Shown piece by piece: positions 1-64,000 of a DNA stretch of 64,000 bases; position 1 is the stretch's first letter, and each line of letters opens with the position of its first letter. The notes beneath the pieces were generated by a model. It was given only the letters and a program-made list of their open reading frames with translations, was not told the DNA's origin and made no database searches. The translations under genes were made by a program, and so were the position numbers. Source of the DNA: Acidobacteriota bacterium (GTDB lineage: Bacteria > Acidobacteriota > Terriglobia > Bryobacterales > UBA6623). Location: the NCBI GenBank assembly GCA_016125275.1, contig WGMB01000008.1, positions 1 through 64,000 on the forward strand, read 5' to 3'.

Positions 1-136
1 ACTGCTCACTGCTCACTGCTCACTGCTCACTGCTCACTGCTCACTGCTCACTGCTCACTGCTCACTGCTCACTGCTCACTGCTCACTGCTCACTGCTCAC
101 TGCTCACTGCTCACTGCTCACTGCTCACTGCTCACT
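1..136. repeat. 7-bp tandem repeat (ACTGCTC)n, about 19 copies
   Basis: The window opens with an uninterrupted head-to-tail array of the heptamer ACTGCTC, about 19.4 copies, without a visible mismatch. It stops 4 bases before the TAG codon of the GMC oxidoreductase, so it lies in that gene's 3' flank. The array is cut by the left window edge and its real length is unknown. A period of 7 is not a multiple of 3, so it is unlikely to be coding. Confidence 0.97.
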
Positions 137-139
137 TCC

Positions 140-1741
140 CTACAACTCCCCCCGCCGCTTCATCTCCAAAATCGAATCCGCCGTCCGCAAGGCCAAAGCC
201 GCGATCGTCAGCGTCGGGTTCTTCTCCGGGAACGAGGTGAAGCTCGAACCGTCCGTCACGAACAGGTTCTTTACCTCCCAGGCCTGGTTGTACTTGTTGA
301 GCACCGAAGTCTTCGGGTCCTTGCCCATCCGGCACACGCCCACCTCGTGGCTCGCAAAGCCCGACGGCTGGTCGTTCGGGTGGAACAGCAAGCCCACCCC
401 CGCCTCGTCGTAGATCTCCCGAGCCACGCGCCGCATGTCCCGGAACTGCGCCAGGTCGTTCTCGTGCCAACGGAAGTGGACCACCGGCACCGGCAGCCCG
501 TTGGCGTCCTTCTTCTTCGGGTGCAGGGTCACGCGGTTGTCGCGCTGGGCCACCACCTTGCCGTAGCCGGCCAGGATCGTGTGCGCCGGCTGCATCTCGC
601 GCACCTGCTTCTTCCAGGCCGCTCCATACCCCTCCAGCTCCTTCGCCTGGTAGGGATACATGTAGCTCCGGATGTTGATCTGGAAGCCGTACCCACCCAC
701 AAAATCCACCTTGCGGTAGGGCTTGAAGCGCGGGATATAGGCGTGGTCGATGGCCCCGTCCTGGTTGAACGGCTTCACCCCGACCAGCTCCTTCAGGTAG
801 CCCACCGTCTGCGCGATGATGTGCCCGTGCAGGTAGCGGCCCACGTTGTCGGAGTTGTTCGCCAGCCCGTTCGGAAAACGCCGTGACTTGGAGTTGAGCA
901 GCAGCCGCGGCGACTCGATGTTGCCGCAGCACAGCGCAAACACGTCCGCCTGGATCTCGTCCTCTTGCTTGCCGTAGGTCCGCACCACGCGCACCGAGCG
1001 AATCCGCGCCTCGTCGTCCACCAGCAGCTCGTGCGCCATCCAGCCGGCCCGAATCTCCAGCTTGCCCGTCTCCACGCCCTGCGGAATGGCGTGCTCGGCC
1101 GTGTTGAAGATCGCCGACACGCCGCAGCCCATCATGCAGTGGCCGCAAAAGTGGCAGTTCGCCCGCCCGTGCCCCGGCTCCGACGCCAGGGCCTTGCGCA
1201 CGGGAATCAGCCGCATGTCGAACTTCCGGCTGGCCCGCCGCAGAATGTGCTCCGAACAGCGCAGCTTCAGCGGCCGGATGAACTGGCCGTCGGGAACCTC
1301 CGGCAAGCCCTCCTTCGAGCCGCACACCACCATCAGCCGCTCGGCCTTGTCGTAGTACGGCGCGACCTCCTGGTAGCTGATCGGCCAGTCATCCTCCAGG
1401 CCGTGCATGGTCCCTTCGCGAAAGTCCTCCTCGGAGAACCGCAGCGCCACCGCGTTCCAATGCGTGGTGCGCCCGCCGAACACGCGCGCCCGCAGAATCG
1501 AGATCGGATCGCCGGTGTACTCGGTGGGCTCCTTGTCGGCGTCCACCCGCACCGGCGGCTCGGAGCCGTGGTGGCTCTTGGGCTCGTACGGCCAGGCGTG
1601 CGTCTTGAGCCGCCCGGGCTCGCGCCGGGGGCCGCCTTCCACCAAACACACTCTCGCGCCACGTTGCGCGAGCTCGGCCGCCAGCGTCCCGCCGGACGCT
1701 CCCGAGCCGATCACACACACATCGAACTTCTCTCCAGGCAT
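140..1741 (-). CDS. GMC-family FAD-dependent oxidoreductase with embedded CxxCxxCxxxC motif
   Basis: 533 aa. Residues 12-18 (GSGASGG) are the Rossmann FAD-binding glycine motif. A GMC N-terminal block (TTHWNAVALRFSEEDF) and the C-terminal signature (VTDGSSFTSFPEKNPTLT) follow, so both GMC halves are present. The family oxidises alcohols or sugars at C-OH groups; the substrate here is not evident. Unusually, C196, C199, C202 and C206 form a ferredoxin-like CxxCxxCxxxC cluster, as in GMC dehydrogenases that pass electrons through an Fe-S centre rather than to O2. No Tat or Sec signal is visible. The ATG at 1741 is chosen because the FAD motif starts 11 residues later; the longer open frame upstream is antisense to the NHL gene. 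It is divergent from the NHL gene. Confidence 0.9.
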   Translation of the reverse strand: MPGEKFDVCVIGSGASGGTLAAELAQRGARVCLVEGGPRREPGRLKTHAWPYEPKSHHGSEPPVRVDADKEPTEYTGDPISILRARVFGGRTTHWNAVALRFSEEDFREGTMHGLEDDWPISYQEVAPYYDKAERLMVVCGSKEGLPEVPDGQFIRPLKLRCSEHILRRASRKFDMRLIPVRKALASEPGHGRANCHFCGHCMMGCGVSAIFNTAEHAIPQGVETGKLEIRAGWMAHELLVDDEARIRSVRVVRTYGKQEDEIQADVFALCCGNIESPRLLLNSKSRRFPNGLANNSDNVGRYLHGHIIAQTVGYLKELVGVKPFNQDGAIDHAYIPRFKPYRKVDFVGGYGFQINIRSYMYPYQAKELEGYGAAWKKQVREMQPAHTILAGYGKVVAQRDNRVTLHPKKKDANGLPVPVVHFRWHENDLAQFRDMRRVAREIYDEAGVGLLFHPNDQPSGFASHEVGVCRMGKDPKTSVLNKYNQAWEVKNLFVTDGSSFTSFPEKNPTLTIAALALRTADSILEMKRRGEL

Positions 1742-1809
1742 CGGCGCTATTGTAGGCGAGCCGCTCGCGGGCCGGGGCCGGCCCGCCGTCCCGCTCCCGT
1801 GGTTTGGAC

Positions 1810-1815
1810 TACAAT
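1810..1815 (+). promoter_or_regulatory. candidate -10 element (TACAAT) for a near-leaderless transcript
   Basis: TACAAT ends 7 nt before the NHL-protein ATG, placing the expected transcription start about 1 nt before the start codon. No Shine-Dalgarno sequence is visible and no good -35 box was found. Inference only. Confidence 0.4.
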
Positions 1816-1822
1816 CTCTTCG

Positions 1823-2742
1823 ATGTTCACGCCGAAGACTCTTCTGCTGGCCGCCCTCGTCGCGCTGCCGCTGCTCGCCCAGTCCGACCTGCCCTACCGG
1901 CACGTGGAAGGCTGGGCGCACATGCCCGACGGCTACACGCCCGGAGCCGGCATGGCCGTCGCCGTCGACGCCGACGGCAACATCTGGTACTACAACCGGG
2001 GCTCCCACCCGGTCATCCAGTTCTCGCCCGACGGCAAGGTCCTGCAAGCCTGGAAGGAAGACCCCAAGCTCTCCAACCACGCGACCTCCGCGCACGGCAT
2101 GGCCGTCGGACCCGACGGCGGAATCTGGCTGGTCGGCCGCGAGATCAACCGCATCTACGAGTTCTCGCCCGAAGGCCGCATCCTGCTCGCCATCGGAGGC
2201 TTCTCCGGCATGCAAGGCGACAACTCCGCCCACTACGCCTTCGACCGCCCCGCCGGCGTCGCACACGACTCCGCCGGCAATGCCTACATCGCCGACGGCT
2301 ACCGCAACACCCGCGTCGTCAAGTACGGCCCCAAGGGCGACTACATCACCCACTGGGGCGGCAAGGGGACGGCCCAGGGACAGTTCAACCTGGTCCACGG
2401 CGTCACCCTCGACCCCGACGACCAGGTCTACGTCGCCGACCGCGGCAACAACCGCATCCAGGTCTTCGACGCCGACGGCAAGTTCCTGCGCATGTGGGAA
2501 GGCTTCGGCACGCCCTGGGCGCTCGACTGGGACCCGCGCGAGAAGGTCCTCTGGGTCTGCGACGGCGACAACGGCCGCGTGCTGAAGTTCACCGCCAAGG
2601 GCAAGCTCCTCGGCGGCTTCTCCTCTGACGGCCCGGCCCCCGGCCAACTGCACCAAGTCCACGGCATCGCCGTGGGCGCCGACGGCGCCATCTACGTGGC
2701 CGAGACCGTCAACCAGCGCATTCAGAAGTTCGTCAAGAAGCC

Positions 2743-2746
<4 letters not shown>
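1823..2746 (+). CDS. secreted NHL-repeat (six-bladed beta-propeller) protein
   Basis: 307 aa. Residues 1-18 form a Sec signal peptide ([18 protein letters not shown], then AQS). The rest is a run of NHL/SMP-30-like blades with recurring 'DxxGNIWxxxR', '[18 protein letters not shown]' and '[14 protein letters not shown]' segments, typical of the peptidylglycine alpha-amidating lyase/NHL propeller family. Such proteins act in the periplasm or on the surface as ligand-binding scaffolds or lyases; catalytic function cannot be assigned. The ATG at 1823 is chosen because it begins the signal peptide. Its TAG overlaps the convergent catalase stop codon (2743-2746). Confidence 0.88.
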
Positions 2747-4830
<2,084 letters not shown>

Positions 4831-4948
4831 GGTGAGCCTCGAAAAAGCCCGAGCAGCGTCAGCCGCTCGCGCCGGTGTTTCGAGGGAGACCGCCCCGGGA
4901 GCGCAGGCGTTTCAGGCAGGCGGTCGATCGCCCCCCGGTCGCTCACGC

Positions 4949-4986
4949 AAAAACCCCCTGCCGCGTCGGAATCGAGCGACAGGGGG
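4949..4986 (-). terminator. rho-independent terminator of the Oar-like receptor gene
   Basis: Reading the minus strand, CAGGGGG... pairs as a 7-bp G/C stem (4954-4960 with 4980-4986) and is followed by TTTTT (4953-4949). It lies about 30 nt past the stop codon of the receptor gene. Confidence 0.75.
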
Positions 4987-5018
4987 CCTGTTGCCGGTGG
5001 GCCGAAACCCAGCCGCGT

Positions 5019-8000
5019 CTAGAACAAGACCTTCAGCCCGAACTGCACCAGCCGCGGGCGTCCCGCGCTGCCGATCAGTCCGAAGTTGCCGCTGGAGGCG
5101 TTGGCGTTCGGGTTGTTGAACTGGGCGTGGTTGAAGGCGTTGAACATCTCCGCCCGGAACTGCACCCGCACGCCTTCGGTGATGCCGAACAGCTTCTGGA
5201 TGCCGATGTCCCAGTTGTTGTTGCCGGGCCCGTGCAGCGGGTTCCGGCTGGAGTTGCCGAAGAAGCCGTGGTCGGCGACTTGGAAGCAGCTCGTATCGAG
5301 GAACTGCGCATTCTCGCGCGGGTTCACGCTGCCCAGCGAGCCGTCGCAGGTCCGGTTGGGCCGATGGTTCACGAACGGGCTGCCGGTCTGGTTGGCCGTG
5401 CTCATAATGAACGGCACGCCGGTGGAGAACGAAGCGATCGCCGTGACCGTCCAGCCGCCGGCGATGTAGTCGGCCGCCTTGGACATGCCCGCGCCGAACT
5501 TCTGGCTGCGCCCGAACGGGATGGCCCAGATGGCGCTGGTCACCGCCCTGTGGCGCACGTCGAACGAGGTGTAATCCTTGTCGAGCGCACGGTAGTTGGT
5601 GATCTGCGCGTTGGTGGAACCGCCGGCTTCCCAGCTGTCGGTGAGGGCCTTGGCCCAGGTGTACTCCACCCGCAGGTTCAGGCCCGCGGTGGTGCGGTGC
5701 TGGAACTTGCTGGTGAAGGCGTTGTAGCTGGAGTTGCCGTTGAAGTCCGATCGCAACAGGCTGGTGTAGAGCGGGTAGGGCCGCAGGTCGCGATTGCAGG
5801 CCAGGTCGGGACCGACCGGGCACTGGTTGTAGTCATAGCGGTTCTGCTGCTTGTGGCCGCTGTTGCCCATGTAGGCCGCCTCGAAGAAGTTGTTCTTGCC
5901 GAGCGTGCGCTGGATGGAGAAGTTCCACTGCGACACGTACGGCGTGCGGCCGTTCTCGGCCAGCAGGAACGGGGCCTGGCCTGCCGGCAGGTTCTTGGCG
6001 AAGTCCTTATCCAAGGGAGGCAGGTTCAGCGCCGGGAAGATGTTCATCCCCAACTGGTAGGTCGGGATCAAGTCGCCGGTGTTGATGATGTCGATGCTGC
6101 GGTTGGGCGGGCCGACGGCCGAGAACTGCAGCTCGATCAACTGTTGGTCGGAGAAGTACACGCCGCCGCCGGCGCGCACCACGGTCTTGTCGTTCACCTG
6201 CCAGGCGAAGCCCATGCGCGGGGTGAAGTTGTTGTTGTCCGGGTGGATCACCTTCGGGTCGATCTCGCCCAAGGCGGCGAACTTCAGCAGGCCGGTCTGC
6301 GGATCGAAGCCGTGCGGCAGATCGCGGGCGAAGCCTTGCGGGTCGGCGATGGTGTCCTTGAACCACGACATGCCCCAGTTCATGGTCAGGTTCGATCGGA
6401 TCTTCCAGGTGTCCTGGATGTAGGGCATGTATTGCGTGAAGCGGTAGGGCAGCATCGGCAGGCCGCGCACGCTGCCGGTGGAGGGCATGCCGAGCAGGTA
6501 GTCCGCAAAGGCGTCGCCGGAGTTGGCGGCCGGCCCCAGCGCGCCGGCGGCGTTGCGCGTGAGCTGCGCGGTAAAGCGGCTCTGGTAGGCTAGGTTGCCC
6601 AGCGCGCCGGCGTTGGAGTTCTGCTGCCAAGTCCGCCGGTAGCGGATGCTGCCGCCGAAGCGGAACTGGTGGTTGCCGCGGACGAGCGTCATGCCTTCGT
6701 CGAGCTGATAGTTGTTGTCGAGGTTGCCGAGGTCGCCGTTGGCGCGGCCGAAGCCGGCGTAGCCCTGGATGCCCTGAGCCGTCACGCCGCGGGTGTCGAA
6801 GGTGTTGTCGATGCCCAGCGCGCCCAGGATGTCTCCGCTGTCGCGGCCCTCGTTGCTGAACAGGGCGATGTTGCGCGAAGCCCCGAAGCGCAAGGTGTTG
6901 ATCAGCGACGGGCTCAGCGTCCAAGTGTGCTGCAGCATGCCCATCTCGAGCTCGCTGGGGTAGAGCGCGCCGCTGAGCGGGAAGGCGCCCTGCTGCACGG
7001 CCGGCGACTTGGAGCGGATGAACTGGCCGAACAGCGACTGCGTGTCAGTGAGGGCCGTGTCGATGCGGACGTTGAACTGATCGTCGTCGAGCGTATCGCG
7101 CGGATTGACGAACAGGTTGTTGGGCCGCTGGGCCAGGCTCGCGCCCGGCGTGTAGTACTGCAGCAGGCTCTTGGCGATGGGGTTGATGCGCGTCTGCGGA
7201 ATCACTTGATTCGGGAACGGATCGCGCGTGCCCGCCTGCTGGTTGAGCGTCAGCGGATCGTAGATCGTCTGGGAGAGGCCGCCGAAGTCGCCGCCGAACA
7301 TCGTCTGGGTCGGCGTGAATACGCCCTGCGCGAAGGCCGTGCGCTCGCGCAGCCCTTCGTAGCCGCCGTAGAACCAGATCTTGTCCTTGACGATCGGACC
7401 GCCGACGGCGAAGCCGAACTGGTTGCGCTTGAGGTTCTCCGGCCCCGGCGCGTAGAAGTTGCGAGCGTCCAACTGCACGTTGCGCAGGAACTCGAAGGCC
7501 TGGCCGTGGAAGCTGTTCGTGCCGCCCTTGGTGTTGACGTTGACCATGGCCGGGTTCGGCCCCTGGTCCGGCATGAAGAAGCTCTGCTGGACCTTGAACT
7601 CGTCGATGTTCGCCACCGACAGGTTCACCGCCAGCTCGCCCAGCCGGGCGCCGCGCACCTGGATGCCGTTGATGGTGTAGCTGTTCGACGTCGACTTGAC
7701 GCCGCTGATGACGACCGAGCGGCCCGGGTGGCCGGTTTGCCCCGAGGCGTCGGCGCGTCCTGCGGCCTGGTTGGCGCCGCCGGCCAACAGGGCCAATTGC
7801 AGGAAGTTGCGGCCGTTGAGCGGCAGCTCGTTGACCTGCTTGGAGTTGACCAGCGTGCCCAGCGCGTTGGACTCGGTTTCGAGCAGAATCGCCTCGCCCG
7901 AGGCCTCCACCGTCACCACGTTGGTGACCTGGCCGACCTGCAGCTCGATGTTGAGCGCCACGCGCTGGTCGACCTCGACGCGCAACTGCGTCAGCTCGTA

Positions 8001-8267
8001 AGTGTCGAACCCGTCGCTCTGGGCCCGAATCGTGTAGTCTCCCGGCGAGATATCAGGAAACACATACAGCCCGGCTTCATTCGTGGTGGCGGTGCGCTCC
8101 ACGCCGCGATCGACGCTGACCACCGTCACCTGTACGCCGGGGATCACGGCTCCGCTTTGATCCGCCACCCGGCCGGCGATGGTAGCCGAACCGGTCGCTT
8201 GCGCTGACAGCGTGGCGGCAAACAACACGGCCGCCGCCGCCAAGGCGCAAAACCTCTTCATGGACAT
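5019..8267 (-). CDS. Oar-like TonB-dependent outer-membrane receptor with carboxypeptidase-regulatory domain
   Basis: 1082 aa. Signal peptide at residues 1-22, then a carboxypeptidase-regulatory-like beta-sandwich (TIAGRVADQSGAVIPGVQVT, about 27-110), a plug-like segment (LPLNGRNFLQLALL), and a long beta-barrel ending in the aromatic-terminal strand RLVQFGLKVLF. This architecture is massively expanded in Acidobacteriota and is thought to import large substrates or export proteins across the outer membrane; the substrate is unknown. The ATG at 8267 is preferred because AGGGAG lies about 6 nt upstream; a second ATG at 8261 is possible. It is monocistronic, with its own terminator (4949-4986) and a promoter-like site (8364-8393). 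Confidence 0.93.
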   Translation of the reverse strand: MSMKRFCALAAAAVLFAATLSAQATGSATIAGRVADQSGAVIPGVQVTVVSVDRGVERTATTNEAGLYVFPDISPGDYTIRAQSDGFDTYELTQLRVEVDQRVALNIELQVGQVTNVVTVEASGEAILLETESNALGTLVNSKQVNELPLNGRNFLQLALLAGGANQAAGRADASGQTGHPGRSVVISGVKSTSNSYTINGIQVRGARLGELAVNLSVANIDEFKVQQSFFMPDQGPNPAMVNVNTKGGTNSFHGQAFEFLRNVQLDARNFYAPGPENLKRNQFGFAVGGPIVKDKIWFYGGYEGLRERTAFAQGVFTPTQTMFGGDFGGLSQTIYDPLTLNQQAGTRDPFPNQVIPQTRINPIAKSLLQYYTPGASLAQRPNNLFVNPRDTLDDDQFNVRIDTALTDTQSLFGQFIRSKSPAVQQGAFPLSGALYPSELEMGMLQHTWTLSPSLINTLRFGASRNIALFSNEGRDSGDILGALGIDNTFDTRGVTAQGIQGYAGFGRANGDLGNLDNNYQLDEGMTLVRGNHQFRFGGSIRYRRTWQQNSNAGALGNLAYQSRFTAQLTRNAAGALGPAANSGDAFADYLLGMPSTGSVRGLPMLPYRFTQYMPYIQDTWKIRSNLTMNWGMSWFKDTIADPQGFARDLPHGFDPQTGLLKFAALGEIDPKVIHPDNNNFTPRMGFAWQVNDKTVVRAGGGVYFSDQQLIELQFSAVGPPNRSIDIINTGDLIPTYQLGMNIFPALNLPPLDKDFAKNLPAGQAPFLLAENGRTPYVSQWNFSIQRTLGKNNFFEAAYMGNSGHKQQNRYDYNQCPVGPDLACNRDLRPYPLYTSLLRSDFNGNSSYNAFTSKFQHRTTAGLNLRVEYTWAKALTDSWEAGGSTNAQITNYRALDKDYTSFDVRHRAVTSAIWAIPFGRSQKFGAGMSKAADYIAGGWTVTAIASFSTGVPFIMSTANQTGSPFVNHRPNRTCDGSLGSVNPRENAQFLDTSCFQVADHGFFGNSSRNPLHGPGNNNWDIGIQKLFGITEGVRVQFRAEMFNAFNHAQFNNPNANASSGNFGLIGSAGRPRLVQFGLKVLF

Positions 8268-8336
8268 TTCGCTCTCCCTTCAAGACTCAAAGACCCTCTC
8301 CCGGCCGGCCTCGCACGCGAGCCACGGCCGGGATCC

Positions 8337-8361
8337 GTCGCCTCCTGGCGACTATCGCCAG
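8337..8361 (-). promoter_or_regulatory. two overlapping inverted repeats at the receptor transcription start
   Basis: CTGGCGA-CTA-TCGCCAG (8345-8361) and GTCGCC-TCCT-GGCGAC (8337-8352) are both perfect and share an arm, so they are mutually exclusive as hairpins. The first spans the predicted start site (about 8357) and could be an operator. The second would be a 5'-terminal mRNA hairpin. Function is inferred. Confidence 0.45.
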
Positions 8362-8363
8362 AC

Positions 8364-8393
8364 AGTTTAGGAGCGGCGGAGGGGCCGAAGCAA
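8364..8393 (-). promoter_or_regulatory. candidate sigma-70 promoter of the Oar-like receptor
   Basis: On the minus strand TTGCTT (8393-8388), an 18-nt spacer and TAAACT (8369-8364) resemble -35 and -10 boxes. The predicted start is near 8357, giving a leader of about 90 nt. Confidence 0.5.
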
Positions 8394-8461
8394 CCCCTGC
8401 GAGCCCTGCGGGGAGGCCCTTTCGGGCCTTAAAAGGGGAAAGAGAGACGGCTTTGGACGTT

Positions 8462-9016
8462 TCAATCCAAAGCGCCGAAGCGTTCCAGCGGCCAGTAGGC
8501 GAAGACCGCCTTGCCGGTCACGAACTCCAAGGGCACTGTGCCCCAGGTGCGGCTGTCGTTGGAGGTGTTGCGGTGGTCGCCGAGCACGTAGACGTGTCCG
8601 GGCGGAGCCTCCAGCGCCGGGTGGCTGGAGCGGTCGCGATACTCCGGCGGGATGTAGGGTTCCGGGACCAGCTCGCCGTTCACGTAGACGTCGCCCTGCA
8701 GCACTTCCACCCGGTCGCCGGGCAACCCGATCACGCGCTTGATGTAGGACTTCGAGGGGTCGAGCGGGAAGCGGAAGACGATCACGTCGCCGCGCTGGAT
8801 TTCATCGAATCGATAGACGAACTTGTTGACGAAAATCCGCTCCTGGTCTTGCAGCCAGGGCAACATGCTCGTACCTTCCACCTTCACCGGCTGGTACAGA
8901 AAGACGATGACGACGGCCGCCAGACCGACCGAGAGGGTGACGTCGCGGAGCCACACCTGCACGTCGAGCCAGAACGGCCGCGACGGCTTCTCCTGAGGTT
9001 GGGGGGCTGGGTCCAC
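8462..9016 (-). CDS. lepB: signal peptidase I
   Basis: 184 aa. It cleaves Sec/Tat signal peptides on the periplasmic face of the inner membrane. One N-terminal membrane segment (about 24-44) is followed by the catalytic Ser50 (EGTSM), the general-base Lys93 (SYIKRVIGLPGD) and the box E motif GDHRNTSNDSR. This is a compact S26A enzyme of the Gram-positive or cyanobacterial size class. The start is GTG at 9016, with no convincing SD. It is divergent from tatA. A short hairpin lies downstream at 8414-8429 without a T-tract. Confidence 0.95.
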   Translation of the reverse strand: MDPAPQPQEKPSRPFWLDVQVWLRDVTLSVGLAAVVIVFLYQPVKVEGTSMLPWLQDQERIFVNKFVYRFDEIQRGDVIVFRFPLDPSKSYIKRVIGLPGDRVEVLQGDVYVNGELVPEPYIPPEYRDRSSHPALEAPPGHVYVLGDHRNTSNDSRTWGTVPLEFVTGKAVFAYWPLERFGALD

Positions 9017-9106
9017 GCTACAGCTTACTTTGGAAACGGCGGCCCGCCGGCGGCCGTCTTATTTAGCATGCGCCCGCAAGCTACGACAAGCAAGCCCTGC
9101 CTTGTA

Positions 9107-9136
9107 TTGACGCTCCTCGCGAGGCGGCGCTAGACT
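9107..9136 (+). promoter_or_regulatory. sigma-70-type promoter of tatA
   Basis: TTGACG (9107-9112), an 18-nt spacer and TAGACT (9131-9136) are a close match to the consensus. The expected start is near 9143, 13 nt before the tatA ATG, which is preceded by an AGGAG Shine-Dalgarno. Confidence 0.65.
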
Positions 9137-9155
9137 GACTGACAGGAGTCTATCC

Positions 9156-9398
9156 ATGTTCGTACCTAATGCATCGCCCGAGCTGCTCGCGTTCCTTTTG
9201 CCGAACCTGGGCGTTCAGGAGTTGCTGATCATCCTCGTGATCGCAGTGCTGATCTTCGGTGGCAAGAAGATTCCGGAGGTCGCCAAGGGCCTCGGTCAGG
9301 GCATCCGTCAATTCAAGGATTCTCTGAAAGAAGCCGAGGCGGACGACTCGTCGACTGCGAAGAAGCAGTCGGCTGGTGAAGCCAAGAGCTCGACATAG
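9156..9398 (+). CDS. tatA: twin-arginine translocase subunit TatA/E
   Basis: 80 aa. It forms the pore-like oligomer of the Tat pathway, which exports folded proteins. One transmembrane helix (about 20-35, ELLIILVIAVLIF) is followed by the FGxxxxPE hinge (FGGKKIPE) and an amphipathic helix (VAKGLGQGIRQFKDSL), then a polar tail. AGGAG is well placed before the ATG. It is monocistronic, between its own promoter and a strong terminator; tatBC are not in the window. A likely client is the Gfo/Idh protein at 15454-16815, which has a twin-Arg signal. Confidence 0.95.
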   Translation: MFVPNASPELLAFLLPNLGVQELLIILVIAVLIFGGKKIPEVAKGLGQGIRQFKDSLKEAEADDSSTAKKQSAGEAKSST

Positions 9399-9445
9399 AC
9401 ATCGCAGCTCCGCTCCTAGCTCCGAAAGTTACCCCTATTCGGAAG

Positions 9446-9480
9446 AAAGCCCCGTTCGGCCAGACGCCGAACGGGGCTTT
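9446..9480. terminator. bidirectional terminator between tatA and the HU gene
   Basis: A perfect 15-bp inverted repeat (9446-9460 with 9466-9480) with loop CAGAC. Both arms end in AAA/TTT, so either strand gives a GC-rich stem followed by T residues. It separates the convergent tatA and HU genes. Confidence 0.85.
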
Positions 9481-9509
9481 CCCTTTGCTTGCGCCTGAGG
9501 CGCTCCCAC

Positions 9510-9899
9510 TTACTTCTTCTTGGCGGGCACGATCGCGTCCGCGGCGGCCTTGGCCACACGGAACTTCACGACCGTCCGAGCCGGAATCTTGATCGTCGCG
9601 CCGGTCGCCGGGTTCCGTCCCGTGCGAGCCTTGCGCTCCGACTTGACGAAACGGCCCAAGCCGGGCAGGACGAACTTGCCGGAGCGCTTGGTTTCCGCGA
9701 TCGCCAGAGCGCCCAACTCGTCGAGAAGGGTCTTGGCGACCTTCTTGTTGACGTCGCACTTCTCAGCCAGTGCGGTCACGACCTGCGTCTGCGTCAAAGG
9801 CGTAACAGCCTTCTTCGCCGCCGGAGCGGCCTTCGGAGCAGCTTTCTTCGGCGCAGCTTTCTTAGGAGCAGCCTTCTTCTTTACCGCTTTCTTTGCCAT
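9510..9899 (-). CDS. HU-family DNA-binding protein with Lys/Ala/Pro-rich N-terminal tail
   Basis: 129 aa; ordinary HU is about 90. Residues 1-32 are a low-complexity basic tail built from KKAAP-type repeats (MAKKAVKKKAAPKKAAPKKA). Residues 33 to about 125 are a complete HU/IHF fold with the signature GRNPATGATIKIPA in the DNA-binding arm and the motif ALAEKCDVNKKVAKTLLDEL. Role: nucleoid compaction. Similar H1-like tails occur at the C-terminus of mycobacterial HupB; here the tail is N-terminal. AAGGAG precedes the ATG. A near-consensus promoter lies at 9996-10025. Confidence 0.95.
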   Translation of the reverse strand: MAKKAVKKKAAPKKAAPKKAAPKAAPAAKKAVTPLTQTQVVTALAEKCDVNKKVAKTLLDELGALAIAETKRSGKFVLPGLGRFVKSERKARTGRNPATGATIKIPARTVVKFRVAKAAADAIVPAKKK

Positions 9900-9995
9900 G
9901 GGTTCTCCTTGTGATACCCGCCGGGTTCAGCTTTGAGGGCTGCGAACCGGCCTGAAACGTTCTCGCGTTCGATTGTTTCGACCCGCGTTCGTCTA

Positions 9996-10025
9996 ATCAT
10001 AAGAGCAAGTTGCGCCCGGTGTAAA
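9996..10025 (-). promoter_or_regulatory. sigma-70 promoter of the HU gene
   Basis: On the minus strand TTTACA (10025-10020), an 18-nt spacer and TATGAT (10001-9996). The start would be near 9989, giving a leader of about 90 nt before the HU ATG. Confidence 0.7.
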
Positions 10026-10040
10026 CCCAAAAAAGCCGCC

Positions 10041-10063
10041 AAACCCCTATTTTTTGGGGGTTT
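10041..10063. other. AT-looped inverted repeat between divergent HU and trmFO genes
   Basis: AAACCCC (10041-10047) and GGGGTTT (10057-10063) pair around a T-rich loop. It lies upstream of both divergent genes, so it is not an ordinary terminator. It could be an operator or a protein-binding site; nothing more can be said. Confidence 0.35.
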
Positions 10064-10166
10064 CAGGCCCTTCGAAGCCTCCAAGGCCCTTCAAATGGGG
10101 CTTTCAGCGCCTCGCGCGGTGTGTTCGGAGGGTCACCGGCTGCTATTCTGACCTCTGCGAAGCCGC

Positions 10167-11511
<1,345 letters not shown>

Positions 11512-11531
<20 letters not shown>

Positions 11532-12450
11532 GCTCAGCGCCACCGCCCTCGGCGCCGCCGCCGAGCGCTTTCTGGCGTCTCTGCGCCGCGCCCACGCCTC
11601 GGCCCACACCATCAAGGCCTACGAGGCGGACCTGCGGCAGTTCGCGGTCTATCTGGCGCCGCCCGGCGCCGCGCCGCCGGAGCCGGCCGCGATCGACAAC
11701 CTGACGCTGCGGGAGTTTCTGGGCGACCGGATGGCCGACGGGGCTTCGCGCCGCACCGTCAGCCGCAAGCTCTCCACCCTGCGGGTGTTCTTCGACTTTC
11801 TGGTGCGCGAAGGCTCGGCCCCCAAGAACCCGGCGCGGCTGCTCGACAGCCCCAAGCTGCCCAAGACGCTGCCGGCCGCGCCGACCGCCGAGGAAGCCAA
11901 CCGCATGATCGACGCCGTGCGCCCCGGCGAGGACGGCGAAGACGGCGCCTCCTTGCGGCGCGACCGGCTGGTGCTCGAGCTGCTCTACGGCTGCGGGCTG
12001 CGGGTCTCCGAGCTGGTCGGGCTGGACCTGGACGACATCGACCGCGCCGAGCGCTGGCTGCGGGTGCGCGGCAAGCGCCGCAAGGAGCGCGACACGCCCT
12101 ACGGCGCCCGCGCCGCCGAGGCCTTGGAGCGCTACCTGGAGGTCCGCGACGCTCCGCCCGCCCAGCGAGCCCTGTTCGTGCACCGCTGGAACGGCGCGTG
12201 GAAGCGGCTCACCGTCCGCAGCGTCGGACGCATCGTCAAGCGCTACGGCGTCGCCTTCGCCGGCGACCCGGACCTGCACCCGCACTCGCTGCGCCACGCC
12301 TTTGCGACCCATCTGCTCGGCGCCGGGGCGGACCTGCGGGCGATCCAGGAGCTGCTGGGCCACGCCAACCTCTCCACCACGCAGAAGTACACCCAGGTGT
12401 CGCTCGAAAAGCTGATGGAGACCTACGACAAGGCGCACCCGAAGGCCTGA
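11512..12450 (+). CDS. xerC: tyrosine recombinase XerC/D type
   Basis: 312 aa. A SAM-like N-terminal core-binding domain (about 15-105) precedes the catalytic domain, with the full set R164 (GLRVSEL), K188, H258-x2-R261 (HSLRH), H284 (LGHANLSTT) and the nucleophile Y293. It resolves chromosome dimers at dif. The ATG at 11512 overlaps the end of trmFO, implying translational coupling. This context and the absence of phage or IS genes nearby argue for the housekeeping enzyme rather than a mobile integrase. XerC cannot be told from XerD by sequence reading alone. Confidence 0.93.
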
Positions 12451-12506
12451 AAAGCAAGGCGACCGCCGGCCCGGTTATCATGGTTTTCTCTTAGCGGTCG
12501 CCTTCC

Positions 12507-14723
12507 TTGCAGTACCCTTCGCGCCAGTCCGGTTTGTCGGCGGGAATCCGTTGGGCCGTTGTTCTATCGGCCTGCCTGGCGGCGTTGCTGATCCGCTGGG
12601 AGATGGGCCGCTCGATCGTCTTCGCCGAGCCCGGTTTCGTCTACCTGCAAGGCAACGACGCCTGGGCGCACGCCCGCTCCATCGACTACCTGACGCACAA
12701 CTTTCCGCACCGGCTGCTGTTCGACCCCTTCTCGGCTTGGCCCGACGGGCAGCCGGCCGGCATGGCGCCGCTGTTCAACGTGCTGGTCGCTGTCACGGCG
12801 CTGGCGCTGGGCGGCGGGACGCCGTCGGAGCTGTTGACGCACACCGTGCTGGCCTGGGCGCCGGTGGTCCTGGCGGCGCTGCTGCCCATTCCGGTGTGGC
12901 TGCTGGGCCGCAGGATGTTCGGCTCCGAGACGGCGGGCTTGGCGGCGGCTTGGTTCATCGCCCTGATGCCCGGCCATTTCCACTTTGTCTCCAAGCTGGG
13001 CTTTGGGGACCACCACATCCTCGAGACGCTGCTGGCCTGCACGGGCATGTTGGCGCTGGTGGAGGCGACCCTGTCCGACGGCCGGACCCGGCGGCGCTGG
13101 ACGGCTTTCGCCGCCGTGGTCTGGTCGGCGTATCTGGCCGCCTGGGTGGCCGCCGCGCTGCTGATCGGCGTGCTGGTGGCCTGGGCCGGGCTGGAGCTAC
13201 TGACGGCGCACTTGCGGCGGACCGAGCCGACCGACGTGGTGGGAATGCTGCTGCCGATCCTGCTGCTCGGCTGGCTGTCGATCCAGTTCGAGGCCCCGCA
13301 CGTCTGGACGCTCATCACGCAGGTCGCGCTGCCGTTCGGGCTGGCGGCGCTGCTGCTGCTGGCGGGCCTGTTTCGCCTCTCCCAGCGACGCGGCTGGCCG
13401 CTGTGGGCCGCTCCCGCGGGCGTGACGGCCGCGGTGGCCGCGATGGCGGCGGCCGGGGCCGTGGCGGCGCCCGCGCAGTTCGCCTTCATTCTCGACAAGG
13501 TCATGCTGGCCGCGCCCGACGCGCGCTACCAGACCATCGCCGAGATGCGTCCGCTGGTCGTCTTCAACGGCCCCTGGTTCTGGGTTCCCCTATGGGAACA
13601 GTTTCGGATGACGTTCCCGCTGGCCGTGGTCGGCGCGGCCTTCGCGTTCGAGAGCCGGGCGGCGATCGCGCCGCCGGTGCGCCGGCTGCTGCTGTTGTGG
13701 ACGGTCGTCTTCTTCGCGCTGTCGCTGATGGAGAACCGCGCGACCTACTATCTGGCCGTCAACCTGTCGCTGCTGGCCGGCTTCGCGCTCTCGGAGATCG
13801 CCCAGCGCCTGTCTCCGCCGCGCTGGCAGACGGCGGCCATGGCCGCGCTGGCGCTGTTCGCCGTACTGCCCGACGCCGCCGGCATCGAGGCGCAGTATGG
13901 CCGCTACTACCCGGTCTTCACCGACTACCGCAAGGCCTACGAGTACCTGCGGACGCAGACCCCCGAGCCGCTCGGCGCGGACGGCTTCTACGCGCGCTTC
14001 GTCCGTCCGCCGGAGGGCCAACCCTACCCTTACCCGCCCTCGGCCTACGGGGTGATGAATTGGTGGGACATCGGCCACCACGTGACGGCGCTCGGCCGCC
14101 GCATTCCGGTCGCCAACCCCTACCAGTCCGGGGCCGAAACGGCGGCGACGTTCTTCCTCGAACGCGATCCCGCCATAGCCGTCGAACAACTTCGCCAACT
14201 GCGAGCCCGCTACGTGATCGTCGGCCCCGACATGCTGATGAACCGGTTGGAGGACATGCACCCGGGCAGCGGAGGCATCGACACCATGCCGCAGTGGATC
14301 AATCGCCGCCGCAGCGACATGTACCGCATGGCGATTCGCGAGGAGCCCACCGTCGTCCGCCAGATGCTGGTCTTCTTCCCGGCCTACTTCGAGACGATGG
14401 CCGCCCGGCTGGCGCTCTACGCCGGCGAGGCGACTGAGGCGGAGTCGATCACGCTGGTGCGGCTCGAGCTCGACCAGGACGAATGGTGGGTGGAAGACGC
14501 CAAGAGCTTCGACACCGTTGACGAGCGCGCCGCCTTTCTGGCCGAGCACCCCGACGAAGGCTGGCAGGTGGCCAGCGTCAACCCGTATCACACCTGCGTG
14601 CCGCTCGAGGCCGCGCCCGGCCTGCGCCTGGCTTACAAGTCACAGTTCCGCACGTTGCCGGCGGTGAAGGTGTTCGAGGTGGACGACCACCCCGCGCCTA
14701 GTCTGCTAAGCGCCGCACCTTGA
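12507..14723 (+). CDS. STT3/AglB/PglB-like oligosaccharyltransferase
   Basis: 738 aa integral membrane protein. The N-terminal half has many transmembrane helices; the C-terminal part (from about 470) is a soluble extracytoplasmic domain. Three family motifs are present: D51 in GNDAWAHAR (first catalytic acidic site), D168-H-H-x2-E173 in GFGDHHILE, and W519-W520-D521 in NWWDIGHHV, the sequon-recognising WWDxG motif. The STT3 family transfers lipid-linked oligosaccharides to Asn in N-x-S/T sequons. The start is TTG at 12507; the ATG just upstream at 12480 closes after three sense codons. The last 26 nt overlap the convergent DUF1080 gene. No glycan-assembly genes adjoin it. Confidence 0.85.
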   Translation: MQYPSRQSGLSAGIRWAVVLSACLAALLIRWEMGRSIVFAEPGFVYLQGNDAWAHARSIDYLTHNFPHRLLFDPFSAWPDGQPAGMAPLFNVLVAVTALALGGGTPSELLTHTVLAWAPVVLAALLPIPVWLLGRRMFGSETAGLAAAWFIALMPGHFHFVSKLGFGDHHILETLLACTGMLALVEATLSDGRTRRRWTAFAAVVWSAYLAAWVAAALLIGVLVAWAGLELLTAHLRRTEPTDVVGMLLPILLLGWLSIQFEAPHVWTLITQVALPFGLAALLLLAGLFRLSQRRGWPLWAAPAGVTAAVAAMAAAGAVAAPAQFAFILDKVMLAAPDARYQTIAEMRPLVVFNGPWFWVPLWEQFRMTFPLAVVGAAFAFESRAAIAPPVRRLLLLWTVVFFALSLMENRATYYLAVNLSLLAGFALSEIAQRLSPPRWQTAAMAALALFAVLPDAAGIEAQYGRYYPVFTDYRKAYEYLRTQTPEPLGADGFYARFVRPPEGQPYPYPPSAYGVMNWWDIGHHVTALGRRIPVANPYQSGAETAATFFLERDPAIAVEQLRQLRARYVIVGPDMLMNRLEDMHPGSGGIDTMPQWINRRRSDMYRMAIREEPTVVRQMLVFFPAYFETMAARLALYAGEATEAESITLVRLELDQDEWWVEDAKSFDTVDERAAFLAEHPDEGWQVASVNPYHTCVPLEAAPGLRLAYKSQFRTLPAVKVFEVDDHPAPSLLSAAP

Positions 14724-15447
14724 TGGCCCGAAACCAGGCCGGCTTGCCGTGGTGCTGCAGCACGATGGGGCCGGAGCCGGGGCGTCCGTAGCCGGACATC
14801 TTGCGGAACTTCGTCTTCTCCACCTGCGCCAGCAGTTCCTTGGAGCCCAACTGGACCGTGAGGATCTTCTCGCCGTTGAGCCAGTGCTCGGCGGTGTCGC
14901 CGCGCACCACGATGCGGGCGCTGTTCCACTCGCCCGGCGGATGCGCGTTCTTGTGGGGCGGCGCGGCCAGCAGGTAGACGGCGCCGGTGGCGGAGAGCTC
15001 CCAGTCGGGCTTGGAGTGATCCAGGATGGCGTCGTCCATCATCTGGTACTCCAGCCCCACGGCCTGCAGGCGGATGCGCTGCTTGCGCTCGGCCGAGAGG
15101 TCGGGCCGGAAGCTGGCCGAAACCCACTCCGGCTGCACGATATACTTCACGCCGCTGTTGCCGCCCTCAGCGATCTTCCAGTCGAAGGCCAGCTCGAAGT
15201 TCTGGAACTCGTCGATCGTGCGCAGGTCGCCGCCGGAACCGTCCTCGGTCGTGCGCAGCGTGCCGTCCTCGACCACCCAGGTGCGCGAGGGAAACGGCGT
15301 GCGGTCCATGCCCATCCAGGCGCTGGTGTCGGAGCCGTCGAACAGCCACATCCAGCCGGCGGCCTTCTCCTCGGGCGTCAGCTTGGGCGGCGCGGCGACA
15401 GCCGTCGAGGCGACGGCCAGCAGGGTGCAAACAATCAGGGTTCTCAT
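14698..15447 (-). CDS. DUF1080 (3-keto-disaccharide hydrolase-type) secreted protein
   Basis: 249 aa. Signal peptide at 1-18 (MRTLIVCTLLAVASTAVA), then one concanavalin-like DUF1080 beta-sandwich with the hallmark GWMWLFDGSDTSAWMG start, the FELAFDWKI...GGNSGVKY core and the GEWNSARIVVRG strand. Members cleave 3-keto-glycosides made by partner oxidoreductases. It lies 6 bp downstream of the Gfo/Idh gene on the same strand, the usual pairing, so the two likely form an operon for extracytoplasmic glycoside breakdown. The substrate sugar is unknown. Confidence 0.9.
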   Translation of the reverse strand: MRTLIVCTLLAVASTAVAAPPKLTPEEKAAGWMWLFDGSDTSAWMGMDRTPFPSRTWVVEDGTLRTTEDGSGGDLRTIDEFQNFELAFDWKIAEGGNSGVKYIVQPEWVSASFRPDLSAERKQRIRLQAVGLEYQMMDDAILDHSKPDWELSATGAVYLLAAPPHKNAHPPGEWNSARIVVRGDTAEHWLNGEKILTVQLGSKELLAQVEKTKFRKMSGYGRPGSGPIVLQHHGKPAWFRAIKVRRLAD

Positions 15448-15453
15448 CGCGGC

Positions 15454-16815
15454 TCAGACCTTCTCGGGAACGACGAACGGGGCTCGATAGGTGCGACTCA
15501 GCAGGGCGGTCGCCTCCTCGTCGCGAAGAATCTCCTCGGACGAGGGGTCGAAGTCGATCTGCCGCCGCACGCGGTAGCTGATGTTGGCCAGGTGGGCCAT
15601 CAGCGAGGACTTGTGGCCTTCTTCCACGTCGGCGTTCAGGTCCGTCGCTTTGCGGCTGCGCACGGCCGCCAAAAAGTTGTCGAAGTGCGGCTGGTCCTTG
15701 ATCTTGTCGGACGGGTCCTCGGCGAACGGTCCCTTCTTCTTCGACTTGCCCAGGTAGGTGTAGTAGGCGCCGTAGTGCGGCAGCACCATATAACCCTCGG
15801 AGCCGTAGAAGATGAGCCCGGTGCAGACGCCGTGGGTCGGCCACTCCTCGCCGATGCCGGCCTCTGTGTTCGAGATCCAGGGGCGGATGTCGAAGTTGAG
15901 CGTCAGGTTGCGGCCTTCGTATTCATACAGGGCCGTCTGGACGTTGGGCGTCTCCTGGTCGTCTTGGTGGATGAGCTTGCCGCCCATCGACTGCACCCGG
16001 GTCGGCAGATCCAGATCGAGCGCCCAACGCATGATGTCGAGCTGATGCACGCCCTGGTTGCCCAACTCGCCGTTGCCGTAGTCCCACTGCCAGTGCCACT
16101 TGTTGTGCAGCCGCAGGTTCGAGAACGGGCGGTCGGGCGCGGGCCCCTTCCACAGGTCGTAGTGCACGCCTTCCGGCACCGGACCGACCTGGTGACGGCC
16201 GATGGAAGGGCGCCACTTGAAGGCCAAGCCGCGGGCCATGTAGACCTCGCCGATCACGCCTTCCTTGAGCTTCTCGACGCCCTCGATGATCTCCGGCGAG
16301 GAGCGGTTCTGGGTGCCGTGCTGCACGATGCGGTCGTACTTGCGGGCGGCGGCGACGGCCTGCCGGCCCTCGAAGGCGTTGTGCGAGAGAGGCTTCTCGA
16401 CGTAGACGTCCTTGCCGGCCTGGCAAGCCCAGATGGAGCCGAGCGAGTGCCAGTAGTTCGGCGTGGCGAAGAAGACGACGTCGATCGAGCGGTCGTCGAA
16501 GATCCGGCGCATGTCGACGGCGGTCTTGGGCACGCGCCGGCCCGACATCTTCTCGTAGTCGCTCATTCGCTCGACGAGCACGTTCTCGTCGACGTCGCAG
16601 AAGGCGGCGATCTCCACGTTTTCGCGCTGCTCGAGCGAGTGCACGGCCTTGATGTGCGAGCGACCGCGTCCGCGCAGGCCGATGATGGCGGCGCGCACCC
16701 TGTCGTTGGGGCTCTTGGGGCTGGCGGCGAGGGCGGGCGCGCCCAGCACGGCCGCGCCCGCCGCGACCGTGGCGGCCTCCCGGACGAAGCGGCGACGATT
16801 ACTCGATGGCTCCAT
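15454..16815 (-). CDS. Tat-exported Gfo/Idh/MocA-family oxidoreductase
   Basis: 453 aa. The N-terminus SSNRRRFVREAATVAAGAAV is a twin-arginine signal, so the protein is folded with its NAD(P) cofactor before export. The Rossmann fold begins at about 40 (RAAIIGLRGRGRSHIKAV). The EKPL motif (DVYVEKPLSHN, about 135) and the C-terminal Gfo/Idh beta-sheet domain follow. With the adjacent DUF1080 gene it fits the first step of the 3-keto-glycoside route (oxidation at C3-OH). It is divergent from the PhoD gene. Confidence 0.92.
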   Translation of the reverse strand: MEPSSNRRRFVREAATVAAGAAVLGAPALAASPKSPNDRVRAAIIGLRGRGRSHIKAVHSLEQRENVEIAAFCDVDENVLVERMSDYEKMSGRRVPKTAVDMRRIFDDRSIDVVFFATPNYWHSLGSIWACQAGKDVYVEKPLSHNAFEGRQAVAAARKYDRIVQHGTQNRSSPEIIEGVEKLKEGVIGEVYMARGLAFKWRPSIGRHQVGPVPEGVHYDLWKGPAPDRPFSNLRLHNKWHWQWDYGNGELGNQGVHQLDIMRWALDLDLPTRVQSMGGKLIHQDDQETPNVQTALYEYEGRNLTLNFDIRPWISNTEAGIGEEWPTHGVCTGLIFYGSEGYMVLPHYGAYYTYLGKSKKKGPFAEDPSDKIKDQPHFDNFLAAVRSRKATDLNADVEEGHKSSLMAHLANISYRVRRQIDFDPSSEEILRDEEATALLSRTYRAPFVVPEKV

Positions 16816-16880
16816 GGCTGGCGCTGATTCTAACGCATTTGCCGTCAGAAGCGGTCCCGGCGGCGTGTTACGCTCGCTGT

Positions 16881-18815
16881 TTGAGCGCCCGCCCGAGTCC
16901 CCCCCCGGAGCGCCGTCGCGCCGCTGTCTTCGCCGCCGCGTTTCTGGCCCTATCGCTGGCCGGCTGCGGCTCGGGCGAGAAGGCTTCGCCGGCCGACGAC
17001 GACGCGACCCTGCGCATCACTCACGGTCCGATCTTGGGCCGACTGGGCAACGACCACATCGGCGTCTGGGTGCGTACGTCCAAGCCCGGACCGTTTCGCG
17101 TCTTCTACGGCACGGCGCCGGATCAGATGCTCACGTCGTTTCCGGGCGAGACCCGGCAGGAGAACGACAACTCCGGTTGGGTGCAGATCGACAATCTGAC
17201 CTCCAACACGAAGTACTACTATCAGGTCTCCACCGGCCCGGCGCCTTCGCCCGACGACGTCGAGCACAGCGGCCACTTCCACACATTGCCGTCGGTTCCC
17301 GACGTGGTCGATGACGTCTACAACCCCGACGGCCTGTTCAACTTCGCTTTCGAGTTCGGCTGCGGCAACAACCAGATGACCGGCTCGGGCAGCCCCTTCC
17401 AGGCTGAGCTGCCGACCTACCGGACGATGCGCCGGGAGCTGATCCACGACGACCGGCGCAACAGCGTGGACTTCGCCATCCTCAACGGCGACTGGCTCTA
17501 CGAGGAGCAGCGCGACCTGACGGCCGAGCAATGGGCCGAACTGCACCGCAGCGAGGCCGGCCGCATTCCCCGCGTGCTCGAAGTGATGCCCTCGATCGCC
17601 GGCGTTTGGGCCAACTACAAGCTCTACCTCGAGCGGGGCAAGGCGATGGCGGAGTTCCACCGCTATGTCCCCTCGTACTTCACCTTTGACGACCACGAGA
17701 TTCTCAACGACGCCTACGGGGCCGGCGAGATCGGCCGGCGCGACCGCCGGGCCGTCTTCCGCGACATCGGCGTCGAAGCCTGGTACGACTACCTGGGCTG
17801 GTCCAACGAGGTCGAAAAGCCTCAGCCGATCGTTTTCGGCCGCGCGGAGGTCAAGGCCGGCGACGACATCCTCACCGACAATCGGGCGCGCTTCAGTGAG
17901 CTCAAGCTGTCGGACGCGGCGTCGCTGCACGTGCACTGGGGAACGCAGGACGCGGGCTTGCTGGACGGCGTCAGCGATACTGACGGCGGCGACCCGAACG
18001 CGGGCGTCTACGAGGTGGTGGAGATCGTCAACGACGACCAACTGCGCGTCCGGCCGCCGTTTCGGGCCGACGGCGAGCTCTCCTACTCGATCGGCCGCCG
18101 CTCCTACTGGCGCAAGCGGCTCGGCAACGCCGAGTTCCTGTTCCTGGATACTCGCACCTTCCGCGAGATGCACGACGTCCGCAACCGCTTGGCCGACAAA
18201 TCCATGCTCGGGCAGCGGCAGAAGGACTGGCTCATCTACGACATGAAGGCCAGCTTGGCCGACATGTTCTTCGTCGTCTCGTCAGTAAATCTGACGATCC
18301 CGCACGTGGGCGGAACGAACGATCCCGGCCGGCCGCCCGAAAACAAGGACGACGCCTGGACGGCGTTTCTAAAGGAGCGCAACGAGCTGATCGACTTCTG
18401 GAGCTCTCTCGGCAAGCCGGTCTTCGTGCTCACCGGCGACCTGCACAACAGCTTTGCTATTCAGATCAGCCCGAACGTGTGGGAGCTCGCTTCGGGGCCG
18501 CACAACTCCGGTAACCATCCGGCGACCAGCGAGGGCGGGCGTCCGCCCAACGGCCGCTACGATTCGTTCGGCCGCCCGGTCGACATCCGCTGGTCCACCT
18601 ACATCAGCCCGGAGACGCCCAACGAGCTACGCAACCGAGTGGTCTACACGGTGGTGCAGGTCAACAACGTGTTTCGCAACGACCGGCCGGGCGAGCGGCC
18701 CGTGTGGGTTCCCTATCCGCGTCCGCAGATCGTCTTCCAGTTCCACGACGGCGTGACCGGCGATCTGCTCTACGCCGAGAGCATCGTGACGGACCGGGCC
18801 CCGCAGCGGAAGTAG
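16881..18815 (+). CDS. PhoD-like metallophosphatase lipoprotein
   Basis: 644 aa from the TTG at 16881. This start gives a lipoprotein signal with lipobox LAGC (RRRAAVFAAAFLALSLAGC); the upstream in-frame ATG at 16806 would overlap the divergent Gfo/Idh gene and add 25 residues that look unlike a signal peptide. A PhoD_N/fibronectin-like domain (about 40-140) precedes the phosphatase core with metal-binding motifs ILNGDW, FTFDDHEILND and LTGDLHNS. PhoD enzymes are Ca/Fe-dependent phosphodi/monoesterases that release phosphate outside the cytoplasm. A TACGCT -10-like site ends 6 nt before the TTG. The substrate is unproven. Confidence 0.85.
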   Translation: MSARPSPPPERRRAAVFAAAFLALSLAGCGSGEKASPADDDATLRITHGPILGRLGNDHIGVWVRTSKPGPFRVFYGTAPDQMLTSFPGETRQENDNSGWVQIDNLTSNTKYYYQVSTGPAPSPDDVEHSGHFHTLPSVPDVVDDVYNPDGLFNFAFEFGCGNNQMTGSGSPFQAELPTYRTMRRELIHDDRRNSVDFAILNGDWLYEEQRDLTAEQWAELHRSEAGRIPRVLEVMPSIAGVWANYKLYLERGKAMAEFHRYVPSYFTFDDHEILNDAYGAGEIGRRDRRAVFRDIGVEAWYDYLGWSNEVEKPQPIVFGRAEVKAGDDILTDNRARFSELKLSDAASLHVHWGTQDAGLLDGVSDTDGGDPNAGVYEVVEIVNDDQLRVRPPFRADGELSYSIGRRSYWRKRLGNAEFLFLDTRTFREMHDVRNRLADKSMLGQRQKDWLIYDMKASLADMFFVVSSVNLTIPHVGGTNDPGRPPENKDDAWTAFLKERNELIDFWSSLGKPVFVLTGDLHNSFAIQISPNVWELASGPHNSGNHPATSEGGRPPNGRYDSFGRPVDIRWSTYISPETPNELRNRVVYTVVQVNNVFRNDRPGERPVWVPYPRPQIVFQFHDGVTGDLLYAESIVTDRAPQRK

Positions 18816-18819
18816 TTCC

Positions 18820-19320
18820 CTACCCCCGCAACAGCTTGGCCGTCGTGATGGCCTGGCCCAGGTGGCGCTGGGTGTGTTCGGCCAGGTGGACCAGCAGCCC
18901 CAGAACGCTCGACGGCAACTGTTTGCGGCCGATGAATCGAGGCTCGTAGAGGCTTTCGGCCGGTATCTTTCGAATCCGTTCCTCGGCGTCCGCCAGGGCC
19001 TCGTCCACCCCGCGCAGCAGCTCGGCGAGGGGGGCTCCCGGCGTCGCCTCCTGCTTGAGCGTGGCAATCTGTTCCGGGCTGACCTGTCCGCCCATCAGGT
19101 AGGTCGTCAGGCGGTCAACGCTGCCCGCGATGTGCCGCAACTGAAAGCCCAGCGGCGGTAGAGGGGCCAGGCTGCGCCAAACGTCCTCGTCGGAGAGGCC
19201 GGCGGTGTGGGCGGCGAGGTCTTCCCGCACTTGGAGAAAGCTGTGAAAAACCGGCTGGACCCACGGCGGCACGCCTTCGAGCGGGCCGCGCAGCCAGGGT
19301 TCGGGAGAGGGCGGATTCAT
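18820..19320 (-). CDS. DinB-fold (DinB_2/DUF664-like) protein
   Basis: 166 aa, a four-helix bundle by helix pattern. Histidines at the expected metal sites are seen in LRHIAGSVDR and in HLAEHTQRHLGQ. Members include thiol-dependent S-transferases and uncharacterised damage-inducible proteins; no specific reaction is assigned. It is convergent with the PhoD gene with only 4 bases between stops, and divergent from the secreted protein at 19397. Confidence 0.8.
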   Translation of the reverse strand: MNPPSPEPWLRGPLEGVPPWVQPVFHSFLQVREDLAAHTAGLSDEDVWRSLAPLPPLGFQLRHIAGSVDRLTTYLMGGQVSPEQIATLKQEATPGAPLAELLRGVDEALADAEERIRKIPAESLYEPRFIGRKQLPSSVLGLLVHLAEHTQRHLGQAITTAKLLRG

Positions 19321-19396
19321 CCGCTCCAGCGTACCCCAGCGAGGCCGCGGCGGAGGCGGAAGCGGCCGGATCGTCTGCTAGCCTGGGAAATTCGGC

Positions 19397-21538
19397 ATGC
19401 GGCCCCTCTGCTATTTCCTCCTCCTCGGCCTCGCCGTCGCCTTCCCGGCCGCGGCGCAGCAGCGCCTGTTCACCGAGCAGGACGGCCTGCTCTCGATTGA
19501 AGCGGAGAACTTCGCCAGCCGCGGCGTTTCCACCTTCAACCAGTTTCAGCAGATCCACACCTGGGAGCTGATGCTCGAGTTTCCCGAGCCGATCAACACG
19601 GGCGCCAGCGGCACGGGCTGGATGGAGGCTCTGCCCGACGAGCGCGGGGAAAACGGCGTGGGTCCCGGCGTTCCCGAGGAGACCCAGGGCGCCCGGTTGG
19701 ACTACAAGATCTGGATCAACACCCCCGGCGTCTATTACATCTGGGTGCGCGGCCGCTCCAAGGGCAGCGAGTCCAACGGGCTGCATGTCGGGCTCGACGG
19801 CGTGCTCGGCGGCGGCCAGGCCATCTCCGGCTTCTACCCCCAGAACCATTGGTCCTGGGAGAACGCCCGCCGCTCCGGCACCCGCGCGATGATCGACATC
19901 CGCGTGCCCGGCCCCTACACGCTCAACGTCTGGGAGCGGGACGACGGCTTCAAGCTCGACAAGATCGTCCTCTGGCAGGACCCCGACGTGATCCCGTCCG
20001 GCACGGGCCCCGACGAGAGCGCCACCAACCAGGGGACGCTGGTGATCTCGCCGGCCTCCCTGCCCGACGGCATGGAGCGCGAGCCCTATGAGCAGGCCTT
20101 TACCTCTCCCAACGCCAGCGGGCCGTTGAGCTGGACCGTCGAGGGCTCTCTGCCGCAGGGGCTCAGCCTGGACGCCTCCACCGGCGTGCTCAGCGGAACG
20201 CCCGTTCAGCGCGGCCAGTACGCCTTCGTGGTGAAGGTGGCCGACAGCCGCGGTGAGCGCGGCGGGCGCAACTATCAGCTCCAGATCGTGGGCGCGCCGC
20301 TCCAGATCCTCTCCACCTCGCCCGCTCCGCCGGCCACGCTCGGCCAACCGTACTCGTTCCAGATCGAGGTGATCGGCGGGGAGCCGCCCTACATCTGGTT
20401 CCAGCTCCGGTCGTATCCGCCGGGACTGAGCCTGGACAGCTCGACGGGCGTCGTCTCCGGCGTACCGATCCAGCCGGGCCGCTTCACCTTCGCGGTGCTG
20501 GTCAACGACTCGAAGAAAGGCTTCACAGACCGCACGTTCGATCTGGTCGTGGTGGGCGAGCCGTTGACGATCACTACGCCCGGCCGGCTTCCGGCCGCCG
20601 CCGTGGGCGAGCCCTACAGCGTGCAGCTCACGGCCGCCGGCGGCGCGGAGCCCTATGCCTGGAGCGCCGTGTCAGAGCTTCCCGAAGGCTTCGCACTGAG
20701 CCCCGCCGGGCTGCTGACCGGAACCGCCACGACCGCGGCTGAGGCGGCCATCCGACTGGCGGTCTCCGACGCCGGCGCGGGCCGGGCGGAGCAGGACTTC
20801 GTGCTGCCGATCCGGGCGCCGTTCGTCAGCGTGACCGCCGCGGGCTTTGGCGAAGGGCCGGTCGCGCCGGACTCCATCGTCAGCGGCTTCGGCGTGGAGC
20901 TCGCGCCCGCCGTCGCGCAGGCGACCGAGCAGCCGCTGCCCACGGTCTTGCTGGGACGCCGCGTGGACGTGATCGACAGCGCGGGAACGCGCCGGCCGGC
21001 GTCGCTGTTCTTCGTCTCGCCGCAGCAGATCAACTACCTGCTGCCGCCCTTCATGGAAACCGGCCCGGCGACGATCGAGGTGCTCGACGAAGACGGCCTG
21101 GCGGTCTCCAGCGGTTCGGTGACCATCCAGCGCGTGGCTCCTTCGCTGTTCGAGTCCACTGCCGACGGCGTGGCGGCCGGCTACGCCATCCGCGTCACGG
21201 CCGACGGCGAACAGGTCGTCGAACAGCTCGTGCAGGCCCTGCCCGACGGCTCCCTGACGGCCCTGCCGCTGGCCCCCCTGGGCGAGGGCGAGCAGCGCTA
21301 TCTGGTCGTCTTCGGAACCGGGCTGCGCGCCTGGGTGGCCGAGCCGACGGCGACGCTCGGCGGCGTCGAGGTTCCGGTGTTGGCGGCGCAGGCCCAAGGA
21401 GAGTTCGCCGGCCTGGACCAGGTAAACCTCGGCCCGTTGCCGGCCATGGACGCCGGTCCGGCGACGCTTTTGCTGCGGTTCCCGGAAGGAGACGCGCAGC
21501 CGGTAACGGTGCATTTCGGCGCGCAGCCCCAGCCTTAA
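19397..21538 (+). CDS. secreted multi-domain protein: sugar-binding-like domain, Ig-like repeats, TIGR03437 C-terminal domain
   Basis: 713 aa. Signal peptide at 1-21. Residues about 25-200 resemble a carbohydrate-binding beta-sandwich (GVYYIWVRGRSKGSESNG...). Three putative-Ig (He_PIG) repeats follow, each with the 'LPxGLSLDxSTGVxSGTP' core (two in full, the third LPEGFALSPAGLLTGT). From about 475 to the end is the domain first described from Solibacter (IVSGFGVELA...PQQINYLLP...QVNLGPLP), a marker for Bryobacterales-like Acidobacteriota. Probably surface-located and adhesive or polysaccharide-binding. A TAGCCT -10-like hexamer ends 12 nt before the ATG. Confidence 0.88.
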   Translation: MRPLCYFLLLGLAVAFPAAAQQRLFTEQDGLLSIEAENFASRGVSTFNQFQQIHTWELMLEFPEPINTGASGTGWMEALPDERGENGVGPGVPEETQGARLDYKIWINTPGVYYIWVRGRSKGSESNGLHVGLDGVLGGGQAISGFYPQNHWSWENARRSGTRAMIDIRVPGPYTLNVWERDDGFKLDKIVLWQDPDVIPSGTGPDESATNQGTLVISPASLPDGMEREPYEQAFTSPNASGPLSWTVEGSLPQGLSLDASTGVLSGTPVQRGQYAFVVKVADSRGERGGRNYQLQIVGAPLQILSTSPAPPATLGQPYSFQIEVIGGEPPYIWFQLRSYPPGLSLDSSTGVVSGVPIQPGRFTFAVLVNDSKKGFTDRTFDLVVVGEPLTITTPGRLPAAAVGEPYSVQLTAAGGAEPYAWSAVSELPEGFALSPAGLLTGTATTAAEAAIRLAVSDAGAGRAEQDFVLPIRAPFVSVTAAGFGEGPVAPDSIVSGFGVELAPAVAQATEQPLPTVLLGRRVDVIDSAGTRRPASLFFVSPQQINYLLPPFMETGPATIEVLDEDGLAVSSGSVTIQRVAPSLFESTADGVAAGYAIRVTADGEQVVEQLVQALPDGSLTALPLAPLGEGEQRYLVVFGTGLRAWVAEPTATLGGVEVPVLAAQAQGEFAGLDQVNLGPLPAMDAGPATLLLRFPEGDAQPVTVHFGAQPQP

Positions 21539-21591
21539 CATGGCCGTAACCTAACTTACAGAGCGCGTTGATACCCTGGGCGCAGGCGCCC

Positions 21592-22203
21592 ATGAACTTT
21601 CTGCCCCGTGACGCGCACTTCTTCGAGCTGTTCCGGCGCCAGGGCGGACTGATCGAGCAGGCGGCTTCGCTCACCTGCGCCGCCTTCGCCCGCGACGAAC
21701 CGGACTGGGACGCCGTCACGCAGCAGGTAGCGGCGCTGGAAAGCGACGGCGACAAGACCACGCACGCCACGCTCGTCCGCCTCAACGAGACCTTCATCAC
21801 GCCGTTCGACCCCGAGGACATCCACGAGCTGGCCGTGCGGCTCGACGATGTGCTCGACGCCTTCGACGGCCTCGTCCAGCGCTGCCGGATCTTCGGCCTC
21901 GGCCGCCCGACCGAGGCCATGCGCAAGCTCACCGCCCTGCTCCAGGGCGCCGCCCAGGCCTGCCGACAGACCCTGGAGGCGCTGGATGAGAACGGCGAGC
22001 CGGAGGCTCTGGCGCGCATGCGGCAGGCCGAGGTGGAAGCCGACGGAGTGGTCCGGCAGGCTCTCTACGAGCTGTTTCGGCAGCAGATCGACGCCGTGGA
22101 GCTGCTCAAGCGGCACGACGTCTACGAGCGCCTCGAAGCCCTGGCCGACCGCCTCGCCGAGGTCTCGCATCAGCTCGAAGAGATTCGCCTGAAGAACGCC
22201 TGA
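21592..22203 (+). CDS. DUF47 / PhoU-like Pit accessory protein
   Basis: 203 aa, all-helical. It opens with the family N-terminus MNFLPRDAHFFELFRRQ and shows the PhoU-like acidic helix pattern (ETFITPFDPEDIHELAVRLDD). DUF47 proteins are regulatory partners of Pit-type phosphate transporters. The ATG at 21592 is preferred over the in-frame TTG at 21568 because the conserved motif starts there. It ends 17 bp before the pit gene, so the two are co-transcribed. Confidence 0.92.
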   Translation: MNFLPRDAHFFELFRRQGGLIEQAASLTCAAFARDEPDWDAVTQQVAALESDGDKTTHATLVRLNETFITPFDPEDIHELAVRLDDVLDAFDGLVQRCRIFGLGRPTEAMRKLTALLQGAAQACRQTLEALDENGEPEALARMRQAEVEADGVVRQALYELFRQQIDAVELLKRHDVYERLEALADRLAEVSHQLEEIRLKNA

Positions 22204-22220
22204 AGCGCCTCGGACGAGCC

Positions 22221-23243
22221 ATGCACGAGCTGACGCTGGTCATCATCATCGTTCTGTTTGCGTTGACGTTCGACTTCTTGAACGGCTTCAACGACGCCGC
22301 CAACTCCATCGCCACCATCGTCGCCACGCGGGTGCTCACGCCGTTCCAAGCGGTCTGCTGGGCGGCCTTCTTCAACTTCGTTTCGGCCTTCGGCTTCGGC
22401 ACCGCCGTGGCCAAGACCATCGCCGGCGGCATGGTGCAGCCGGAGTACGTGACGCAGATGGTGATTCTGACCGGGCTGGTGGGTGCGATCTTCTGGACCT
22501 ACTTGGCGTCGCACCTGGGGCTGCCGATCAGCGCCTCGCACGCCCTCATCGGCGGCTACGGCGGCGCGGCGGTCTGCAAGGCCGGTCTGGCGCTGGGCTG
22601 GTCGCAGGCGCTGGGCATTCTGACCGCCCGCAACTGGCTGCTGATGATCGCCTTCATCTTCATCGCGCCGATCCTGGGGATGCTGGGCGGCGGGCTGCTG
22701 ATGATCGCCACCACCTGGGGCTTCCGCTCGCAGTCGCCGCAGCGCATGGACAAGATGTTCCGCGGGATGCAACTGCTCTCCTCGGCGGTGTTCAGCTTTT
22801 CGCACGGCACCAACGACGCCCAGAAGACGATGGGGATCATCGTGGGCGCGTTGTTCGCGGGCGGCTTCGTCGAGACGCTGGAGGTGCCGATCTGGGTGAT
22901 CCTGGCGGCCCACACGGCAATCGCACTGGGGACTCTCTCCGGCGGCTGGAAGGTGATCCGCACGATGGGCCACCGGCTGACGCGGCTCAACCCTCTGGGC
23001 GGCTTCTGCGCCGAGACCGGCGGCGCGGCCACGGTGCTGTTTGCCGCCAGCCTCGGCGTACCGGCTTCCACCACCCACACCATTGCGGGAGCGATCGCGG
23101 GCGTCGGGACGGTCAAACGCATCCGGGCCGTGCGCTGGCACAAGGCCCGCGAGATCGTTTGGGCCTGGGTGATCACGCTGCCGACGACGATCGCCGTCGG
23201 CGCAACCGCCTACCTGCTGGCGCACTGGGCGGGCCTGGAATAG
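22221..23243 (+). CDS. pit: low-affinity inorganic phosphate transporter (Pit/PHO4 family)
   Basis: 340 aa, about 10 transmembrane helices. Both inverted PHO4 signatures are present: GFNDAANSIATIVATRVL near residue 22 and FSHGTNDAQKTMGIIVG near 193. It carries metal-phosphate/H+ symport across the inner membrane. It is coupled with the upstream DUF47 gene. With the PhoD lipoprotein 3.4 kb away it suggests attention to phosphate supply, although no Pho box was identified. Confidence 0.95.
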   Translation: MHELTLVIIIVLFALTFDFLNGFNDAANSIATIVATRVLTPFQAVCWAAFFNFVSAFGFGTAVAKTIAGGMVQPEYVTQMVILTGLVGAIFWTYLASHLGLPISASHALIGGYGGAAVCKAGLALGWSQALGILTARNWLLMIAFIFIAPILGMLGGGLLMIATTWGFRSQSPQRMDKMFRGMQLLSSAVFSFSHGTNDAQKTMGIIVGALFAGGFVETLEVPIWVILAAHTAIALGTLSGGWKVIRTMGHRLTRLNPLGGFCAETGGAATVLFAASLGVPASTTHTIAGAIAGVGTVKRIRAVRWHKAREIVWAWVITLPTTIAVGATAYLLAHWAGLE

Positions 23244-23253
23244 GCCGCCGGTC

Positions 23254-23652
23254 TCAGGCCTCGAGCGCGACCGAGCGAATCGGCGAGGTCATCACGCTCA
23301 CCCGGCTGGGGTCCACGAACTGCAGACGCATGCCCGGGGCCAAGTAGCATTCCGGGATGCGGCTGTCGAGCCAGTGCGTGCCGTGCAGGCGCACCTTCAC
23401 CGGCTGCGGGCAGTAGCGCGGGTGGCCGCTGATTTCGGCCTGCCCGTTGCCCAAATAGCGGATCAGGTAGTTGTGGTTGGCGGTCTCGACGCGGACCGAG
23501 CGCCCCGGCTGCAAGGCCGACACGAAAACGCCGCCGGCGTCATCGGCCGCGGCGTCTCCCAAGTTGTGGCCCATCAGGGCGCCGTCCCGTTCGGACCCGC
23601 TGACGGCAGTGACCCCCGCCAAGCCGACGACAACGCGAGTTGTGGCTTCCAT
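23254..23652 (-). CDS. conserved-looking hypothetical protein
   Basis: 132 aa from the ATG at 23652; an in-frame GTG at 23658 adds two residues. No family is recognised with confidence. The C-terminal half has a compact pattern: YLIRYLGNGQAEISGHPRYC, then a CPQPVKVRLHGTHW stretch and MRLQFVDPSRVSVMTSPIR, suggesting a small beta-rich domain. No signal peptide or membrane segment. It converges with pit (10 bp between stops) and lies downstream of the AI-2E fragment. Confidence 0.6.
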   Translation of the reverse strand: MEATTRVVVGLAGVTAVSGSERDGALMGHNLGDAAADDAGGVFVSALQPGRSVRVETANHNYLIRYLGNGQAEISGHPRYCPQPVKVRLHGTHWLDSRIPECYLAPGMRLQFVDPSRVSVMTSPIRSVALEA

Positions 23653-23681
23653 CCCCACGATTCTCCGGCATCATCATACAC

Positions 23682-24203
23682 TCATGCAGCGGGTTCGTCC
23701 TGGTTTCGGGCGAAACGCCACACCAGCAGCGTGATGGCGGCGACCGGCGCGGCCAGAAAGGCGCCCAACGGTCCGAAGAAGATCGCCCCGGCCAGCACCA
23801 GCACGAAAACCAGCGCCGGGTGCAGCTTGAGGCGGCGGCCGACGATCGTCGGGGTCAGGTAGAAAGCCTCCAGCGCCTGCCCAACGGCCATCACCGCCAG
23901 CAGCCGCACGACGGCCCAGTGGTCGCCGCCGGCCAGCACGGTCAGCAGCGCCCCGCCCACCGCTCCCACCAGAAAACCCAGGTACGGAATCAGGGTCAGC
24001 GCGCCGACGAGCAGCCCGGAAGCCCACCACAGCGGAACGTCCGCCAAGGCGAAGCCGGCCAAGTGGAAGCCCGTCAGGATCAGCGAGATCAAGACCTGCC
24101 CCCGCAGGAAATGGAAGATCGTGGACGCAGCGTCGCGCAGCAGGATCGGGAAGGAGCGCCGCCGGGGCGTCAAGGGGGCGATGTCCGCCATACGCCCCCT
24201 CAT
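23682..24203 (-). CDS. AI-2E family transporter, C-terminal half only
   Basis: 173 aa from the ATG at 24203 (a second ATG at 24191 gives 169). It matches the C-terminal half of AI-2E/UPF0118 permeases: FLRGQVLISLILTGFHLAG, LIPYLGFLVGAVGGALL, EAFYLTPTIVGRRLKLHPAL and GPLGAFLAAPVAAITLL. Full members are about 340-380 aa with 7-8 helices; about 170 N-terminal residues are missing. The 22 bp between this ATG and the ADOP stop codon leave no room for them, and the frame upstream is only antisense shadow. It may be a decayed remnant or a stand-alone half. Any transport role is doubtful. Confidence 0.75.
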   Translation of the reverse strand: MRGRMADIAPLTPRRRSFPILLRDAASTIFHFLRGQVLISLILTGFHLAGFALADVPLWWASGLLVGALTLIPYLGFLVGAVGGALLTVLAGGDHWAVVRLLAVMAVGQALEAFYLTPTIVGRRLKLHPALVFVLVLAGAIFFGPLGAFLAAPVAAITLLVWRFARNQDEPAA

Positions 24204-24225
24204 GATAGGGCTCGCAGCGCCTGAG

Positions 24226-26730
24226 CTACTCGAACCGCAGCGCCTGCATGGGCTCCGTACGAGCCGCGCGGCGGGCCGGGCCGTAGCCGGCGAGCCAAGC
24301 AACGGCGCCCAACAACACCGTCGCAGCCAGCAGCGTGGTGGGGTCGTAGGGCTGAATGCCGTAAAGCTGCGACTCCACCAAGCGAGCGGCGCCAAACGCC
24401 GTCGGCAGCGCGAAGACGGCGGCCACGGCGAACAGGCGCAGCGCTTCGCCCGCCACCAGCCGGCGAACCTGCCAGGGCTCGGCCCCCAGCGCCAACCGGA
24501 GCCCGATCTCCTTGGTCCGTCGCGTGACGCTGTAGGAGAGGACGCCATAGAGACCCACGGCGCACAACCCGGCCGCCGTCAGGCCAAAGGCCGCAGCCAG
24601 AAAAGCGATCAGGCGCTCGGTCGACAGAGACTGCGCCAACTGCACCGTCATTGGCCGCATATCGAAGATGGGAACCAGTGGATCGAGCTCGCGCATGATC
24701 TGGCGGACCCCGGCCGCCACCCGCACCGGATCGCCTCCCGACGTCCGTACGAAGACCTCCGCCAAATTCGCGAACGAGGCCTGATCGTAGGGAACGAACA
24801 TCTGCCGTGGGATGTCATCGCGAACGCCTTCGTAGCGCACGTCGGGAATCACGCCGACGATCTCGATGGGGGGATCGTCATCGCCGCCCAGGCGAAAGAT
24901 GCGCCCGATGGCCGAGCGATCCTGGAAGAAGTACTTAGCGAACTTCTCGTTGACGATAGCGACCGACATTTTCTCACCTCGGTCGGCGTTGTTGAAGTCG
25001 CGGCCTTCCACGACGGGGATCCCCAGCGCTCCGAAGTACCCGGGCGAGACGGCGTTGAAGTGGATGTTGAGACTCTCGCCGTCTTTAGCCTCGTAGCCGG
25101 CGACCTTGACGTTGTTGTCCCACTCGTTGCCCGACAGCACGCGGACCAGAGCCACTCCCACCTCTTCCACTGCGGGCAATGCGCCGAGCCGGCTCCTTAG
25201 CTCGCGCACCAGAGCCTGCTGCCGCTCGGCGGTGTAGCCGTTTTGCGCCGGCTCGATGCCGAACACCAAATTGGGCTCCACGTCGAAGCCCGGGTCGAGG
25301 TTCTGGAGATTGAGGAGGGTATGAGCGAACAGGCCGGCCCCGGCCAGTAACACCAAGGACAGGAAAACCTGTGCGCCCACAAGCACCTTCCGCACGCTGA
25401 AGTTGCCGCCGGCGATCGAGCCGCCCTGGCTCTTGAGCGTTTCGGCCGGCTGTACGCGAAGCGCTTGCAGGCCCGGCGCCAAGCCGAACAACACGGCCGT
25501 GACCGCGGCGACGCCGATCGTGAAGGCCAGCACCCGCAGGTCCGGTTCGGCCTGAATCTGCACACCGTCGGCCCCGTTGGGCAGCATCAACAGCAGAAAT
25601 CGCGTGGTCCACTGCGCCAGCAGCAGGCCGGCGGCCGCGGCCCCGCCGGCGATCATCAGGCTCTCCAGCAGCAACTGCCGCAGCAGGCGGCCGCGGCCCA
25701 CGCCCAGGGCCAGACGCACGGCGATCTCCCGCTGGCGCGCGGCGCCACGGGCAATCAGCAGATTCGCGACGTTGGCGCACGCGATCGCCAGCAACAGCCC
25801 GCTCATACCGAGCATCAGCCACAACGGCGTCTCCAACTTGTCCCGCACGTTGCGCGGCCCCTGGAAACCTGGCATGACCACCAGCGTCGCCTTGCGGAAC
25901 TGCTCCCGTCCGAACTCCGACATGTCCTGGCGCCCCGGGTCCTGCAACTCCGCCTCGACCAGCCGCGCGAACACTGGCGCAAGAGCGGCTTCGGCCTTCT
26001 CGAGCGTCATGCCGGGCCGCAGGCGGCCGAAGACGTTGATCCAGCGGCTCACCCGCGTCGTCAGGTTATAGCTGCTTTGCCAGCCCGACGACAGCGCCGG
26101 CTTCATCTTGCTGGGCGCAAACACGTCGGCCGCGCTCTGGAACGTCATGCCGCGAAAGCCTCGGGCGGCCACGCCGATGATCTCGAACTCACGGTTGTCG
26201 ACCTGGATCTTCTCGCCCAGCACGTCCCGCCGGCCGCCGAAGCGCTCTTGCCAGAAGTCGTAGCCCAGCACGGCCACCGGGTGACCGTCGGCATGCACGT
26301 CGTCGTCCGGGCCGATGGTGCGGCCCAGCGCGGCGCCCACGCCGAGAGCTTGAAAGTAGTTGCCCGTCACCATCTCGAGCGAGATGCGGACGGTTTCGCC
26401 GCCGTGGCCGAAGCTCGCCGGCCAGTTGTAGCGCGCGAAGACTTCCTCGAAGACGTCGCCGGTCTGGGCCTTGAGGTCTTCGTAGAGCGGATAGGTCCAG
26501 GCGGCCGAGCCGGTGTTGGAGCAGCACCACGAGCCCTCCCAGCGCAGTTGCGCCAGCCGGCGTGGCTCCTTGACGGGCAGAGGCCGCAGCACGACCTGGT
26601 CCAGGAGAGTGAACATCGACGTGGCCGCGCCCACGCCCACCGCGAGCGTCAGCACGGCCACGGCCGCAAAGCCGGGGGCCTTGGCGATCGAGCGAGCGGC
26701 GTAGCGCAAGTCCTGGACCAGGCCGCCCAT
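24226..26730 (-). CDS. ADOP-type ABC transporter permease (MacB/FtsX duplicated)
   Basis: 834 aa. It begins DLRYAARSIAKAPGFAAVAV, the standard opening of the Acidobacterial duplicated orphan permeases. It contains two MacB_PCD periplasmic domains and two FtsX membrane domains: helices near 20-40, 310-470 (LLLAIACANVANLLIARGAA) and the C-terminal part (AGLCAVGLYGVLSYSVTRRT). It is a mechanotransmission-type efflux permease. Although many ADOPs are orphan, this one directly abuts its ATPase gene (0 bp between stop and start) and follows a membrane-fusion gene, giving a complete MacAB-like set. Confidence 0.93.
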   Translation of the reverse strand: MGGLVQDLRYAARSIAKAPGFAAVAVLTLAVGVGAATSMFTLLDQVVLRPLPVKEPRRLAQLRWEGSWCCSNTGSAAWTYPLYEDLKAQTGDVFEEVFARYNWPASFGHGGETVRISLEMVTGNYFQALGVGAALGRTIGPDDDVHADGHPVAVLGYDFWQERFGGRRDVLGEKIQVDNREFEIIGVAARGFRGMTFQSAADVFAPSKMKPALSSGWQSSYNLTTRVSRWINVFGRLRPGMTLEKAEAALAPVFARLVEAELQDPGRQDMSEFGREQFRKATLVVMPGFQGPRNVRDKLETPLWLMLGMSGLLLAIACANVANLLIARGAARQREIAVRLALGVGRGRLLRQLLLESLMIAGGAAAAGLLLAQWTTRFLLLMLPNGADGVQIQAEPDLRVLAFTIGVAAVTAVLFGLAPGLQALRVQPAETLKSQGGSIAGGNFSVRKVLVGAQVFLSLVLLAGAGLFAHTLLNLQNLDPGFDVEPNLVFGIEPAQNGYTAERQQALVRELRSRLGALPAVEEVGVALVRVLSGNEWDNNVKVAGYEAKDGESLNIHFNAVSPGYFGALGIPVVEGRDFNNADRGEKMSVAIVNEKFAKYFFQDRSAIGRIFRLGGDDDPPIEIVGVIPDVRYEGVRDDIPRQMFVPYDQASFANLAEVFVRTSGGDPVRVAAGVRQIMRELDPLVPIFDMRPMTVQLAQSLSTERLIAFLAAAFGLTAAGLCAVGLYGVLSYSVTRRTKEIGLRLALGAEPWQVRRLVAGEALRLFAVAAVFALPTAFGAARLVESQLYGIQPYDPTTLLAATVLLGAVAWLAGYGPARRAARTEPMQALRFE

Positions 26731-27444
<714 letters not shown>

Positions 27445-27472
27445 CTCATCTCCCTTTCGCGCGCGCATTCCC

Positions 27473-28726
27473 CTATCGCAGCCGGATGCGCTCGTAGGCG
27501 CTCCAGTCCGACATATCCGAGAGGATCACTCGGTCCCCTTCTTGTAAACCCTCGCGAACCTCGATGTCCTGAATCGAGGCGGCGCCCAAGCGCACCGGCA
27601 CGCGCACGGCCGTCTCGCCGCCAGGCTCCAGCCGGAACAGGCTGATGAGACTTTCGGGCTGGCCGGAGACCGGGCGTCCAATCTGCAACGTCTCCTCCAG
27701 GCGCTCGAGCTCGATGGCGCCGTCCACGGTCAGATCGGGCCGGGCCCCGGGAGGAAGATCTCCCAAGAGACGCACGTCGACCTTGACCGTCGCGTTCTCG
27801 ACCGCCGGGTCGATACGCGACACCACGCCTTCGATCACGCCGTTGCGGGTGTCGATGCGGGCGGACTGGCCGATCAGCACGTCCTTGGCCTGCGTCTCCG
27901 GCACGCGCAGCTCGGCCTTCAGCCGCCGCGGATCGGAGACCCGCGCCAGGGCCGCACCCGGCGCCACCTGCTGGCCGGCTTCGACGTCGAGGCTCTGCAA
28001 CACGCCGCGAATGCCGGCGCGCACTTCCAACTTGGTCACCTGCGACCGCCGCAGGTTCAGCATCGAGCGCGCCTGATCGATCAAGGCTTCCTGCGCCGCT
28101 AATTGCGCCTTCTTGGAGCTCTCGCGCACGGCCACGCGATCGCGCTCGAGGCCCAGCCGGATCTTGAGCTGCTCGGCGGCCACGCGGGACTTCATCACCG
28201 TCAACGAGTCGATCAGCCCGTTCTCCTGCAACTGCCGGTCGGCGTCGTACTGGGCTTGCGCTTGGAGCTGTTCGGATTCCACCTGGGCGGCGAGCGTCGC
28301 CTGGTCCAGGCGCTGCGTTTCGAGGGTGGCTTCGAGGGCGCCGTACTGCGCCTCGGCGGCGCGCAGCGCGGACTCGGCGTCGAGCGCCTGTTGTTCGAGC
28401 TGCGGATTGCTCAGCAGCAGCAGCACGGTGTCAGGCTCGACCGGCGTGCCCGGCAGGGCCAGGCGGCGCTCCACGCGGCCTTCCACCACGGCCGGAATCA
28501 GCACGATCTCTTCGGGGATGAGCGAGCCCAGGCCGCGCACCTGACGGATCAGCGGCCCCCTCTCGACCTCGTCGATGAAGACGCTGGCGCGCTCCACAGC
28601 CGGCGCAGCCGGCTCCAGGCGGCTGACGCCGTAGGCGAAGGCCGTCAGCGCGACGGCCGTGACGACGCCGATCAGCAGACGGCGACGGAAACGATTGCGG
28701 GCGAAGTCTTGGCGAACGATATCCAC
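27473..28726 (-). CDS. HlyD/MacA-family periplasmic membrane-fusion protein
   Basis: 417 aa from the GTG at 28726 (M-DIVRQDFARNRFRRRLL), which is the usual start in acidobacterial relatives and places the sigma-54 promoter just upstream. A longer frame to 28846 would swallow that promoter. One membrane anchor (about 17-33) is followed by a lipoyl half-motif, a long alpha-helical hairpin (about 100-240: QQALDAESALRAAEAQYGAL), the second lipoyl half and beta-barrel domains. It bridges the ABC permease to an outer-membrane TolC; a TolC-like gene is at 55965. Confidence 0.9.
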   Translation of the reverse strand: MDIVRQDFARNRFRRRLLIGVVTAVALTAFAYGVSRLEPAAPAVERASVFIDEVERGPLIRQVRGLGSLIPEEIVLIPAVVEGRVERRLALPGTPVEPDTVLLLLSNPQLEQQALDAESALRAAEAQYGALEATLETQRLDQATLAAQVESEQLQAQAQYDADRQLQENGLIDSLTVMKSRVAAEQLKIRLGLERDRVAVRESSKKAQLAAQEALIDQARSMLNLRRSQVTKLEVRAGIRGVLQSLDVEAGQQVAPGAALARVSDPRRLKAELRVPETQAKDVLIGQSARIDTRNGVIEGVVSRIDPAVENATVKVDVRLLGDLPPGARPDLTVDGAIELERLEETLQIGRPVSGQPESLISLFRLEPGGETAVRVPVRLGAASIQDIEVREGLQEGDRVILSDMSDWSAYERIRLR

Positions 28727-28746
28727 GGTAGGTTTGCAACGAACGT

Positions 28747-28765
28747 TAGCAGGCGGAGCGCCAAA
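28747..28765 (-). promoter_or_regulatory. candidate sigma-54 (-24/-12) promoter of the efflux operon
   Basis: On the minus strand TTTGGCGCTCCGCCTGCTA has GG (28762-28761) and GC (28750-28749) exactly 10 nt apart, close to the TTGGCAC-N5-TTGCW consensus. The start would be near 28737, about 11 nt before the HlyD GTG. The operon is preceded by a kinase and a sigma-54-type activator. Confidence 0.65.
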
Positions 28766-28822
28766 CCGAGCCGGTCTTGATAGCAAACGTTTTATCCGCA
28801 GGAATGTTCCCTGAACCGTCCG

Positions 28823-28854
28823 GTCCTGGGACGGGCCGCATCCCACTATTGGGA
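28823..28854 (-). promoter_or_regulatory. candidate enhancer sites (UAS) for the NtrC-type regulator
   Basis: Two inverted repeats share TCCCA/TGGGA-type half-sites: TCCCA-CTAT-TGGGA (28841-28854) and GTCC-TG-GGAC (28823-28832). They sit about 86-117 bp upstream of the predicted sigma-54 start, the normal distance for enhancer-binding proteins, in the gap between the kinase stop and the HlyD start. Confidence 0.5.
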
Positions 28855-28865
28855 CGCCCAGCGGG

Positions 28866-30221
28866 CTAGGAGGACGCCGTGGCCGCCAAGGGCAACTGCA
28901 GCCGCGAGACGCAACCGCGGCCGTCGTCGCGGTTGGACAGGGTGAGGGCCCCGCCGTGGCGCTCGGCGATCTTGCGCGACAGCACCAGCCCGACGCCGGC
29001 GCCGTCCGGTTTGGTCGTGTAGAACGGCACGAACAGGTTGGCGTCGTCGGCCAAGCCGGGCCCTTCGTCCTCCACGCGGATCTCGACCAAGCCGTGGCCG
29101 GCGCTCCAGCTCAGCCGGACCGCGCCGCCGGTTTCGAGCGCGGCGTCGGCGCCGTTGCGGACGAGGTTGATGAGGGCCTGCTCGAGCTGATCGGGGTCGG
29201 CGGCGATCTCCACCGGCGGGCCGGGCTCGACCGAGGGCCGCAAGCGGGTCTCCACGCCGGCCACCCGCTCCACCAACTGCGCCACGTCGACGGCTTCCAG
29301 GCGCGGCTCGGGCAGGCGGGCCAGCTTGGCGTAGGCGGAGAGGAAGCGGCCCAGCGCTTCCGAGCGCCGCTCGATCACCCCAAGACCCTCGATCATGTCG
29401 GCGCCGTCGCGCTCCTGGGCCACGCCGCGCCGCACGCGGTCCGCTAGGCTCCCGGCGATGGATTGGATCGGCGCCAGCGAGTTGTTGAGCTCGTGGCTGA
29501 GCACGCGCACCAGCCGCTGCCAGGCCTGTAGCTCCTCCTCGCGCAGCTCGCGGGTGAGGTCGGCCAGGGCCAGCAGGTCGTGGGGCCGGCCGTTCTCGCG
29601 AAAGCGGCTGCGGCGCGCCGACCAGCGTCCGGACCCGCCCGGAAAGACCTTGTCGAAGGCTCGGCCGGGCTCGGCGGCGAGGCAGCCCGTCAGGTCCAGC
29701 TCTTCGGCCGTCTTGCCGATCAGGCGCGTGGCGGGACCGGCCAGCAGGCGTTCGCCGGCGTGGTTCACCAGCCGCAGCTTGCCGGCTTCGTCAAAGGCGA
29801 ACACGGCGGCGTCGATCTCGTCCATCACCTTCTGCAGCAACGCAGCGGCCTCGATCGCGCCGATGCGCTGGGCGCGCAGGGTTTCGGTGAGCTGGTTGGC
29901 CTCGTGCAGCGCCTCGGCCAGCGAGTCGTTGCGGCCGGTGCGCATGCGCAGCGAGTAGTCGCCTTCGCGGATTGCGGCCAGCAGGTTGGCCAGCGTCCGC
30001 AGAGGATAGGAGATGTGGCGGCGCAGGGCGAAGGCCGAACCGATCCAGCCGCCCACAGCGAGCGCCAGCAGCGGCCAGCGCACGTCCGCCGGAGCATCCC
30101 AACGCCACAGGGCCAACGCCGCCGTGACCGCCGCCGGAAAGCCCCCCAGCAGGGCCGTCAGCATCACCCGGCGTTCCAACGACAGCATGCGCGGGCGAGG
30201 TTTCACGGCCGGTCGGCTCAC
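28866..30221 (-). CDS. NtrY/NtrB-like sensor histidine kinase
   Basis: 451 aa. Two membrane segments (about 20-40 and 50-66) bracket almost no periplasmic domain, then come a HAMP-like linker, a PAS-like domain (about 125-220) and the kinase core with H-box H243 (VLSHELNNSLAPIQS), N-box LVRNGADAAL, G1 box DEGPGLADD and G2 box GAGVGLVLSRKI. The short extracytoplasmic part implies sensing in the membrane or cytoplasm. Its ATG overlaps the regulator stop by 4 bp (ATGA). Confidence 0.94.
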   Translation of the reverse strand: MSRPAVKPRPRMLSLERRVMLTALLGGFPAAVTAALALWRWDAPADVRWPLLALAVGGWIGSAFALRRHISYPLRTLANLLAAIREGDYSLRMRTGRNDSLAEALHEANQLTETLRAQRIGAIEAAALLQKVMDEIDAAVFAFDEAGKLRLVNHAGERLLAGPATRLIGKTAEELDLTGCLAAEPGRAFDKVFPGGSGRWSARRSRFRENGRPHDLLALADLTRELREEELQAWQRLVRVLSHELNNSLAPIQSIAGSLADRVRRGVAQERDGADMIEGLGVIERRSEALGRFLSAYAKLARLPEPRLEAVDVAQLVERVAGVETRLRPSVEPGPPVEIAADPDQLEQALINLVRNGADAALETGGAVRLSWSAGHGLVEIRVEDEGPGLADDANLFVPFYTTKPDGAGVGLVLSRKIAERHGGALTLSNRDDGRGCVSRLQLPLAATASS

Positions 30222-31576
30222 AACCCGTGCTTCTGCAGCCGGCGGTACATGGCGCTGCGGCTCAGCCCGAGCATCGCGGCGGCTTCGGTGACGTTGCCGC
30301 CGGTGCGCTCGAGCGTCCGGCGGATGAGGTAGCGCTCCACCTCGTCCAGGCTCATCTCGTCCAGGGTGGGGCCGCCGCGGGCGCGTCCGGCGTCGAGGCC
30401 CAGGTCGGCGGCGGCGATCTCCGAGCCGCTCGCCAGCAGCACGGCGCGCTGCACCACGTGGTCGAGCTCGCGCACGTTCCCCGGCCAGGCATGGGCCAGC
30501 AGGCGTTGCAGCGCCTCGGGGGAGAAGCCCGCGAGCTCGCGGCGGTAACGACGGGCGTGCGTCCGCAGGAACAGCTCGGCCAGCGGCGCGATGTCCTCGC
30601 GGCGCTCGCGCAAGGGCGGCAGCCGCAGCACGACCGTATTGAGCCGGAACAGCAGATCCTCGCGGAAGCGTCCCTCGCGGACCTCTTCAGCCAAGTCGGC
30701 GTTGGTGGCCGACAGAATGCGCACGTCCACCCGGCGGCCCTTGGTCGCGCCCACGCGCTCCACCACGCCGGTCTCGATCACCCGCAGCAGCCGAGCCTGC
30801 TGCGACATCGTGATATTGGCGATCTCATCGAGGAACAGCGTCCCTTCGTGGGCCAGCTCGAAGCGGCCCAGGCGGTCCTCGTCCGCCCCGGTGAAGGAGC
30901 CCTTCACGTGGCCGAACATTTCGCTCTCGAACAGGCCTTCGGCCAGCCCGCCGACGTTGACCGCCGTCAGCGGCCGGCGCGCGCGCTCGGAGGCGGCGTG
31001 CAGGGCGTGCGCCACGACCTCCTTGCCGGAGCCGTGCTCGCCGGTGATCAGCACGTTGGCGTCGGACGGGCCGATGCGGCGTACCAGATCCAGCACGCGC
31101 CGCATGGCGGCTGATTCAGCGATCAGACTGGGGGCTTCGGGCGAGCGCAGCAGGGCGTTCTCCGACTCCAGCCGCCGCGTCCGCCGCAGGGCGCGGCGCA
31201 GCTCGCACTGGTTGCGCAAAACGCTGAGCAGCCGGGCGTTGTCCCACGGCTTCTCGATGAAGTCGCGGGCGCCCCGGCGCATCGCCTCCACCGCCAGCGG
31301 TACGCTGCCCCAGGCGGTCATCACCACCACGGGCAGCGCGGCGTCGAGGCGTTGGATCTGGGTCACTAGGTCCAGGCCTTCCTTGCCGGAGGTCGTGTCG
31401 CGGGCGTAGTTGAGGTCGAGCAGGGCCACGTCCAAGTCCTCCTGCTCGACGGCGGCGAGCGCATCGGCGGGGGAGCGGCGCGCGACCACGTCGAACCCTT
31501 CGCCCTCCAGCAGCAGCCGCAGGGCGGTCAGAACGTCGGCTTGATCGTCAGCCAGGAGTGCGCGCGGCCGGGACAC
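30218..31576 (-). CDS. NtrC-family sigma-54-dependent response regulator
   Basis: 452 aa. Receiver domain at 1-120 with phospho-acceptor D54 (ALLDLNYARD). AAA+ domain at about 150-380 with Walker A (GEHGSGKE), the sigma-54 contact loop as GSFTGA (a common variant of GAFTGA), Walker B (GTLFLDEIAN) and R-finger region (RFREDLLFRL). A Fis-type helix-turn-helix ends the protein (NVTEAAAMLGLSRSAMYRRL). The start is GTG at 31576. It is first in a row of regulator, kinase and efflux genes and probably activates the sigma-54 promoter at 28747-28765. Confidence 0.95.
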   Translation of the reverse strand: MSRPRALLADDQADVLTALRLLLEGEGFDVVARRSPADALAAVEQEDLDVALLDLNYARDTTSGKEGLDLVTQIQRLDAALPVVVMTAWGSVPLAVEAMRRGARDFIEKPWDNARLLSVLRNQCELRRALRRTRRLESENALLRSPEAPSLIAESAAMRRVLDLVRRIGPSDANVLITGEHGSGKEVVAHALHAASERARRPLTAVNVGGLAEGLFESEMFGHVKGSFTGADEDRLGRFELAHEGTLFLDEIANITMSQQARLLRVIETGVVERVGATKGRRVDVRILSATNADLAEEVREGRFREDLLFRLNTVVLRLPPLRERREDIAPLAELFLRTHARRYRRELAGFSPEALQRLLAHAWPGNVRELDHVVQRAVLLASGSEIAAADLGLDAGRARGGPTLDEMSLDEVERYLIRRTLERTGGNVTEAAAMLGLSRSAMYRRLQKHGL

Positions 31577-31662
31577 AGCTTGCTATCGTCTCGGCTTTCA
31601 GTATCGCAGCGCCAACGGCGCGGGCCGGAGACGCCGCAATTCTGCCACACTGAAAGGTCGCC

Positions 31663-32871
31663 ATGGCCGAGTCGACTCTATCGCGCACCCGAGAGTTTCT
31701 GGAGCTGGAAGACTGCTGGGGAGCCCACAACTACCACCCGCTCGACGTCGTCGTGGAGCGCGCCGAGGGCCCCTGGGTCTATAGCGTGGACGGCGAGCGC
31801 TACCTGGATTGCCTGAGCGCCTACTCGGCCGTCAACCAGGGCCATTGCCACCCCAAGATCCTGCAAACCTTGCAGGAGCAGGCCGCCAAAGTCACCCTCA
31901 CCTCGCGCGCCTTCCGCAACGACCAGCTCCCGCTGTTCTACCAGGAGCTCGCCGAGCTCAGCGGCATGGAGATGGTGCTGCCCATGAACACCGGGGCGGA
32001 AGCCGTCGAGACCGCCATCAAGGCCGCTCGCCGCTGGGCCTACCGCCGCAAGGGAGTGGCCAAGGACCAGGCCGTGATCCTGGTCTGCGAGAACAACTTC
32101 CACGGCCGCACCACCACCATCGTGGGCTTTTCGAGCGACGAGGGCAGCCGCGACGACTTCGGGCCCTTCACGCCCGGCTTCCAGTCGATCCCCTTCGGCG
32201 ACCTGGAGGCCCTGGAGCGCGCCATCACGCCGAATACTGCGGCTCTGCTGGTGGAACCGATCCAGTGCGAGGCCGGCATCCTGATTCCGCCGGCCGGCTA
32301 CCTCCAGGGAGCCCAGGAGATCTGCCGGCGGCACAACGTGCTGCTGCTGCTCGACGAGATCCAGACCGGGCTGGGGAGGACCGGCGCGATGTTCTGCGCC
32401 GAGCACGAGGGCGTGCGGCCGGACGCCCTCATCCTCGGCAAGGCGCTGTCGGGCGGCTTCTATCCGGTCTCTGCCGTGGCCGGCACAAAGGAGCTGCTGG
32501 GCGTGTTCGACCCCGGCAGCCACGGCTCCACCTACGGCGGCAACCCGCTGGGCTGCGCGGTGGCGCGCACGGCGCTGCGGGTGCTGCGCGAGGAGAAGCT
32601 CGTGGAGCGCTCGGCCGAGCTCGGCGCTTGGTTTCTCGACGAGTTGCGCAAGATCGAGCATCCCGACATTCAAGAGATTCGTGGCCGAGGGTTGCTGATT
32701 GGTGTCGAATTGAAGGTTCCCGCGCGTCGGACTTGTGAGCGCCTGAAGGATTTGGGCATGCTGTGCAAGGAGACGCACGACTTCGTCATCCGCATCGCGC
32801 CGCCGCTGGTGGTGAGCAAGGATGAGCTGGCGTGGGCGGTCAGCCGCATGCGGCAAGCCTTTCAGGACTGA
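31663..32871 (+). CDS. rocD: ornithine--oxo-acid transaminase
   Basis: 402 aa, PLP class III aminotransferase. It converts ornithine and 2-oxoglutarate to glutamate semialdehyde and glutamate (arginine/proline metabolism). The PLP Lys is K260 ([16 protein letters not shown]). Rather specific ornithine-aminotransferase features include [13 protein letters not shown] near the start, [13 protein letters not shown] and the short length. AAAGG is placed before the ATG. It is divergent from the sigma-54 regulator. Confidence 0.92.
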
Positions 32872-32909
32872 TTCCGATTCGATTCGACCGAAAGGAGACC
32901 TACGACACA

Positions 32910-33296
32910 ATGGCCACGACGACCGAGGAAATCGCCAAAGAGCTGTTCACCCTGTGCAGCCAGGGCCAGTTCGACGCCGTCATCGAGAAGTACTACTCCG
33001 ATGACATTGTCAGCATCGAAGCCATGGGCAACGAGCAGATGCCCGCCCGCCAGGAAGGCATCGAAGCCATCAAGGGCAAGAACCAGTGGTGGGTGGAGAA
33101 CCACGACATCCACAGCGTGAAGGTGGGGGGCCCGCTGGCCGGCGGCGACAAGTTCGCCGTGACCTTCGAGCTCGACGTGACCTTCAAGCCGACCGGCCAG
33201 CGCAACGTGATGAAGGAGCTGGCTCTGTACACCGTCAAGGACGGCAAGATCGCGCAGGAAGAGTTCTTCTATCCCACCCCGGGCGCCGGCGCCTAG
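32910..33296 (+). CDS. SnoaL-like (NTF2-fold) protein
   Basis: 128 aa from the ATG at 32910, preceded by AAAGGAGA. The pattern (LFTLCSQGQFDAVIEKYYS...VKDGKIAQEEFFYP) is that of small SnoaL-like NTF2-fold proteins, which include isomerases, cyclases and ligand-binding proteins. Catalytic function cannot be assigned. It is 38 bp downstream of rocD, probably co-transcribed, and is followed by a strong terminator. Confidence 0.8.
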   Translation: MATTTEEIAKELFTLCSQGQFDAVIEKYYSDDIVSIEAMGNEQMPARQEGIEAIKGKNQWWVENHDIHSVKVGGPLAGGDKFAVTFELDVTFKPTGQRNVMKELALYTVKDGKIAQEEFFYPTPGAGA

Positions 33297-33321
33297 CCCC
33301 GCCCGTCGAAGCAGACCTTCC

Positions 33322-33366
33322 GGACCCCGGCGCGAGGGAGACGCCCCGCGCCGGGGTCCTTGCATT
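33322..33366 (+). terminator. rho-independent terminator after the SnoaL-like gene
   Basis: A perfect 13-bp GC-rich stem (33322-33334 with 33347-33359) with a 12-nt loop, then TTGCATTTT. It closes the rocD/SnoaL unit. Confidence 0.85.
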
Positions 33367-33417
33367 TTCAGGAAAGGAATCCGCGCGGAAGACCGTATCA
33401 GTGGACGAAAAGTCCCG

Positions 33418-33423
33418 TATACT
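33418..33423 (+). promoter_or_regulatory. candidate -10 (TATACT) for the nfeD-SPFH operon
   Basis: TATACT, with a weak GTATCA 17 nt upstream as -35. The start would be near 33430, leaving a leader of about 65 nt to the nfeD-like ATG. Confidence 0.35.
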
Positions 33424-33495
33424 TGGGCTTCTCCGCAGCAACGGTTTGCGCCGGCGGCCTCGGCGTTTTCAGGGGCCAAGGAGGCTCCACGCGCA

Positions 33496-33927
33496 ATGAG
33501 CTGGTGGATCTGGATCGTGGCAGGGCTGTGTCTGGCAGGGCTGGAGGCGCTGCTGGGCGGCGAGCTCTATCTGCTGTTCTTCGGCGCGGCGGGCGTGCTG
33601 GTGGGCGCGCTGACGGCGCTGGGCGTCCTGCCCGCGGCCTGGATGCAGTTGGCCGCCTTCTCGGTGGCCGCCGTCGGCGTGGCGCTGCCGCTGCGCAACA
33701 AAATCTCCGAGCGGCTCAAAGCCCGCATCCCAAGCCGGGAGATCGACGCGACCGTCGGCGCCGAAGCCCTGGTGCTCGACACGATCGCGCCCGGTGACCG
33801 CGGCAAGGCTGAGCTGCGCGGGTCCCCCTGGACGGCCGAGAACGTGGGCGAAGCCCCCTTGGCCGCCGGGCAGCGCGCCGTGGTGGAACGGCTGGAGGGA
33901 TTGACGCTTTTCTTGCGCGGGCGCTGA
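33496..33927 (+). CDS. NfeD-family membrane protein
   Basis: 143 aa. Two to three membrane helices (4-75) and a C-terminal OB-fold domain (about 85-143: ATVGAEALVLDTIAPGDRGKAEL). It is the short NfeD1b type without the ClpP-like protease domain. These proteins partner with SPFH proteins in membrane microdomains; the SPFH gene follows 37 bp downstream. Confidence 0.92.
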   Translation: MSWWIWIVAGLCLAGLEALLGGELYLLFFGAAGVLVGALTALGVLPAAWMQLAAFSVAAVGVALPLRNKISERLKARIPSREIDATVGAEALVLDTIAPGDRGKAELRGSPWTAENVGEAPLAAGQRAVVERLEGLTLFLRGR

Positions 33928-33964
33928 GCCGTCCGCGCCGGGCTGGAAAGGAAGTGGAGGATTC

Positions 33965-34882
33965 ATGGACGCACTCTTGATCCTGTTCGGATTCGTCGCT
34001 GTGATCGTGCTGATCGTCTTCGTCAAGACGGTGGTGGTGGTGCCGCAGCAGAGCGTTTACGTGTTGGAGCGGCTCGGCCGCTACTCCGGCACGCTGCACG
34101 CCGGTTTTCACATTCTGGTTCCGTTCGTGGACGTGATCCGCTACCGGCACTCGCTCAAGGAGACGGCTCTGGACGTCCCCGAGCAGATCTGCATCACCCG
34201 CGACAACGTGCAGGTGGGCGTCGACGGCGTGTTGTACCTGAAGGTGATGGACGCCGAGCGGGCCTCCTACGGCATCTCGAACTACATCTTCGCCATCAGC
34301 CAGCTCGCCCAGACGACGCTGCGCAGCGAGATCGGCAAGATCGACCTCGACCGTACCTTCGAGGAGCGCAGCACCATCAACGCCCAAGTGGTGGGCGAGA
34401 TTGACAAGGCGACCGAGCCGTGGGGCGTGAAGGTGCTGCGCTACGAGATCAAGAACATCAACCCGCCGCGCGACGTGATCGAGGCGATGGAGAAGCAGAT
34501 GCGCGCCGAGCGTGAGAAGCGCGCCCGCATCCTCGAGTCGGAAGGCTACCGCGACGCCGCCATCAACACCGCCGAGGGCGAAAAGCAGAAGACGATCAAA
34601 GACTCCGAAGCCCGCAAGCTGCAGCAGATCAACGAAGCCGAGGGCCAGGCGCAGGCGATCATCGCGGTGGCCAACGCCAACAGCGAGGGCATCCGGCGGG
34701 TGGCCGAAGCGATCAAGGAGCCGGGCGGCTACGAAGCCGTGCAGATGCGGATCGCCGAGGACTACGTGGAGCAGTTCGGCAAGCTCGCCAAGACCAACAA
34801 CACGATGATCCTGCCGGCCAACCTGACCGACATCGCCGGCGCCATCGCCACGGCGATGAACGCCGTCAAGCAGCAGCGGTAA
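33965..34882 (+). CDS. SPFH/band 7 (stomatin/QmcA-like) protein
   Basis: 305 aa. An N-terminal membrane helix (3-22) is followed by the SPFH domain (VVVPQQSVYVLERLGRYSG ... DVPEQICITRDNVQVGVDG) and a long charged coiled coil (about 165-240: EKQMRAEREKRARILESEG). It likely forms large membrane-attached rings that organise membrane proteins or proteases. GGAGG precedes the ATG. It is the operon partner of NfeD. Confidence 0.94.
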   Translation: MDALLILFGFVAVIVLIVFVKTVVVVPQQSVYVLERLGRYSGTLHAGFHILVPFVDVIRYRHSLKETALDVPEQICITRDNVQVGVDGVLYLKVMDAERASYGISNYIFAISQLAQTTLRSEIGKIDLDRTFEERSTINAQVVGEIDKATEPWGVKVLRYEIKNINPPRDVIEAMEKQMRAEREKRARILESEGYRDAAINTAEGEKQKTIKDSEARKLQQINEAEGQAQAIIAVANANSEGIRRVAEAIKEPGGYEAVQMRIAEDYVEQFGKLAKTNNTMILPANLTDIAGAIATAMNAVKQQR

Positions 34883-34903
34883 AGCGTTGCGCGGGATGGC
34901 CCG

Positions 34904-36193
34904 TCAGCGACGGCGGGCCATCCTCGGCGCCATGGCGTCGCGCCAGGCTTCGTAGTCCCGGCGCAGCTCGCGCACCGTCTCCGGCTGCCGGATCGCCAGG
35001 TCGCGGGTCTCGCTCAGGTCGGTTTCGAGGTCGAACAGCTCCGTTTCCCCCTTGTTCGACACCAGCTTCCAGCGCCCTTTGCGCACGGCCCAGCCACGGT
35101 CGGAATCGCGTTCGGTCCAGTTCCAGAAAAGGGCCTCGTGCAGGGGTCCCTCGAGCTCTCCGCGGAGGGCCAGCATGATGTCGCGGCTGTCGTAGATCCG
35201 GTCGCCGGGCGGCTCCACGCCGGCGGCGGTCAGAATCGTCTGGAAAGCGTCGATCGAGATCACCGGCTCGTCGACCACCCGGCCGGCGGGGATGCGGGCC
35301 GGCCAACGCGCCAGAAACGGCACGCGGATGCCGCCTTCGTAGACGCTGTGCTTGTAGTCGCGCAGCTTGCCGTTGTTCGCCGAGGTTCCGCGGGCGCCGC
35401 CGTTGTCGCTGAAGAACAGCACCAGAGTGTTGTCGGCGAGCCCGTGGCGGTCGAGGGCTTCGAGCACCGCCCCCACGCCTTCGTCCATCACCGCCAGCAT
35501 CGCCAAATAGGTGTTGCGCTGGGCGTCGCCGGCGTCGAACCGCTCGACGACCTCTGCCGGAGCCTGGATGGGGTTGTGGACGGCGTTGTAGGGCAGGTAG
35601 AGGAAGAACGGCTCGTCGCGGCGCCGCTCGACGAACGAGACGGCCTCGCGGGTGAGGTTGCGCGTCAGATAGCCCTGGTCGGCGATCGGCTCGTCGTTGC
35701 GGTAGATGGAGGTGACGGGGCCGCTGAGCGAGAGGTCGAAGAAGTCGTGGCCGCCATGGCCCAGAAAGCCGTAGAACTCGTCGAAGCCGCGCCGCAGCGG
35801 CCGGAACGCCGGGTCGTAGCCCAGGTGCCACTTGCCGAAGACTGCCGTGGCGTAGCCGGCAGCGCGCAGCAGGTCGGCCAAGGTGCGCTCGCTGGTCGGC
35901 AGGCCGGTGCGCGAATCAGGCGCCTGGTAAAAGCCGAAGCGTTGCTGGTAGCGCCCCGTCAACAGGCCCGCCCGGGTGGGCGAGCAGACCGGGCAACTGG
36001 CGTAGCCGTTGGTCATCCGGGCGCCTTCTTGGGCGATCCGGTCGAGGTGCGGCGTGGAGACCTCCGGCGGGTGGTCGTAGCAGGAGATATCGGCATAGCC
36101 CTGGTCGTCGGAGACGATCAGGACAAAGTTGGGACGCTCGGCGGCGGGCAAGCACAGGGCGCCCAGCACCCCAAGCAGCAGTACGGCTCGCAT
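34904..36193 (-). CDS. secreted type I sulfatase
   Basis: 429 aa from the ATG at 36193, which begins a signal peptide (MRAVLLLGVLGALCLPAAE). The metal-binding VLIVSDDQGYAD is at 24-35. The formylglycine motif is C70-S-P-T-R74 (CPVCSPTRAGLLTGR), the Cys-type that needs a formylglycine-generating enzyme, not seen in this window. FFSDNGGARG supplies further metal ligands. It hydrolyses sulfate esters of polysaccharides or aryl groups in the periplasm. It is divergent from a second sulfatase across 45 bp. Confidence 0.93.
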   Translation of the reverse strand: MRAVLLLGVLGALCLPAAERPNFVLIVSDDQGYADISCYDHPPEVSTPHLDRIAQEGARMTNGYASCPVCSPTRAGLLTGRYQQRFGFYQAPDSRTGLPTSERTLADLLRAAGYATAVFGKWHLGYDPAFRPLRRGFDEFYGFLGHGGHDFFDLSLSGPVTSIYRNDEPIADQGYLTRNLTREAVSFVERRRDEPFFLYLPYNAVHNPIQAPAEVVERFDAGDAQRNTYLAMLAVMDEGVGAVLEALDRHGLADNTLVLFFSDNGGARGTSANNGKLRDYKHSVYEGGIRVPFLARWPARIPAGRVVDEPVISIDAFQTILTAAGVEPPGDRIYDSRDIMLALRGELEGPLHEALFWNWTERDSDRGWAVRKGRWKLVSNKGETELFDLETDLSETRDLAIRQPETVRELRRDYEAWRDAMAPRMARRR

Positions 36194-36238
36194 GGCGCTG
36201 TATCGTAGCAGCGTCGGCGGCGTACAATACCGGGTCGC
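36194..36238. promoter_or_regulatory. 45-bp bidirectional promoter region between the two sulfatases
   Basis: TACAAT (36223-36228, plus) ends 10 nt before the plus-strand ATG; TACGAT (36207-36202, minus) ends 8 nt before the minus-strand ATG. Neither start has a Shine-Dalgarno, so both messages may be nearly leaderless, and one regulator could control both genes. Confidence 0.45.
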
Positions 36239-37654
36239 ATGCGTTTGCTCATTCCGCTGGTTTGTCTGGCCGCAGCAGCCCTGGCCGCGCCCCCGAACAT
36301 CGTGCTGATCGTCTCCGACGACCAGGGCTGGAACGACGTCTCGTTCCACGGCGGCGAGATCCGTACGCCGAATATCGACCGCATCGCCAGGGAAGGGGTG
36401 CAGCTCGACCGCTTCTACGTCTGCCCGGTCTGCTCGCCCACCCGCGCCGGCATGCTCACCGGCCGCTACCCCATCCGTTTCGGTATGCAGCGGGCGGTGT
36501 GCCGGCCGTTCCTGGACGTGGGGCTGCCGCCGGAAGAGATCACCATCCCGGAGATGCTGGCGCAGGCCGGCTACCGCGCGCGCGCCGCGATCGGAAAGTG
36601 GCACGTGGGCCACGCCTTCGAGCGCTTCCACCCGCTCAACCAGGGGTTTACCTTCTTCTACGGCCACTACAACGGCAACATCGACTACTTCACGCACGAG
36701 CGCGACGGCGAGCTCGACTGGCACCGCAACCTGCTCTCCAGCCACGACGAAGGCTATTCCACGGACCTGATCGCCGACGAGGCAGTGCGCTTCATCCAAA
36801 ACCGCAAAGGCGTGGGGCCGTTCTTCCTCTACGTCCCCTTCAACGCGCCGCACGAGCCGTTGCAGGTTCCCGACAAATGGCTGGACGGCTACGCCAACAT
36901 CGCCGACAAGGACCGCCGGACCTACGCCGCGATGGTCGCGGCGATGGACGCCGGGGTCGGCCGCATTCTCGATACGCTCGACAAGTCCGGCTTGGCCGCC
37001 AACACCCTGGTCTGGTTCACTTCCGACAACGGCGGCGCCCGCAACGGCGACAACACGCCGCTGCGAGCCGGCAAGGGGACGCTGTATGAGGGCGGCATCC
37101 GGGTGGCTGCGGCGGTGCGCTGGCCGGCCGGGCTCGAGGGCGGCGGGCGCAAGGTCTCCGGCCCGCTGGCCTACATCGACGTCTGGCCCACTCTGGCGCG
37201 CGTCGCGGGCTTCCCGCCCGACCCCGAGCCGAGCCCGCGGCCGCTCGACGGCGTGGACGTGTGGGACGTCATCCAGGGCCGCGCGCAGCCGCCCAAGCGC
37301 CCCTTCTTCTCCTACTACGAGCGCTACCAGGGCGAGCGGCTGGCGATGATCGACTACCCCTGGAAGCTGGTCCGCGACGGGCCGCCGATCCTCGGCCCGA
37401 ACAGCGAGGACGCCCCGCCCAAGGGCATGAAGCCCTTACGGCAGGACCCTCTGACCGTGGAGCTGTTTCAGCTCGACGCCGACCCGTACGAGCAGAACAA
37501 CCTGGCGGAGCAGCAACCCAAGCGGGTGCAGGACATGCTCGACGCGCTGCGGCATTTTCGGGCGCAGCGCCCGCGCGGCGGCGTGCCGCCGATGACGGCG
37601 CCCGACCCGCCGGGCTGGAAGCCGCCGCACGAGTGGGAGATGCGCATCCAGTGA
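36239..37654 (+). CDS. secreted type I sulfatase (arylsulfatase family)
   Basis: 471 aa. Signal peptide at 1-17, VLIVSDDQGWNDV metal motif at 22-34, and formylglycine Cys in C65-S-P-T-R69 (CPVCSPTRAGMLTGR). GKWHVGH and WFTSDNGGARNGD complete the active site. It differs from its divergent neighbour in the middle region (FYGHYNGNIDYFTHERDG), suggesting a different sulfated sugar. Its TGA overlaps the GTG of the following DUF1593 gene. Confidence 0.93.
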   Translation: MRLLIPLVCLAAAALAAPPNIVLIVSDDQGWNDVSFHGGEIRTPNIDRIAREGVQLDRFYVCPVCSPTRAGMLTGRYPIRFGMQRAVCRPFLDVGLPPEEITIPEMLAQAGYRARAAIGKWHVGHAFERFHPLNQGFTFFYGHYNGNIDYFTHERDGELDWHRNLLSSHDEGYSTDLIADEAVRFIQNRKGVGPFFLYVPFNAPHEPLQVPDKWLDGYANIADKDRRTYAAMVAAMDAGVGRILDTLDKSGLAANTLVWFTSDNGGARNGDNTPLRAGKGTLYEGGIRVAAAVRWPAGLEGGGRKVSGPLAYIDVWPTLARVAGFPPDPEPSPRPLDGVDVWDVIQGRAQPPKRPFFSYYERYQGERLAMIDYPWKLVRDGPPILGPNSEDAPPKGMKPLRQDPLTVELFQLDADPYEQNNLAEQQPKRVQDMLDALRHFRAQRPRGGVPPMTAPDPPGWKPPHEWEMRIQ

Positions 37655-38658
37655 AGGGCGCCGGGACGCTGGCGGCGTTGGCGCTGACGGCCGCAGCCCT
37701 AGCGCAGCCTCCCGACCGCATCTTCGTCTCGACCGACCTCGGCGGCGACCCGGACGACATCCAGTCGCTCTACCGGCTGCTGCATTACTCGGACGCGCTG
37801 GCGATCGAGGGGATCATCTCCTCGCCCGGGCCCGGCGCAGAGAACAACGCCGGCAAGATCCGGCGCTGGATTCGCGAGGTCCACCTCGACGCGCTCCGGG
37901 CCAACGGTCACCCGGAGCTGCTGAGCGAAGCCGCCGCCTTGGCGCTGGTGCGGCAGGGCTCCACCGAGCCCGGCGCGCCCGGACCGGGCCGCGCCACCGA
38001 AGGCTCGCGGCTGCTGGTGGAGAGGGCCCGCGCCGACGACCCCGCGGGCCTCGGTCGGCCGCTGTGGGTTCAGGCCTGGGGCTCGCTGACCGACGTCGCC
38101 CAGGCCCTCCACGACGCGCCGGATATCGCCGCCCGCATCCGCCTCTACTCGATCGGCAGCAGCAACACGGTCGCCGACCCGGCGGCGCGCGACTGGCTGT
38201 ACGACTTTCTGTCCACCCGGGCGCCGGAGCTGTGGTGGATCGAGAACGGCGTGCTGCCCCGCCGCTCGAGCGACACCTTCCGAGGCGTCTACCAAGGCGG
38301 CCGGCAGGACGGCGAGTGGGGCAATCAGGAGTTCGTGCGGCGAAACATTCGCGGCCACGGACCGGCCGGAGAAGCCTTTCCGCTCGCCACCTCGCCGCGG
38401 GGAGCGCTCAAGGAGGGCGATTCTCCGGCGATGCTCTACCTGCTGTCGCCGCGGTTCGGCGGCGTAGGCAACCTGGACGATCCCACGCAGCCGAGTTGGG
38501 GAGGGCGGTTCCAGCGGCCGGACGCCGCCCGCCTGCCGCACTACTTCATCGACCTGGCCCCGGGCGAGCCGGAGAAGTGCCAGGAAACCGTGAGCCGCTG
38601 GCGCGTCGACTTTCTGAGCCACTGGAAGGCCCGCTGGAGTTGGTACGACCGGCCGTAG
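37651..38658 (+). CDS. DUF1593 nucleoside-hydrolase-like secreted protein
   Basis: 335 aa from the GTG at 37651, which overlaps the sulfatase stop (GTGA) and begins a signal-like stretch (GAGTLAALALTAAALAQPP). The opening VSTDLGGDPDDIQSLYRLLHY and IEGIISS are hallmarks of DUF1593, whose N-terminal domain has the nucleoside-hydrolase fold with the DxxxDPDD Ca site. Typical members carry an extra C-terminal domain; this one is the short form. Co-translation with a sulfatase suggests a role in glycan or glycoside degradation. Confidence 0.85.
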   Translation: MKGAGTLAALALTAAALAQPPDRIFVSTDLGGDPDDIQSLYRLLHYSDALAIEGIISSPGPGAENNAGKIRRWIREVHLDALRANGHPELLSEAAALALVRQGSTEPGAPGPGRATEGSRLLVERARADDPAGLGRPLWVQAWGSLTDVAQALHDAPDIAARIRLYSIGSSNTVADPAARDWLYDFLSTRAPELWWIENGVLPRRSSDTFRGVYQGGRQDGEWGNQEFVRRNIRGHGPAGEAFPLATSPRGALKEGDSPAMLYLLSPRFGGVGNLDDPTQPSWGGRFQRPDAARLPHYFIDLAPGEPEKCQETVSRWRVDFLSHWKARWSWYDRP

Positions 38659-38670
38659 ATTCGGTCGCGG

Positions 38671-39141
38671 CTACCGCAGCACGGCCGTCTGGAAGTCCGC
38701 GCTGGTCGGCGCCAGGCAAGCCTTGTCGTTACAAGCCTGGTAGCGCAGGCTGCCGCGAACCTCGCCCAGCGCGGGGACCTTGGCCGGCACGCGGAAGACC
38801 GTGGTGATGGTGATCTCGCCGGAATAGACCGACAGCGGCTCCTCGGAGAAGTCGTAGCGCACGATCTCGGCTTCCGGGTAGTCCACCCGCACCAGCTCGA
38901 GGCCCGGCGCCTCCCAGCTCAGCGTGGTCGGGATCAGGTACTCTTCGCGAGGCTGGTTCGAGTTCATGTGGTAGCCCGGGCGGATGCGCACCACCAGGGG
39001 AACCTCGATCTCGCTTCCGGCTTCGAGCCGCAGCGGGGGCGGCGGCAGCACGCTCGCCGCCTGGAAGCCCCGGAACTGGGCGGCCGAAACCGCCGTCCAC
39101 AGCAGCAGCGCCGCCAGACTAGAGCAGACCTTCGATCTCAC
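38671..39141 (-). CDS. stand-alone DsbD N-terminal (alpha) domain protein
   Basis: 156 aa. Signal peptide at 1-21, then a DsbD-alpha/DsbC-like immunoglobulin fold ending in the redox pair C137-x4-C142 (RYQACNDKACLAPTSADF). In DsbD this domain passes electrons to periplasmic thioredoxin-like proteins. Here it lacks the membrane beta and thioredoxin gamma domains. Its start overlaps the end of the TlpA-like gene by 23 bp, so the two are translated together. Confidence 0.88.
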   Translation of the reverse strand: MRSKVCSSLAALLLWTAVSAAQFRGFQAASVLPPPPLRLEAGSEIEVPLVVRIRPGYHMNSNQPREEYLIPTTLSWEAPGLELVRVDYPEAEIVRYDFSEEPLSVYSGEITITTVFRVPAKVPALGEVRGSLRYQACNDKACLAPTSADFQTAVLR

Positions 39142-39646
39142 TTTCGTAGTCGCTCTTGCTGATCAGACCGGTGTGGCGGCTCACGATCCGCCCTTCCTTG
39201 TCGATGATGAGCGTCGTGGGCAGGGCCACGATCCCGTCGAACCGCTCGTCGATCTGGTCGTTGCCCAGCAGCAGCGGAAAGTTCGGCTTCAGGTTCTCGG
39301 CGTACGGGCGCACGACCTCCCAGCCTTCCTCGTCGAGCGAGACCGCCAGCACGGTAAAGCCCTGGTCCTTGTACTTGCGCTGGAACTCGATGAACCAGGG
39401 CATCTCGATCTTGCAGGGTCCGCACCAGGTGGCCCAGAAGTTCAGCAGCACGACCTGGCCCTTGTAGTCGGAGAGCTTGACCTGTTTGCCGTCGACGGCT
39501 TCGAGCGTGAAGTCCGGCGCGGGCTTGGGGGCCTCGCCCTCGGAGGCCTCGGCGACTTCGGTCGCGACGCTGGGAGCGCTGTCGCCGCAACCCGACAACA
39601 GAAACAACGAAGACGCGGCCAGAGCCGCCAGAAAGAGCTTATGCAT
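39119..39646 (-). CDS. TlpA/ResA-like thioredoxin-fold lipoprotein
   Basis: 175 aa from the ATG at 39646, which begins a lipoprotein signal with lipobox LLSGC (C20). The thioredoxin domain has C75-G-P-C78 (FWATWCGPCKIEMPWF) and the cis-Pro loop ALPTTLIID. It reduces periplasmic disulfides, e.g. in cytochrome c maturation. A TATACT -10-like site lies at 39672-39667. It is the upstream partner of the DsbD-alpha gene. Confidence 0.93.
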   Translation of the reverse strand: MHKLFLAALAASSLFLLSGCGDSAPSVATEVAEASEGEAPKPAPDFTLEAVDGKQVKLSDYKGQVVLLNFWATWCGPCKIEMPWFIEFQRKYKDQGFTVLAVSLDEEGWEVVRPYAENLKPNFPLLLGNDQIDERFDGIVALPTTLIIDKEGRIVSRHTGLISKSDYESEIEGLL

Positions 39647-39726
39647 GTCGCCTCGATCGAACCCTAAGTATACCGACCCACAGGGATTGCTTCGGAACCA
39701 CGCCCGATTTGGTTCCGGCGAACGCC

Positions 39727-42700
39727 TTAAAACCGTAGCCGGATCTCGGCCTGGTAGCTGCGGCGCAGCCCTTCGCTGCGAACCACGCCGAAGTAGGGAT
39801 CGTCGACGCTGGAGAACGGCGCGGCCCAGTTGTGGTTGCCGAAGACGTTGAACAGGTCCAGGCCGAACTCGGCCGAAACCTGCTCGGCGATCGCCAGAGG
39901 CCGCGCGATGCGCAGATCCCACTGCTGGTAGCCGTGCATGCGGAAGGCGTTGCGGCCGACGTTGCCCGGCCGGGTCTCGTCGAAGTCGGTCGGCTCCACG
40001 CGCTGGAAGACGGTCGGGTCGAAAGCGAACCGGCCGGTCACGGTGCGTCCGTCAGCCAGCGTGAAGGTGCGCTCCACGCTCGGGTCGAGCGAACGGAACT
40101 GGCCCACGATATCGGGCCGCCCGACGTTCGTGAAGGTGAAGGTGGGGTCTTCGTTCTGGCGAATGTCGAGCGGCAGCCCCGAACGCCAGCGCCACAGCCC
40201 GGAGACCGTCCAGCGATCGATCCAGCGCAGGCGGTCGCTCCAGCGCCGCGGCGGCCGGATCTGGTAGACCCAGGCGGCCGTGAGGTTGTGGCGGCGATCG
40301 TAGCTCGACACCGACCACGGCTCGGTCGAAAGAGAGTTGCCGAAGACGCTCGAGCCGTCGTCGTCGGAGCGCGACCAGACGTAGCCGACGTCGAACGCCA
40401 AGCCGGTGCGAAGGTAGCGGTGGGCGCGCAGTTGCAGCCCGTTGTAGCGCGCCTGCCCGGTGCTCTCGAACTGCCGCACGTCGGTGTAGCGCGAAGACAA
40501 GCGCATGCTGCGCACGAAGGCAAAGCCGCGGAGCGGATTGCGCACGAAGGTGTTGAGCTCTCGCTGGCGCTGCAGGCGGTCCGAGCGCGTCCCGACGTAG
40601 ACCGCGCTGACGAAGATGTCTCCCGGCAGCAGCCGCTGCAAGCCGAAGTTCCATTGCCGGGCGCGGGCGTTCTGAAAGTCCCGGTCGAACACCAGGATGG
40701 GGTAGCGCACCAGCGAAGGCAGCAGTTGCGAGGGGTTCTCGCCGGTGGCCGACAAAGGCCTCTGGAAGACGTTCTGCGAGCGCGACAGGTCCAAGAAATG
40801 GTTGTCGGAGCTGAACGGCGGATAGGTCGCCTGGAACAGGGCCGCCGCGCTGGAGCCCGCGAAGGCGCCGAAGTCGTAGAACACCCCGTAGGAGCCCCGG
40901 AACACCGAGCGGCCGGAGTCGCCCAGCAGCCAGCGAGCCCAGCGGGCGTCCGTGGTCGGCGAATAGGCCAAGCCCACCCGCGGACCCCAGTTGCGTCCCT
41001 TGGTCTCGACCGTGGACCGCGGCAAGGGGCCGCGATCGCCGTCCGGATCGCCCGGGAAGATCAGATTCGGCAAAGTCTCCGGGAAGGGGTAGCGTTCGCT
41101 CTGCACGCCGGAGCGGTAGGCCGCGATGCGGTCCTGTGTGTCGACCGCGGGCGGCTGCGACTCGTAGCGCAGCCCCAGGGTGATCTGCAGCGAGCTGATC
41201 GGCCGCAGCTCCCCCTCGCCGTAGAACGACAGCTCCTGCCACTGGAGGTTCAGGTCGCGCGGCGTCTGCAAGCGATACTCGCCCGGAGCGCCCAACAGCA
41301 GATCGCGGAGCCCGTTCGGAGCCGAGCGGATCGGCGGCTCCGGCGGGCGCGGAAAGCTGAAGCTGCCGGCGAAGTTCTCGGTATTGCGGAACGGCCAAGC
41401 CCCCTGCCGGTAGAGCGCTCCGCCGCGCAGCACCGTCCCGCCGTGCCGCCACTGTGCGTCATGGCTGAGCTGCCAGGTCGTCTGCGCCGAGGACTCCGAG
41501 AACAAGAACGGTGCGATCCGCAGACGCTCGAAGCCGGCGTCGTCATAGAGCGTCACGTCGGGGATCGTGCCCGGGTCGGCGCCGAAGCTGACATAGTCGA
41601 ACCCGAACTGGTTGGCCGTGACGTTGCGAAAGTCCGGTCGCCCCTGCCAGGAAGAGATCGCCAGCCGCTGCCCGGCCGCCCGCGTGGTCTGCTGGAACGA
41701 GTCGTTGGGCGCGAAGGTCACCGAAGCCTGCGCGTTGTTGGAGAGCTGCCGTCCCTCGGTCACCACCCCGGGCGCCGGCGCCACCACCGAAGAGCCCAGC
41801 GGTTGCATCTCGTCGTCACGGTAGAGCAGGTGGCTGAGGTTGATAGACCAGGAGCCCGGGCGCCAGTCGATGCGGCCGACGGCCGTCTGGCCGCTGGAAT
41901 CGAGATTCTGCCGCTCCCGATACAGGTTGTCCCCGACATTGGCCGCCGGGAGAAAGGCGTCCAGGTACGTCTGCATCAACGGGTCCAGCCGCGAGGCCGG
42001 GATGATGCCGTCAGGGAACGGGATCGCGGCCGAGCCGGTGGAGGGGTCGACGGGCCGAGGATCGAGGGCGGAGAGGTCGCCGCTCCGCTCGGCGTCGCTC
42101 AAGGTCGGCGAGGTCTGCGTCCGCCGCTGCCGGGTGCGCCAGGTCTCGGCGTCCAGAAAGAAATACAGGCGATGCTTCTCCCACAACGGACCGCCGAGCT
42201 GGCCGCCGCCGGCCCAACCGCCGAGCGAGTCGTCGGCGCCGTCGAAGGATTGGATGGGGTTGTGGTGCGGACGCCCAAAACCCCTGGCCTGGCCGTGCCA
42301 ATTGGCGTCCCCGCTGCGGGAGACGGCCTGGATGACGGCCCCTGCGTTGCGGCCCTCGCTGGCGGAGTAGGTGTGCGTGATGGCCCGAAACGTCTCGATC
42401 GCCTCCGGAACCGGCGCGAACGTCGCCGCCTGCGCCCCTGTCACGCGGTTCTGGGCGTTGTTGGCCGCGCCGTCGAACTGGTAGTTGATGGCCGAGCGGC
42501 GTGAGCCGTTGGCGGAGACCGCCGCCCCCAGGCCGGTGAGCGGGTCGATCTCAAGCGGATCGACCGGCGTCAGCCCCGGCGCGAGCTGGGGCAGCTTGTC
42601 GAGCGCCGTGCGCCCCTGGCTGCCCAGCAGCACCGGCGCCGCCTCGATCTGCTCGCGAGCCATGCTGTATTCCAGCGCGATGGTTTCGAGCCCCGAGCGC

Positions 42701-43056
42701 GGCCGGGCCAGCGGCGGCGGCAGAGGCTCGAGCACGATGGTCGCCTCCACCGGCGAATCCGGCAGCAGCTCCCGCTCGGGGAGCCGCCGCGCCGCGTAGC
42801 CGTCCTTGAAGACCGAGAGGGAGTAGCGGCCGCTGGGCAGGCCGGAGAACGAGAACTCGCCGGCCAGATCGGTGCGGGCGATCAATGTGCGACCGCTGGC
42901 CGTGTCGAGCAGGCGCGCCTCGGCGTCCTGCAAGGGGCGCTGCTCGGCGTCGGTGACGCGCCCCGAAAGGGACGCTGAAGACAGGGGAATATTCTGCGCC
43001 CGGGCCTGAAACCCGAGCGCCGCCGTCAGGCTGAGCGCGAGAACGAGCCGGAGCAT
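39727..43056 (-). CDS. Oar-like TonB-dependent receptor, third gene of an ECF sigma cassette
   Basis: 1109 aa from the ATG at 43056, the start of a signal peptide (MLRLVLALSLTAALGFQARA); the open frame upstream overlaps the anti-sigma gene. Carboxypeptidase-regulatory domain at about 28-95 (ASLSGRVTDAEQRPLQDAEA), then plug-like and barrel regions, ending YQAEIRLRF with a terminal Phe. It starts 7 bp after the anti-sigma stop codon, so it sits in the operon sigma / anti-sigma / receptor. That arrangement suggests that the sigma factor controls this receptor or responds to its ligand. Confidence 0.92.
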   Translation of the reverse strand: MLRLVLALSLTAALGFQARAQNIPLSSASLSGRVTDAEQRPLQDAEARLLDTASGRTLIARTDLAGEFSFSGLPSGRYSLSVFKDGYAARRLPERELLPDSPVEATIVLEPLPPPLARPRSGLETIALEYSMAREQIEAAPVLLGSQGRTALDKLPQLAPGLTPVDPLEIDPLTGLGAAVSANGSRRSAINYQFDGAANNAQNRVTGAQAATFAPVPEAIETFRAITHTYSASEGRNAGAVIQAVSRSGDANWHGQARGFGRPHHNPIQSFDGADDSLGGWAGGGQLGGPLWEKHRLYFFLDAETWRTRQRRTQTSPTLSDAERSGDLSALDPRPVDPSTGSAAIPFPDGIIPASRLDPLMQTYLDAFLPAANVGDNLYRERQNLDSSGQTAVGRIDWRPGSWSINLSHLLYRDDEMQPLGSSVVAPAPGVVTEGRQLSNNAQASVTFAPNDSFQQTTRAAGQRLAISSWQGRPDFRNVTANQFGFDYVSFGADPGTIPDVTLYDDAGFERLRIAPFLFSESSAQTTWQLSHDAQWRHGGTVLRGGALYRQGAWPFRNTENFAGSFSFPRPPEPPIRSAPNGLRDLLLGAPGEYRLQTPRDLNLQWQELSFYGEGELRPISSLQITLGLRYESQPPAVDTQDRIAAYRSGVQSERYPFPETLPNLIFPGDPDGDRGPLPRSTVETKGRNWGPRVGLAYSPTTDARWARWLLGDSGRSVFRGSYGVFYDFGAFAGSSAAALFQATYPPFSSDNHFLDLSRSQNVFQRPLSATGENPSQLLPSLVRYPILVFDRDFQNARARQWNFGLQRLLPGDIFVSAVYVGTRSDRLQRQRELNTFVRNPLRGFAFVRSMRLSSRYTDVRQFESTGQARYNGLQLRAHRYLRTGLAFDVGYVWSRSDDDGSSVFGNSLSTEPWSVSSYDRRHNLTAAWVYQIRPPRRWSDRLRWIDRWTVSGLWRWRSGLPLDIRQNEDPTFTFTNVGRPDIVGQFRSLDPSVERTFTLADGRTVTGRFAFDPTVFQRVEPTDFDETRPGNVGRNAFRMHGYQQWDLRIARPLAIAEQVSAEFGLDLFNVFGNHNWAAPFSSVDDPYFGVVRSEGLRRSYQAEIRLRF

Positions 43057-43063
43057 GCCGCTC

Positions 43064-44581
43064 TTAGCGAAGAACGGCCAAGCGCTCCTGAAGGTTTCGA
43101 GAGGACGAGCGAACCTGGAATAGCAGATCGCCCATCGAAGCCGGTTCGGCCTGCAGACGGACAATCTCGTCGGCGTCCACGAAGACGGCCGAGATGTTGC
43201 GGTCCAGGGCCAACGCGGCGTTGAGCAACTCCTGCGAGGTGGCCTCGAGCGAAGCCGTCTGCGCGGCGGCGTCCTCGGAGCGATCTCCGCGGGTAGCCCA
43301 GTAGCGCCGCGGCAGAGCCTCGGAGAGCTTGGCGTAGAGCTGCTGCTCCTCGGCGTGGATGCTGTCGATGCACCGGCGAGCCTCGGCGCGAAGCCGCTTC
43401 TGCGCCTCGCGGTCGAGCGCGTCCACATCGGCCGACCGCACCAGCTCATGCAGGGCATAGGCCTGCCGTAGCAATTCCGAGTCCGCTTTGAGCACCTCGC
43501 TCACGTACCGCGCCAGCTCGCCTTCCAGCAGATCCTGCCGCACCGGGCGGAACGAGCGCCGCGCCGCGTCCGTGTAGTGCTCCACCAGCGCCGTCCGCAC
43601 GACGCCGCCCACCGGGCGGTCGCTGCCCCGCACCGTGGTCGGGACCACCGGAATCAGCGTAGGAACCGCCGGCGCCGCGGCCATCACGGCCGCTTCGGGC
43701 CGTTCCAGCCGAGGCAACTCCAAGCCGCGCAGCGACTCCGCGCGCCACAGCGCCGGCTCGAAGCGGGCGCTCACTTCCGGGCCGCCCAGAACGGCAACCG
43801 CCTGGAGGCTCGGGGCGACGAATTCAGCCGGGGCGGGCGCAAAGCGCGCCGGCGGGGCCGGAACCGGCTCCGAGGAGGCGATCGCGACCACCGGCAATTC
43901 CGTCGATTCTTCGCTCGCTGCAACCTGAGTTGCCGCAACCTCGGCTTCGGCCGCCGGGAGCGCGGCCACTTCGGCCACCGCCGGCGCCTGCGCCAAATCC
44001 GTCTGCGGCAATTCCACCGGCCGCTGGGCCTGCCACAGCAACCCAAAGAAGCCGGCCGCCGCCAGAGCGGCCACGGCGTACACCGCGCGCCACGGCGCCG
44101 GGAACGTCAGCACGCGGCTGCGGCGAGCATCGAGAGCCTTCTCCAGCCGCGACGCCGAAGCCAAGCGAGCCTGCCGGCTCTCCTCCGGGATCAGCGCGCG
44201 CAGCTCATGCTCCACGTCGAACAGCAGCGCCTGGGCGCGCAGCAGCTCGTCATGGCAGCCCGTACAGCTCTCCAGATGCTCCGACCCGACCGGCGAAAGC
44301 TCGTCGTCGAGATGCAGCAACAGCTCCTCGAGCTCGAGGTGCGGGGTCGCGACGCCCGCGCGCGCCATCGCCGACTGCAAACGGATCAGCGATTCCGCCT
44401 TGGCGTCAATGGACTCCGCCGGCCCGTCGTGGACCAGCGCGCCGACCACGCGCCCCAACTCGGATTCAGCGCGCAGAGACGCGGCTTGGCAAGCGGAGCA
44501 GCTCAGGGCGTGCTCCGCGCGGTCGCTCTCCAGCTCGCCTTCAGCGAGTAGTAGCAGTTCTGCCGCGTTCAGGTGCTTCAC
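43064..44581 (-). CDS. membrane anti-sigma factor with two zinc-finger domains and long extracytoplasmic region
   Basis: 505 aa; typical anti-sigma factors are 150-300. Two zf-HC2-type motifs lie in the cytoplasmic part: H24-x3-C28-x2-C31 (HALSCSAC) and H102-x3-C106-x2-C109 (HLESCTGC). One membrane segment follows (about 164-184). The remaining 320 residues are extracytoplasmic: an Ala/Pro/Glu-rich linker (185-320) and a helical domain (340-505). The start is GTG, overlapping the sigma gene by 41 bp. It probably holds the ECF sigma and senses an envelope signal. Confidence 0.87.
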   Translation of the reverse strand: MKHLNAAELLLLAEGELESDRAEHALSCSACQAASLRAESELGRVVGALVHDGPAESIDAKAESLIRLQSAMARAGVATPHLELEELLLHLDDELSPVGSEHLESCTGCHDELLRAQALLFDVEHELRALIPEESRQARLASASRLEKALDARRSRVLTFPAPWRAVYAVAALAAAGFFGLLWQAQRPVELPQTDLAQAPAVAEVAALPAAEAEVAATQVAASEESTELPVVAIASSEPVPAPPARFAPAPAEFVAPSLQAVAVLGGPEVSARFEPALWRAESLRGLELPRLERPEAAVMAAAPAVPTLIPVVPTTVRGSDRPVGGVVRTALVEHYTDAARRSFRPVRQDLLEGELARYVSEVLKADSELLRQAYALHELVRSADVDALDREAQKRLRAEARRCIDSIHAEEQQLYAKLSEALPRRYWATRGDRSEDAAAQTASLEATSQELLNAALALDRNISAVFVDADEIVRLQAEPASMGDLLFQVRSSSRNLQERLAVLR

Positions 44582-45083
44582 GCTTTTCCGGTTCCTGCAA
44601 CTTCTTCACAGCGCGCGCGATGTAGCTCGCCACCGTGGAAATCGTGAGTCCCAGGACTTCTCCGACTTCTCGAAACTTCAAGCCTTCCGACCGCAGTCGC
44701 AGGCACTCCAACTCCAACTCGGTCAGCCGATCCCAGGGCAGAGACGACAACTGCAAGCGCGCCTCCAAACCCTGATTTCCGCCGGCCATCTGGCCCTCGA
44801 GCCGCTCCCAACCCTCTTCATCCAGCAGATCCGGCCGTGACTTTCGGCCATGATCAATGAGCAGGTTGTGCGAAACCCGAAACAGCCAGGCGCGCGGTTG
44901 GTCGATTTCCTCGCCGCGGCTCCGCGTTTGGAAGAAGCGGATAAAGCACTCTTGCAGAATGTCTTCGGCGACCGACTGGTCGTCGAGATGCCGCCGCAGA
45001 TAGCGCATCAAGCTATCGCGGTGCTCCGCAAAGAGCTCTTCCGTCTCCCACGCGGCGCCAGAATTGTGACCGAAGCCCGACAT
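44541..45083 (-). CDS. ECF-type RNA polymerase sigma factor
   Basis: 180 aa. Region 2 (about 18-85: HRDSLMRYLRRHLDDQSVAED, then PRAWLFRVSHNLLIDHGRK) and region 4 (about 115-165: LTELELECLRLRSEGLKFRE, then TISTVASYIARAVKKL) are complete and region 3 is absent, as expected for ECF factors. The downstream anti-sigma gene overlaps by 41 bp. A perfect inverted repeat lies 30 bp upstream of the ATG and may be an autoregulatory site. Confidence 0.94.
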   Translation of the reverse strand: MSGFGHNSGAAWETEELFAEHRDSLMRYLRRHLDDQSVAEDILQECFIRFFQTRSRGEEIDQPRAWLFRVSHNLLIDHGRKSRPDLLDEEGWERLEGQMAGGNQGLEARLQLSSLPWDRLTELELECLRLRSEGLKFREVGEVLGLTISTVASYIARAVKKLQEPEKREAPERGRTATTR

Positions 45084-45112
45084 CGGACCTTCGGCTCGAG
45101 CGCCGCGCGCGC

Positions 45113-45136
45113 CTTGAAACTGTAGGACGTTTCAAG
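45113..45136 (-). promoter_or_regulatory. perfect 8-bp inverted repeat upstream of the ECF sigma gene
   Basis: CTTGAAAC-N8-GTTTCAAG, a symmetric site 30 bp upstream of the sigma ATG. It could be a repressor operator, or its TGAAAC arm could be a -35 element of an ECF promoter. Inference. Confidence 0.5.
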
Positions 45137-45280
45137 CGGGCGTTCTTACGGCACGGGAGCCTCACTCATTTTCGAGCCGTGTGTGGAAAAGTGTCAATGG
45201 GGTGTGGCGGAATGTCTCAGGCCGCCCAAAGCCCTCGCCTCGGCCCCTGCCTCGAACGGAGTTGATATGATCGTGCTTCG

Positions 45281-45817
45281 ATGAAGCGCACCTGGCGGAT
45301 AGGGCTCCTGGCGGCCGTCCTGTTGACCTTCGGCTGCCCTCGCAACGAGCCCGGAACGCCCTTGGAGGAGGAGTTCGGCGAGGACCTGCCGATCGAGCTC
45401 CTCTCCAGCGTCAACGTCGCCGATCCGCGCGCCGAAGAGCAACTCGTCGGGGGCTTCCACGACCTCGAGCAGAGGGCTTGGCGCTGGACGGCCAAGCAGT
45501 TCACCGTCCTGCTGCAGCCTCCGCCGGCGGTCGCCGGCCGGCCCTACACCCTCGACGCCCGGCTCACCATTCCCGGCGTGGTCATCGAGAAGCTGGGCCC
45601 GGTCACCCTGACCGCTTCGATCGGCGGCGTGGATCTGGCGCCCGAAACCTTCTCCGCTCCGGCAGAGAACGTGCTCTACAGCCGAGAGATCCCGGCCGAA
45701 GCCGCCATCGGCTCCGAGCCCGTCGAAGCCGTGTTCCGCCTGGACAAAGCGATCGCTCCGGGCGAGCTGGATTCGCGCGAGCTCGGCGTGGTGGCTCTGT
45801 CGTTTGCCCTGAAGTGA
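45281..45817 (+). CDS. hypothetical lipoprotein with beta-sandwich-like domain
   Basis: 178 aa. Lipoprotein signal with lipobox LTFGC (C19). The body has a pattern GFHDLEQRAWRWTAKQFTVLL ... LDARLTIPGVVIEKLGPVTL ... DSRELGVVALSFAL that resembles small beta-sandwich domains seen in acidobacterial envelope-polysaccharide proteins; no function is assigned. TATGAT ends 9 nt before the ATG (possible leaderless start). The TGA overlaps the next gene's GTG. Confidence 0.75.
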   Translation: MKRTWRIGLLAAVLLTFGCPRNEPGTPLEEEFGEDLPIELLSSVNVADPRAEEQLVGGFHDLEQRAWRWTAKQFTVLLQPPPAVAGRPYTLDARLTIPGVVIEKLGPVTLTASIGGVDLAPETFSAPAENVLYSREIPAEAAIGSEPVEAVFRLDKAIAPGELDSRELGVVALSFALK

Positions 45818-47283
45818 GCTCGATCCCGGCCAACCACCCCTCGACGGCGACCTCCCGGGCCCTGGCCTGGGCGCTGCCGCCGCTCGTCTTCCTCAGCGTC
45901 TACTGGCTGGGTCTGTGGGTCTGGTTCCACACCGACGACTTCTCGCTGCTGTGGACCGTGATGCTGCCCGACAGCGAGTTCTGGCCGCAACTGCTCACGC
46001 CGCGAGCGCAGGGCACGCTGCGGCCCTTGAGCGAGCGCCTCTTCTTCCGCTTCTTCTATGAGGCGTTCGGGCTCAACGCGTTTCCGTACCGCGCCTGGGT
46101 TTTCGGGTCGCAAATCGTCAACCTGTGGCTGTTCGCGGCGCTGGCCCGGCGGCTCACCGGCTCCTGGCCCACGGCTACGCTGGCCGCCTGCCTGTGGGGC
46201 GTGCACCACGGCCTGGCGGTCGCCATGAGCTGGTCGTCGGCCTACAACCAAGCGCTGTTCAGCTTCTTCGTGCTGGTCGGGCTGCACGCCTGGGCGCGTT
46301 TTTGCGAGGGCGGCGGCTGGGGCTGGTACCTCTTGCAGTGGCTCATCGTCCCGCTGGGTTTCGGGGCGCTCGAGTCGATGGTGGTCTACCCCGCCCTGGC
46401 GCTGCTCTACGGATTGTGCTTCCGGCGCCGGCGCTGGGTCTGGGCGCTGCCGCTGTTCGCGGTCTCGGCCGGCCTCACGGCGTTTCAAATGAGCGTCCGC
46501 CCGCCGGATGACTCCGGCCTCTACGCCATGAGCCTGGCCCCGCTGAGCCTATTCGACACCTTCGTGCAATATGTCGAATGGGGCTTCGTCGGCCGCGCCT
46601 GCGAAAGCTGGGCCCCCGCGGCCTGGGCGCTGGGGCCGGCCTTGCTGGCTTTCGCGGCGTGGCAATGGTCCAAGGGCCGTGCGGCGGCCTTGTTCGGCTG
46701 CGGCCTGTTCGTCGCCGCGCTGGCCCCCTACCTGCCTCTGGCCGGGCATCGCTCGGACTACTATCTCTTCTTGCCCGCCGCCGGCTTGGCCCTGGCCGCC
46801 GCGGAGGCCTCTCGGGCCGCCTGGCTCTCCGGCTGGCCGGCGCGGGCCGGGGTGGCCGCGGCGCTGGGCTTCTGCGTGTGGACCTGGGTCGCCACCGCCC
46901 GCTCGATCGTCGACTACGGCTACGAGACCAGCATCCGCGCCCGCAACCTGGTAACCGGCCTGCGCTACGTGCGGGAGCGGAACCCCAACAAGACCATCCT
47001 GCTCAGCGGCGTCGACGCCTCCTTCTTCTATGCCTCGATCTACCACGACCTGTTCCAGCTCGCCGGCGTCTACGACGTCTACCTCACGCCGGACCAGACG
47101 ACCGTGGAGCAGTGGCCGGGCTACCAGCCGATCGACCGCTTCATCCTGCCCGCCGCGGACGCCTTGCTCGAGCTGCGGCGCGACACCGCGGTCGTCTACG
47201 ACGCCTCCGGCATGCGCCTGCAGGAGCAGACCCGCAAATACAAGCTCCGCGCGCCGGCCCGCCTGAAGGCCCTGGCGCGCTAG
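45814..47283 (+). CDS. multi-pass membrane protein, glycosyltransferase-like (GT-C type)
   Basis: 489 aa from the GTG at 45814, overlapping the lipoprotein stop (GTGA). About 10-11 membrane helices. The first loop has WFHTDDFSLLW (an acidic pair after helix 1, as in GT-C transferases) and further on RPLSERLFFRFFYEAFGLNA; the C-terminus (from about 370) is a hydrophilic extracytoplasmic segment. No named family is certain. Coupled to the lipoprotein gene, it may modify an envelope glycan or lipid. Confidence 0.75.
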   Translation: MSSIPANHPSTATSRALAWALPPLVFLSVYWLGLWVWFHTDDFSLLWTVMLPDSEFWPQLLTPRAQGTLRPLSERLFFRFFYEAFGLNAFPYRAWVFGSQIVNLWLFAALARRLTGSWPTATLAACLWGVHHGLAVAMSWSSAYNQALFSFFVLVGLHAWARFCEGGGWGWYLLQWLIVPLGFGALESMVVYPALALLYGLCFRRRRWVWALPLFAVSAGLTAFQMSVRPPDDSGLYAMSLAPLSLFDTFVQYVEWGFVGRACESWAPAAWALGPALLAFAAWQWSKGRAAALFGCGLFVAALAPYLPLAGHRSDYYLFLPAAGLALAAAEASRAAWLSGWPARAGVAAALGFCVWTWVATARSIVDYGYETSIRARNLVTGLRYVRERNPNKTILLSGVDASFFYASIYHDLFQLAGVYDVYLTPDQTTVEQWPGYQPIDRFILPAADALLELRRDTAVVYDASGMRLQEQTRKYKLRAPARLKALAR

Positions 47284-47312
47284 GCGCTGCTACGATGAGC
47301 GGAGACAACGCG

Positions 47313-48593
47313 ATGAAAGTGACCCTCGCTTACGGAAAGACCGGCCTCGAGCTGGATGTCCCGGCCTCGGCCACGGTGCTCGAGCCGCGCTATGCGCCGG
47401 ATCTGGCGGATCCCCAGGCCGCCCTGCGGCAGGCCATCGACGCCCCCATCGGCTGCCCGCCGCTGCGGGAGCTGGCGCGGGGCAAGCGCAGCGCAGCCAT
47501 CTCGGTGTGCGACATTACCCGGCCGGCGCCGAACAAGCTGGTGCTGCCGCACGTGCTGGCGGCGCTCGAAGAAGGCGGCATTCCCCGCGAGGGCATCCGC
47601 ATCCTCATCGCCACGGGCCTGCACCGCGAAGCCACTCCCGCCGAGCTGGACGAGATCGTCGGCCGCGACATCCTGGAGAAGTACGAGGTCGACTCCCACC
47701 GTGCGAAAAACCTCGACGAGCAGGCGCACTTGGGCGAGACCGTCGGCGGCACGCCTGTCTATATTGACAAGCGCTTCGTCGAGGCGGACCTGCACCTGAC
47801 GCTCGGCTTCATCGAGCCGCACCTGATGGCGGGCTTTTCCGGCGGACGCAAGCTGATCTCGATCGGTCTGGCGGGCGAGCGCACCATCAAGCGGCTGCAC
47901 TCGCCGCTGTTCATGCGCGACCGGGCCGCTACCGAGGGCTCTTTCCCGGACAATCCGCTGCACCGGGAGCTGATCGAGATCGCCGGGATGGCCGGCCACG
48001 ACTTCATGATCGACGTGGCGCTCACGCACACTCGCGGCATCGCGGCCGTGTTCGCCGGCGAGCCCCGGGCGGCCCACGCGCAGGGCGTGGACTTCGTGCG
48101 GCAGTCGACGCTGGCGGCGGTGGACGAGCCGGCCGATCTGGTGGTGACCACCTCGGGCGGCTACCCCCTGGACCTGACGTTCTACCAAGCCGTCAAGGGC
48201 GTGACGGCCGCGTCACACGTGGTCAAGCCGGGCGGCACGATCCTGCTGGTGGCCAAGTGCAGCGAAGGCATGGGCGGGCCGGAGTTCGCCGAGCTGGTGC
48301 GGCGGTCCAAGGATTGGCGGTCGCTGCTCGACGAGCTGGCCGGCGCGCCGGTCACGGTCGACCAGTGGCAGATCGAGAAGCTGGCGCTGGTGGCGCAGCA
48401 CGCGAATCTGGCGTTCTGCCTGCCGGGCATTTCCGCCGAGGACCGCGCCTGCCTGTGGGGTCCGAGCTTCGAGACGCCGCAGGAAGCCCTGGACGCGCTG
48501 CGGTCCCAACTGCCGGCCGGCGCGACGACGCTGATCATTCCGGAAGGGCCCTACGTGTTCACGCAGGTGCAGCCGGAGCCGGCGCTGGTCTAG
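47313..48593 (+). CDS. larA: LarA-family nickel-pincer-cofactor racemase/epimerase
   Basis: 426 aa from the ATG at 47313 (GGAG 10 nt upstream); an ATG at 47295 is possible. Compared with Lactiplantibacillus LarA, all key residues are present with a constant offset of 4: D67, R70 (ITRP), H104 (ATGLHR), H170 (EPHLMAG), cofactor-bearing K180 (SGGRK) and Ni-ligand H196. LarA-family enzymes racemise or epimerise alpha-hydroxy acids using the NPN cofactor made by LarB/C/E, which are not in this window. The substrate may be other than lactate. It is followed by a terminator. Confidence 0.88.
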   Translation: MKVTLAYGKTGLELDVPASATVLEPRYAPDLADPQAALRQAIDAPIGCPPLRELARGKRSAAISVCDITRPAPNKLVLPHVLAALEEGGIPREGIRILIATGLHREATPAELDEIVGRDILEKYEVDSHRAKNLDEQAHLGETVGGTPVYIDKRFVEADLHLTLGFIEPHLMAGFSGGRKLISIGLAGERTIKRLHSPLFMRDRAATEGSFPDNPLHRELIEIAGMAGHDFMIDVALTHTRGIAAVFAGEPRAAHAQGVDFVRQSTLAAVDEPADLVVTTSGGYPLDLTFYQAVKGVTAASHVVKPGGTILLVAKCSEGMGGPEFAELVRRSKDWRSLLDELAGAPVTVDQWQIEKLALVAQHANLAFCLPGISAEDRACLWGPSFETPQEALDALRSQLPAGATTLIIPEGPYVFTQVQPEPALV

Positions 48594-48655
48594 GCGGAGG
48601 TGTCCGCAACGCCCCCGGCCGCCTCGCCCTCGATCCGCCGCCGAAGCGCAACAGA

Positions 48656-48681
48656 GCCCCCAGCGTAAGCTGGGGGTTTTC
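48656..48681 (+). terminator. rho-independent terminator after larA
   Basis: CCCCCAGC (48657-48664), loop GTAA, GCTGGGGG (48669-48676), then TTTT. It is oriented for the plus strand and separates larA from the convergent TIR-CHAT gene. Confidence 0.85.
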
Positions 48682-48689
48682 GCGGAAGC

Positions 48690-51600
48690 CTAGGCGCCCC
48701 TGGCCGCCCGCATCTCCTGCAGCAATCCTTCTGCGGCCGCAATCTTCGGCTCATCGATCGGCGCCAACCGCCCCTCGTCCCGCAACCCCACCAGAATCCC
48801 CAGCGCCCGCTCCAGCAACTCCGGATGGGGAATATTCGCCAAACAAACCGCCAGCTCGACCGCGAGATCGGCCCGCCCCGACTCCTGCTGAGCCAACGCT
48901 TCCCGAATCGCCAGCGCACGTCCATAGCTCTCCAAGAATCCCTCGAAGTCCTTGGCGTTCCGAGCCAGAGCCCCCATCCGCTCGTAGCTCACCGCCAAAC
49001 CCCGCTGGTAGTCCGCCCTCCCCGGCTCCCCTTCCGCCAACCTCTTCGCGATCTCCAGATCCTGTTCGTAGTACTCGCGGGCCTCCTCTGCTCTCCCCAG
49101 CGCCTCCAACAAATCCCCCATCTTGTTGAAGCTCACCGACAGATCCCGCTGGTAGTCGGCCCTCTCCGGCTCCGCTTCCGCCAGCCTCTTCGCGATCTCC
49201 AGCGCCTGCTCGTAGTACTCGCGCGCCTCCCCCTCTTTCCCCAGCGCCATCAACAAATCCCCCATCTTTTTGAAGGTCACCGACAGATCCCCCTGGTAGT
49301 CCACCCTCCCCGGCTCCCCTTCCGCCAGCCTCTTCCGAATCCCTAGCGCCTGCTCGTGGTTCGGCCCCGCCTCCTCCCCTCTCCCCAGCGCCATCAACAG
49401 ATCCCCCATTCGCTCGAAGCTCACCGACAGACCCCTCTGGTAGTCCGCCATCCCCGGCTGCAATTCCGTTAGCCTTTGCCAGGCCGCACGAGATTGGTCA
49501 AATCGAGCCAATGCTTCGTCTGTTCTGCCCAATAGCCAAAGCCCATGGGCCGCGACCGCCATAGACCGCGCGTACTCGGGGTGGTGGTCGGGGAATCGCA
49601 CCGCCACCTCGGCAGCAAAACCGGCGAAATCCAACATCCGCCCGGTCTGTTCCAGGTAGCCCCCGACATTGAGCCAAACGGCGCCCGCCCGGTCCCAATC
49701 CCGCGCCGACAGCAGCAACCGCGCCGCCTCTACCGAGTCCCCGAGGTCGTGCGGTGTAGGCAGCCAAAGCGCCTCGCCTCCGCGCCGGCAAACCTCCCGC
49801 CAATCCGCCTCCCCCGCCCGCTGCTCAATCGCCAAGGCCGTCCAGCGGTGCACCCACCAGCGCCCATCGCCGCCGCCTGTCGCCAGGCTGAGCCTCCCCA
49901 ACCGGTCCAGCGCCGCCCCCGCGGCCGCCGTCTCCGCCTCCCCGGCCGCTTCCGTCCCGCCTCCCAGCGAGGTCGCCACCGTGGCAACCGTCACGGGCCT
50001 CGGAAACACCGCCAACTGCCGCAGAGCTTCCTCATCCCCCGGCGTCCGGCGAGCCAACTCCAGGAGCTCGTCCAGCAGAATGTCCGCCGCTCCCAGTTCC
50101 AGCGCCCGCGCCAAGGCCGCCTTCGGCTCCAGCTTCTCCGTCAGGTTCAGTCCCAGTTCTTCCGCCGCGCCTTTCAGCCGCTCCGTCACATGCTCCAGCC
50201 GGCCCTCGCCCCCGCGCAGCACCCCGTCCAGGTACTCCAGCATCCGCGGATGGCCGCCCACGGCCCGCAGCAGCAGCGCCGCATCCTCCGGCTTCAAACC
50301 CTCAAACCCCGGCAGCCGCAACCGCAGCTTGCGCACCTGTGAGGGCGGCAGCGGGCCCAGCGGCTCCTTCGCCAGCTTCCCCGCGCTGCCCGGCACGGGG
50401 TAGCGGCAGGTCACCAGCAGCCTGCCCTTCCCGGCGCCGTGGTAGAGCAGGTCCATCAGCTCGGCCGTCTCGGCTTGCCGGTACGCCTCCCCGCCCGGCT
50501 CGGTCAGCAGATCCTCGAAATTGTCGAGAACCAGCAGCAATTTCGTTTCCCGCAGCAGCTTCGCAATCAGCAGCGGTTTCCGGCGGTCTTCCACCTCCGG
50601 GCTGTTCAAGGCCTGGCCCAGCGCCCTCGTCCCCTGGTCGGGGTGATCCGCCAGCGCCAGCGCGATCTCTAGGCACAGGTCCCCCAGCGCCCATCGCCCG
50701 CTCAGCGTCACGACCGTCCAGTACCGCTCGGCCAACCGGTCGATCACCCGGCCCGCCACCGAGCTCTTGCCCACGCCGCCCATGCCCAGCAGTTGCACGC
50801 CGGCCATGCCGCCCGCCAGCTCCAGCGTCCGCACGGTGCGCCGCACCTCTTCCCGCCGCCCCACCAGGTCGCCCGCCTTCAGCCGCGGCACGGCCCCCCG
50901 GGACGTCGCCTCCGGCAGGCCCCGAAAGGCTTCGAGCGGCAGCCCGCGGTCAAGCAGCGGCGCCTCCTCGCCCGCCACGAACAGCGACGGCGTCGCAAAC
51001 TCGGACACGGCGTCCGGCCGCTCCTCCCGCCGAAAGGCCGTCTCCACCTCGCGCCGCGCGACCGCCAGCGCATGGCTCGCCAGCGGTTTCTCCCCCAGCG
51101 TCAGTTGCCGGTAGAAAGCCCCCGCGAGCCGCGTGGCATAGTCGTCGCTCACGGCCGCCTGCATCGCCAGCACCCGCGCCACGCCGGCGTCCAGCAGCCC
51201 CTCGGCCAAGCCGGTCAGGGCGGACTCGCCCTTCCGCTCGCCGCGTCCGCTGTGGCAGCTCGCCAGAAACACCAGCGGCGCCGGCCGCCCGGATTCGCGG
51301 ATGGCATGCGCGATCTCTTCGGCGCTGGTCGGCACGGCCTGGCCGTCCTCATCCTCCAGCTCGATCCCCAGGAAGCTCTTGCCGTCCTTCTCCATCCGGC
51401 CGCCGTGCCCGGAGAGGTGCAGCACGTGGTAGGCCTGATCGGTCAGCGCCGCCTGGATGGACTCGACGCCGCCCACCTCCAGCACGCGCACGTATGCCCC
51501 GCCGGCCTGTTTCGCCGCGTCGATCGCGTCGAAGATCGTTTGCAGTTCCCGTTCCAGGTCCAGCGGGGCGCCTCGCGTGTTCCCCTCGTCCGGCGCGCCC

Positions 51601-52508
51601 ACCGCCACCAGGATCTTCAGCGGCCCCGGCAAGGGCTCCGCCGTGCCTTGGGCGTCCAGGTCGCGCCGCAACAGGGTCACGATGTCGAGCAGGGCCGGCG
51701 TCAAGCCGTTAGCCAGCCGCGCGGTCTCCCACGGGGCGGCCAGCAGCTCGCTGTCCGCGGTTTCGACAGCGAGCTCCACGCGCTCGCCCGCCTGCCGCGT
51801 TTGCTCGAGCAGCCCCACGACGGCCTGCGCGAGATCTTGCGGAAACAGCACGCGCCCGACCTGGTCGCCGATCTGCGCCAGCGCCCGGTCGCGCTCGGCC
51901 CGCGCCTGGGCGGCGGCGTCCCGCGCCAGCGCAAAGCGCTGCCGCAGAAAGCTTTCGAGGGAGTACCGGAAGCCGGAGCCGAGCTCGACTTCGTGCGCCG
52001 CGCCCCAGCTCGCGCCGTCGAGCGTGGCTGTCACCCGCACGCGGCGGTCCGGCAAGGGCTCCAGCCGAATCGCCAGCCGCCGCGTGCGAGCCCGGCTCAC
52101 GGCCGCGTCGGGCTGGGGCCGGTTGGCCCGCTCGCGGATGGCGTCCAGGATGCCGTCCACATCGTCAATGGGGCACCGGTGCAGGGTATCCAGCAGCGCC
52201 GGGACGGGGACCCGCTCCAGCAGCACCGGGATCACGCGCTTTCTCTTTTCGACCTGGGCCTTGGTCAGAAAGCTCCATTCCCGCTGAGCCCAGGGACTGT
52301 CGAGCGCCGCCCGCGAGACGAACAGCAACCCGGCCGCGCAGGCCGCCAGCCCCTCGTTGAGCTTGTCGACGAAATCGTCGCCGCCGCGGATCTCGTAGCG
52401 GTCCACCCAGACCCGGAAGCCCGCCGCCTCGACCTTCGCCGCCAGCTCTTGGACGACGGCGCGGTCCGCGCTCGAGTAGGAGAAAAAAACAATCGGGGCT
52501 TCCGCCAT
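48690..52508 (-). CDS. TIR-CHAT-NB-ARC-TPR multidomain STAND (NLR-like) protein
   Basis: 1272 aa with four modules. (1) TIR at 5-130: IVFFSYSSADR and putative NADase Glu77 in SPWAQREW. (2) CHAT caspase-like protease at about 210-515: catalytic dyad H368 (HLSGHGG) and C418 (FLASCHSGRG). (3) NB-ARC/STAND NTPase at about 545-880: P-loop G575-MGGVGK581-S and Walker B KLLLVLDNFEDLL (D662). (4) A helical region, then TPR-like repeats at 986-1225. By analogy with STAND/Avs and NLR receptors, the repeats would sense a target, the NTPase would oligomerise, and TIR (NAD+ depletion) and/or CHAT (proteolysis) would act as effector. No partner gene adjoins it. AGTATC (52520-52525; GATACT on the coding strand) may be a -10 close to the ATG. 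An anti-phage role is inferred. Confidence 0.9.
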   Translation of the reverse strand: MAEAPIVFFSYSSADRAVVQELAAKVEAAGFRVWVDRYEIRGGDDFVDKLNEGLAACAAGLLFVSRAALDSPWAQREWSFLTKAQVEKRKRVIPVLLERVPVPALLDTLHRCPIDDVDGILDAIRERANRPQPDAAVSRARTRRLAIRLEPLPDRRVRVTATLDGASWGAAHEVELGSGFRYSLESFLRQRFALARDAAAQARAERDRALAQIGDQVGRVLFPQDLAQAVVGLLEQTRQAGERVELAVETADSELLAAPWETARLANGLTPALLDIVTLLRRDLDAQGTAEPLPGPLKILVAVGAPDEGNTRGAPLDLERELQTIFDAIDAAKQAGGAYVRVLEVGGVESIQAALTDQAYHVLHLSGHGGRMEKDGKSFLGIELEDEDGQAVPTSAEEIAHAIRESGRPAPLVFLASCHSGRGERKGESALTGLAEGLLDAGVARVLAMQAAVSDDYATRLAGAFYRQLTLGEKPLASHALAVARREVETAFRREERPDAVSEFATPSLFVAGEEAPLLDRGLPLEAFRGLPEATSRGAVPRLKAGDLVGRREEVRRTVRTLELAGGMAGVQLLGMGGVGKSSVAGRVIDRLAERYWTVVTLSGRWALGDLCLEIALALADHPDQGTRALGQALNSPEVEDRRKPLLIAKLLRETKLLLVLDNFEDLLTEPGGEAYRQAETAELMDLLYHGAGKGRLLVTCRYPVPGSAGKLAKEPLGPLPPSQVRKLRLRLPGFEGLKPEDAALLLRAVGGHPRMLEYLDGVLRGGEGRLEHVTERLKGAAEELGLNLTEKLEPKAALARALELGAADILLDELLELARRTPGDEEALRQLAVFPRPVTVATVATSLGGGTEAAGEAETAAAGAALDRLGRLSLATGGGDGRWWVHRWTALAIEQRAGEADWREVCRRGGEALWLPTPHDLGDSVEAARLLLSARDWDRAGAVWLNVGGYLEQTGRMLDFAGFAAEVAVRFPDHHPEYARSMAVAAHGLWLLGRTDEALARFDQSRAAWQRLTELQPGMADYQRGLSVSFERMGDLLMALGRGEEAGPNHEQALGIRKRLAEGEPGRVDYQGDLSVTFKKMGDLLMALGKEGEAREYYEQALEIAKRLAEAEPERADYQRDLSVSFNKMGDLLEALGRAEEAREYYEQDLEIAKRLAEGEPGRADYQRGLAVSYERMGALARNAKDFEGFLESYGRALAIREALAQQESGRADLAVELAVCLANIPHPELLERALGILVGLRDEGRLAPIDEPKIAAAEGLLQEMRAARGA
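48834..49409 (-). repeat. four 144-bp (48-residue) tandem TPR repeats inside the TIR-CHAT gene
   Basis: Units begin at 49409, 49265, 49121 and 48977, each opening MGDLL or MGALA. The first three share MGDLLxALG...EQxLxIxKRLAExEPxRxDYQ with high DNA identity; the fourth is diverged, and a more degraded unit precedes at 49553. This points to recent in-frame duplication in the presumed sensor region. Confidence 0.9.
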
Positions 52509-52606
52509 CGCAGGGACAGAGTATCAGCCCCGGCGAGCGCTTGACAGGCCTCTTATGCTGAAAGCGAAAAGGGCTTTCCGCCCGGAACGCCCCCGAAAAA
52601 AACGAA

Positions 52607-52626
52607 TCGCGACATTTCGCGACATT
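52607..52626. repeat. tandem 10-bp direct repeat upstream of the TIR-CHAT gene
   Basis: TCGCGACATT occurs twice head to tail, about 100 bp upstream of the gene's ATG, in the 296-bp gap between that gene and tRNA-Ala. It could be a regulator-binding site. Nothing else recognisable lies in this gap. Confidence 0.5.
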
Positions 52627-52804
52627 TCCCCGCACGGACCTCCCGCGCAATCCAGCTAAGCCCCGCCCTGTCAATCACTTGATGGAAGCGGCGGCGACCT
52701 CGCTGCGAGCCCTCACACCCGCCGAACCCCCTTGCAGGTACAGCTCCGCCCTTGGAGTGGATACGGACAGCCCTGTCCGTCGGTCATCAATGAGGGGGGG
52801 GAGT

Positions 52805-52880
52805 TGGTGGACCGAAGGGGGATCGAACCCCTGACCTCAGCGTTGCGAACGCTGCGCTCTCCCAGCTGAGCTACCGGCCC
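52805..52880 (-). tRNA. tRNA-Ala (anticodon CGC)
   Basis: Complete cloverleaf on the minus strand. Acceptor GGGCCGG/TCGGTCC contains the G3-U70 pair that identifies alanine tRNA. D-arm GCTC...GAGC; anticodon arm CAGCG-TTCGCAA-CGCTG with anticodon CGC (reads GCG); T-arm AGGGG-TTCGATC-CCCCT; discriminator A; CCA is encoded (52805-52807). It lies between the TIR-CHAT gene and the MBL gene. Confidence 0.97.
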
Positions 52881-52939
52881 ACGAACCTTCAGTATATCAT
52901 TGAGGGCCGACCTCGAAAAGAGGCAGGGAGGATTTGGTG

Positions 52940-53788
52940 ATGGCGCATCGCGCAGTTTGGATTCGAGGAGCCGCACTGGGATTGGCTCTCAGCGGGCTCT
53001 GGATCGCCCATACGCAACAGGCTCCGCCGGAGCCTCTGGACCTGCAACACGTCAAGGGCCCCTTGCACGCCTTGATCGGCTCGGGCGGCAACGTGAGCGT
53101 GCTGGTGACCGACGAGGGCGTCGTGCTGGGCGACGACAAGTTCGACCGCAATTTCACCGAGATCGTCGCCAAGGTCAAGACGCTCTCCGACAAGCCCATC
53201 CGCTTCGACCTCAACACCCACCACCACGGCGACCACACCGGCGGCAACGAGCAGATGCTCAGCCAGGGCACCGAAGTGATCGCACACGAGAACGCCCGCG
53301 CGAACCTGGTGCGCGGCCAACAGAAGGGTCCGCAACCGCTCACGTTCTCCGAGCAGTTGACCGTCCACGCCGGCGGCGAGGAAGTGCGCGCGATCTACTT
53401 CGGCCGCGGCCACACCAACGGCGACGTCGTGCTGTACTACCCGAAGCTGCGGGCCATCCACACCGGCGACCTGTTCGTCACCGGTGCGCCGTTCATTGAC
53501 TACGCCAACGGCGGCTCGGCGGTGGAATGGGACGACACGCTCAACGCCGTGCTCCAGTTGGAGTTCGATACGGTCATCCCGGGCCACGGCGCGGTGAGCA
53601 CCCGTGACGATCTGGTGCAGTGGAAGGAGAACTTCGAGACCTACCGCGAGCGCGTGAGCGAGCTGTCTCGCGCGGGCAAGAGCGCCGAGGAAGCCATCGC
53701 GGCAGTGAAGGTGGACGATCTGAAGGGTTGGAGCAAGGACAACCGCCTGAAGAACGGCATGGCCGGCCTGCTGCAGGAGCTGCGCTAG
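52940..53788 (+). CDS. secreted metallo-beta-lactamase-fold hydrolase
   Basis: 282 aa from the ATG at 52940 (in-frame GTG and TTG codons lie directly before it; GGGAGG upstream fits either). Signal peptide at 1-28. Zinc motif HHHGDHTGG (THHHGDH), then GRGHTNGD and HTGDLFV, and the final His in IPGHGAV. It belongs to the class B-like MBL superfamily with a glyoxalase II-like or QDE/SoxH-like layout. The substrate is unknown; beta-lactamase activity is not implied. A 13-bp stem terminator follows. Confidence 0.9.
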   Translation: MAHRAVWIRGAALGLALSGLWIAHTQQAPPEPLDLQHVKGPLHALIGSGGNVSVLVTDEGVVLGDDKFDRNFTEIVAKVKTLSDKPIRFDLNTHHHGDHTGGNEQMLSQGTEVIAHENARANLVRGQQKGPQPLTFSEQLTVHAGGEEVRAIYFGRGHTNGDVVLYYPKLRAIHTGDLFVTGAPFIDYANGGSAVEWDDTLNAVLQLEFDTVIPGHGAVSTRDDLVQWKENFETYRERVSELSRAGKSAEEAIAAVKVDDLKGWSKDNRLKNGMAGLLQELR

Positions 53789-53804
53789 TCGCACACGAAC
53801 GGAA

Positions 53805-53833
53805 GACGGCCCGGCGCTAGGCGCCGGGCCGTC
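53805..53833. terminator. hairpin between convergent MBL and acs genes
   Basis: A perfect 13-bp stem (53805-53817 with 53821-53833) with loop TAG. It serves as a likely bidirectional terminator, although neither side has a long T-tract. Confidence 0.7.
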
Positions 53834-53837
53834 CGCT

Positions 53838-55772
53838 CTAGTCCTCGCCCGAGGTGGTCGACAGCCGGTTCAGCACCGACAAGTCTTCCAACGTGGTAAC
53901 GTCTCCGGTCACCTTGTCCTGCGTCACGATCTCGCGCAGCAGGCGGCGCATGATCTTGCCCGAACGCGTCTTCGGCAGCCCTTCACTGAAGCGGATCTGC
54001 TTGGGCCGCGCAAACTTGCCGATCTCGTGGCCGACCCAGTCGCGTAGCGTCGCCGCCAGCTCGTCACTCGGCTCGTAGGTGGATTTCAGCGTCACGAAGG
54101 CGATCACGGCCTGGCCGGTCAGCTCGTCCGGCGCGCCGATGACGGCGGCCTCGGCCACCGATTCGTGGCGAACCAGCGAGGATTCCAGCTCCGCCGTCGA
54201 CATGCGGTGGCCGGACACGTTCATCACGTCGTCCACCCGGCCCAGCACCCAGATGTAACCGTCTTCGTCGCGCCGCGCCGCGTCGCCCACGAAATAGCAG
54301 CCGTCCAACTGGCTCCAGTAGGTCTTCACGAAGCGGTCCGGGTCGCCCTGTAGGGTGCGGAACATCGATGGCCAGGGGCCTCGGACGATCAGGTAGCCCT
54401 CGCTGCCCTTGGGCACGCTGTTGCCGTCCATGTCGACCACGTCGGCCAGGACGCCCGGCAGCGGGAAGGTCGCCGAGCCGGGTTTGAGCGGCGTGGCGCC
54501 GGGCAAGGCGCTGATCATGATCGATCCGGTTTCGGTCTGCCACCAGGTATCCACGATGGGGCAGCGCTCGTGGCCGATCACCTTGTGGTACCACTCCCAG
54601 GCGGCCGGATTGATCGGCTCTCCCACGGAGCCCAGCAGGCGCAGGCTCGAGAGGTCGTGCCGGTTGGGGAAGTGCTCGCCGAACTTGATGAAGGCCCGGA
54701 TCGCCGTGGGCGAGGTGTAGAAGACATTCACCGAATACTTAGCGCAGATTCGCCAAAAGCGATCCGGCTCCGGGTAGTCCGGCGCACCCTCGTACATCAC
54801 CGACGTCGTTCCGGCCAGCAGAGGGCCGTAGACGATATAGCTGTGGCCGGTGACCCAGCCCACGTCGGCGGCGCACCAGTAGGTGTCTTCGTCCTTCAAG
54901 TCGAAGACCCACTTCATGGAGCTCGCCAACTGCACCTGGTAGCCGCCGGTCGTATGGACGATGCCCTTGGGCTTGCCGGTGGTGCCGGAGGTATAGAGGA
55001 CGTAGAGAGGATGCTCGGCGTCGAGCTCGACGGCCGGACAGGTCTCCGGCATGTCGGTGATCAGGTCCTCCCAGTCGTGGTCGCGCCCGGCCTGCATCTC
55101 GACCTTCTCGCCCGTGCGGCGGTAGACGATCACGTTGGTGACGCTGGGGCAGTCCACCAATGCCTCGTCGACGGCGTCCTTCAGACGGACCGTGCGACCG
55201 CGGCGATAGCCCCCGTCGGCGGTGATGACGATGCCGGCTTCGAGGTCCTGGATGCGCATCTTGAGCGCCTCGGACGAGAAGCCGCCGAACACCACCGAGT
55301 GCGTGATGCCCAGCCGGGCGCAGGCCAGCATGGCGATGGGCAGCTCGGGCACCATCGGCATGTAGATGATGGCGCGGTCGCCGGTCTTGTAGCCGAGCTT
55401 GAGCAGGATGTTGGCGAAGCGCTGCACGCGCCGGGACAGCTCTTGGTAGGTCAGGATCTGCTGGTCGCCGGGCTCCCCTTCCCAGATGATGGCCGCCTTG
55501 TTCTTCCGCCAGGTCTTCACATGGCGGTCGATGCAGTTGTACGCCATGTTGGTCTTGGCGCCGGTGAACCACTTGTAGAACGGGGCGTTGGAGGCGTCGA
55601 GAACCTTGTCCCACGGTTTGAACCAGTCGATGCGCTCCTGGGCCATACGGCCCCAAAACGCTTCCGGATCGGCCTTGGCCTCCTCAAAGAGCTCTTGATA
55701 GGCGTCCATGCCGGAGACGTGGGCCTGTGCGACGAATTCGGGAGAAGGCGGATAGATCTTGTCGGCTGCCAT
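53838..55772 (-). CDS. acs: acetyl-CoA synthetase (AMP-forming)
   Basis: 644 aa, the usual length. It converts acetate, ATP and CoA to acetyl-CoA via acetyl-AMP. The ANL core motif is [19 protein letters not shown], the DTWWQTETG motif follows, and the hinge is [17 protein letters not shown]606 ([11 protein letters not shown]) is the catalytic Lys that is reversibly acetylated in this family. The ATG at 55772 is chosen because [17 protein letters not shown] matches family N-termini. No SD; AGGATA (minus TATCCT) ends 11 nt upstream. It is divergent from the TolC-like gene. Confidence 0.96.
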
Positions 55773-55964
55773 AGCGTTTCGACAGGATAGCAACAGCGAG
55801 GCGAAAGGCTCCAGGGGCCGGGCCGGCGCGGACGAAGCGGCACGGTGTGAATTCGAGCCAACGAAACTTCCGCATCCCTCGTCTCGTATCCAGTAGCTCG
55901 GGCGCGAAGTGCGATAGAAATGGAGGAGCCTTACGGCGTCGCGCATAGGCCCTGGGGAATCTTC

Positions 55965-57926
55965 ATGACTCGACATCCGTTCGTTCGCGCTCTCTCGCTG
56001 GCGCTCGCCCTTCTTCTTGCCCTACCGGCCGTCGGCCAGGAGGCGACGAATGGTACGGCAGACATTGACTATTCGCTCTCCAACGGCGCTTTCTGGAACT
56101 TCGGCATCTACCGTCCGCGCTACGTGCCCGAGGCGGATCTGGCGGACTCGGCGCGGCTGGATCAGATGATCCGCAACGGCAAGCTCTACCTCTCCCTGGC
56201 GGACGCGATTGCGCTAGCGATCGAGAACAACTTGGATTTGGCCGTAGCGCGCTACTCGCCGCTGGAGGCGGAGGCGGATCTATTGCGCGCCCGCGCCGGC
56301 GCCAACCTCTCCGGCGTGCAGACGCAGATCTCCACCCTCTCCACCGGCCAATCCGTGGGCGGCAACAATAACTTCACCGGCGGCGGCATCAGCGGCCAGG
56401 CGACGGGCATCAGCCAGGGGGCGAGCAGCTCGGTGAGCTCGGCGTCGGGTGGCGCGGGCAACGCGGCTTCGTTCTTCGGCACGCAGACGATCAACCTGGA
56501 CCCGCAACTCACGGCTTCGACCTCGATCTACCGCACCAGCGTGCCGCAGGTGACCAGCTTTATCGTCGGTTCGAACACGCTGATCAATGACGCGCGCTCC
56601 TACAACATGAGCTATTCGCAGGGCTTCGTCACCGGCACCACGCTCAACATCAGCACCTCGGCTTTCCGGCAGCGCAACAACTCCATCCGCAACAACTTCA
56701 ACCCCACGATTTCCGCCGACATCTCGGCTTCGATTACGCAGCGGCTGACGCAGGGCTTCGGACGCGCCGTCAACGCCCGCAACATCCGCATCGCGCGCAA
56801 CAACCAGGAGATCGAGGACCTGAACTTCGAGGAGCAAGTGATCACGACGGTCAGCCGCCTCCAAACCCTCTACTGGGACTTGGTGACGCTGCGCCAGATC
56901 GTGGAAGCCCGCCGTTTGGACGTAGAGCTGGCCGAAAAGCTCGTGACCGACACGGCCAAGCAGGTGGAGCTCGGCTTTCAGGCGCAAATCGAGGTGACGC
57001 GCTCGCAGGCCGAGGCGACAACCTTCCGGCAGCAGCTCGTGCAGGCCGAGGCGCAGGTCAAGGAGCAACAGGAAGTGCTCAAGAACGCCCTGACCAAACA
57101 CGGCCCGACCAGCGTCACCCTGGCCGGGGTCGAGATCATCCCCACCGACTCCGTGTTCGTGCCGGACCAGGAGCCGGTTCGGCCGGTGCAGGATCTGGTG
57201 GAGGAGGCGCTGCGGTCGCAGCCCGGGCTGTCGCGCTCGCGGATCAGCCGCAGCAACGCGGACATCAACCTGCGGGGCATCCGCAACGCCTTGAAGCCTG
57301 CGCTGGATGTAAGCGCGTTCGCCACCAACAACGGCCTGGCCGGCACGATCAACCCAAACGTGATCGTGGCGCCCGGAACCCAACTGCCGGACGCCTACTT
57401 CGTGGGCGGCGGACCGACGGCCTACGCCCAGGCGTTCCGGCGGAATTTCCCGGACTACGGCGTACAGTTTCGGCTGAGCATTCCGCTCAAGAACCGGCAG
57501 GCGCAAGCGGATATGTCGCGCGAATTGCTGCGCCAGCGTAAGTCCGACATTCAGATTCGGCAGCAGGAGAACTCCATCAAGCTCGACGTAGCGCGCGCCC
57601 TCACCAGCCTGAACCAGGCTCGGGCCAGTTATGACGTGGCGCGCGAGGCTCGCGAGCTGCGCGACGAGATGGTCGAAGCCGAACGCAAGCGCTTCGCTCT
57701 GGGGTCGTCCACGATCTTCCAGATCATCCAAGCGCAGCGCGACTTGTCGGCGGCCCGCACCAATGAAGTCAACGCCTTGAGCTCCTATCAGGCGGCTCGA
57801 TTGGGCCTGCAACAGGTGACCGGGCAGACGCTGAAGGCGAACAGCGTCTCGCTGGAGGAAGCCTATTCCGGGCAGTCCGGCAAGTCGGCGGATCCGGTCC
57901 CGCCGGAATTGCTGAAGGGGCCTTAG
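55965..57926 (+). CDS. TolC-like outer-membrane efflux protein
   Basis: 653 aa; typical TolC proteins are about 450-500, so it is long. Signal peptide at 1-24. Two outer-membrane-efflux repeats: the first opens [21 protein letters not shown], the second lies near 340-600. The extra length is a Gly/Ser/Asn-rich insert at about 115-190 ([20 protein letters not shown]). Long helical coiled-coil regions fit the periplasmic tunnel. It is a candidate outer partner of the ADOP/HlyD exporter. The ATG at 55965 is chosen from the signal peptide. Confidence 0.88.
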
Positions 57927-57989
57927 GCGGTTCCACCCTTCGATAAGGTTCAGCTCTTCGACGAGGATCGGTTACGATTCGGAAATAGT

Positions 57990-58013
57990 CTTCGGGTCCG
58001 GACGGGTCCGAAG
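57990..58013 (+). other. inverted repeat in the leader of the 58026 gene
   Basis: CTTCGG (57990-57995) pairs with CCGAAG (58008-58013) around GTCCGGACGGGT, which itself contains the palindrome GTCCGGAC. It may end the TolC transcript or fold in the short leader 12 nt before the next ATG. Confidence 0.4.
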
Positions 58014-58025
58014 ACCTTTCCGACG

Positions 58026-58817
58026 ATGCACTATTTTCGCCTCTTTATCCTCCTGTTTCTAGCTGTCAATTTGGTCGCGGGAGAAGGTTCGGACGACGGA
58101 GACTCTCCCGAGCCGGCCGCGGTGGCCACACCGCTGGAGCTGAGTCCGATGATTGCGCCGCTGATCGCCCCGGCGACGCCGATCGCGACGAAGCCGTCAC
58201 TCGAGCGCAACGTAGACTGGGCGGGCGTGTTGCGGCAGGCAAGCCTGGCGTTGGCGTTTCAACAGGCCTTTCGCGTGGCCGCTCAGCCCAAGACGCGGGC
58301 GGAGCTCGGCGGGCCGTTCTGGAAGGACTACGGGGCGTCCTTGCGGGGCATCCGTGGCTGGCGCGACGGCGACTCCACCTTCACCAACTACTTCGCCCAC
58401 CCCATGATGGGCTCGATGGCGGGGTATATCTACCTGGCCAACGACCGGCGCGGCGAGGTCGAGTTTGGGGCGAGCCGACGCTATTGGGCGACGCGGCTGC
58501 GCGCGACGGGCTTTTCGGCCGCCTACAGCACGGTGTTCGAGATCGGACCGCTGAGCGAAGCGAGCGTGGGCAACGTGGGCCTGCACTCAGGGACGAACGG
58601 GGCGGTGGACTTTGTGATGACGCCGGTGGGCGGCCTGGGCTGGATGGTGGCCGAGGACGCTCTAGACAAGCACGTGATCCAGCCGATCGAGCGCGGCGCG
58701 AACAACCGCTGGATCAGCGCCACCCTGCGCTGCGTGCTCAATCCTTCGCGATCGATGTCGCACCTGTCGCGGCTGGAGCCGCCGTGGCGGCGGTCCGGCC
58801 GAACGCTGCGGGAGTGA
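58026..58817 (+). CDS. hypothetical exported/envelope protein
   Basis: 263 aa. Signal peptide at 1-18 (MHYFRLFILLFLAVNLVA), an acidic/Pro-rich linker to about 58, then a conserved-looking domain: QASLALAFQQAFRVA, FTNYFAHPMMGSMAGYIYLAN, ATRLRATGFSAAYSTVFEIG, and GTNGAVDFVMTPVGGLGWMV. The alternating hydrophobic stretches suggest association with the outer membrane or several short membrane segments. No known family is recognised. It ends 29 bp before the padR operator. Confidence 0.7.
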   Translation: MHYFRLFILLFLAVNLVAGEGSDDGDSPEPAAVATPLELSPMIAPLIAPATPIATKPSLERNVDWAGVLRQASLALAFQQAFRVAAQPKTRAELGGPFWKDYGASLRGIRGWRDGDSTFTNYFAHPMMGSMAGYIYLANDRRGEVEFGASRRYWATRLRATGFSAAYSTVFEIGPLSEASVGNVGLHSGTNGAVDFVMTPVGGLGWMVAEDALDKHVIQPIERGANNRWISATLRCVLNPSRSMSHLSRLEPPWRRSGRTLRE

Positions 58818-58846
58818 AGAGTCGGCGAGCGGCATAGCCCATTGCC

Positions 58847-58872
58847 AGCTATATCGACTTGTAGATATAGCT
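58847..58872 (+). promoter_or_regulatory. perfect 9-bp inverted repeat, PadR-type operator
   Basis: AGCTATATC-N8-GATATAGCT, 11 bp upstream of the padR-remnant ATG. PadR regulators typically bind AT-rich palindromes of this shape in their own promoters. The site is intact although the regulator gene is broken. Confidence 0.65.
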
Positions 58873-58883
58873 GAAGTCGACTC

Positions 58884-59106
58884 ATGTCTCGCCCGGTTGC
58901 GTCCTTCCACATCCTGGTCTCGCTGGCCGACGGCGACCGCCACGGCTACAGCATCATGCAGGACGTGGCCGAACGGCCGGACCGGGCCCACGACGACGAG
59001 TCGCCGCTGCTACTACCGACTGACCGACGAAGGCCGACGGGCGGCGCGAGCGGAGCTCGACAGGCTGTCGGAGAGCGGTCCTCCTAAGGCGTGGGCAGGT
59101 TGTTGA
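58884..59106 (+). pseudogene. degraded PadR-family transcriptional regulator
   Basis: The first frame (ATG 58884) encodes the PadR N-terminus: FHILVSLADGDRHGYSIMQD. The PadR wing and C-terminal strand (CYYRLTDEGRRAARAELDRL) continue in a different frame (+1) from about 59004. The roughly 35 residues that should hold the recognition helix and TLYxxL motif are absent. So there is both an internal deletion and a frameshift; an intact PadR has 105 or more residues. The tail overlaps the end of the convergent DedA-methyltransferase gene. Confidence 0.8.
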
Positions 59107-60355
59107 GCCTCGACGCCGGAACCTTGCGCAGCATCACCTGATAGCGGCGGTGCACGACCTCCAACTCGTCGCCGAAGGTTTCGACGAAGAAGTCGATCGC
59201 CATGCGGGGTCGCAGGGCCGGGTCCAGCTCGAGCTTGTAGCCGTAGTCATCAGCGATCAGCAACCCTTCGGGACGCACGAGGCGCCACGCCAGAACCAGA
59301 TCCTCGAGAACAGATTTGGCGCGGTGGTTGCCGTCGATGTAGACGACATCGAAGAGCTCGTCGACGGGCAACTTGCGCAACTCGATCTGCGAGAACCCAT
59401 GGATGACGCGCACCCGCTCGGCGATGCCGGCAGCGCGGAGGTTCGACAAGAAGCAGTCCAGCACCTCGCCGTCCTTCTCGGCAAAACCGGGCCAGTGATA
59501 GAAGGGGTCGATGCAGACGGCACGCGAGTCCGGATGCGTCAGGACGTTCTCGAACAGCCACAGGACCGAGCGGCCCTCCGCGCTGCCCACCTCCAGGTAG
59601 CGCAGGCCGGGACGCCCCCGAAACGGCTCCAGCATGGCGCTCCAGGTGGGGATGTTGTGAGAGAACCAGTCGCATTCCAGGCTGAAATCGTACGATCCCC
59701 GGAAGGGCTCCGCGACGGGCTCGGCGTCCGGAACGCCGTCCACCGGAGAAGCTTCGATGCGATAGACGTGCTCGTCGTCGGACACCTTGCGGCTCACGGC
59801 GCGCCACGCGAACGGGTCGTGGCGTCGCCAGAGGTAGATGGCGAAGAGGATGGCAAAGAGGCCGCCGGCGATCCAGGGCAGGTTGCGTTCGAGGTCGGCG
59901 TAGAGCTTCTCGAGGACGCTGCCGAAGAAGTAGGCTCCGGCTCCGACGACGGTTCCCCAGAACAGGGCGCCAGCGGCGTTCCAGAAGGAGAAGCGCCGCT
60001 GGGACATGCCCGAGGCTCCGCAGAGAGCCGGGATGGTAAGCCGGAAACCCCACAAGAAGCGCGCGACGAAGGTCAGCAGGCCGCTGCGCTGGGCCGTCCA
60101 CCGCTCCACACGCGCCAGCTTGGGGCTCTCGCCAGCCCGTTTCTCGATCCAAGGACGGCCATGGCGGCGCCCCAGCCGGAAGGTGACCTCGCTCGCCAAA
60201 CAACTGCCGGCCACGGTGGCGACGAACGTCCAGAACGGGTCCAGGCGGCCTTGCTGAGCCAGGAAGGCGCCGGTGGCCATGGCGGCGTCGCCCTCCACGC
60301 CGGCCCCCAGAAATAGTAGGACGTAGCCGTACTTGTAGAGAGCCTCAGCCAGCAT
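59084..60355 (-). CDS. DedA-type membrane protein fused to a class I methyltransferase domain
   Basis: 423 aa. Residues 1-185 are a DedA/VTT domain: re-entrant helices, the GRRHGRPWIEKR loop, and RFLWGFRLTIPALCGASGMS with the family's conserved Arg/Pro-Gly. From about 225 a Methyltransf_24-like SAM domain follows: glycine motif YLEVGSAEGRSVLWL, VCIDPFYHWPGF, VYIDGNHRAKSVLEDL and IADDYGYKLE. DedA proteins are linked to undecaprenyl-phosphate or lipid translocation; the fusion suggests methylation of a membrane-delivered lipid or sugar. The fused tail is intact and in frame. Confidence 0.88.
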   Translation of the reverse strand: MLAEALYKYGYVLLFLGAGVEGDAAMATGAFLAQQGRLDPFWTFVATVAGSCLASEVTFRLGRRHGRPWIEKRAGESPKLARVERWTAQRSGLLTFVARFLWGFRLTIPALCGASGMSQRRFSFWNAAGALFWGTVVGAGAYFFGSVLEKLYADLERNLPWIAGGLFAILFAIYLWRRHDPFAWRAVSRKVSDDEHVYRIEASPVDGVPDAEPVAEPFRGSYDFSLECDWFSHNIPTWSAMLEPFRGRPGLRYLEVGSAEGRSVLWLFENVLTHPDSRAVCIDPFYHWPGFAEKDGEVLDCFLSNLRAAGIAERVRVIHGFSQIELRKLPVDELFDVVYIDGNHRAKSVLEDLVLAWRLVRPEGLLIADDYGYKLELDPALRPRMAIDFFVETFGDELEVVHRRYQVMLRKVPASRLNNLPTP

Positions 60356-60375
60356 CGAGTCGATCTGGGGAGAGC

Positions 60376-60684
60376 CTAGGAGGTCTCGTCAGCGTCACGG
60401 TCGGCGGTGGCGCGCTTGGCTCGCCGGAAGGAGCTCCAGCCGAACCAGGAAAACAGCAGGACGAACGCGAGGGCCAGCAGGAAGCGCGGCAAGGCTTCCG
60501 GATCAGTCTCCATCTGCTGCCAGCTTTGCAGCAGGCCGTTCGCGCTAATGGCAAAGAAAAGGGCCAAGGTGAAGAACACGAAGCCCATCACCTCGAGCCA
60601 GAGCTGACGCAAGATCAACAGCAGCCGGGGAACGAAGCTCAAAGTCTCCTTCCAGCCCGCTTCCATCGCCCGAAAAATCCGCAT
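60376..60684 (-). CDS. small two-helix membrane protein
   Basis: 102 aa from the ATG at 60684. Two hydrophobic segments (about 32-48, EVMGFVFFTLALFFAI, and 66-83, RFLLALAFVLLFSWFGW) with a basic/acidic tail. No family recognised. It ends 20 bp before the DedA-methyltransferase start on the same strand, so it may be in the same transcript. Confidence 0.65.
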   Translation of the reverse strand: MRIFRAMEAGWKETLSFVPRLLLILRQLWLEVMGFVFFTLALFFAISANGLLQSWQQMETDPEALPRFLLALAFVLLFSWFGWSSFRRAKRATADRDADETS

Positions 60685-60737
60685 CGCTACCCTGAATCCT
60701 ACCAAGCCGCGGGCTCCGGCGCTCGGCTGCGCGCCGG

Positions 60738-61370
60738 CTATCGGCGCAGCAGTTGGAAGGCGATCTCTCGTCCGTATCCGTAGCGCAGGGCCATGGAAAT
60801 CCAGAGCATCGCCAACGGCTCCAAGAAGCGCGACTGTGTCAAGGGTCCCACGTCGGCGGGCTCGAAGCCGATTTCGGCCGCCAGGGTCGCCGCGGTCTCC
60901 TTGGCGACCGGGTCGTCGCCGCAGTAGAGCATCGTCGCGCCGCGCCCGCCATAGTCCGGATTCTCCATGTTGTTGGAACCGGTGGTGTTGAAGATTTTGA
61001 CGACCTTGGCCTGCGGCGCCCAGGCCTGCACTTGCTCGCCGGCCGAGGTCGTCAGTCCGAGCGAGAGGCCGTCGAAGGTCTGGTTGACTGGATTCGTGCA
61101 GTCCAGAATGATCTTGCCCGCGAGGTCGCCGCATGCGTCCAAGGCTTCCTTCGTGGCGTCGCCCCAGGGCGTGGTCAGGACGACCACCTCCGCCTCGGCG
61201 GCGGCCTCGGCGACAGTCGCCGCCCGGCTCCCAGGCGCCTTGGCGACCGCCGCCTGAGCCTTTTCGGCTGCGGGATTCCTCACTCCAAAGACCACCGAGC
61301 GGCCTGCAGCCGCCCAGTGAGCCCCCAGCGCAGCGCCCACATTGCCCGAACCGATGATCGCGATCTTCAT
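60738..61370 (-). CDS. F420-dependent/NADP oxidoreductase-family (NPF-like) protein
   Basis: 210 aa from the ATG at 61370, preceded by AGGAGG at 7 nt. N-terminal Rossmann motif IAIIGSGNVGAALGAHWAAAG, then VVLTTPWGDATKEAL, DCTNPVN, VKIFNTTGSNNMENPDYG and the short C-terminal helix region. This matches the NADP:F420 oxidoreductase fold also used by many F420-independent reductases. No F420 genes are in view, so the cofactor partner and substrate are unknown. Confidence 0.87.
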   Translation of the reverse strand: MKIAIIGSGNVGAALGAHWAAAGRSVVFGVRNPAAEKAQAAVAKAPGSRAATVAEAAAEAEVVVLTTPWGDATKEALDACGDLAGKIILDCTNPVNQTFDGLSLGLTTSAGEQVQAWAPQAKVVKIFNTTGSNNMENPDYGGRGATMLYCGDDPVAKETAATLAAEIGFEPADVGPLTQSRFLEPLAMLWISMALRYGYGREIAFQLLRR

Positions 61371-61453
61371 ACAATGCCTCCTAGGGCGCATTCTGGAAAA
61401 CGGCCCCGCGGGTAGGCAAGCAAGACCCGGGGACCAGAAACGGTGGAGGGAAC

Positions 61454-62170
61454 TTGCGGCGCGTTTTCGTCGAAAGCATGGAAGGAGACAGGGCTGTGGT
61501 GCGGGGAGATCGCGCCCGCCATCTAGCCCGTGTGGTGCGGATTCGACCGGGCGAGGCGCTGGAGGTTTCCGACGGACGGCGAGCCTTTGTGGGCGAGGTG
61601 TTGTCGAGTGCGGCCGACGAGGTAGTGATCAAGTTGGGGGAGCCGCTGCCCGCCCCGACGGCGGCGCCGCGGGTCGAGCTGCTGTTCTCGATCATCAAGT
61701 TTCCGCGCTGGGAGACGGGCCTGGAGAAGGCGACCGAAGCGGGGGCCGACCGAATCGTTCCCGTCATCGCCGAACGGACCGACGGCGGCTTGGCTCGCGG
61801 CGCCGAAAAGAAGCTGGAGCGTTGGCGGACGATCGCCGAAGAGGCTGCGCAGCAGAGCCGCCGGCTGGCGGCGCCGGAGGTGTCCGAACCCGAGGAGCTA
61901 CGCGAGGCGCTGGGCCGCCCGGCTGAGCGTCGTTACTTTCTGGATTTCGGGGGCCAACCGCTGGACGAGGCGCTGGTCCCCTGCCCTTCCGATGCTCGCG
62001 TCAGCGTGCTGGTCGGCCCGGAAGGCGGCTGGTCAGACGCGGAGCGCGAAGCGGCCGCCGCCGCCGGTTGGACCGCGGTGCGGCTGGGCGACACAGTTCT
62101 GCGCGCCGAGACGGCGGCCATCGTGGCCGTCGCGCTGATTCGCCAGCTCACGCGCGAGGGGCGGGTTTGA
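61454..62170 (+). CDS. rsmE: 16S rRNA (uracil(1498)-N3)-methyltransferase
   Basis: 238 aa. N-terminal PUA-like domain (RRVFVE...RARHLARVVRIRPGE) and SPOUT/TrmD-like knot domain with IIKFPRWETGLEKATEAGAD, RTIAEEAAQQSRR, LVGPEGGWSDAE and RLGDTVLRAETAAIVAV, the SAM-binding trefoil signatures. It methylates U1498 in the decoding centre of 16S rRNA. The start is TTG at 61454 with GGAGG just upstream. The stop overlaps the TTG of the next gene. Confidence 0.95.
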   Translation: MRRVFVESMEGDRAVVRGDRARHLARVVRIRPGEALEVSDGRRAFVGEVLSSAADEVVIKLGEPLPAPTAAPRVELLFSIIKFPRWETGLEKATEAGADRIVPVIAERTDGGLARGAEKKLERWRTIAEEAAQQSRRLAAPEVSEPEELREALGRPAERRYFLDFGGQPLDEALVPCPSDARVSVLVGPEGGWSDAEREAAAAAGWTAVRLGDTVLRAETAAIVAVALIRQLTREGRV

Positions 62171-62841
62171 GCGATAGGGGTTGGCGCTCGCGCCTCCACA
62201 CGCTGGCGCCGTTCGCGGCCGGCGTCGTGTTGTTGCTGCTGGCCGCGGCGGCTTGGAAGCTGGGCTGGTTCGAACGGCTGCGCGACGTGGACGCGTTGGC
62301 CGAGGAGCTCCGGCAGGAGGGCTGGAAGGGCGCTCTGCTGTGCATCGCGGCTCAGTTCGTGCAGGTGGTGATCTTCATGATTCCGGGGGAGATCACCCAG
62401 GTCGCGGCGGGCTACGTTTTCGGGCTCTGGGTGGGCTTTTTCTACTCCGTGGTCGGGATCATGGCGGGCTCGGCGTGCGCTTACGGGCTGGGAAAGGCGT
62501 TGGGGCGGCCCACCTTCCTCAAGATCTTTGGGGAGGAGGCGCTGCAGAGGATGGTGGCGGCGGTCAACTCCGAGCGGGGCGTCTGGGGACTGTTCCTGCT
62601 GTTTCTGGCGCCGGGCGCTCCGAAGGACGCCATGTCGTACGGCTCCGGGTTGGCGGGCGTGGGGCTGGGGCGTTTTCTACTGGTTTCGGGGCTCGGCCGC
62701 CTGCCGGCGTTGTTCTTCAGCACGCTGTTCGGGGCCCAGGCCTTCGAGCGGGATTGGCGATCGCTGCTGTGGACAGCCCTGGTGGCGGGAGCCGCCGGAT
62801 TGGCATTTTGGCTGGTGCGCCGGAGGATCATGCCGTCGTGA
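62167..62841 (+). CDS. TVP38/TMEM64 (VTT/DedA-superfamily) membrane protein
   Basis: 224 aa from the TTG at 62167 (TTGA overlap with rsmE). Membrane helices at about 13-30, 58-80, 85-100 and further on; VTT motifs are IPGEITQVAAGYVFGLWVGF and GVGLGRFLLVSGLGRLPAL. The DedA superfamily includes lipid scramblases and undecaprenyl-phosphate flippases. This is the second VTT-fold protein in the last 5 kb. Its stop overlaps the GNAT start (GTGA), so rsmE, this gene and the GNAT gene form one coupled unit. Confidence 0.88.
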   Translation: MSDRGWRSRLHTLAPFAAGVVLLLLAAAAWKLGWFERLRDVDALAEELRQEGWKGALLCIAAQFVQVVIFMIPGEITQVAAGYVFGLWVGFFYSVVGIMAGSACAYGLGKALGRPTFLKIFGEEALQRMVAAVNSERGVWGLFLLFLAPGAPKDAMSYGSGLAGVGLGRFLLVSGLGRLPALFFSTLFGAQAFERDWRSLLWTALVAGAAGLAFWLVRRRIMPS

Positions 62842-63659
62842 TACGACCGATGACGTCCGTGGACATCCCCGGAGCGATGCGCTTGAAGGAGGCCGCCGGC
62901 TGGAACCAGACGCAGGCGGACTGGGAGTTACTGCTCCGCATGGCCCCGGACGGTTGCTGGATCTACGAGGCCGACGGTTTGGCGGCGGGGTCGGTCACGG
63001 CCGTGCGCTACGGGCTCGATCTGGCCTGGATCGGCATGGTGCTGGTGCTGCCGGAGTATCGCCGCCGCGGCATCGGCCGCCAGCTCCTGTTGCACGCCAT
63101 CGAAGCTTGCGATCGGCTGGGGGTTCGGCGGCTGGCGCTGGACGCCACCGAGATGGGCAGGCCGCTGTATCTTTCCTTGGGCTTCGTGGATGAGGAGCCG
63201 ATTGAACGTTGGGCGCTCGACGGGCTTGCTCCGCCGAACGTGGCTGATCGGACCTCAACAGGCCTGGAGTTGCGATACGAGGAAGGGCTCGACCGGCAGG
63301 CGCTGGGCGTCGACCGGCGGCGGCTGGTGGAGGAGCTGGCTGCCTTGCCGGGAGCCGAGGCGGCGTGGGACAGCGACGGCTACGCCTTGAGCCGACCCGG
63401 CTACCAAGCCCGTTACCTAGGGCCTCTGACGGCTCGCAACGTGGCCGCGGCGCGGCGATTATGTGAGGCGCTCTTGGCGAAACATCGCGGCGAGCGCTTC
63501 TTTTTCGATATCCTGCCTATGCGGGACCCCGTTGCGGAGTTGGCGACGAGCCTGGGCTTTCGACCGCTACGGAAGCTGGTCCGCATGAGCCGTCCCGCGG
63601 CGTCTCGTTCAACAGCTCCAGTTGGGATCTGTTCCGCCGCCGGGTTTGAGCTCGGCTAG
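62838..63659 (+). CDS. tandem GNAT-family N-acetyltransferase
   Basis: 273 aa from the GTG at 62838. The first GNAT domain (about 1-125) has the acetyl-CoA loop LPEYRRRGIGRQLLLHAIEA and the LYLSLGF strand. The second half (about 150-255) resembles a C-terminal acetyltransferase half-domain (YLGPLTARNVAAARRLCEAL, then FDILP) seen in related two-domain proteins. The acceptor substrate is unknown. It is coupled to the VTT gene; 40 bp downstream begins the folP-like gene. Confidence 0.87.
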   Translation: MIRPMTSVDIPGAMRLKEAAGWNQTQADWELLLRMAPDGCWIYEADGLAAGSVTAVRYGLDLAWIGMVLVLPEYRRRGIGRQLLLHAIEACDRLGVRRLALDATEMGRPLYLSLGFVDEEPIERWALDGLAPPNVADRTSTGLELRYEEGLDRQALGVDRRRLVEELAALPGAEAAWDSDGYALSRPGYQARYLGPLTARNVAAARRLCEALLAKHRGERFFFDILPMRDPVAELATSLGFRPLRKLVRMSRPAASRSTAPVGICSAAGFELG

Positions 63660-63699
63660 GATTGTTTTCGCTCGGAGTCCGTCCGCACCGTATCCCCGC

Positions 63700-64000
63700 A
63701 TGCCCCACCAACGCCCGCGCTTGACCTGGAAGATCCGTGAAGGGGAGTTGCCTCTCGGCGCCCGCACGATCGTGATCGGGTGCGTCGACCTTTCGGCGCA
63801 GAGTTGGCCCGTGAAACCCGACCCGGACGCCTGCTTGCGCCACGCGCAGCGGCACTTGGAGGCAGGAGCCGAGATCGTGGACGTCTCCGCCCTACCGGGG
63901 CCGCCGGTCTCGGTGCGGATGTCGGCCGATGAGGAGCTGCGCCGGCTGGTACCCACGCTGCGCAAGCTGCGCTCGGGCCTGGACGCGCCGGTGTGCGTGA
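63700..64000 (+). CDS. divergent dihydropteroate-synthase-like protein (cut by window end)
   Basis: The first 100 residues are visible, with no stop. The TIM-barrel opening of DHPS is recognisable: ARTIVIGCVDLSAQSW, ACLRHAQRHLEAGAEIVDVS, then EELRRLVPTLRKL. However, the key motifs are altered: the usual NVTPDSFSDGG is VDLSAQSWPVKPD, and the ESTRPG pterin/PABA loop is replaced by ALPGPPVSV. So it may be a degenerate paralogue rather than the folate enzyme, or another pterin-binding-fold protein. The C-terminal half is outside the window. Confidence 0.7.
   Translation, partial: MPHQRPRLTWKIREGELPLGARTIVIGCVDLSAQSWPVKPDPDACLRHAQRHLEAGAEIVDVSALPGPPVSVRMSADEELRRLVPTLRKLRSGLDAPVCV

Follow-up and report, generated by a model that had tools for sequence, protein, structure and literature searches.

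Three STT3/AglB-type oligosaccharyltransferases and homologues of Alg1 and Alg2 suggest a eukaryote-like protein-sugar pathway in Acidobacteriota

The STT3/AglB-type gene and its neighbourhood

The window, that is, the whole stretch of 64,000 nucleotides that was analysed, carries a gene for an oligosaccharyltransferase (OST) of the STT3/AglB type, here termed paralogue A. The features at this locus are as follows; residues of the protein are compared with those of Archaeoglobus fulgidus AglB (AfAglB).

10167..11531, + strand: TrmFO, model score over the cut-off; a neighbour with no known role here
11512..12450, + strand: XerC/D-type tyrosine recombinase, below model cut-offs; a neighbour with no known role here
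12507..14723, + strand: STT3/AglB-type OST, paralogue A, 738 aa, TTG start uncertain (NCBIfam, Pfam, PDB, alignment A3)
12651..12659, + strand: GND metal motif; D51 aligns with AfAglB Asp47 (3waj alignment; PMC8342417)
13008..13016, + strand: DHH metal motif; D168 and H170 align with AfAglB Asp161 and His163 (alignments; PMC8342417)
13533..13544, + strand: TIXE motif (TIAE); E346 aligns with AfAglB Glu360 (alignments; PMC8342417)
14061..14069, + strand: WWD of the WWDYG motif (here WWDIG), residues 519-521 (alignment A3)
14220..14288, + strand: region of the DK/MI Ser/Thr-pocket motif, placed by a gappy alignment

Paralogue A is encoded by an uninterrupted frame of 738 codons that opens with TTG, a start that is uncertain because no clear ribosome-binding site was seen upstream by eye and TTG occurs again in frame at codon 10. 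The NCBIfam model TIGR04154 (archaeosortase-associated archaeo_STT3) matched residues 18-713 at E 6.6e-108, which excludes a chance match, with a score of 362.2 bits that lies below the curated cut-off of 450; the other two STT3 paralogues of the genome scored 432.4 and 387.1 bits against the same cut-off. Pfam AglB_core (PF22627) scored 51 bits, above its cut-off of 27, and the Pfam scan reported no match of paralogue A to STT3 (PF02516), a model that both other paralogues pass. In a PDB search, AfAglB (3waj) aligned with residues 43-575 at E 2.3e-36; archaeal AglB chains were matched, and no PglB-labelled chain was found at E up to 1. Ten transmembrane segments were recognized in the protein by a simple hydropathy scan, and 13 are stated for OSTs (PMC8342417). 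The similarity to STT3/AglB that had been proposed in a preliminary description of this DNA is borne out by these model searches, and the gene is assigned to the STT3/AglB-type OSTs with high confidence from its sequence.

The gene follows trmFO and xerC, as had been described: TrmFO is over its model cut-off, the start of the recombinase gene overlaps the end of trmFO, and the recombinase, whose top model is XerC (295 bits, cut-off 335), is encoded 56 bp upstream of paralogue A. Ahead of this pair are genes for signal peptidase I, a TatA-family protein, and an HU/IHF-like protein that falls below its model cut-off, and beyond paralogue A are 3-keto-disaccharide hydrolase, Gfo/Idh, and PhoD-like genes. 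No glycan-assembly gene was found among the scanned neighbours, in agreement with the earlier placement of the gene outside a pgl cluster, so the donor must come from elsewhere. That part of the preliminary description stands, and it can now be extended since candidate donor genes occur elsewhere in the genome and beside the STT3 genes of relatives. The third-position GC content of paralogue A (GC3 of 0.91) is similar to that of neighbouring genes, and its composition thus shows no sign of recent import. A scan for promoters and terminators found 0 of each. It was also observed that a 3-keto-disaccharide hydrolase gene (PF06439) lies downstream of both paralogue A (window 14698-15447, convergent to it) and paralogue B (L006 12216-12911, on the same strand).

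Catalytic residues and the Ser/Thr pocket

In AfAglB the metal is bound by the protein ligands D47, D161, and H163, and WWD and TIXE are described as OST motifs (PMC8342417). Of the motifs first noted in the sequence, GNDAWAHAR is at residues 49-57, GFGDHHILE at 165-173, and NWWDIGHHV at 518-526, with the ligands aligned to those of AfAglB. Alignment A1 has 15 rows, the window among them, and 14 retain all ten motif residues; the exception, L028, has T in place of the first W of WWD. In alignment A3, which comprises 48 rows (the window and 47 bacterial and archaeal relatives picked from 79 loci), D51, D168, H170, E173, E346, R411, W519, W520, and D521 are invariant in 48 of 48. Two outcomes that had been named as counting against an OST, loss of the acidic metal site and a closer match to a non-OST family of the GT-C class, can be set against these data: D51, D168, and H170 align with the AfAglB ligands in the sequence alignment, and the top matches are OSTs across most of the length.

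The pocket Lys, present in many archaeal relatives (GKFxAM), aligns by a gappy alignment with Gly in paralogue A (GGIDTM), with Lys in paralogue B, and with Arg in paralogue C, and it is also absent from the named Bryobacterales STT3 proteins. A published rule states that OST paralogues within an organism all have the same type of pocket (PMC3703281); paralogue A may break this rule, or the gappy alignment may mislead.

Three STT3 paralogues in one genome

The OST gene of the preliminary description is one of three in the genome. Paralogues B and C, at C14:563047-565167 (37%) and C15:5211-7385 (36%), are both open frames that retain the ten motif residues. In a tree of 57 STT3 rows (46 left after manual thinning of the 79 named loci, and 11 others), A and B are sisters (support 97) within a set of 12 Acidobacteriota rows (support 95) that come from this genome (G000), G046, and named Acidobacteriota. 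Outside this set are the sequences from Chloroflexota, Planctomycetota, and archaea together with several other Acidobacteriota rows, including the STT3 of G377, which is placed with the other phyla. The terminal branch of paralogue A is the longest of the three paralogues, at 1.44 versus 0.98 and 0.99.

By our own gene calls, a gene for an ABC exporter of the MsbA/PglK class (L007:7430-9202) begins 2 bp after paralogue C. Residues 27-564 of the exporter align with Campylobacter jejuni WlaB/PglK (6hrc) at E 9e-60, two-halved exporters score higher than 6hrc, and both the PglK model (222.6 bits, cut-off 1000) and the MsbA model (257.1 bits) are under their cut-offs, so that the protein is assigned from sequence at the level of the MsbA/PglK class only. 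A separate observation is a 632-aa GT-C-like membrane protein (L006 1450-3348) encoded about 6.6 kb from paralogue B, for which no Pfam or NCBIfam match was found at E 0.01.

Alg1 and Alg2 homologues and other candidate donor genes

Two genes of the same genome resemble those for mannosyltransferases of eukaryotic N-glycan assembly:

C14:183085-184281: Alg2 homologue, by similarity to yeast Alg2 (approximate sequence)
C14:184305-185513: Alg1 homologue, by similarity to yeast Alg1 (approximate sequence)

With approximate yeast sequences as queries, the Alg1 homologue matched yeast Alg1 nearly full-length (36% over 411 aa, E 5e-66) and the Alg2 homologue matched residues 9-370 of yeast Alg2 (34% over 366 aa, E 5e-69). 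The next non-Alg1 protein among 386 called proteins reached E 0.027, and the next non-Alg2 protein among 494 reached E 2e-4, totals in which some proteins are counted twice owing to overlapping loci. Random errors in these query sequences would be expected to depress the scores, not to inflate them. None of the Alg1-specific Pfam and NCBIfam models matched the Alg1 homologues, and a PDB search with these proteins returned nothing meaningful.

At C14:183-188 kb, alg2 and alg1 are adjacent on one strand with a second MurG-like gene (C14:186 kb) and murJ beside them. The MurG-like protein scores 187 bits on the MurG model, under the cut-off of 250, and MurJ is above its model cut-off and may serve peptidoglycan. 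We interpret a GT4-family gene and murG at C14:992-997 kb as the MraY-MurG pair of peptidoglycan synthesis, which would make the MurG-like gene near alg1 a spare copy, and a second, WecA-like gene of the GT4 family is found at C15:154254.

About 11 kb from alg1 is a stretch with genes for an exosortase, an EpsB-type sugar transferase, a PEP-CTERM protein, and other functions of the exopolysaccharide type, a proximity that makes a role of the Alg genes in exopolysaccharide synthesis possible. The same stretch encodes Gmd, which is over its cut-off and suggests synthesis of GDP-mannose, and a GDP-fucose-synthase-like protein just under its cut-off. The exosortase and the PEP-CTERM protein are encoded at 3473-4369 and 16290-16934 of L173 (G000:C14:193000-212900), and whether exosortase sorting is connected with N-glycosylation deserves attention. 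The PEP-CTERM protein has one N-x-S/T site past residue 40; that it is an OST substrate is speculative. The envelope proteins of the window had earlier been suggested as potential substrates; a crude count over stretches of this genome found no enrichment of N-x-S/T over shuffled sequences, with 39 sequons observed versus 37.8 expected in 22 exported-like proteins and 79 observed versus 80.8 expected in 68 other proteins.

Distribution and co-occurrence in Acidobacteriota

STT3 was found in 5 of 61 near-relative genomes, this genome included, and in none of the 17 genomes of the same family within that set; Alg1 was found in 2 of the 61. Across a sample of 396 genomes of the phylum, matches at E 1e-10 were obtained in 15 genomes for STT3 and in 20 for Alg1, with 10 genomes carrying both (Fisher p 2e-11). 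When only strong matches are counted (E<1e-30, a line set after the matches were seen), STT3 is present in 11 genomes, Alg1 in 16, and both in 10 (p 3.7e-15), leaving 1 genome with STT3 alone and 6 with Alg1 alone, all six in one family. Counted by family, STT3 occurs in 7, Alg1 in 7, and both in 6 (p 9e-8, with 88 families assumed). Alg2 at E 1e-30 was limited to 2 of the 396 genomes, this one and G443, both of which also encode STT3 and Alg1. As the best 2 to 4 candidates were scored per genome, and 2 of the 3 STT3 copies of this genome were among the matches listed, absences are weaker than presences.

The association is strong, with exceptions. No Alg1 match was found in G377, which has a strong STT3 match in the phylum sample search, or in 3 of the 5 STT3-bearing near-relative genomes (G027, G035, and G057), indicating that it is not an obligatory partner. 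Conversely, six genomes of family f49 encode Alg1 (L175, L179-L182, and L187) without a convincing STT3, weak STT3 matches being present in 2 of them (best E 2.5e-6). The STT3-like matches in G102, G115, G158, and G337 have PW(S/Y)xGH in place of WWD and were for this reason not counted as strong STT3, although they entered the second, all-match Fisher test; their D-H-H motif is kept or nearly so, and these four loci (L042-L045) represent a divergent subgroup of GT-C proteins whose metal motif resembles D-H-H. A further candidate, L031 from G057, covers the C-terminal half only, has WWG, and is taken as decayed or incomplete.

A single-sequence scan of a contig collection found no relative, and an alignment-based scan found at least 567, from which 79 loci were retained. 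Close relatives among the matches listed at these 79 loci belong to Acidobacteriota, Chloroflexota, Planctomycetota, and archaea, which shows that the earlier picture of bacterial STT3 as known mainly from Campylobacterota and some Desulfobacterota was incomplete.

Physical linkage of Alg1 and STT3

At four loci (L078, L081, L085, and L089) from three Bryobacterales genomes and one Terriglobia genome, a stretch of about 7 kb contains genes for a MurG-like protein, Alg1, an ABC exporter, and STT3. These represent 4 of the 9 Acidobacteriota loci and 4 of the 79 loci kept from at least 567 matches; Alg1 was found in the STT3 flanks of none of the other 75. The MurG-like frame of L078 and the STT3 of L089 were missed by the gene caller and are based on tblastn and frame extension. 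Alg1 is also near STT3 in G046, G297, G383, and G443, giving 8 genomes in all, and in five genomes of family f27 it is found beside a GT4-type enzyme and an ABC exporter, away from STT3. At least one companion gene (MurG-like, ABC exporter, GT4-type, or Alg2) occurs near Alg1 in 15 of 15 genomes with both genes versus 0 of 6 in the STT3-free family f49, a contrast that is partly built in because the companion queries were derived from STT3-bearing neighbourhoods, and one f49 neighbourhood spans only 3.3 kb.

The Alg1 tree places this genome, G046, and the four named genomes with the linked genes in one set (support 100/98). The corresponding STT3 set (support 95) comprises the same lineages and, in addition, rows from G035 and G027, genomes without a detected Alg1. 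The f49 rows form a separate set of the Alg1 tree (support 99/97), in which 4 of the 6 were placed; the f49 frames of G288 and G219, missed by the gene caller, and G305, where Alg1 is in two pieces, are not part of the tree. At another locus (L038 1-2724), a single open frame that starts at the edge of the stretch encodes a WecA-like domain of the GT4 family and, after it, an ABC exporter of the PglK class, possibly a fusion of the first and the flipping steps of such a pathway.

A putative pathway and its alternatives

Homology, catalytic residues, gene linkage, and co-occurrence are observed, and together they are best explained by a bacterial N-glycosylation system in which single-subunit OSTs of the STT3/AglB type, three paralogues sharing one donor, would be served by a partly eukaryote-like assembly line, a reading that we consider probable. 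Sugars, carrier, step order, acceptor sites, and any division of labour among the paralogues are predicted from sequence as follows. Assembly would start with the WecA-like phosphosugar transferase of the GT4 family (C15:154254), and the second MurG-like enzyme (C14:186 kb) would take the part of eukaryotic Alg13/14 and add the next sugar. The Alg1 homologue and then the Alg2 homologue (C14:183-185.5 kb) would transfer mannose from GDP-mannose, and the lipid-linked glycan would be flipped by the ABC exporter encoded behind paralogue C or by MurJ. In the final step STT3 A, B, and C would draw on the one donor, made elsewhere in the genome. Paralogue A would act as a membrane-embedded enzyme that transfers a glycan, assembled beforehand on a polyprenyl (di)phosphate carrier, to the Asn of N-x-S/T in exported proteins, at the outer face of the inner membrane. 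That it draws its donor from the assembly line containing Alg1 and Alg2 is proposed with moderate confidence as the best-supported account of the donor, and to take the product for a Man-GlcNAc2 core of the eukaryotic type is a bold step. In its fullest form, which we put forward tentatively and with more doubt than belief, the lineage makes a lipid-linked Man-GlcNAc2 core with 1-3 mannoses by means of true relatives of Alg1 and Alg2, the three AglB-type transferases attach it to Asn, possibly on surface proteins sorted by the exosortase, and eukaryotic Alg1 has relatives here.

The OST could be real and still use a different lipid-linked donor, with the Alg1/Alg2/MurG-like module devoted to exopolysaccharide or another surface glycan. 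The position of the Alg genes of this genome near exopolysaccharide-type genes, the EpsB-type sugar transferase, the exosortase, Gmd, and the GDP-fucose-synthase-like gene fits this explanation, as do Alg1 without convincing STT3 in the six f49 genomes and STT3 without detected Alg1 in G377, G027, G035, and G057. It is nevertheless rather unlikely, given that Alg1 occurs in 10 of the 11 genomes with strong STT3 and close to STT3 in 8 genomes, and that the f49 Alg1 proteins are separate in the tree and have companions in 0 of 6 neighbourhoods. Alternatively, paralogues B and C could be the housekeeping enzymes and paralogue A could have drifted, whether to another acceptor preference, to mainly donor hydrolysis, or to loss of function. 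Its long end branch, the Gly at the archaeal pocket Lys position where B has Lys and C has Arg, the lack of a reported PF02516 match, and its solitary locus all fit such a protein; however, the ten motif residues are retained, the frame of 738 codons is open, the named Bryobacterales STT3 proteins likewise lack the Lys, and the loop alignment is uncertain, so that drift seems distinctly improbable. GT-C proteins share a common fold, and paralogue C gave a sub-threshold match to PMT_2 (21 bits, cut-off 26.1), which leaves some room for another polyprenol-dependent GT-C enzyme of the PMT or ArnT type. This is hardly credible in view of top matches that are OSTs over most of the length and of the presence of both WWD and TIXE (PMC8342417).

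Comparison with known systems

Accounts of bacterial N-glycosylation usually centre on Campylobacter and its pgl cluster. In a 2011 review, candidates for bacterial OSTs were limited to epsilonproteobacteria (PMC3068309), and Lombard (2016) placed bacterial Stt3/AglB sequences inside the euryarchaeal clade, could not identify the nearest relatives of Alg1 among prokaryotes, and raised the possibility that the enzyme arose within eukaryotes (PMC4973528). Alg1 belongs to family GT33 (PMC3797821). A literature search that covered neither CAZy nor most subscription papers found no description of acidobacterial N-glycosylation by STT3, OST, or PglB; Alg1, acidobacteria, and N-glycosylation all occur as terms in Cavalier-Smith and Chao (2020), with no passage on Alg1 in the portion covered by the search (PMC7203096), and an earlier notice of bacterial GT33 or acidobacterial STT3 is possible. 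In the bacterial group described here, an OST of archaeal type occurs together with Alg1 and Alg2 relatives, which suggests, at the level of sequence, a eukaryote-like protein-sugar pathway in Acidobacteriota.

The enzyme of the window resembles archaeal AglB of A. fulgidus (3waj, 5gmy) in its metal ligands and in the letters of GND, DHH, TIAE, and WWD; it differs in being bacterial, in lacking the pocket Lys by alignment, and in having Alg1 and Alg2 homologues as candidate partners. The donor of AfAglB is of the monophosphate type (PMC8342417). An aglB mutant of Methanococcus maripaludis has reportedly been complemented by other OSTs (PMC5131992). With the Campylobacter PglB/pgl system it has in common a bacterial OST and, at L007 and in the four named clusters, an MsbA/PglK-class exporter adjoining STT3, whereas the OST of the window lies outside any cluster and the candidates for adding sugars are homologues of Alg1, Alg2, and MurG. 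In Sulfolobus (Agl24/AglH), a MurG/Alg13-14-like enzyme makes the chitobiose core and the genes are scattered over the genome, as in the case proposed here (PMC8993221); that system is archaeal, and the available sections of the report describe no Alg1 or Alg2 homologue.

In the eukaryotic pathway, Alg1 and Alg2 are cytosolic mannosyltransferases. The acidobacterial homologues share with them 36% over 411 aa and 34% over 366 aa, respectively, as measured with approximate yeast queries, and are encoded by neighbouring genes on one strand. A bacterial Alg1 linked to an OST makes the question of the origin of Alg1 testable by phylogeny and enzyme assay, and such systems could be a source of new enzymes with which bacteria are made to assemble N-glycan cores like those of eukaryotes. 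The difference from the eukaryotic pathway is that the host is bacterial and that the roles of Alg7 and Alg13/14 would fall to WecA-like and MurG-like proteins.
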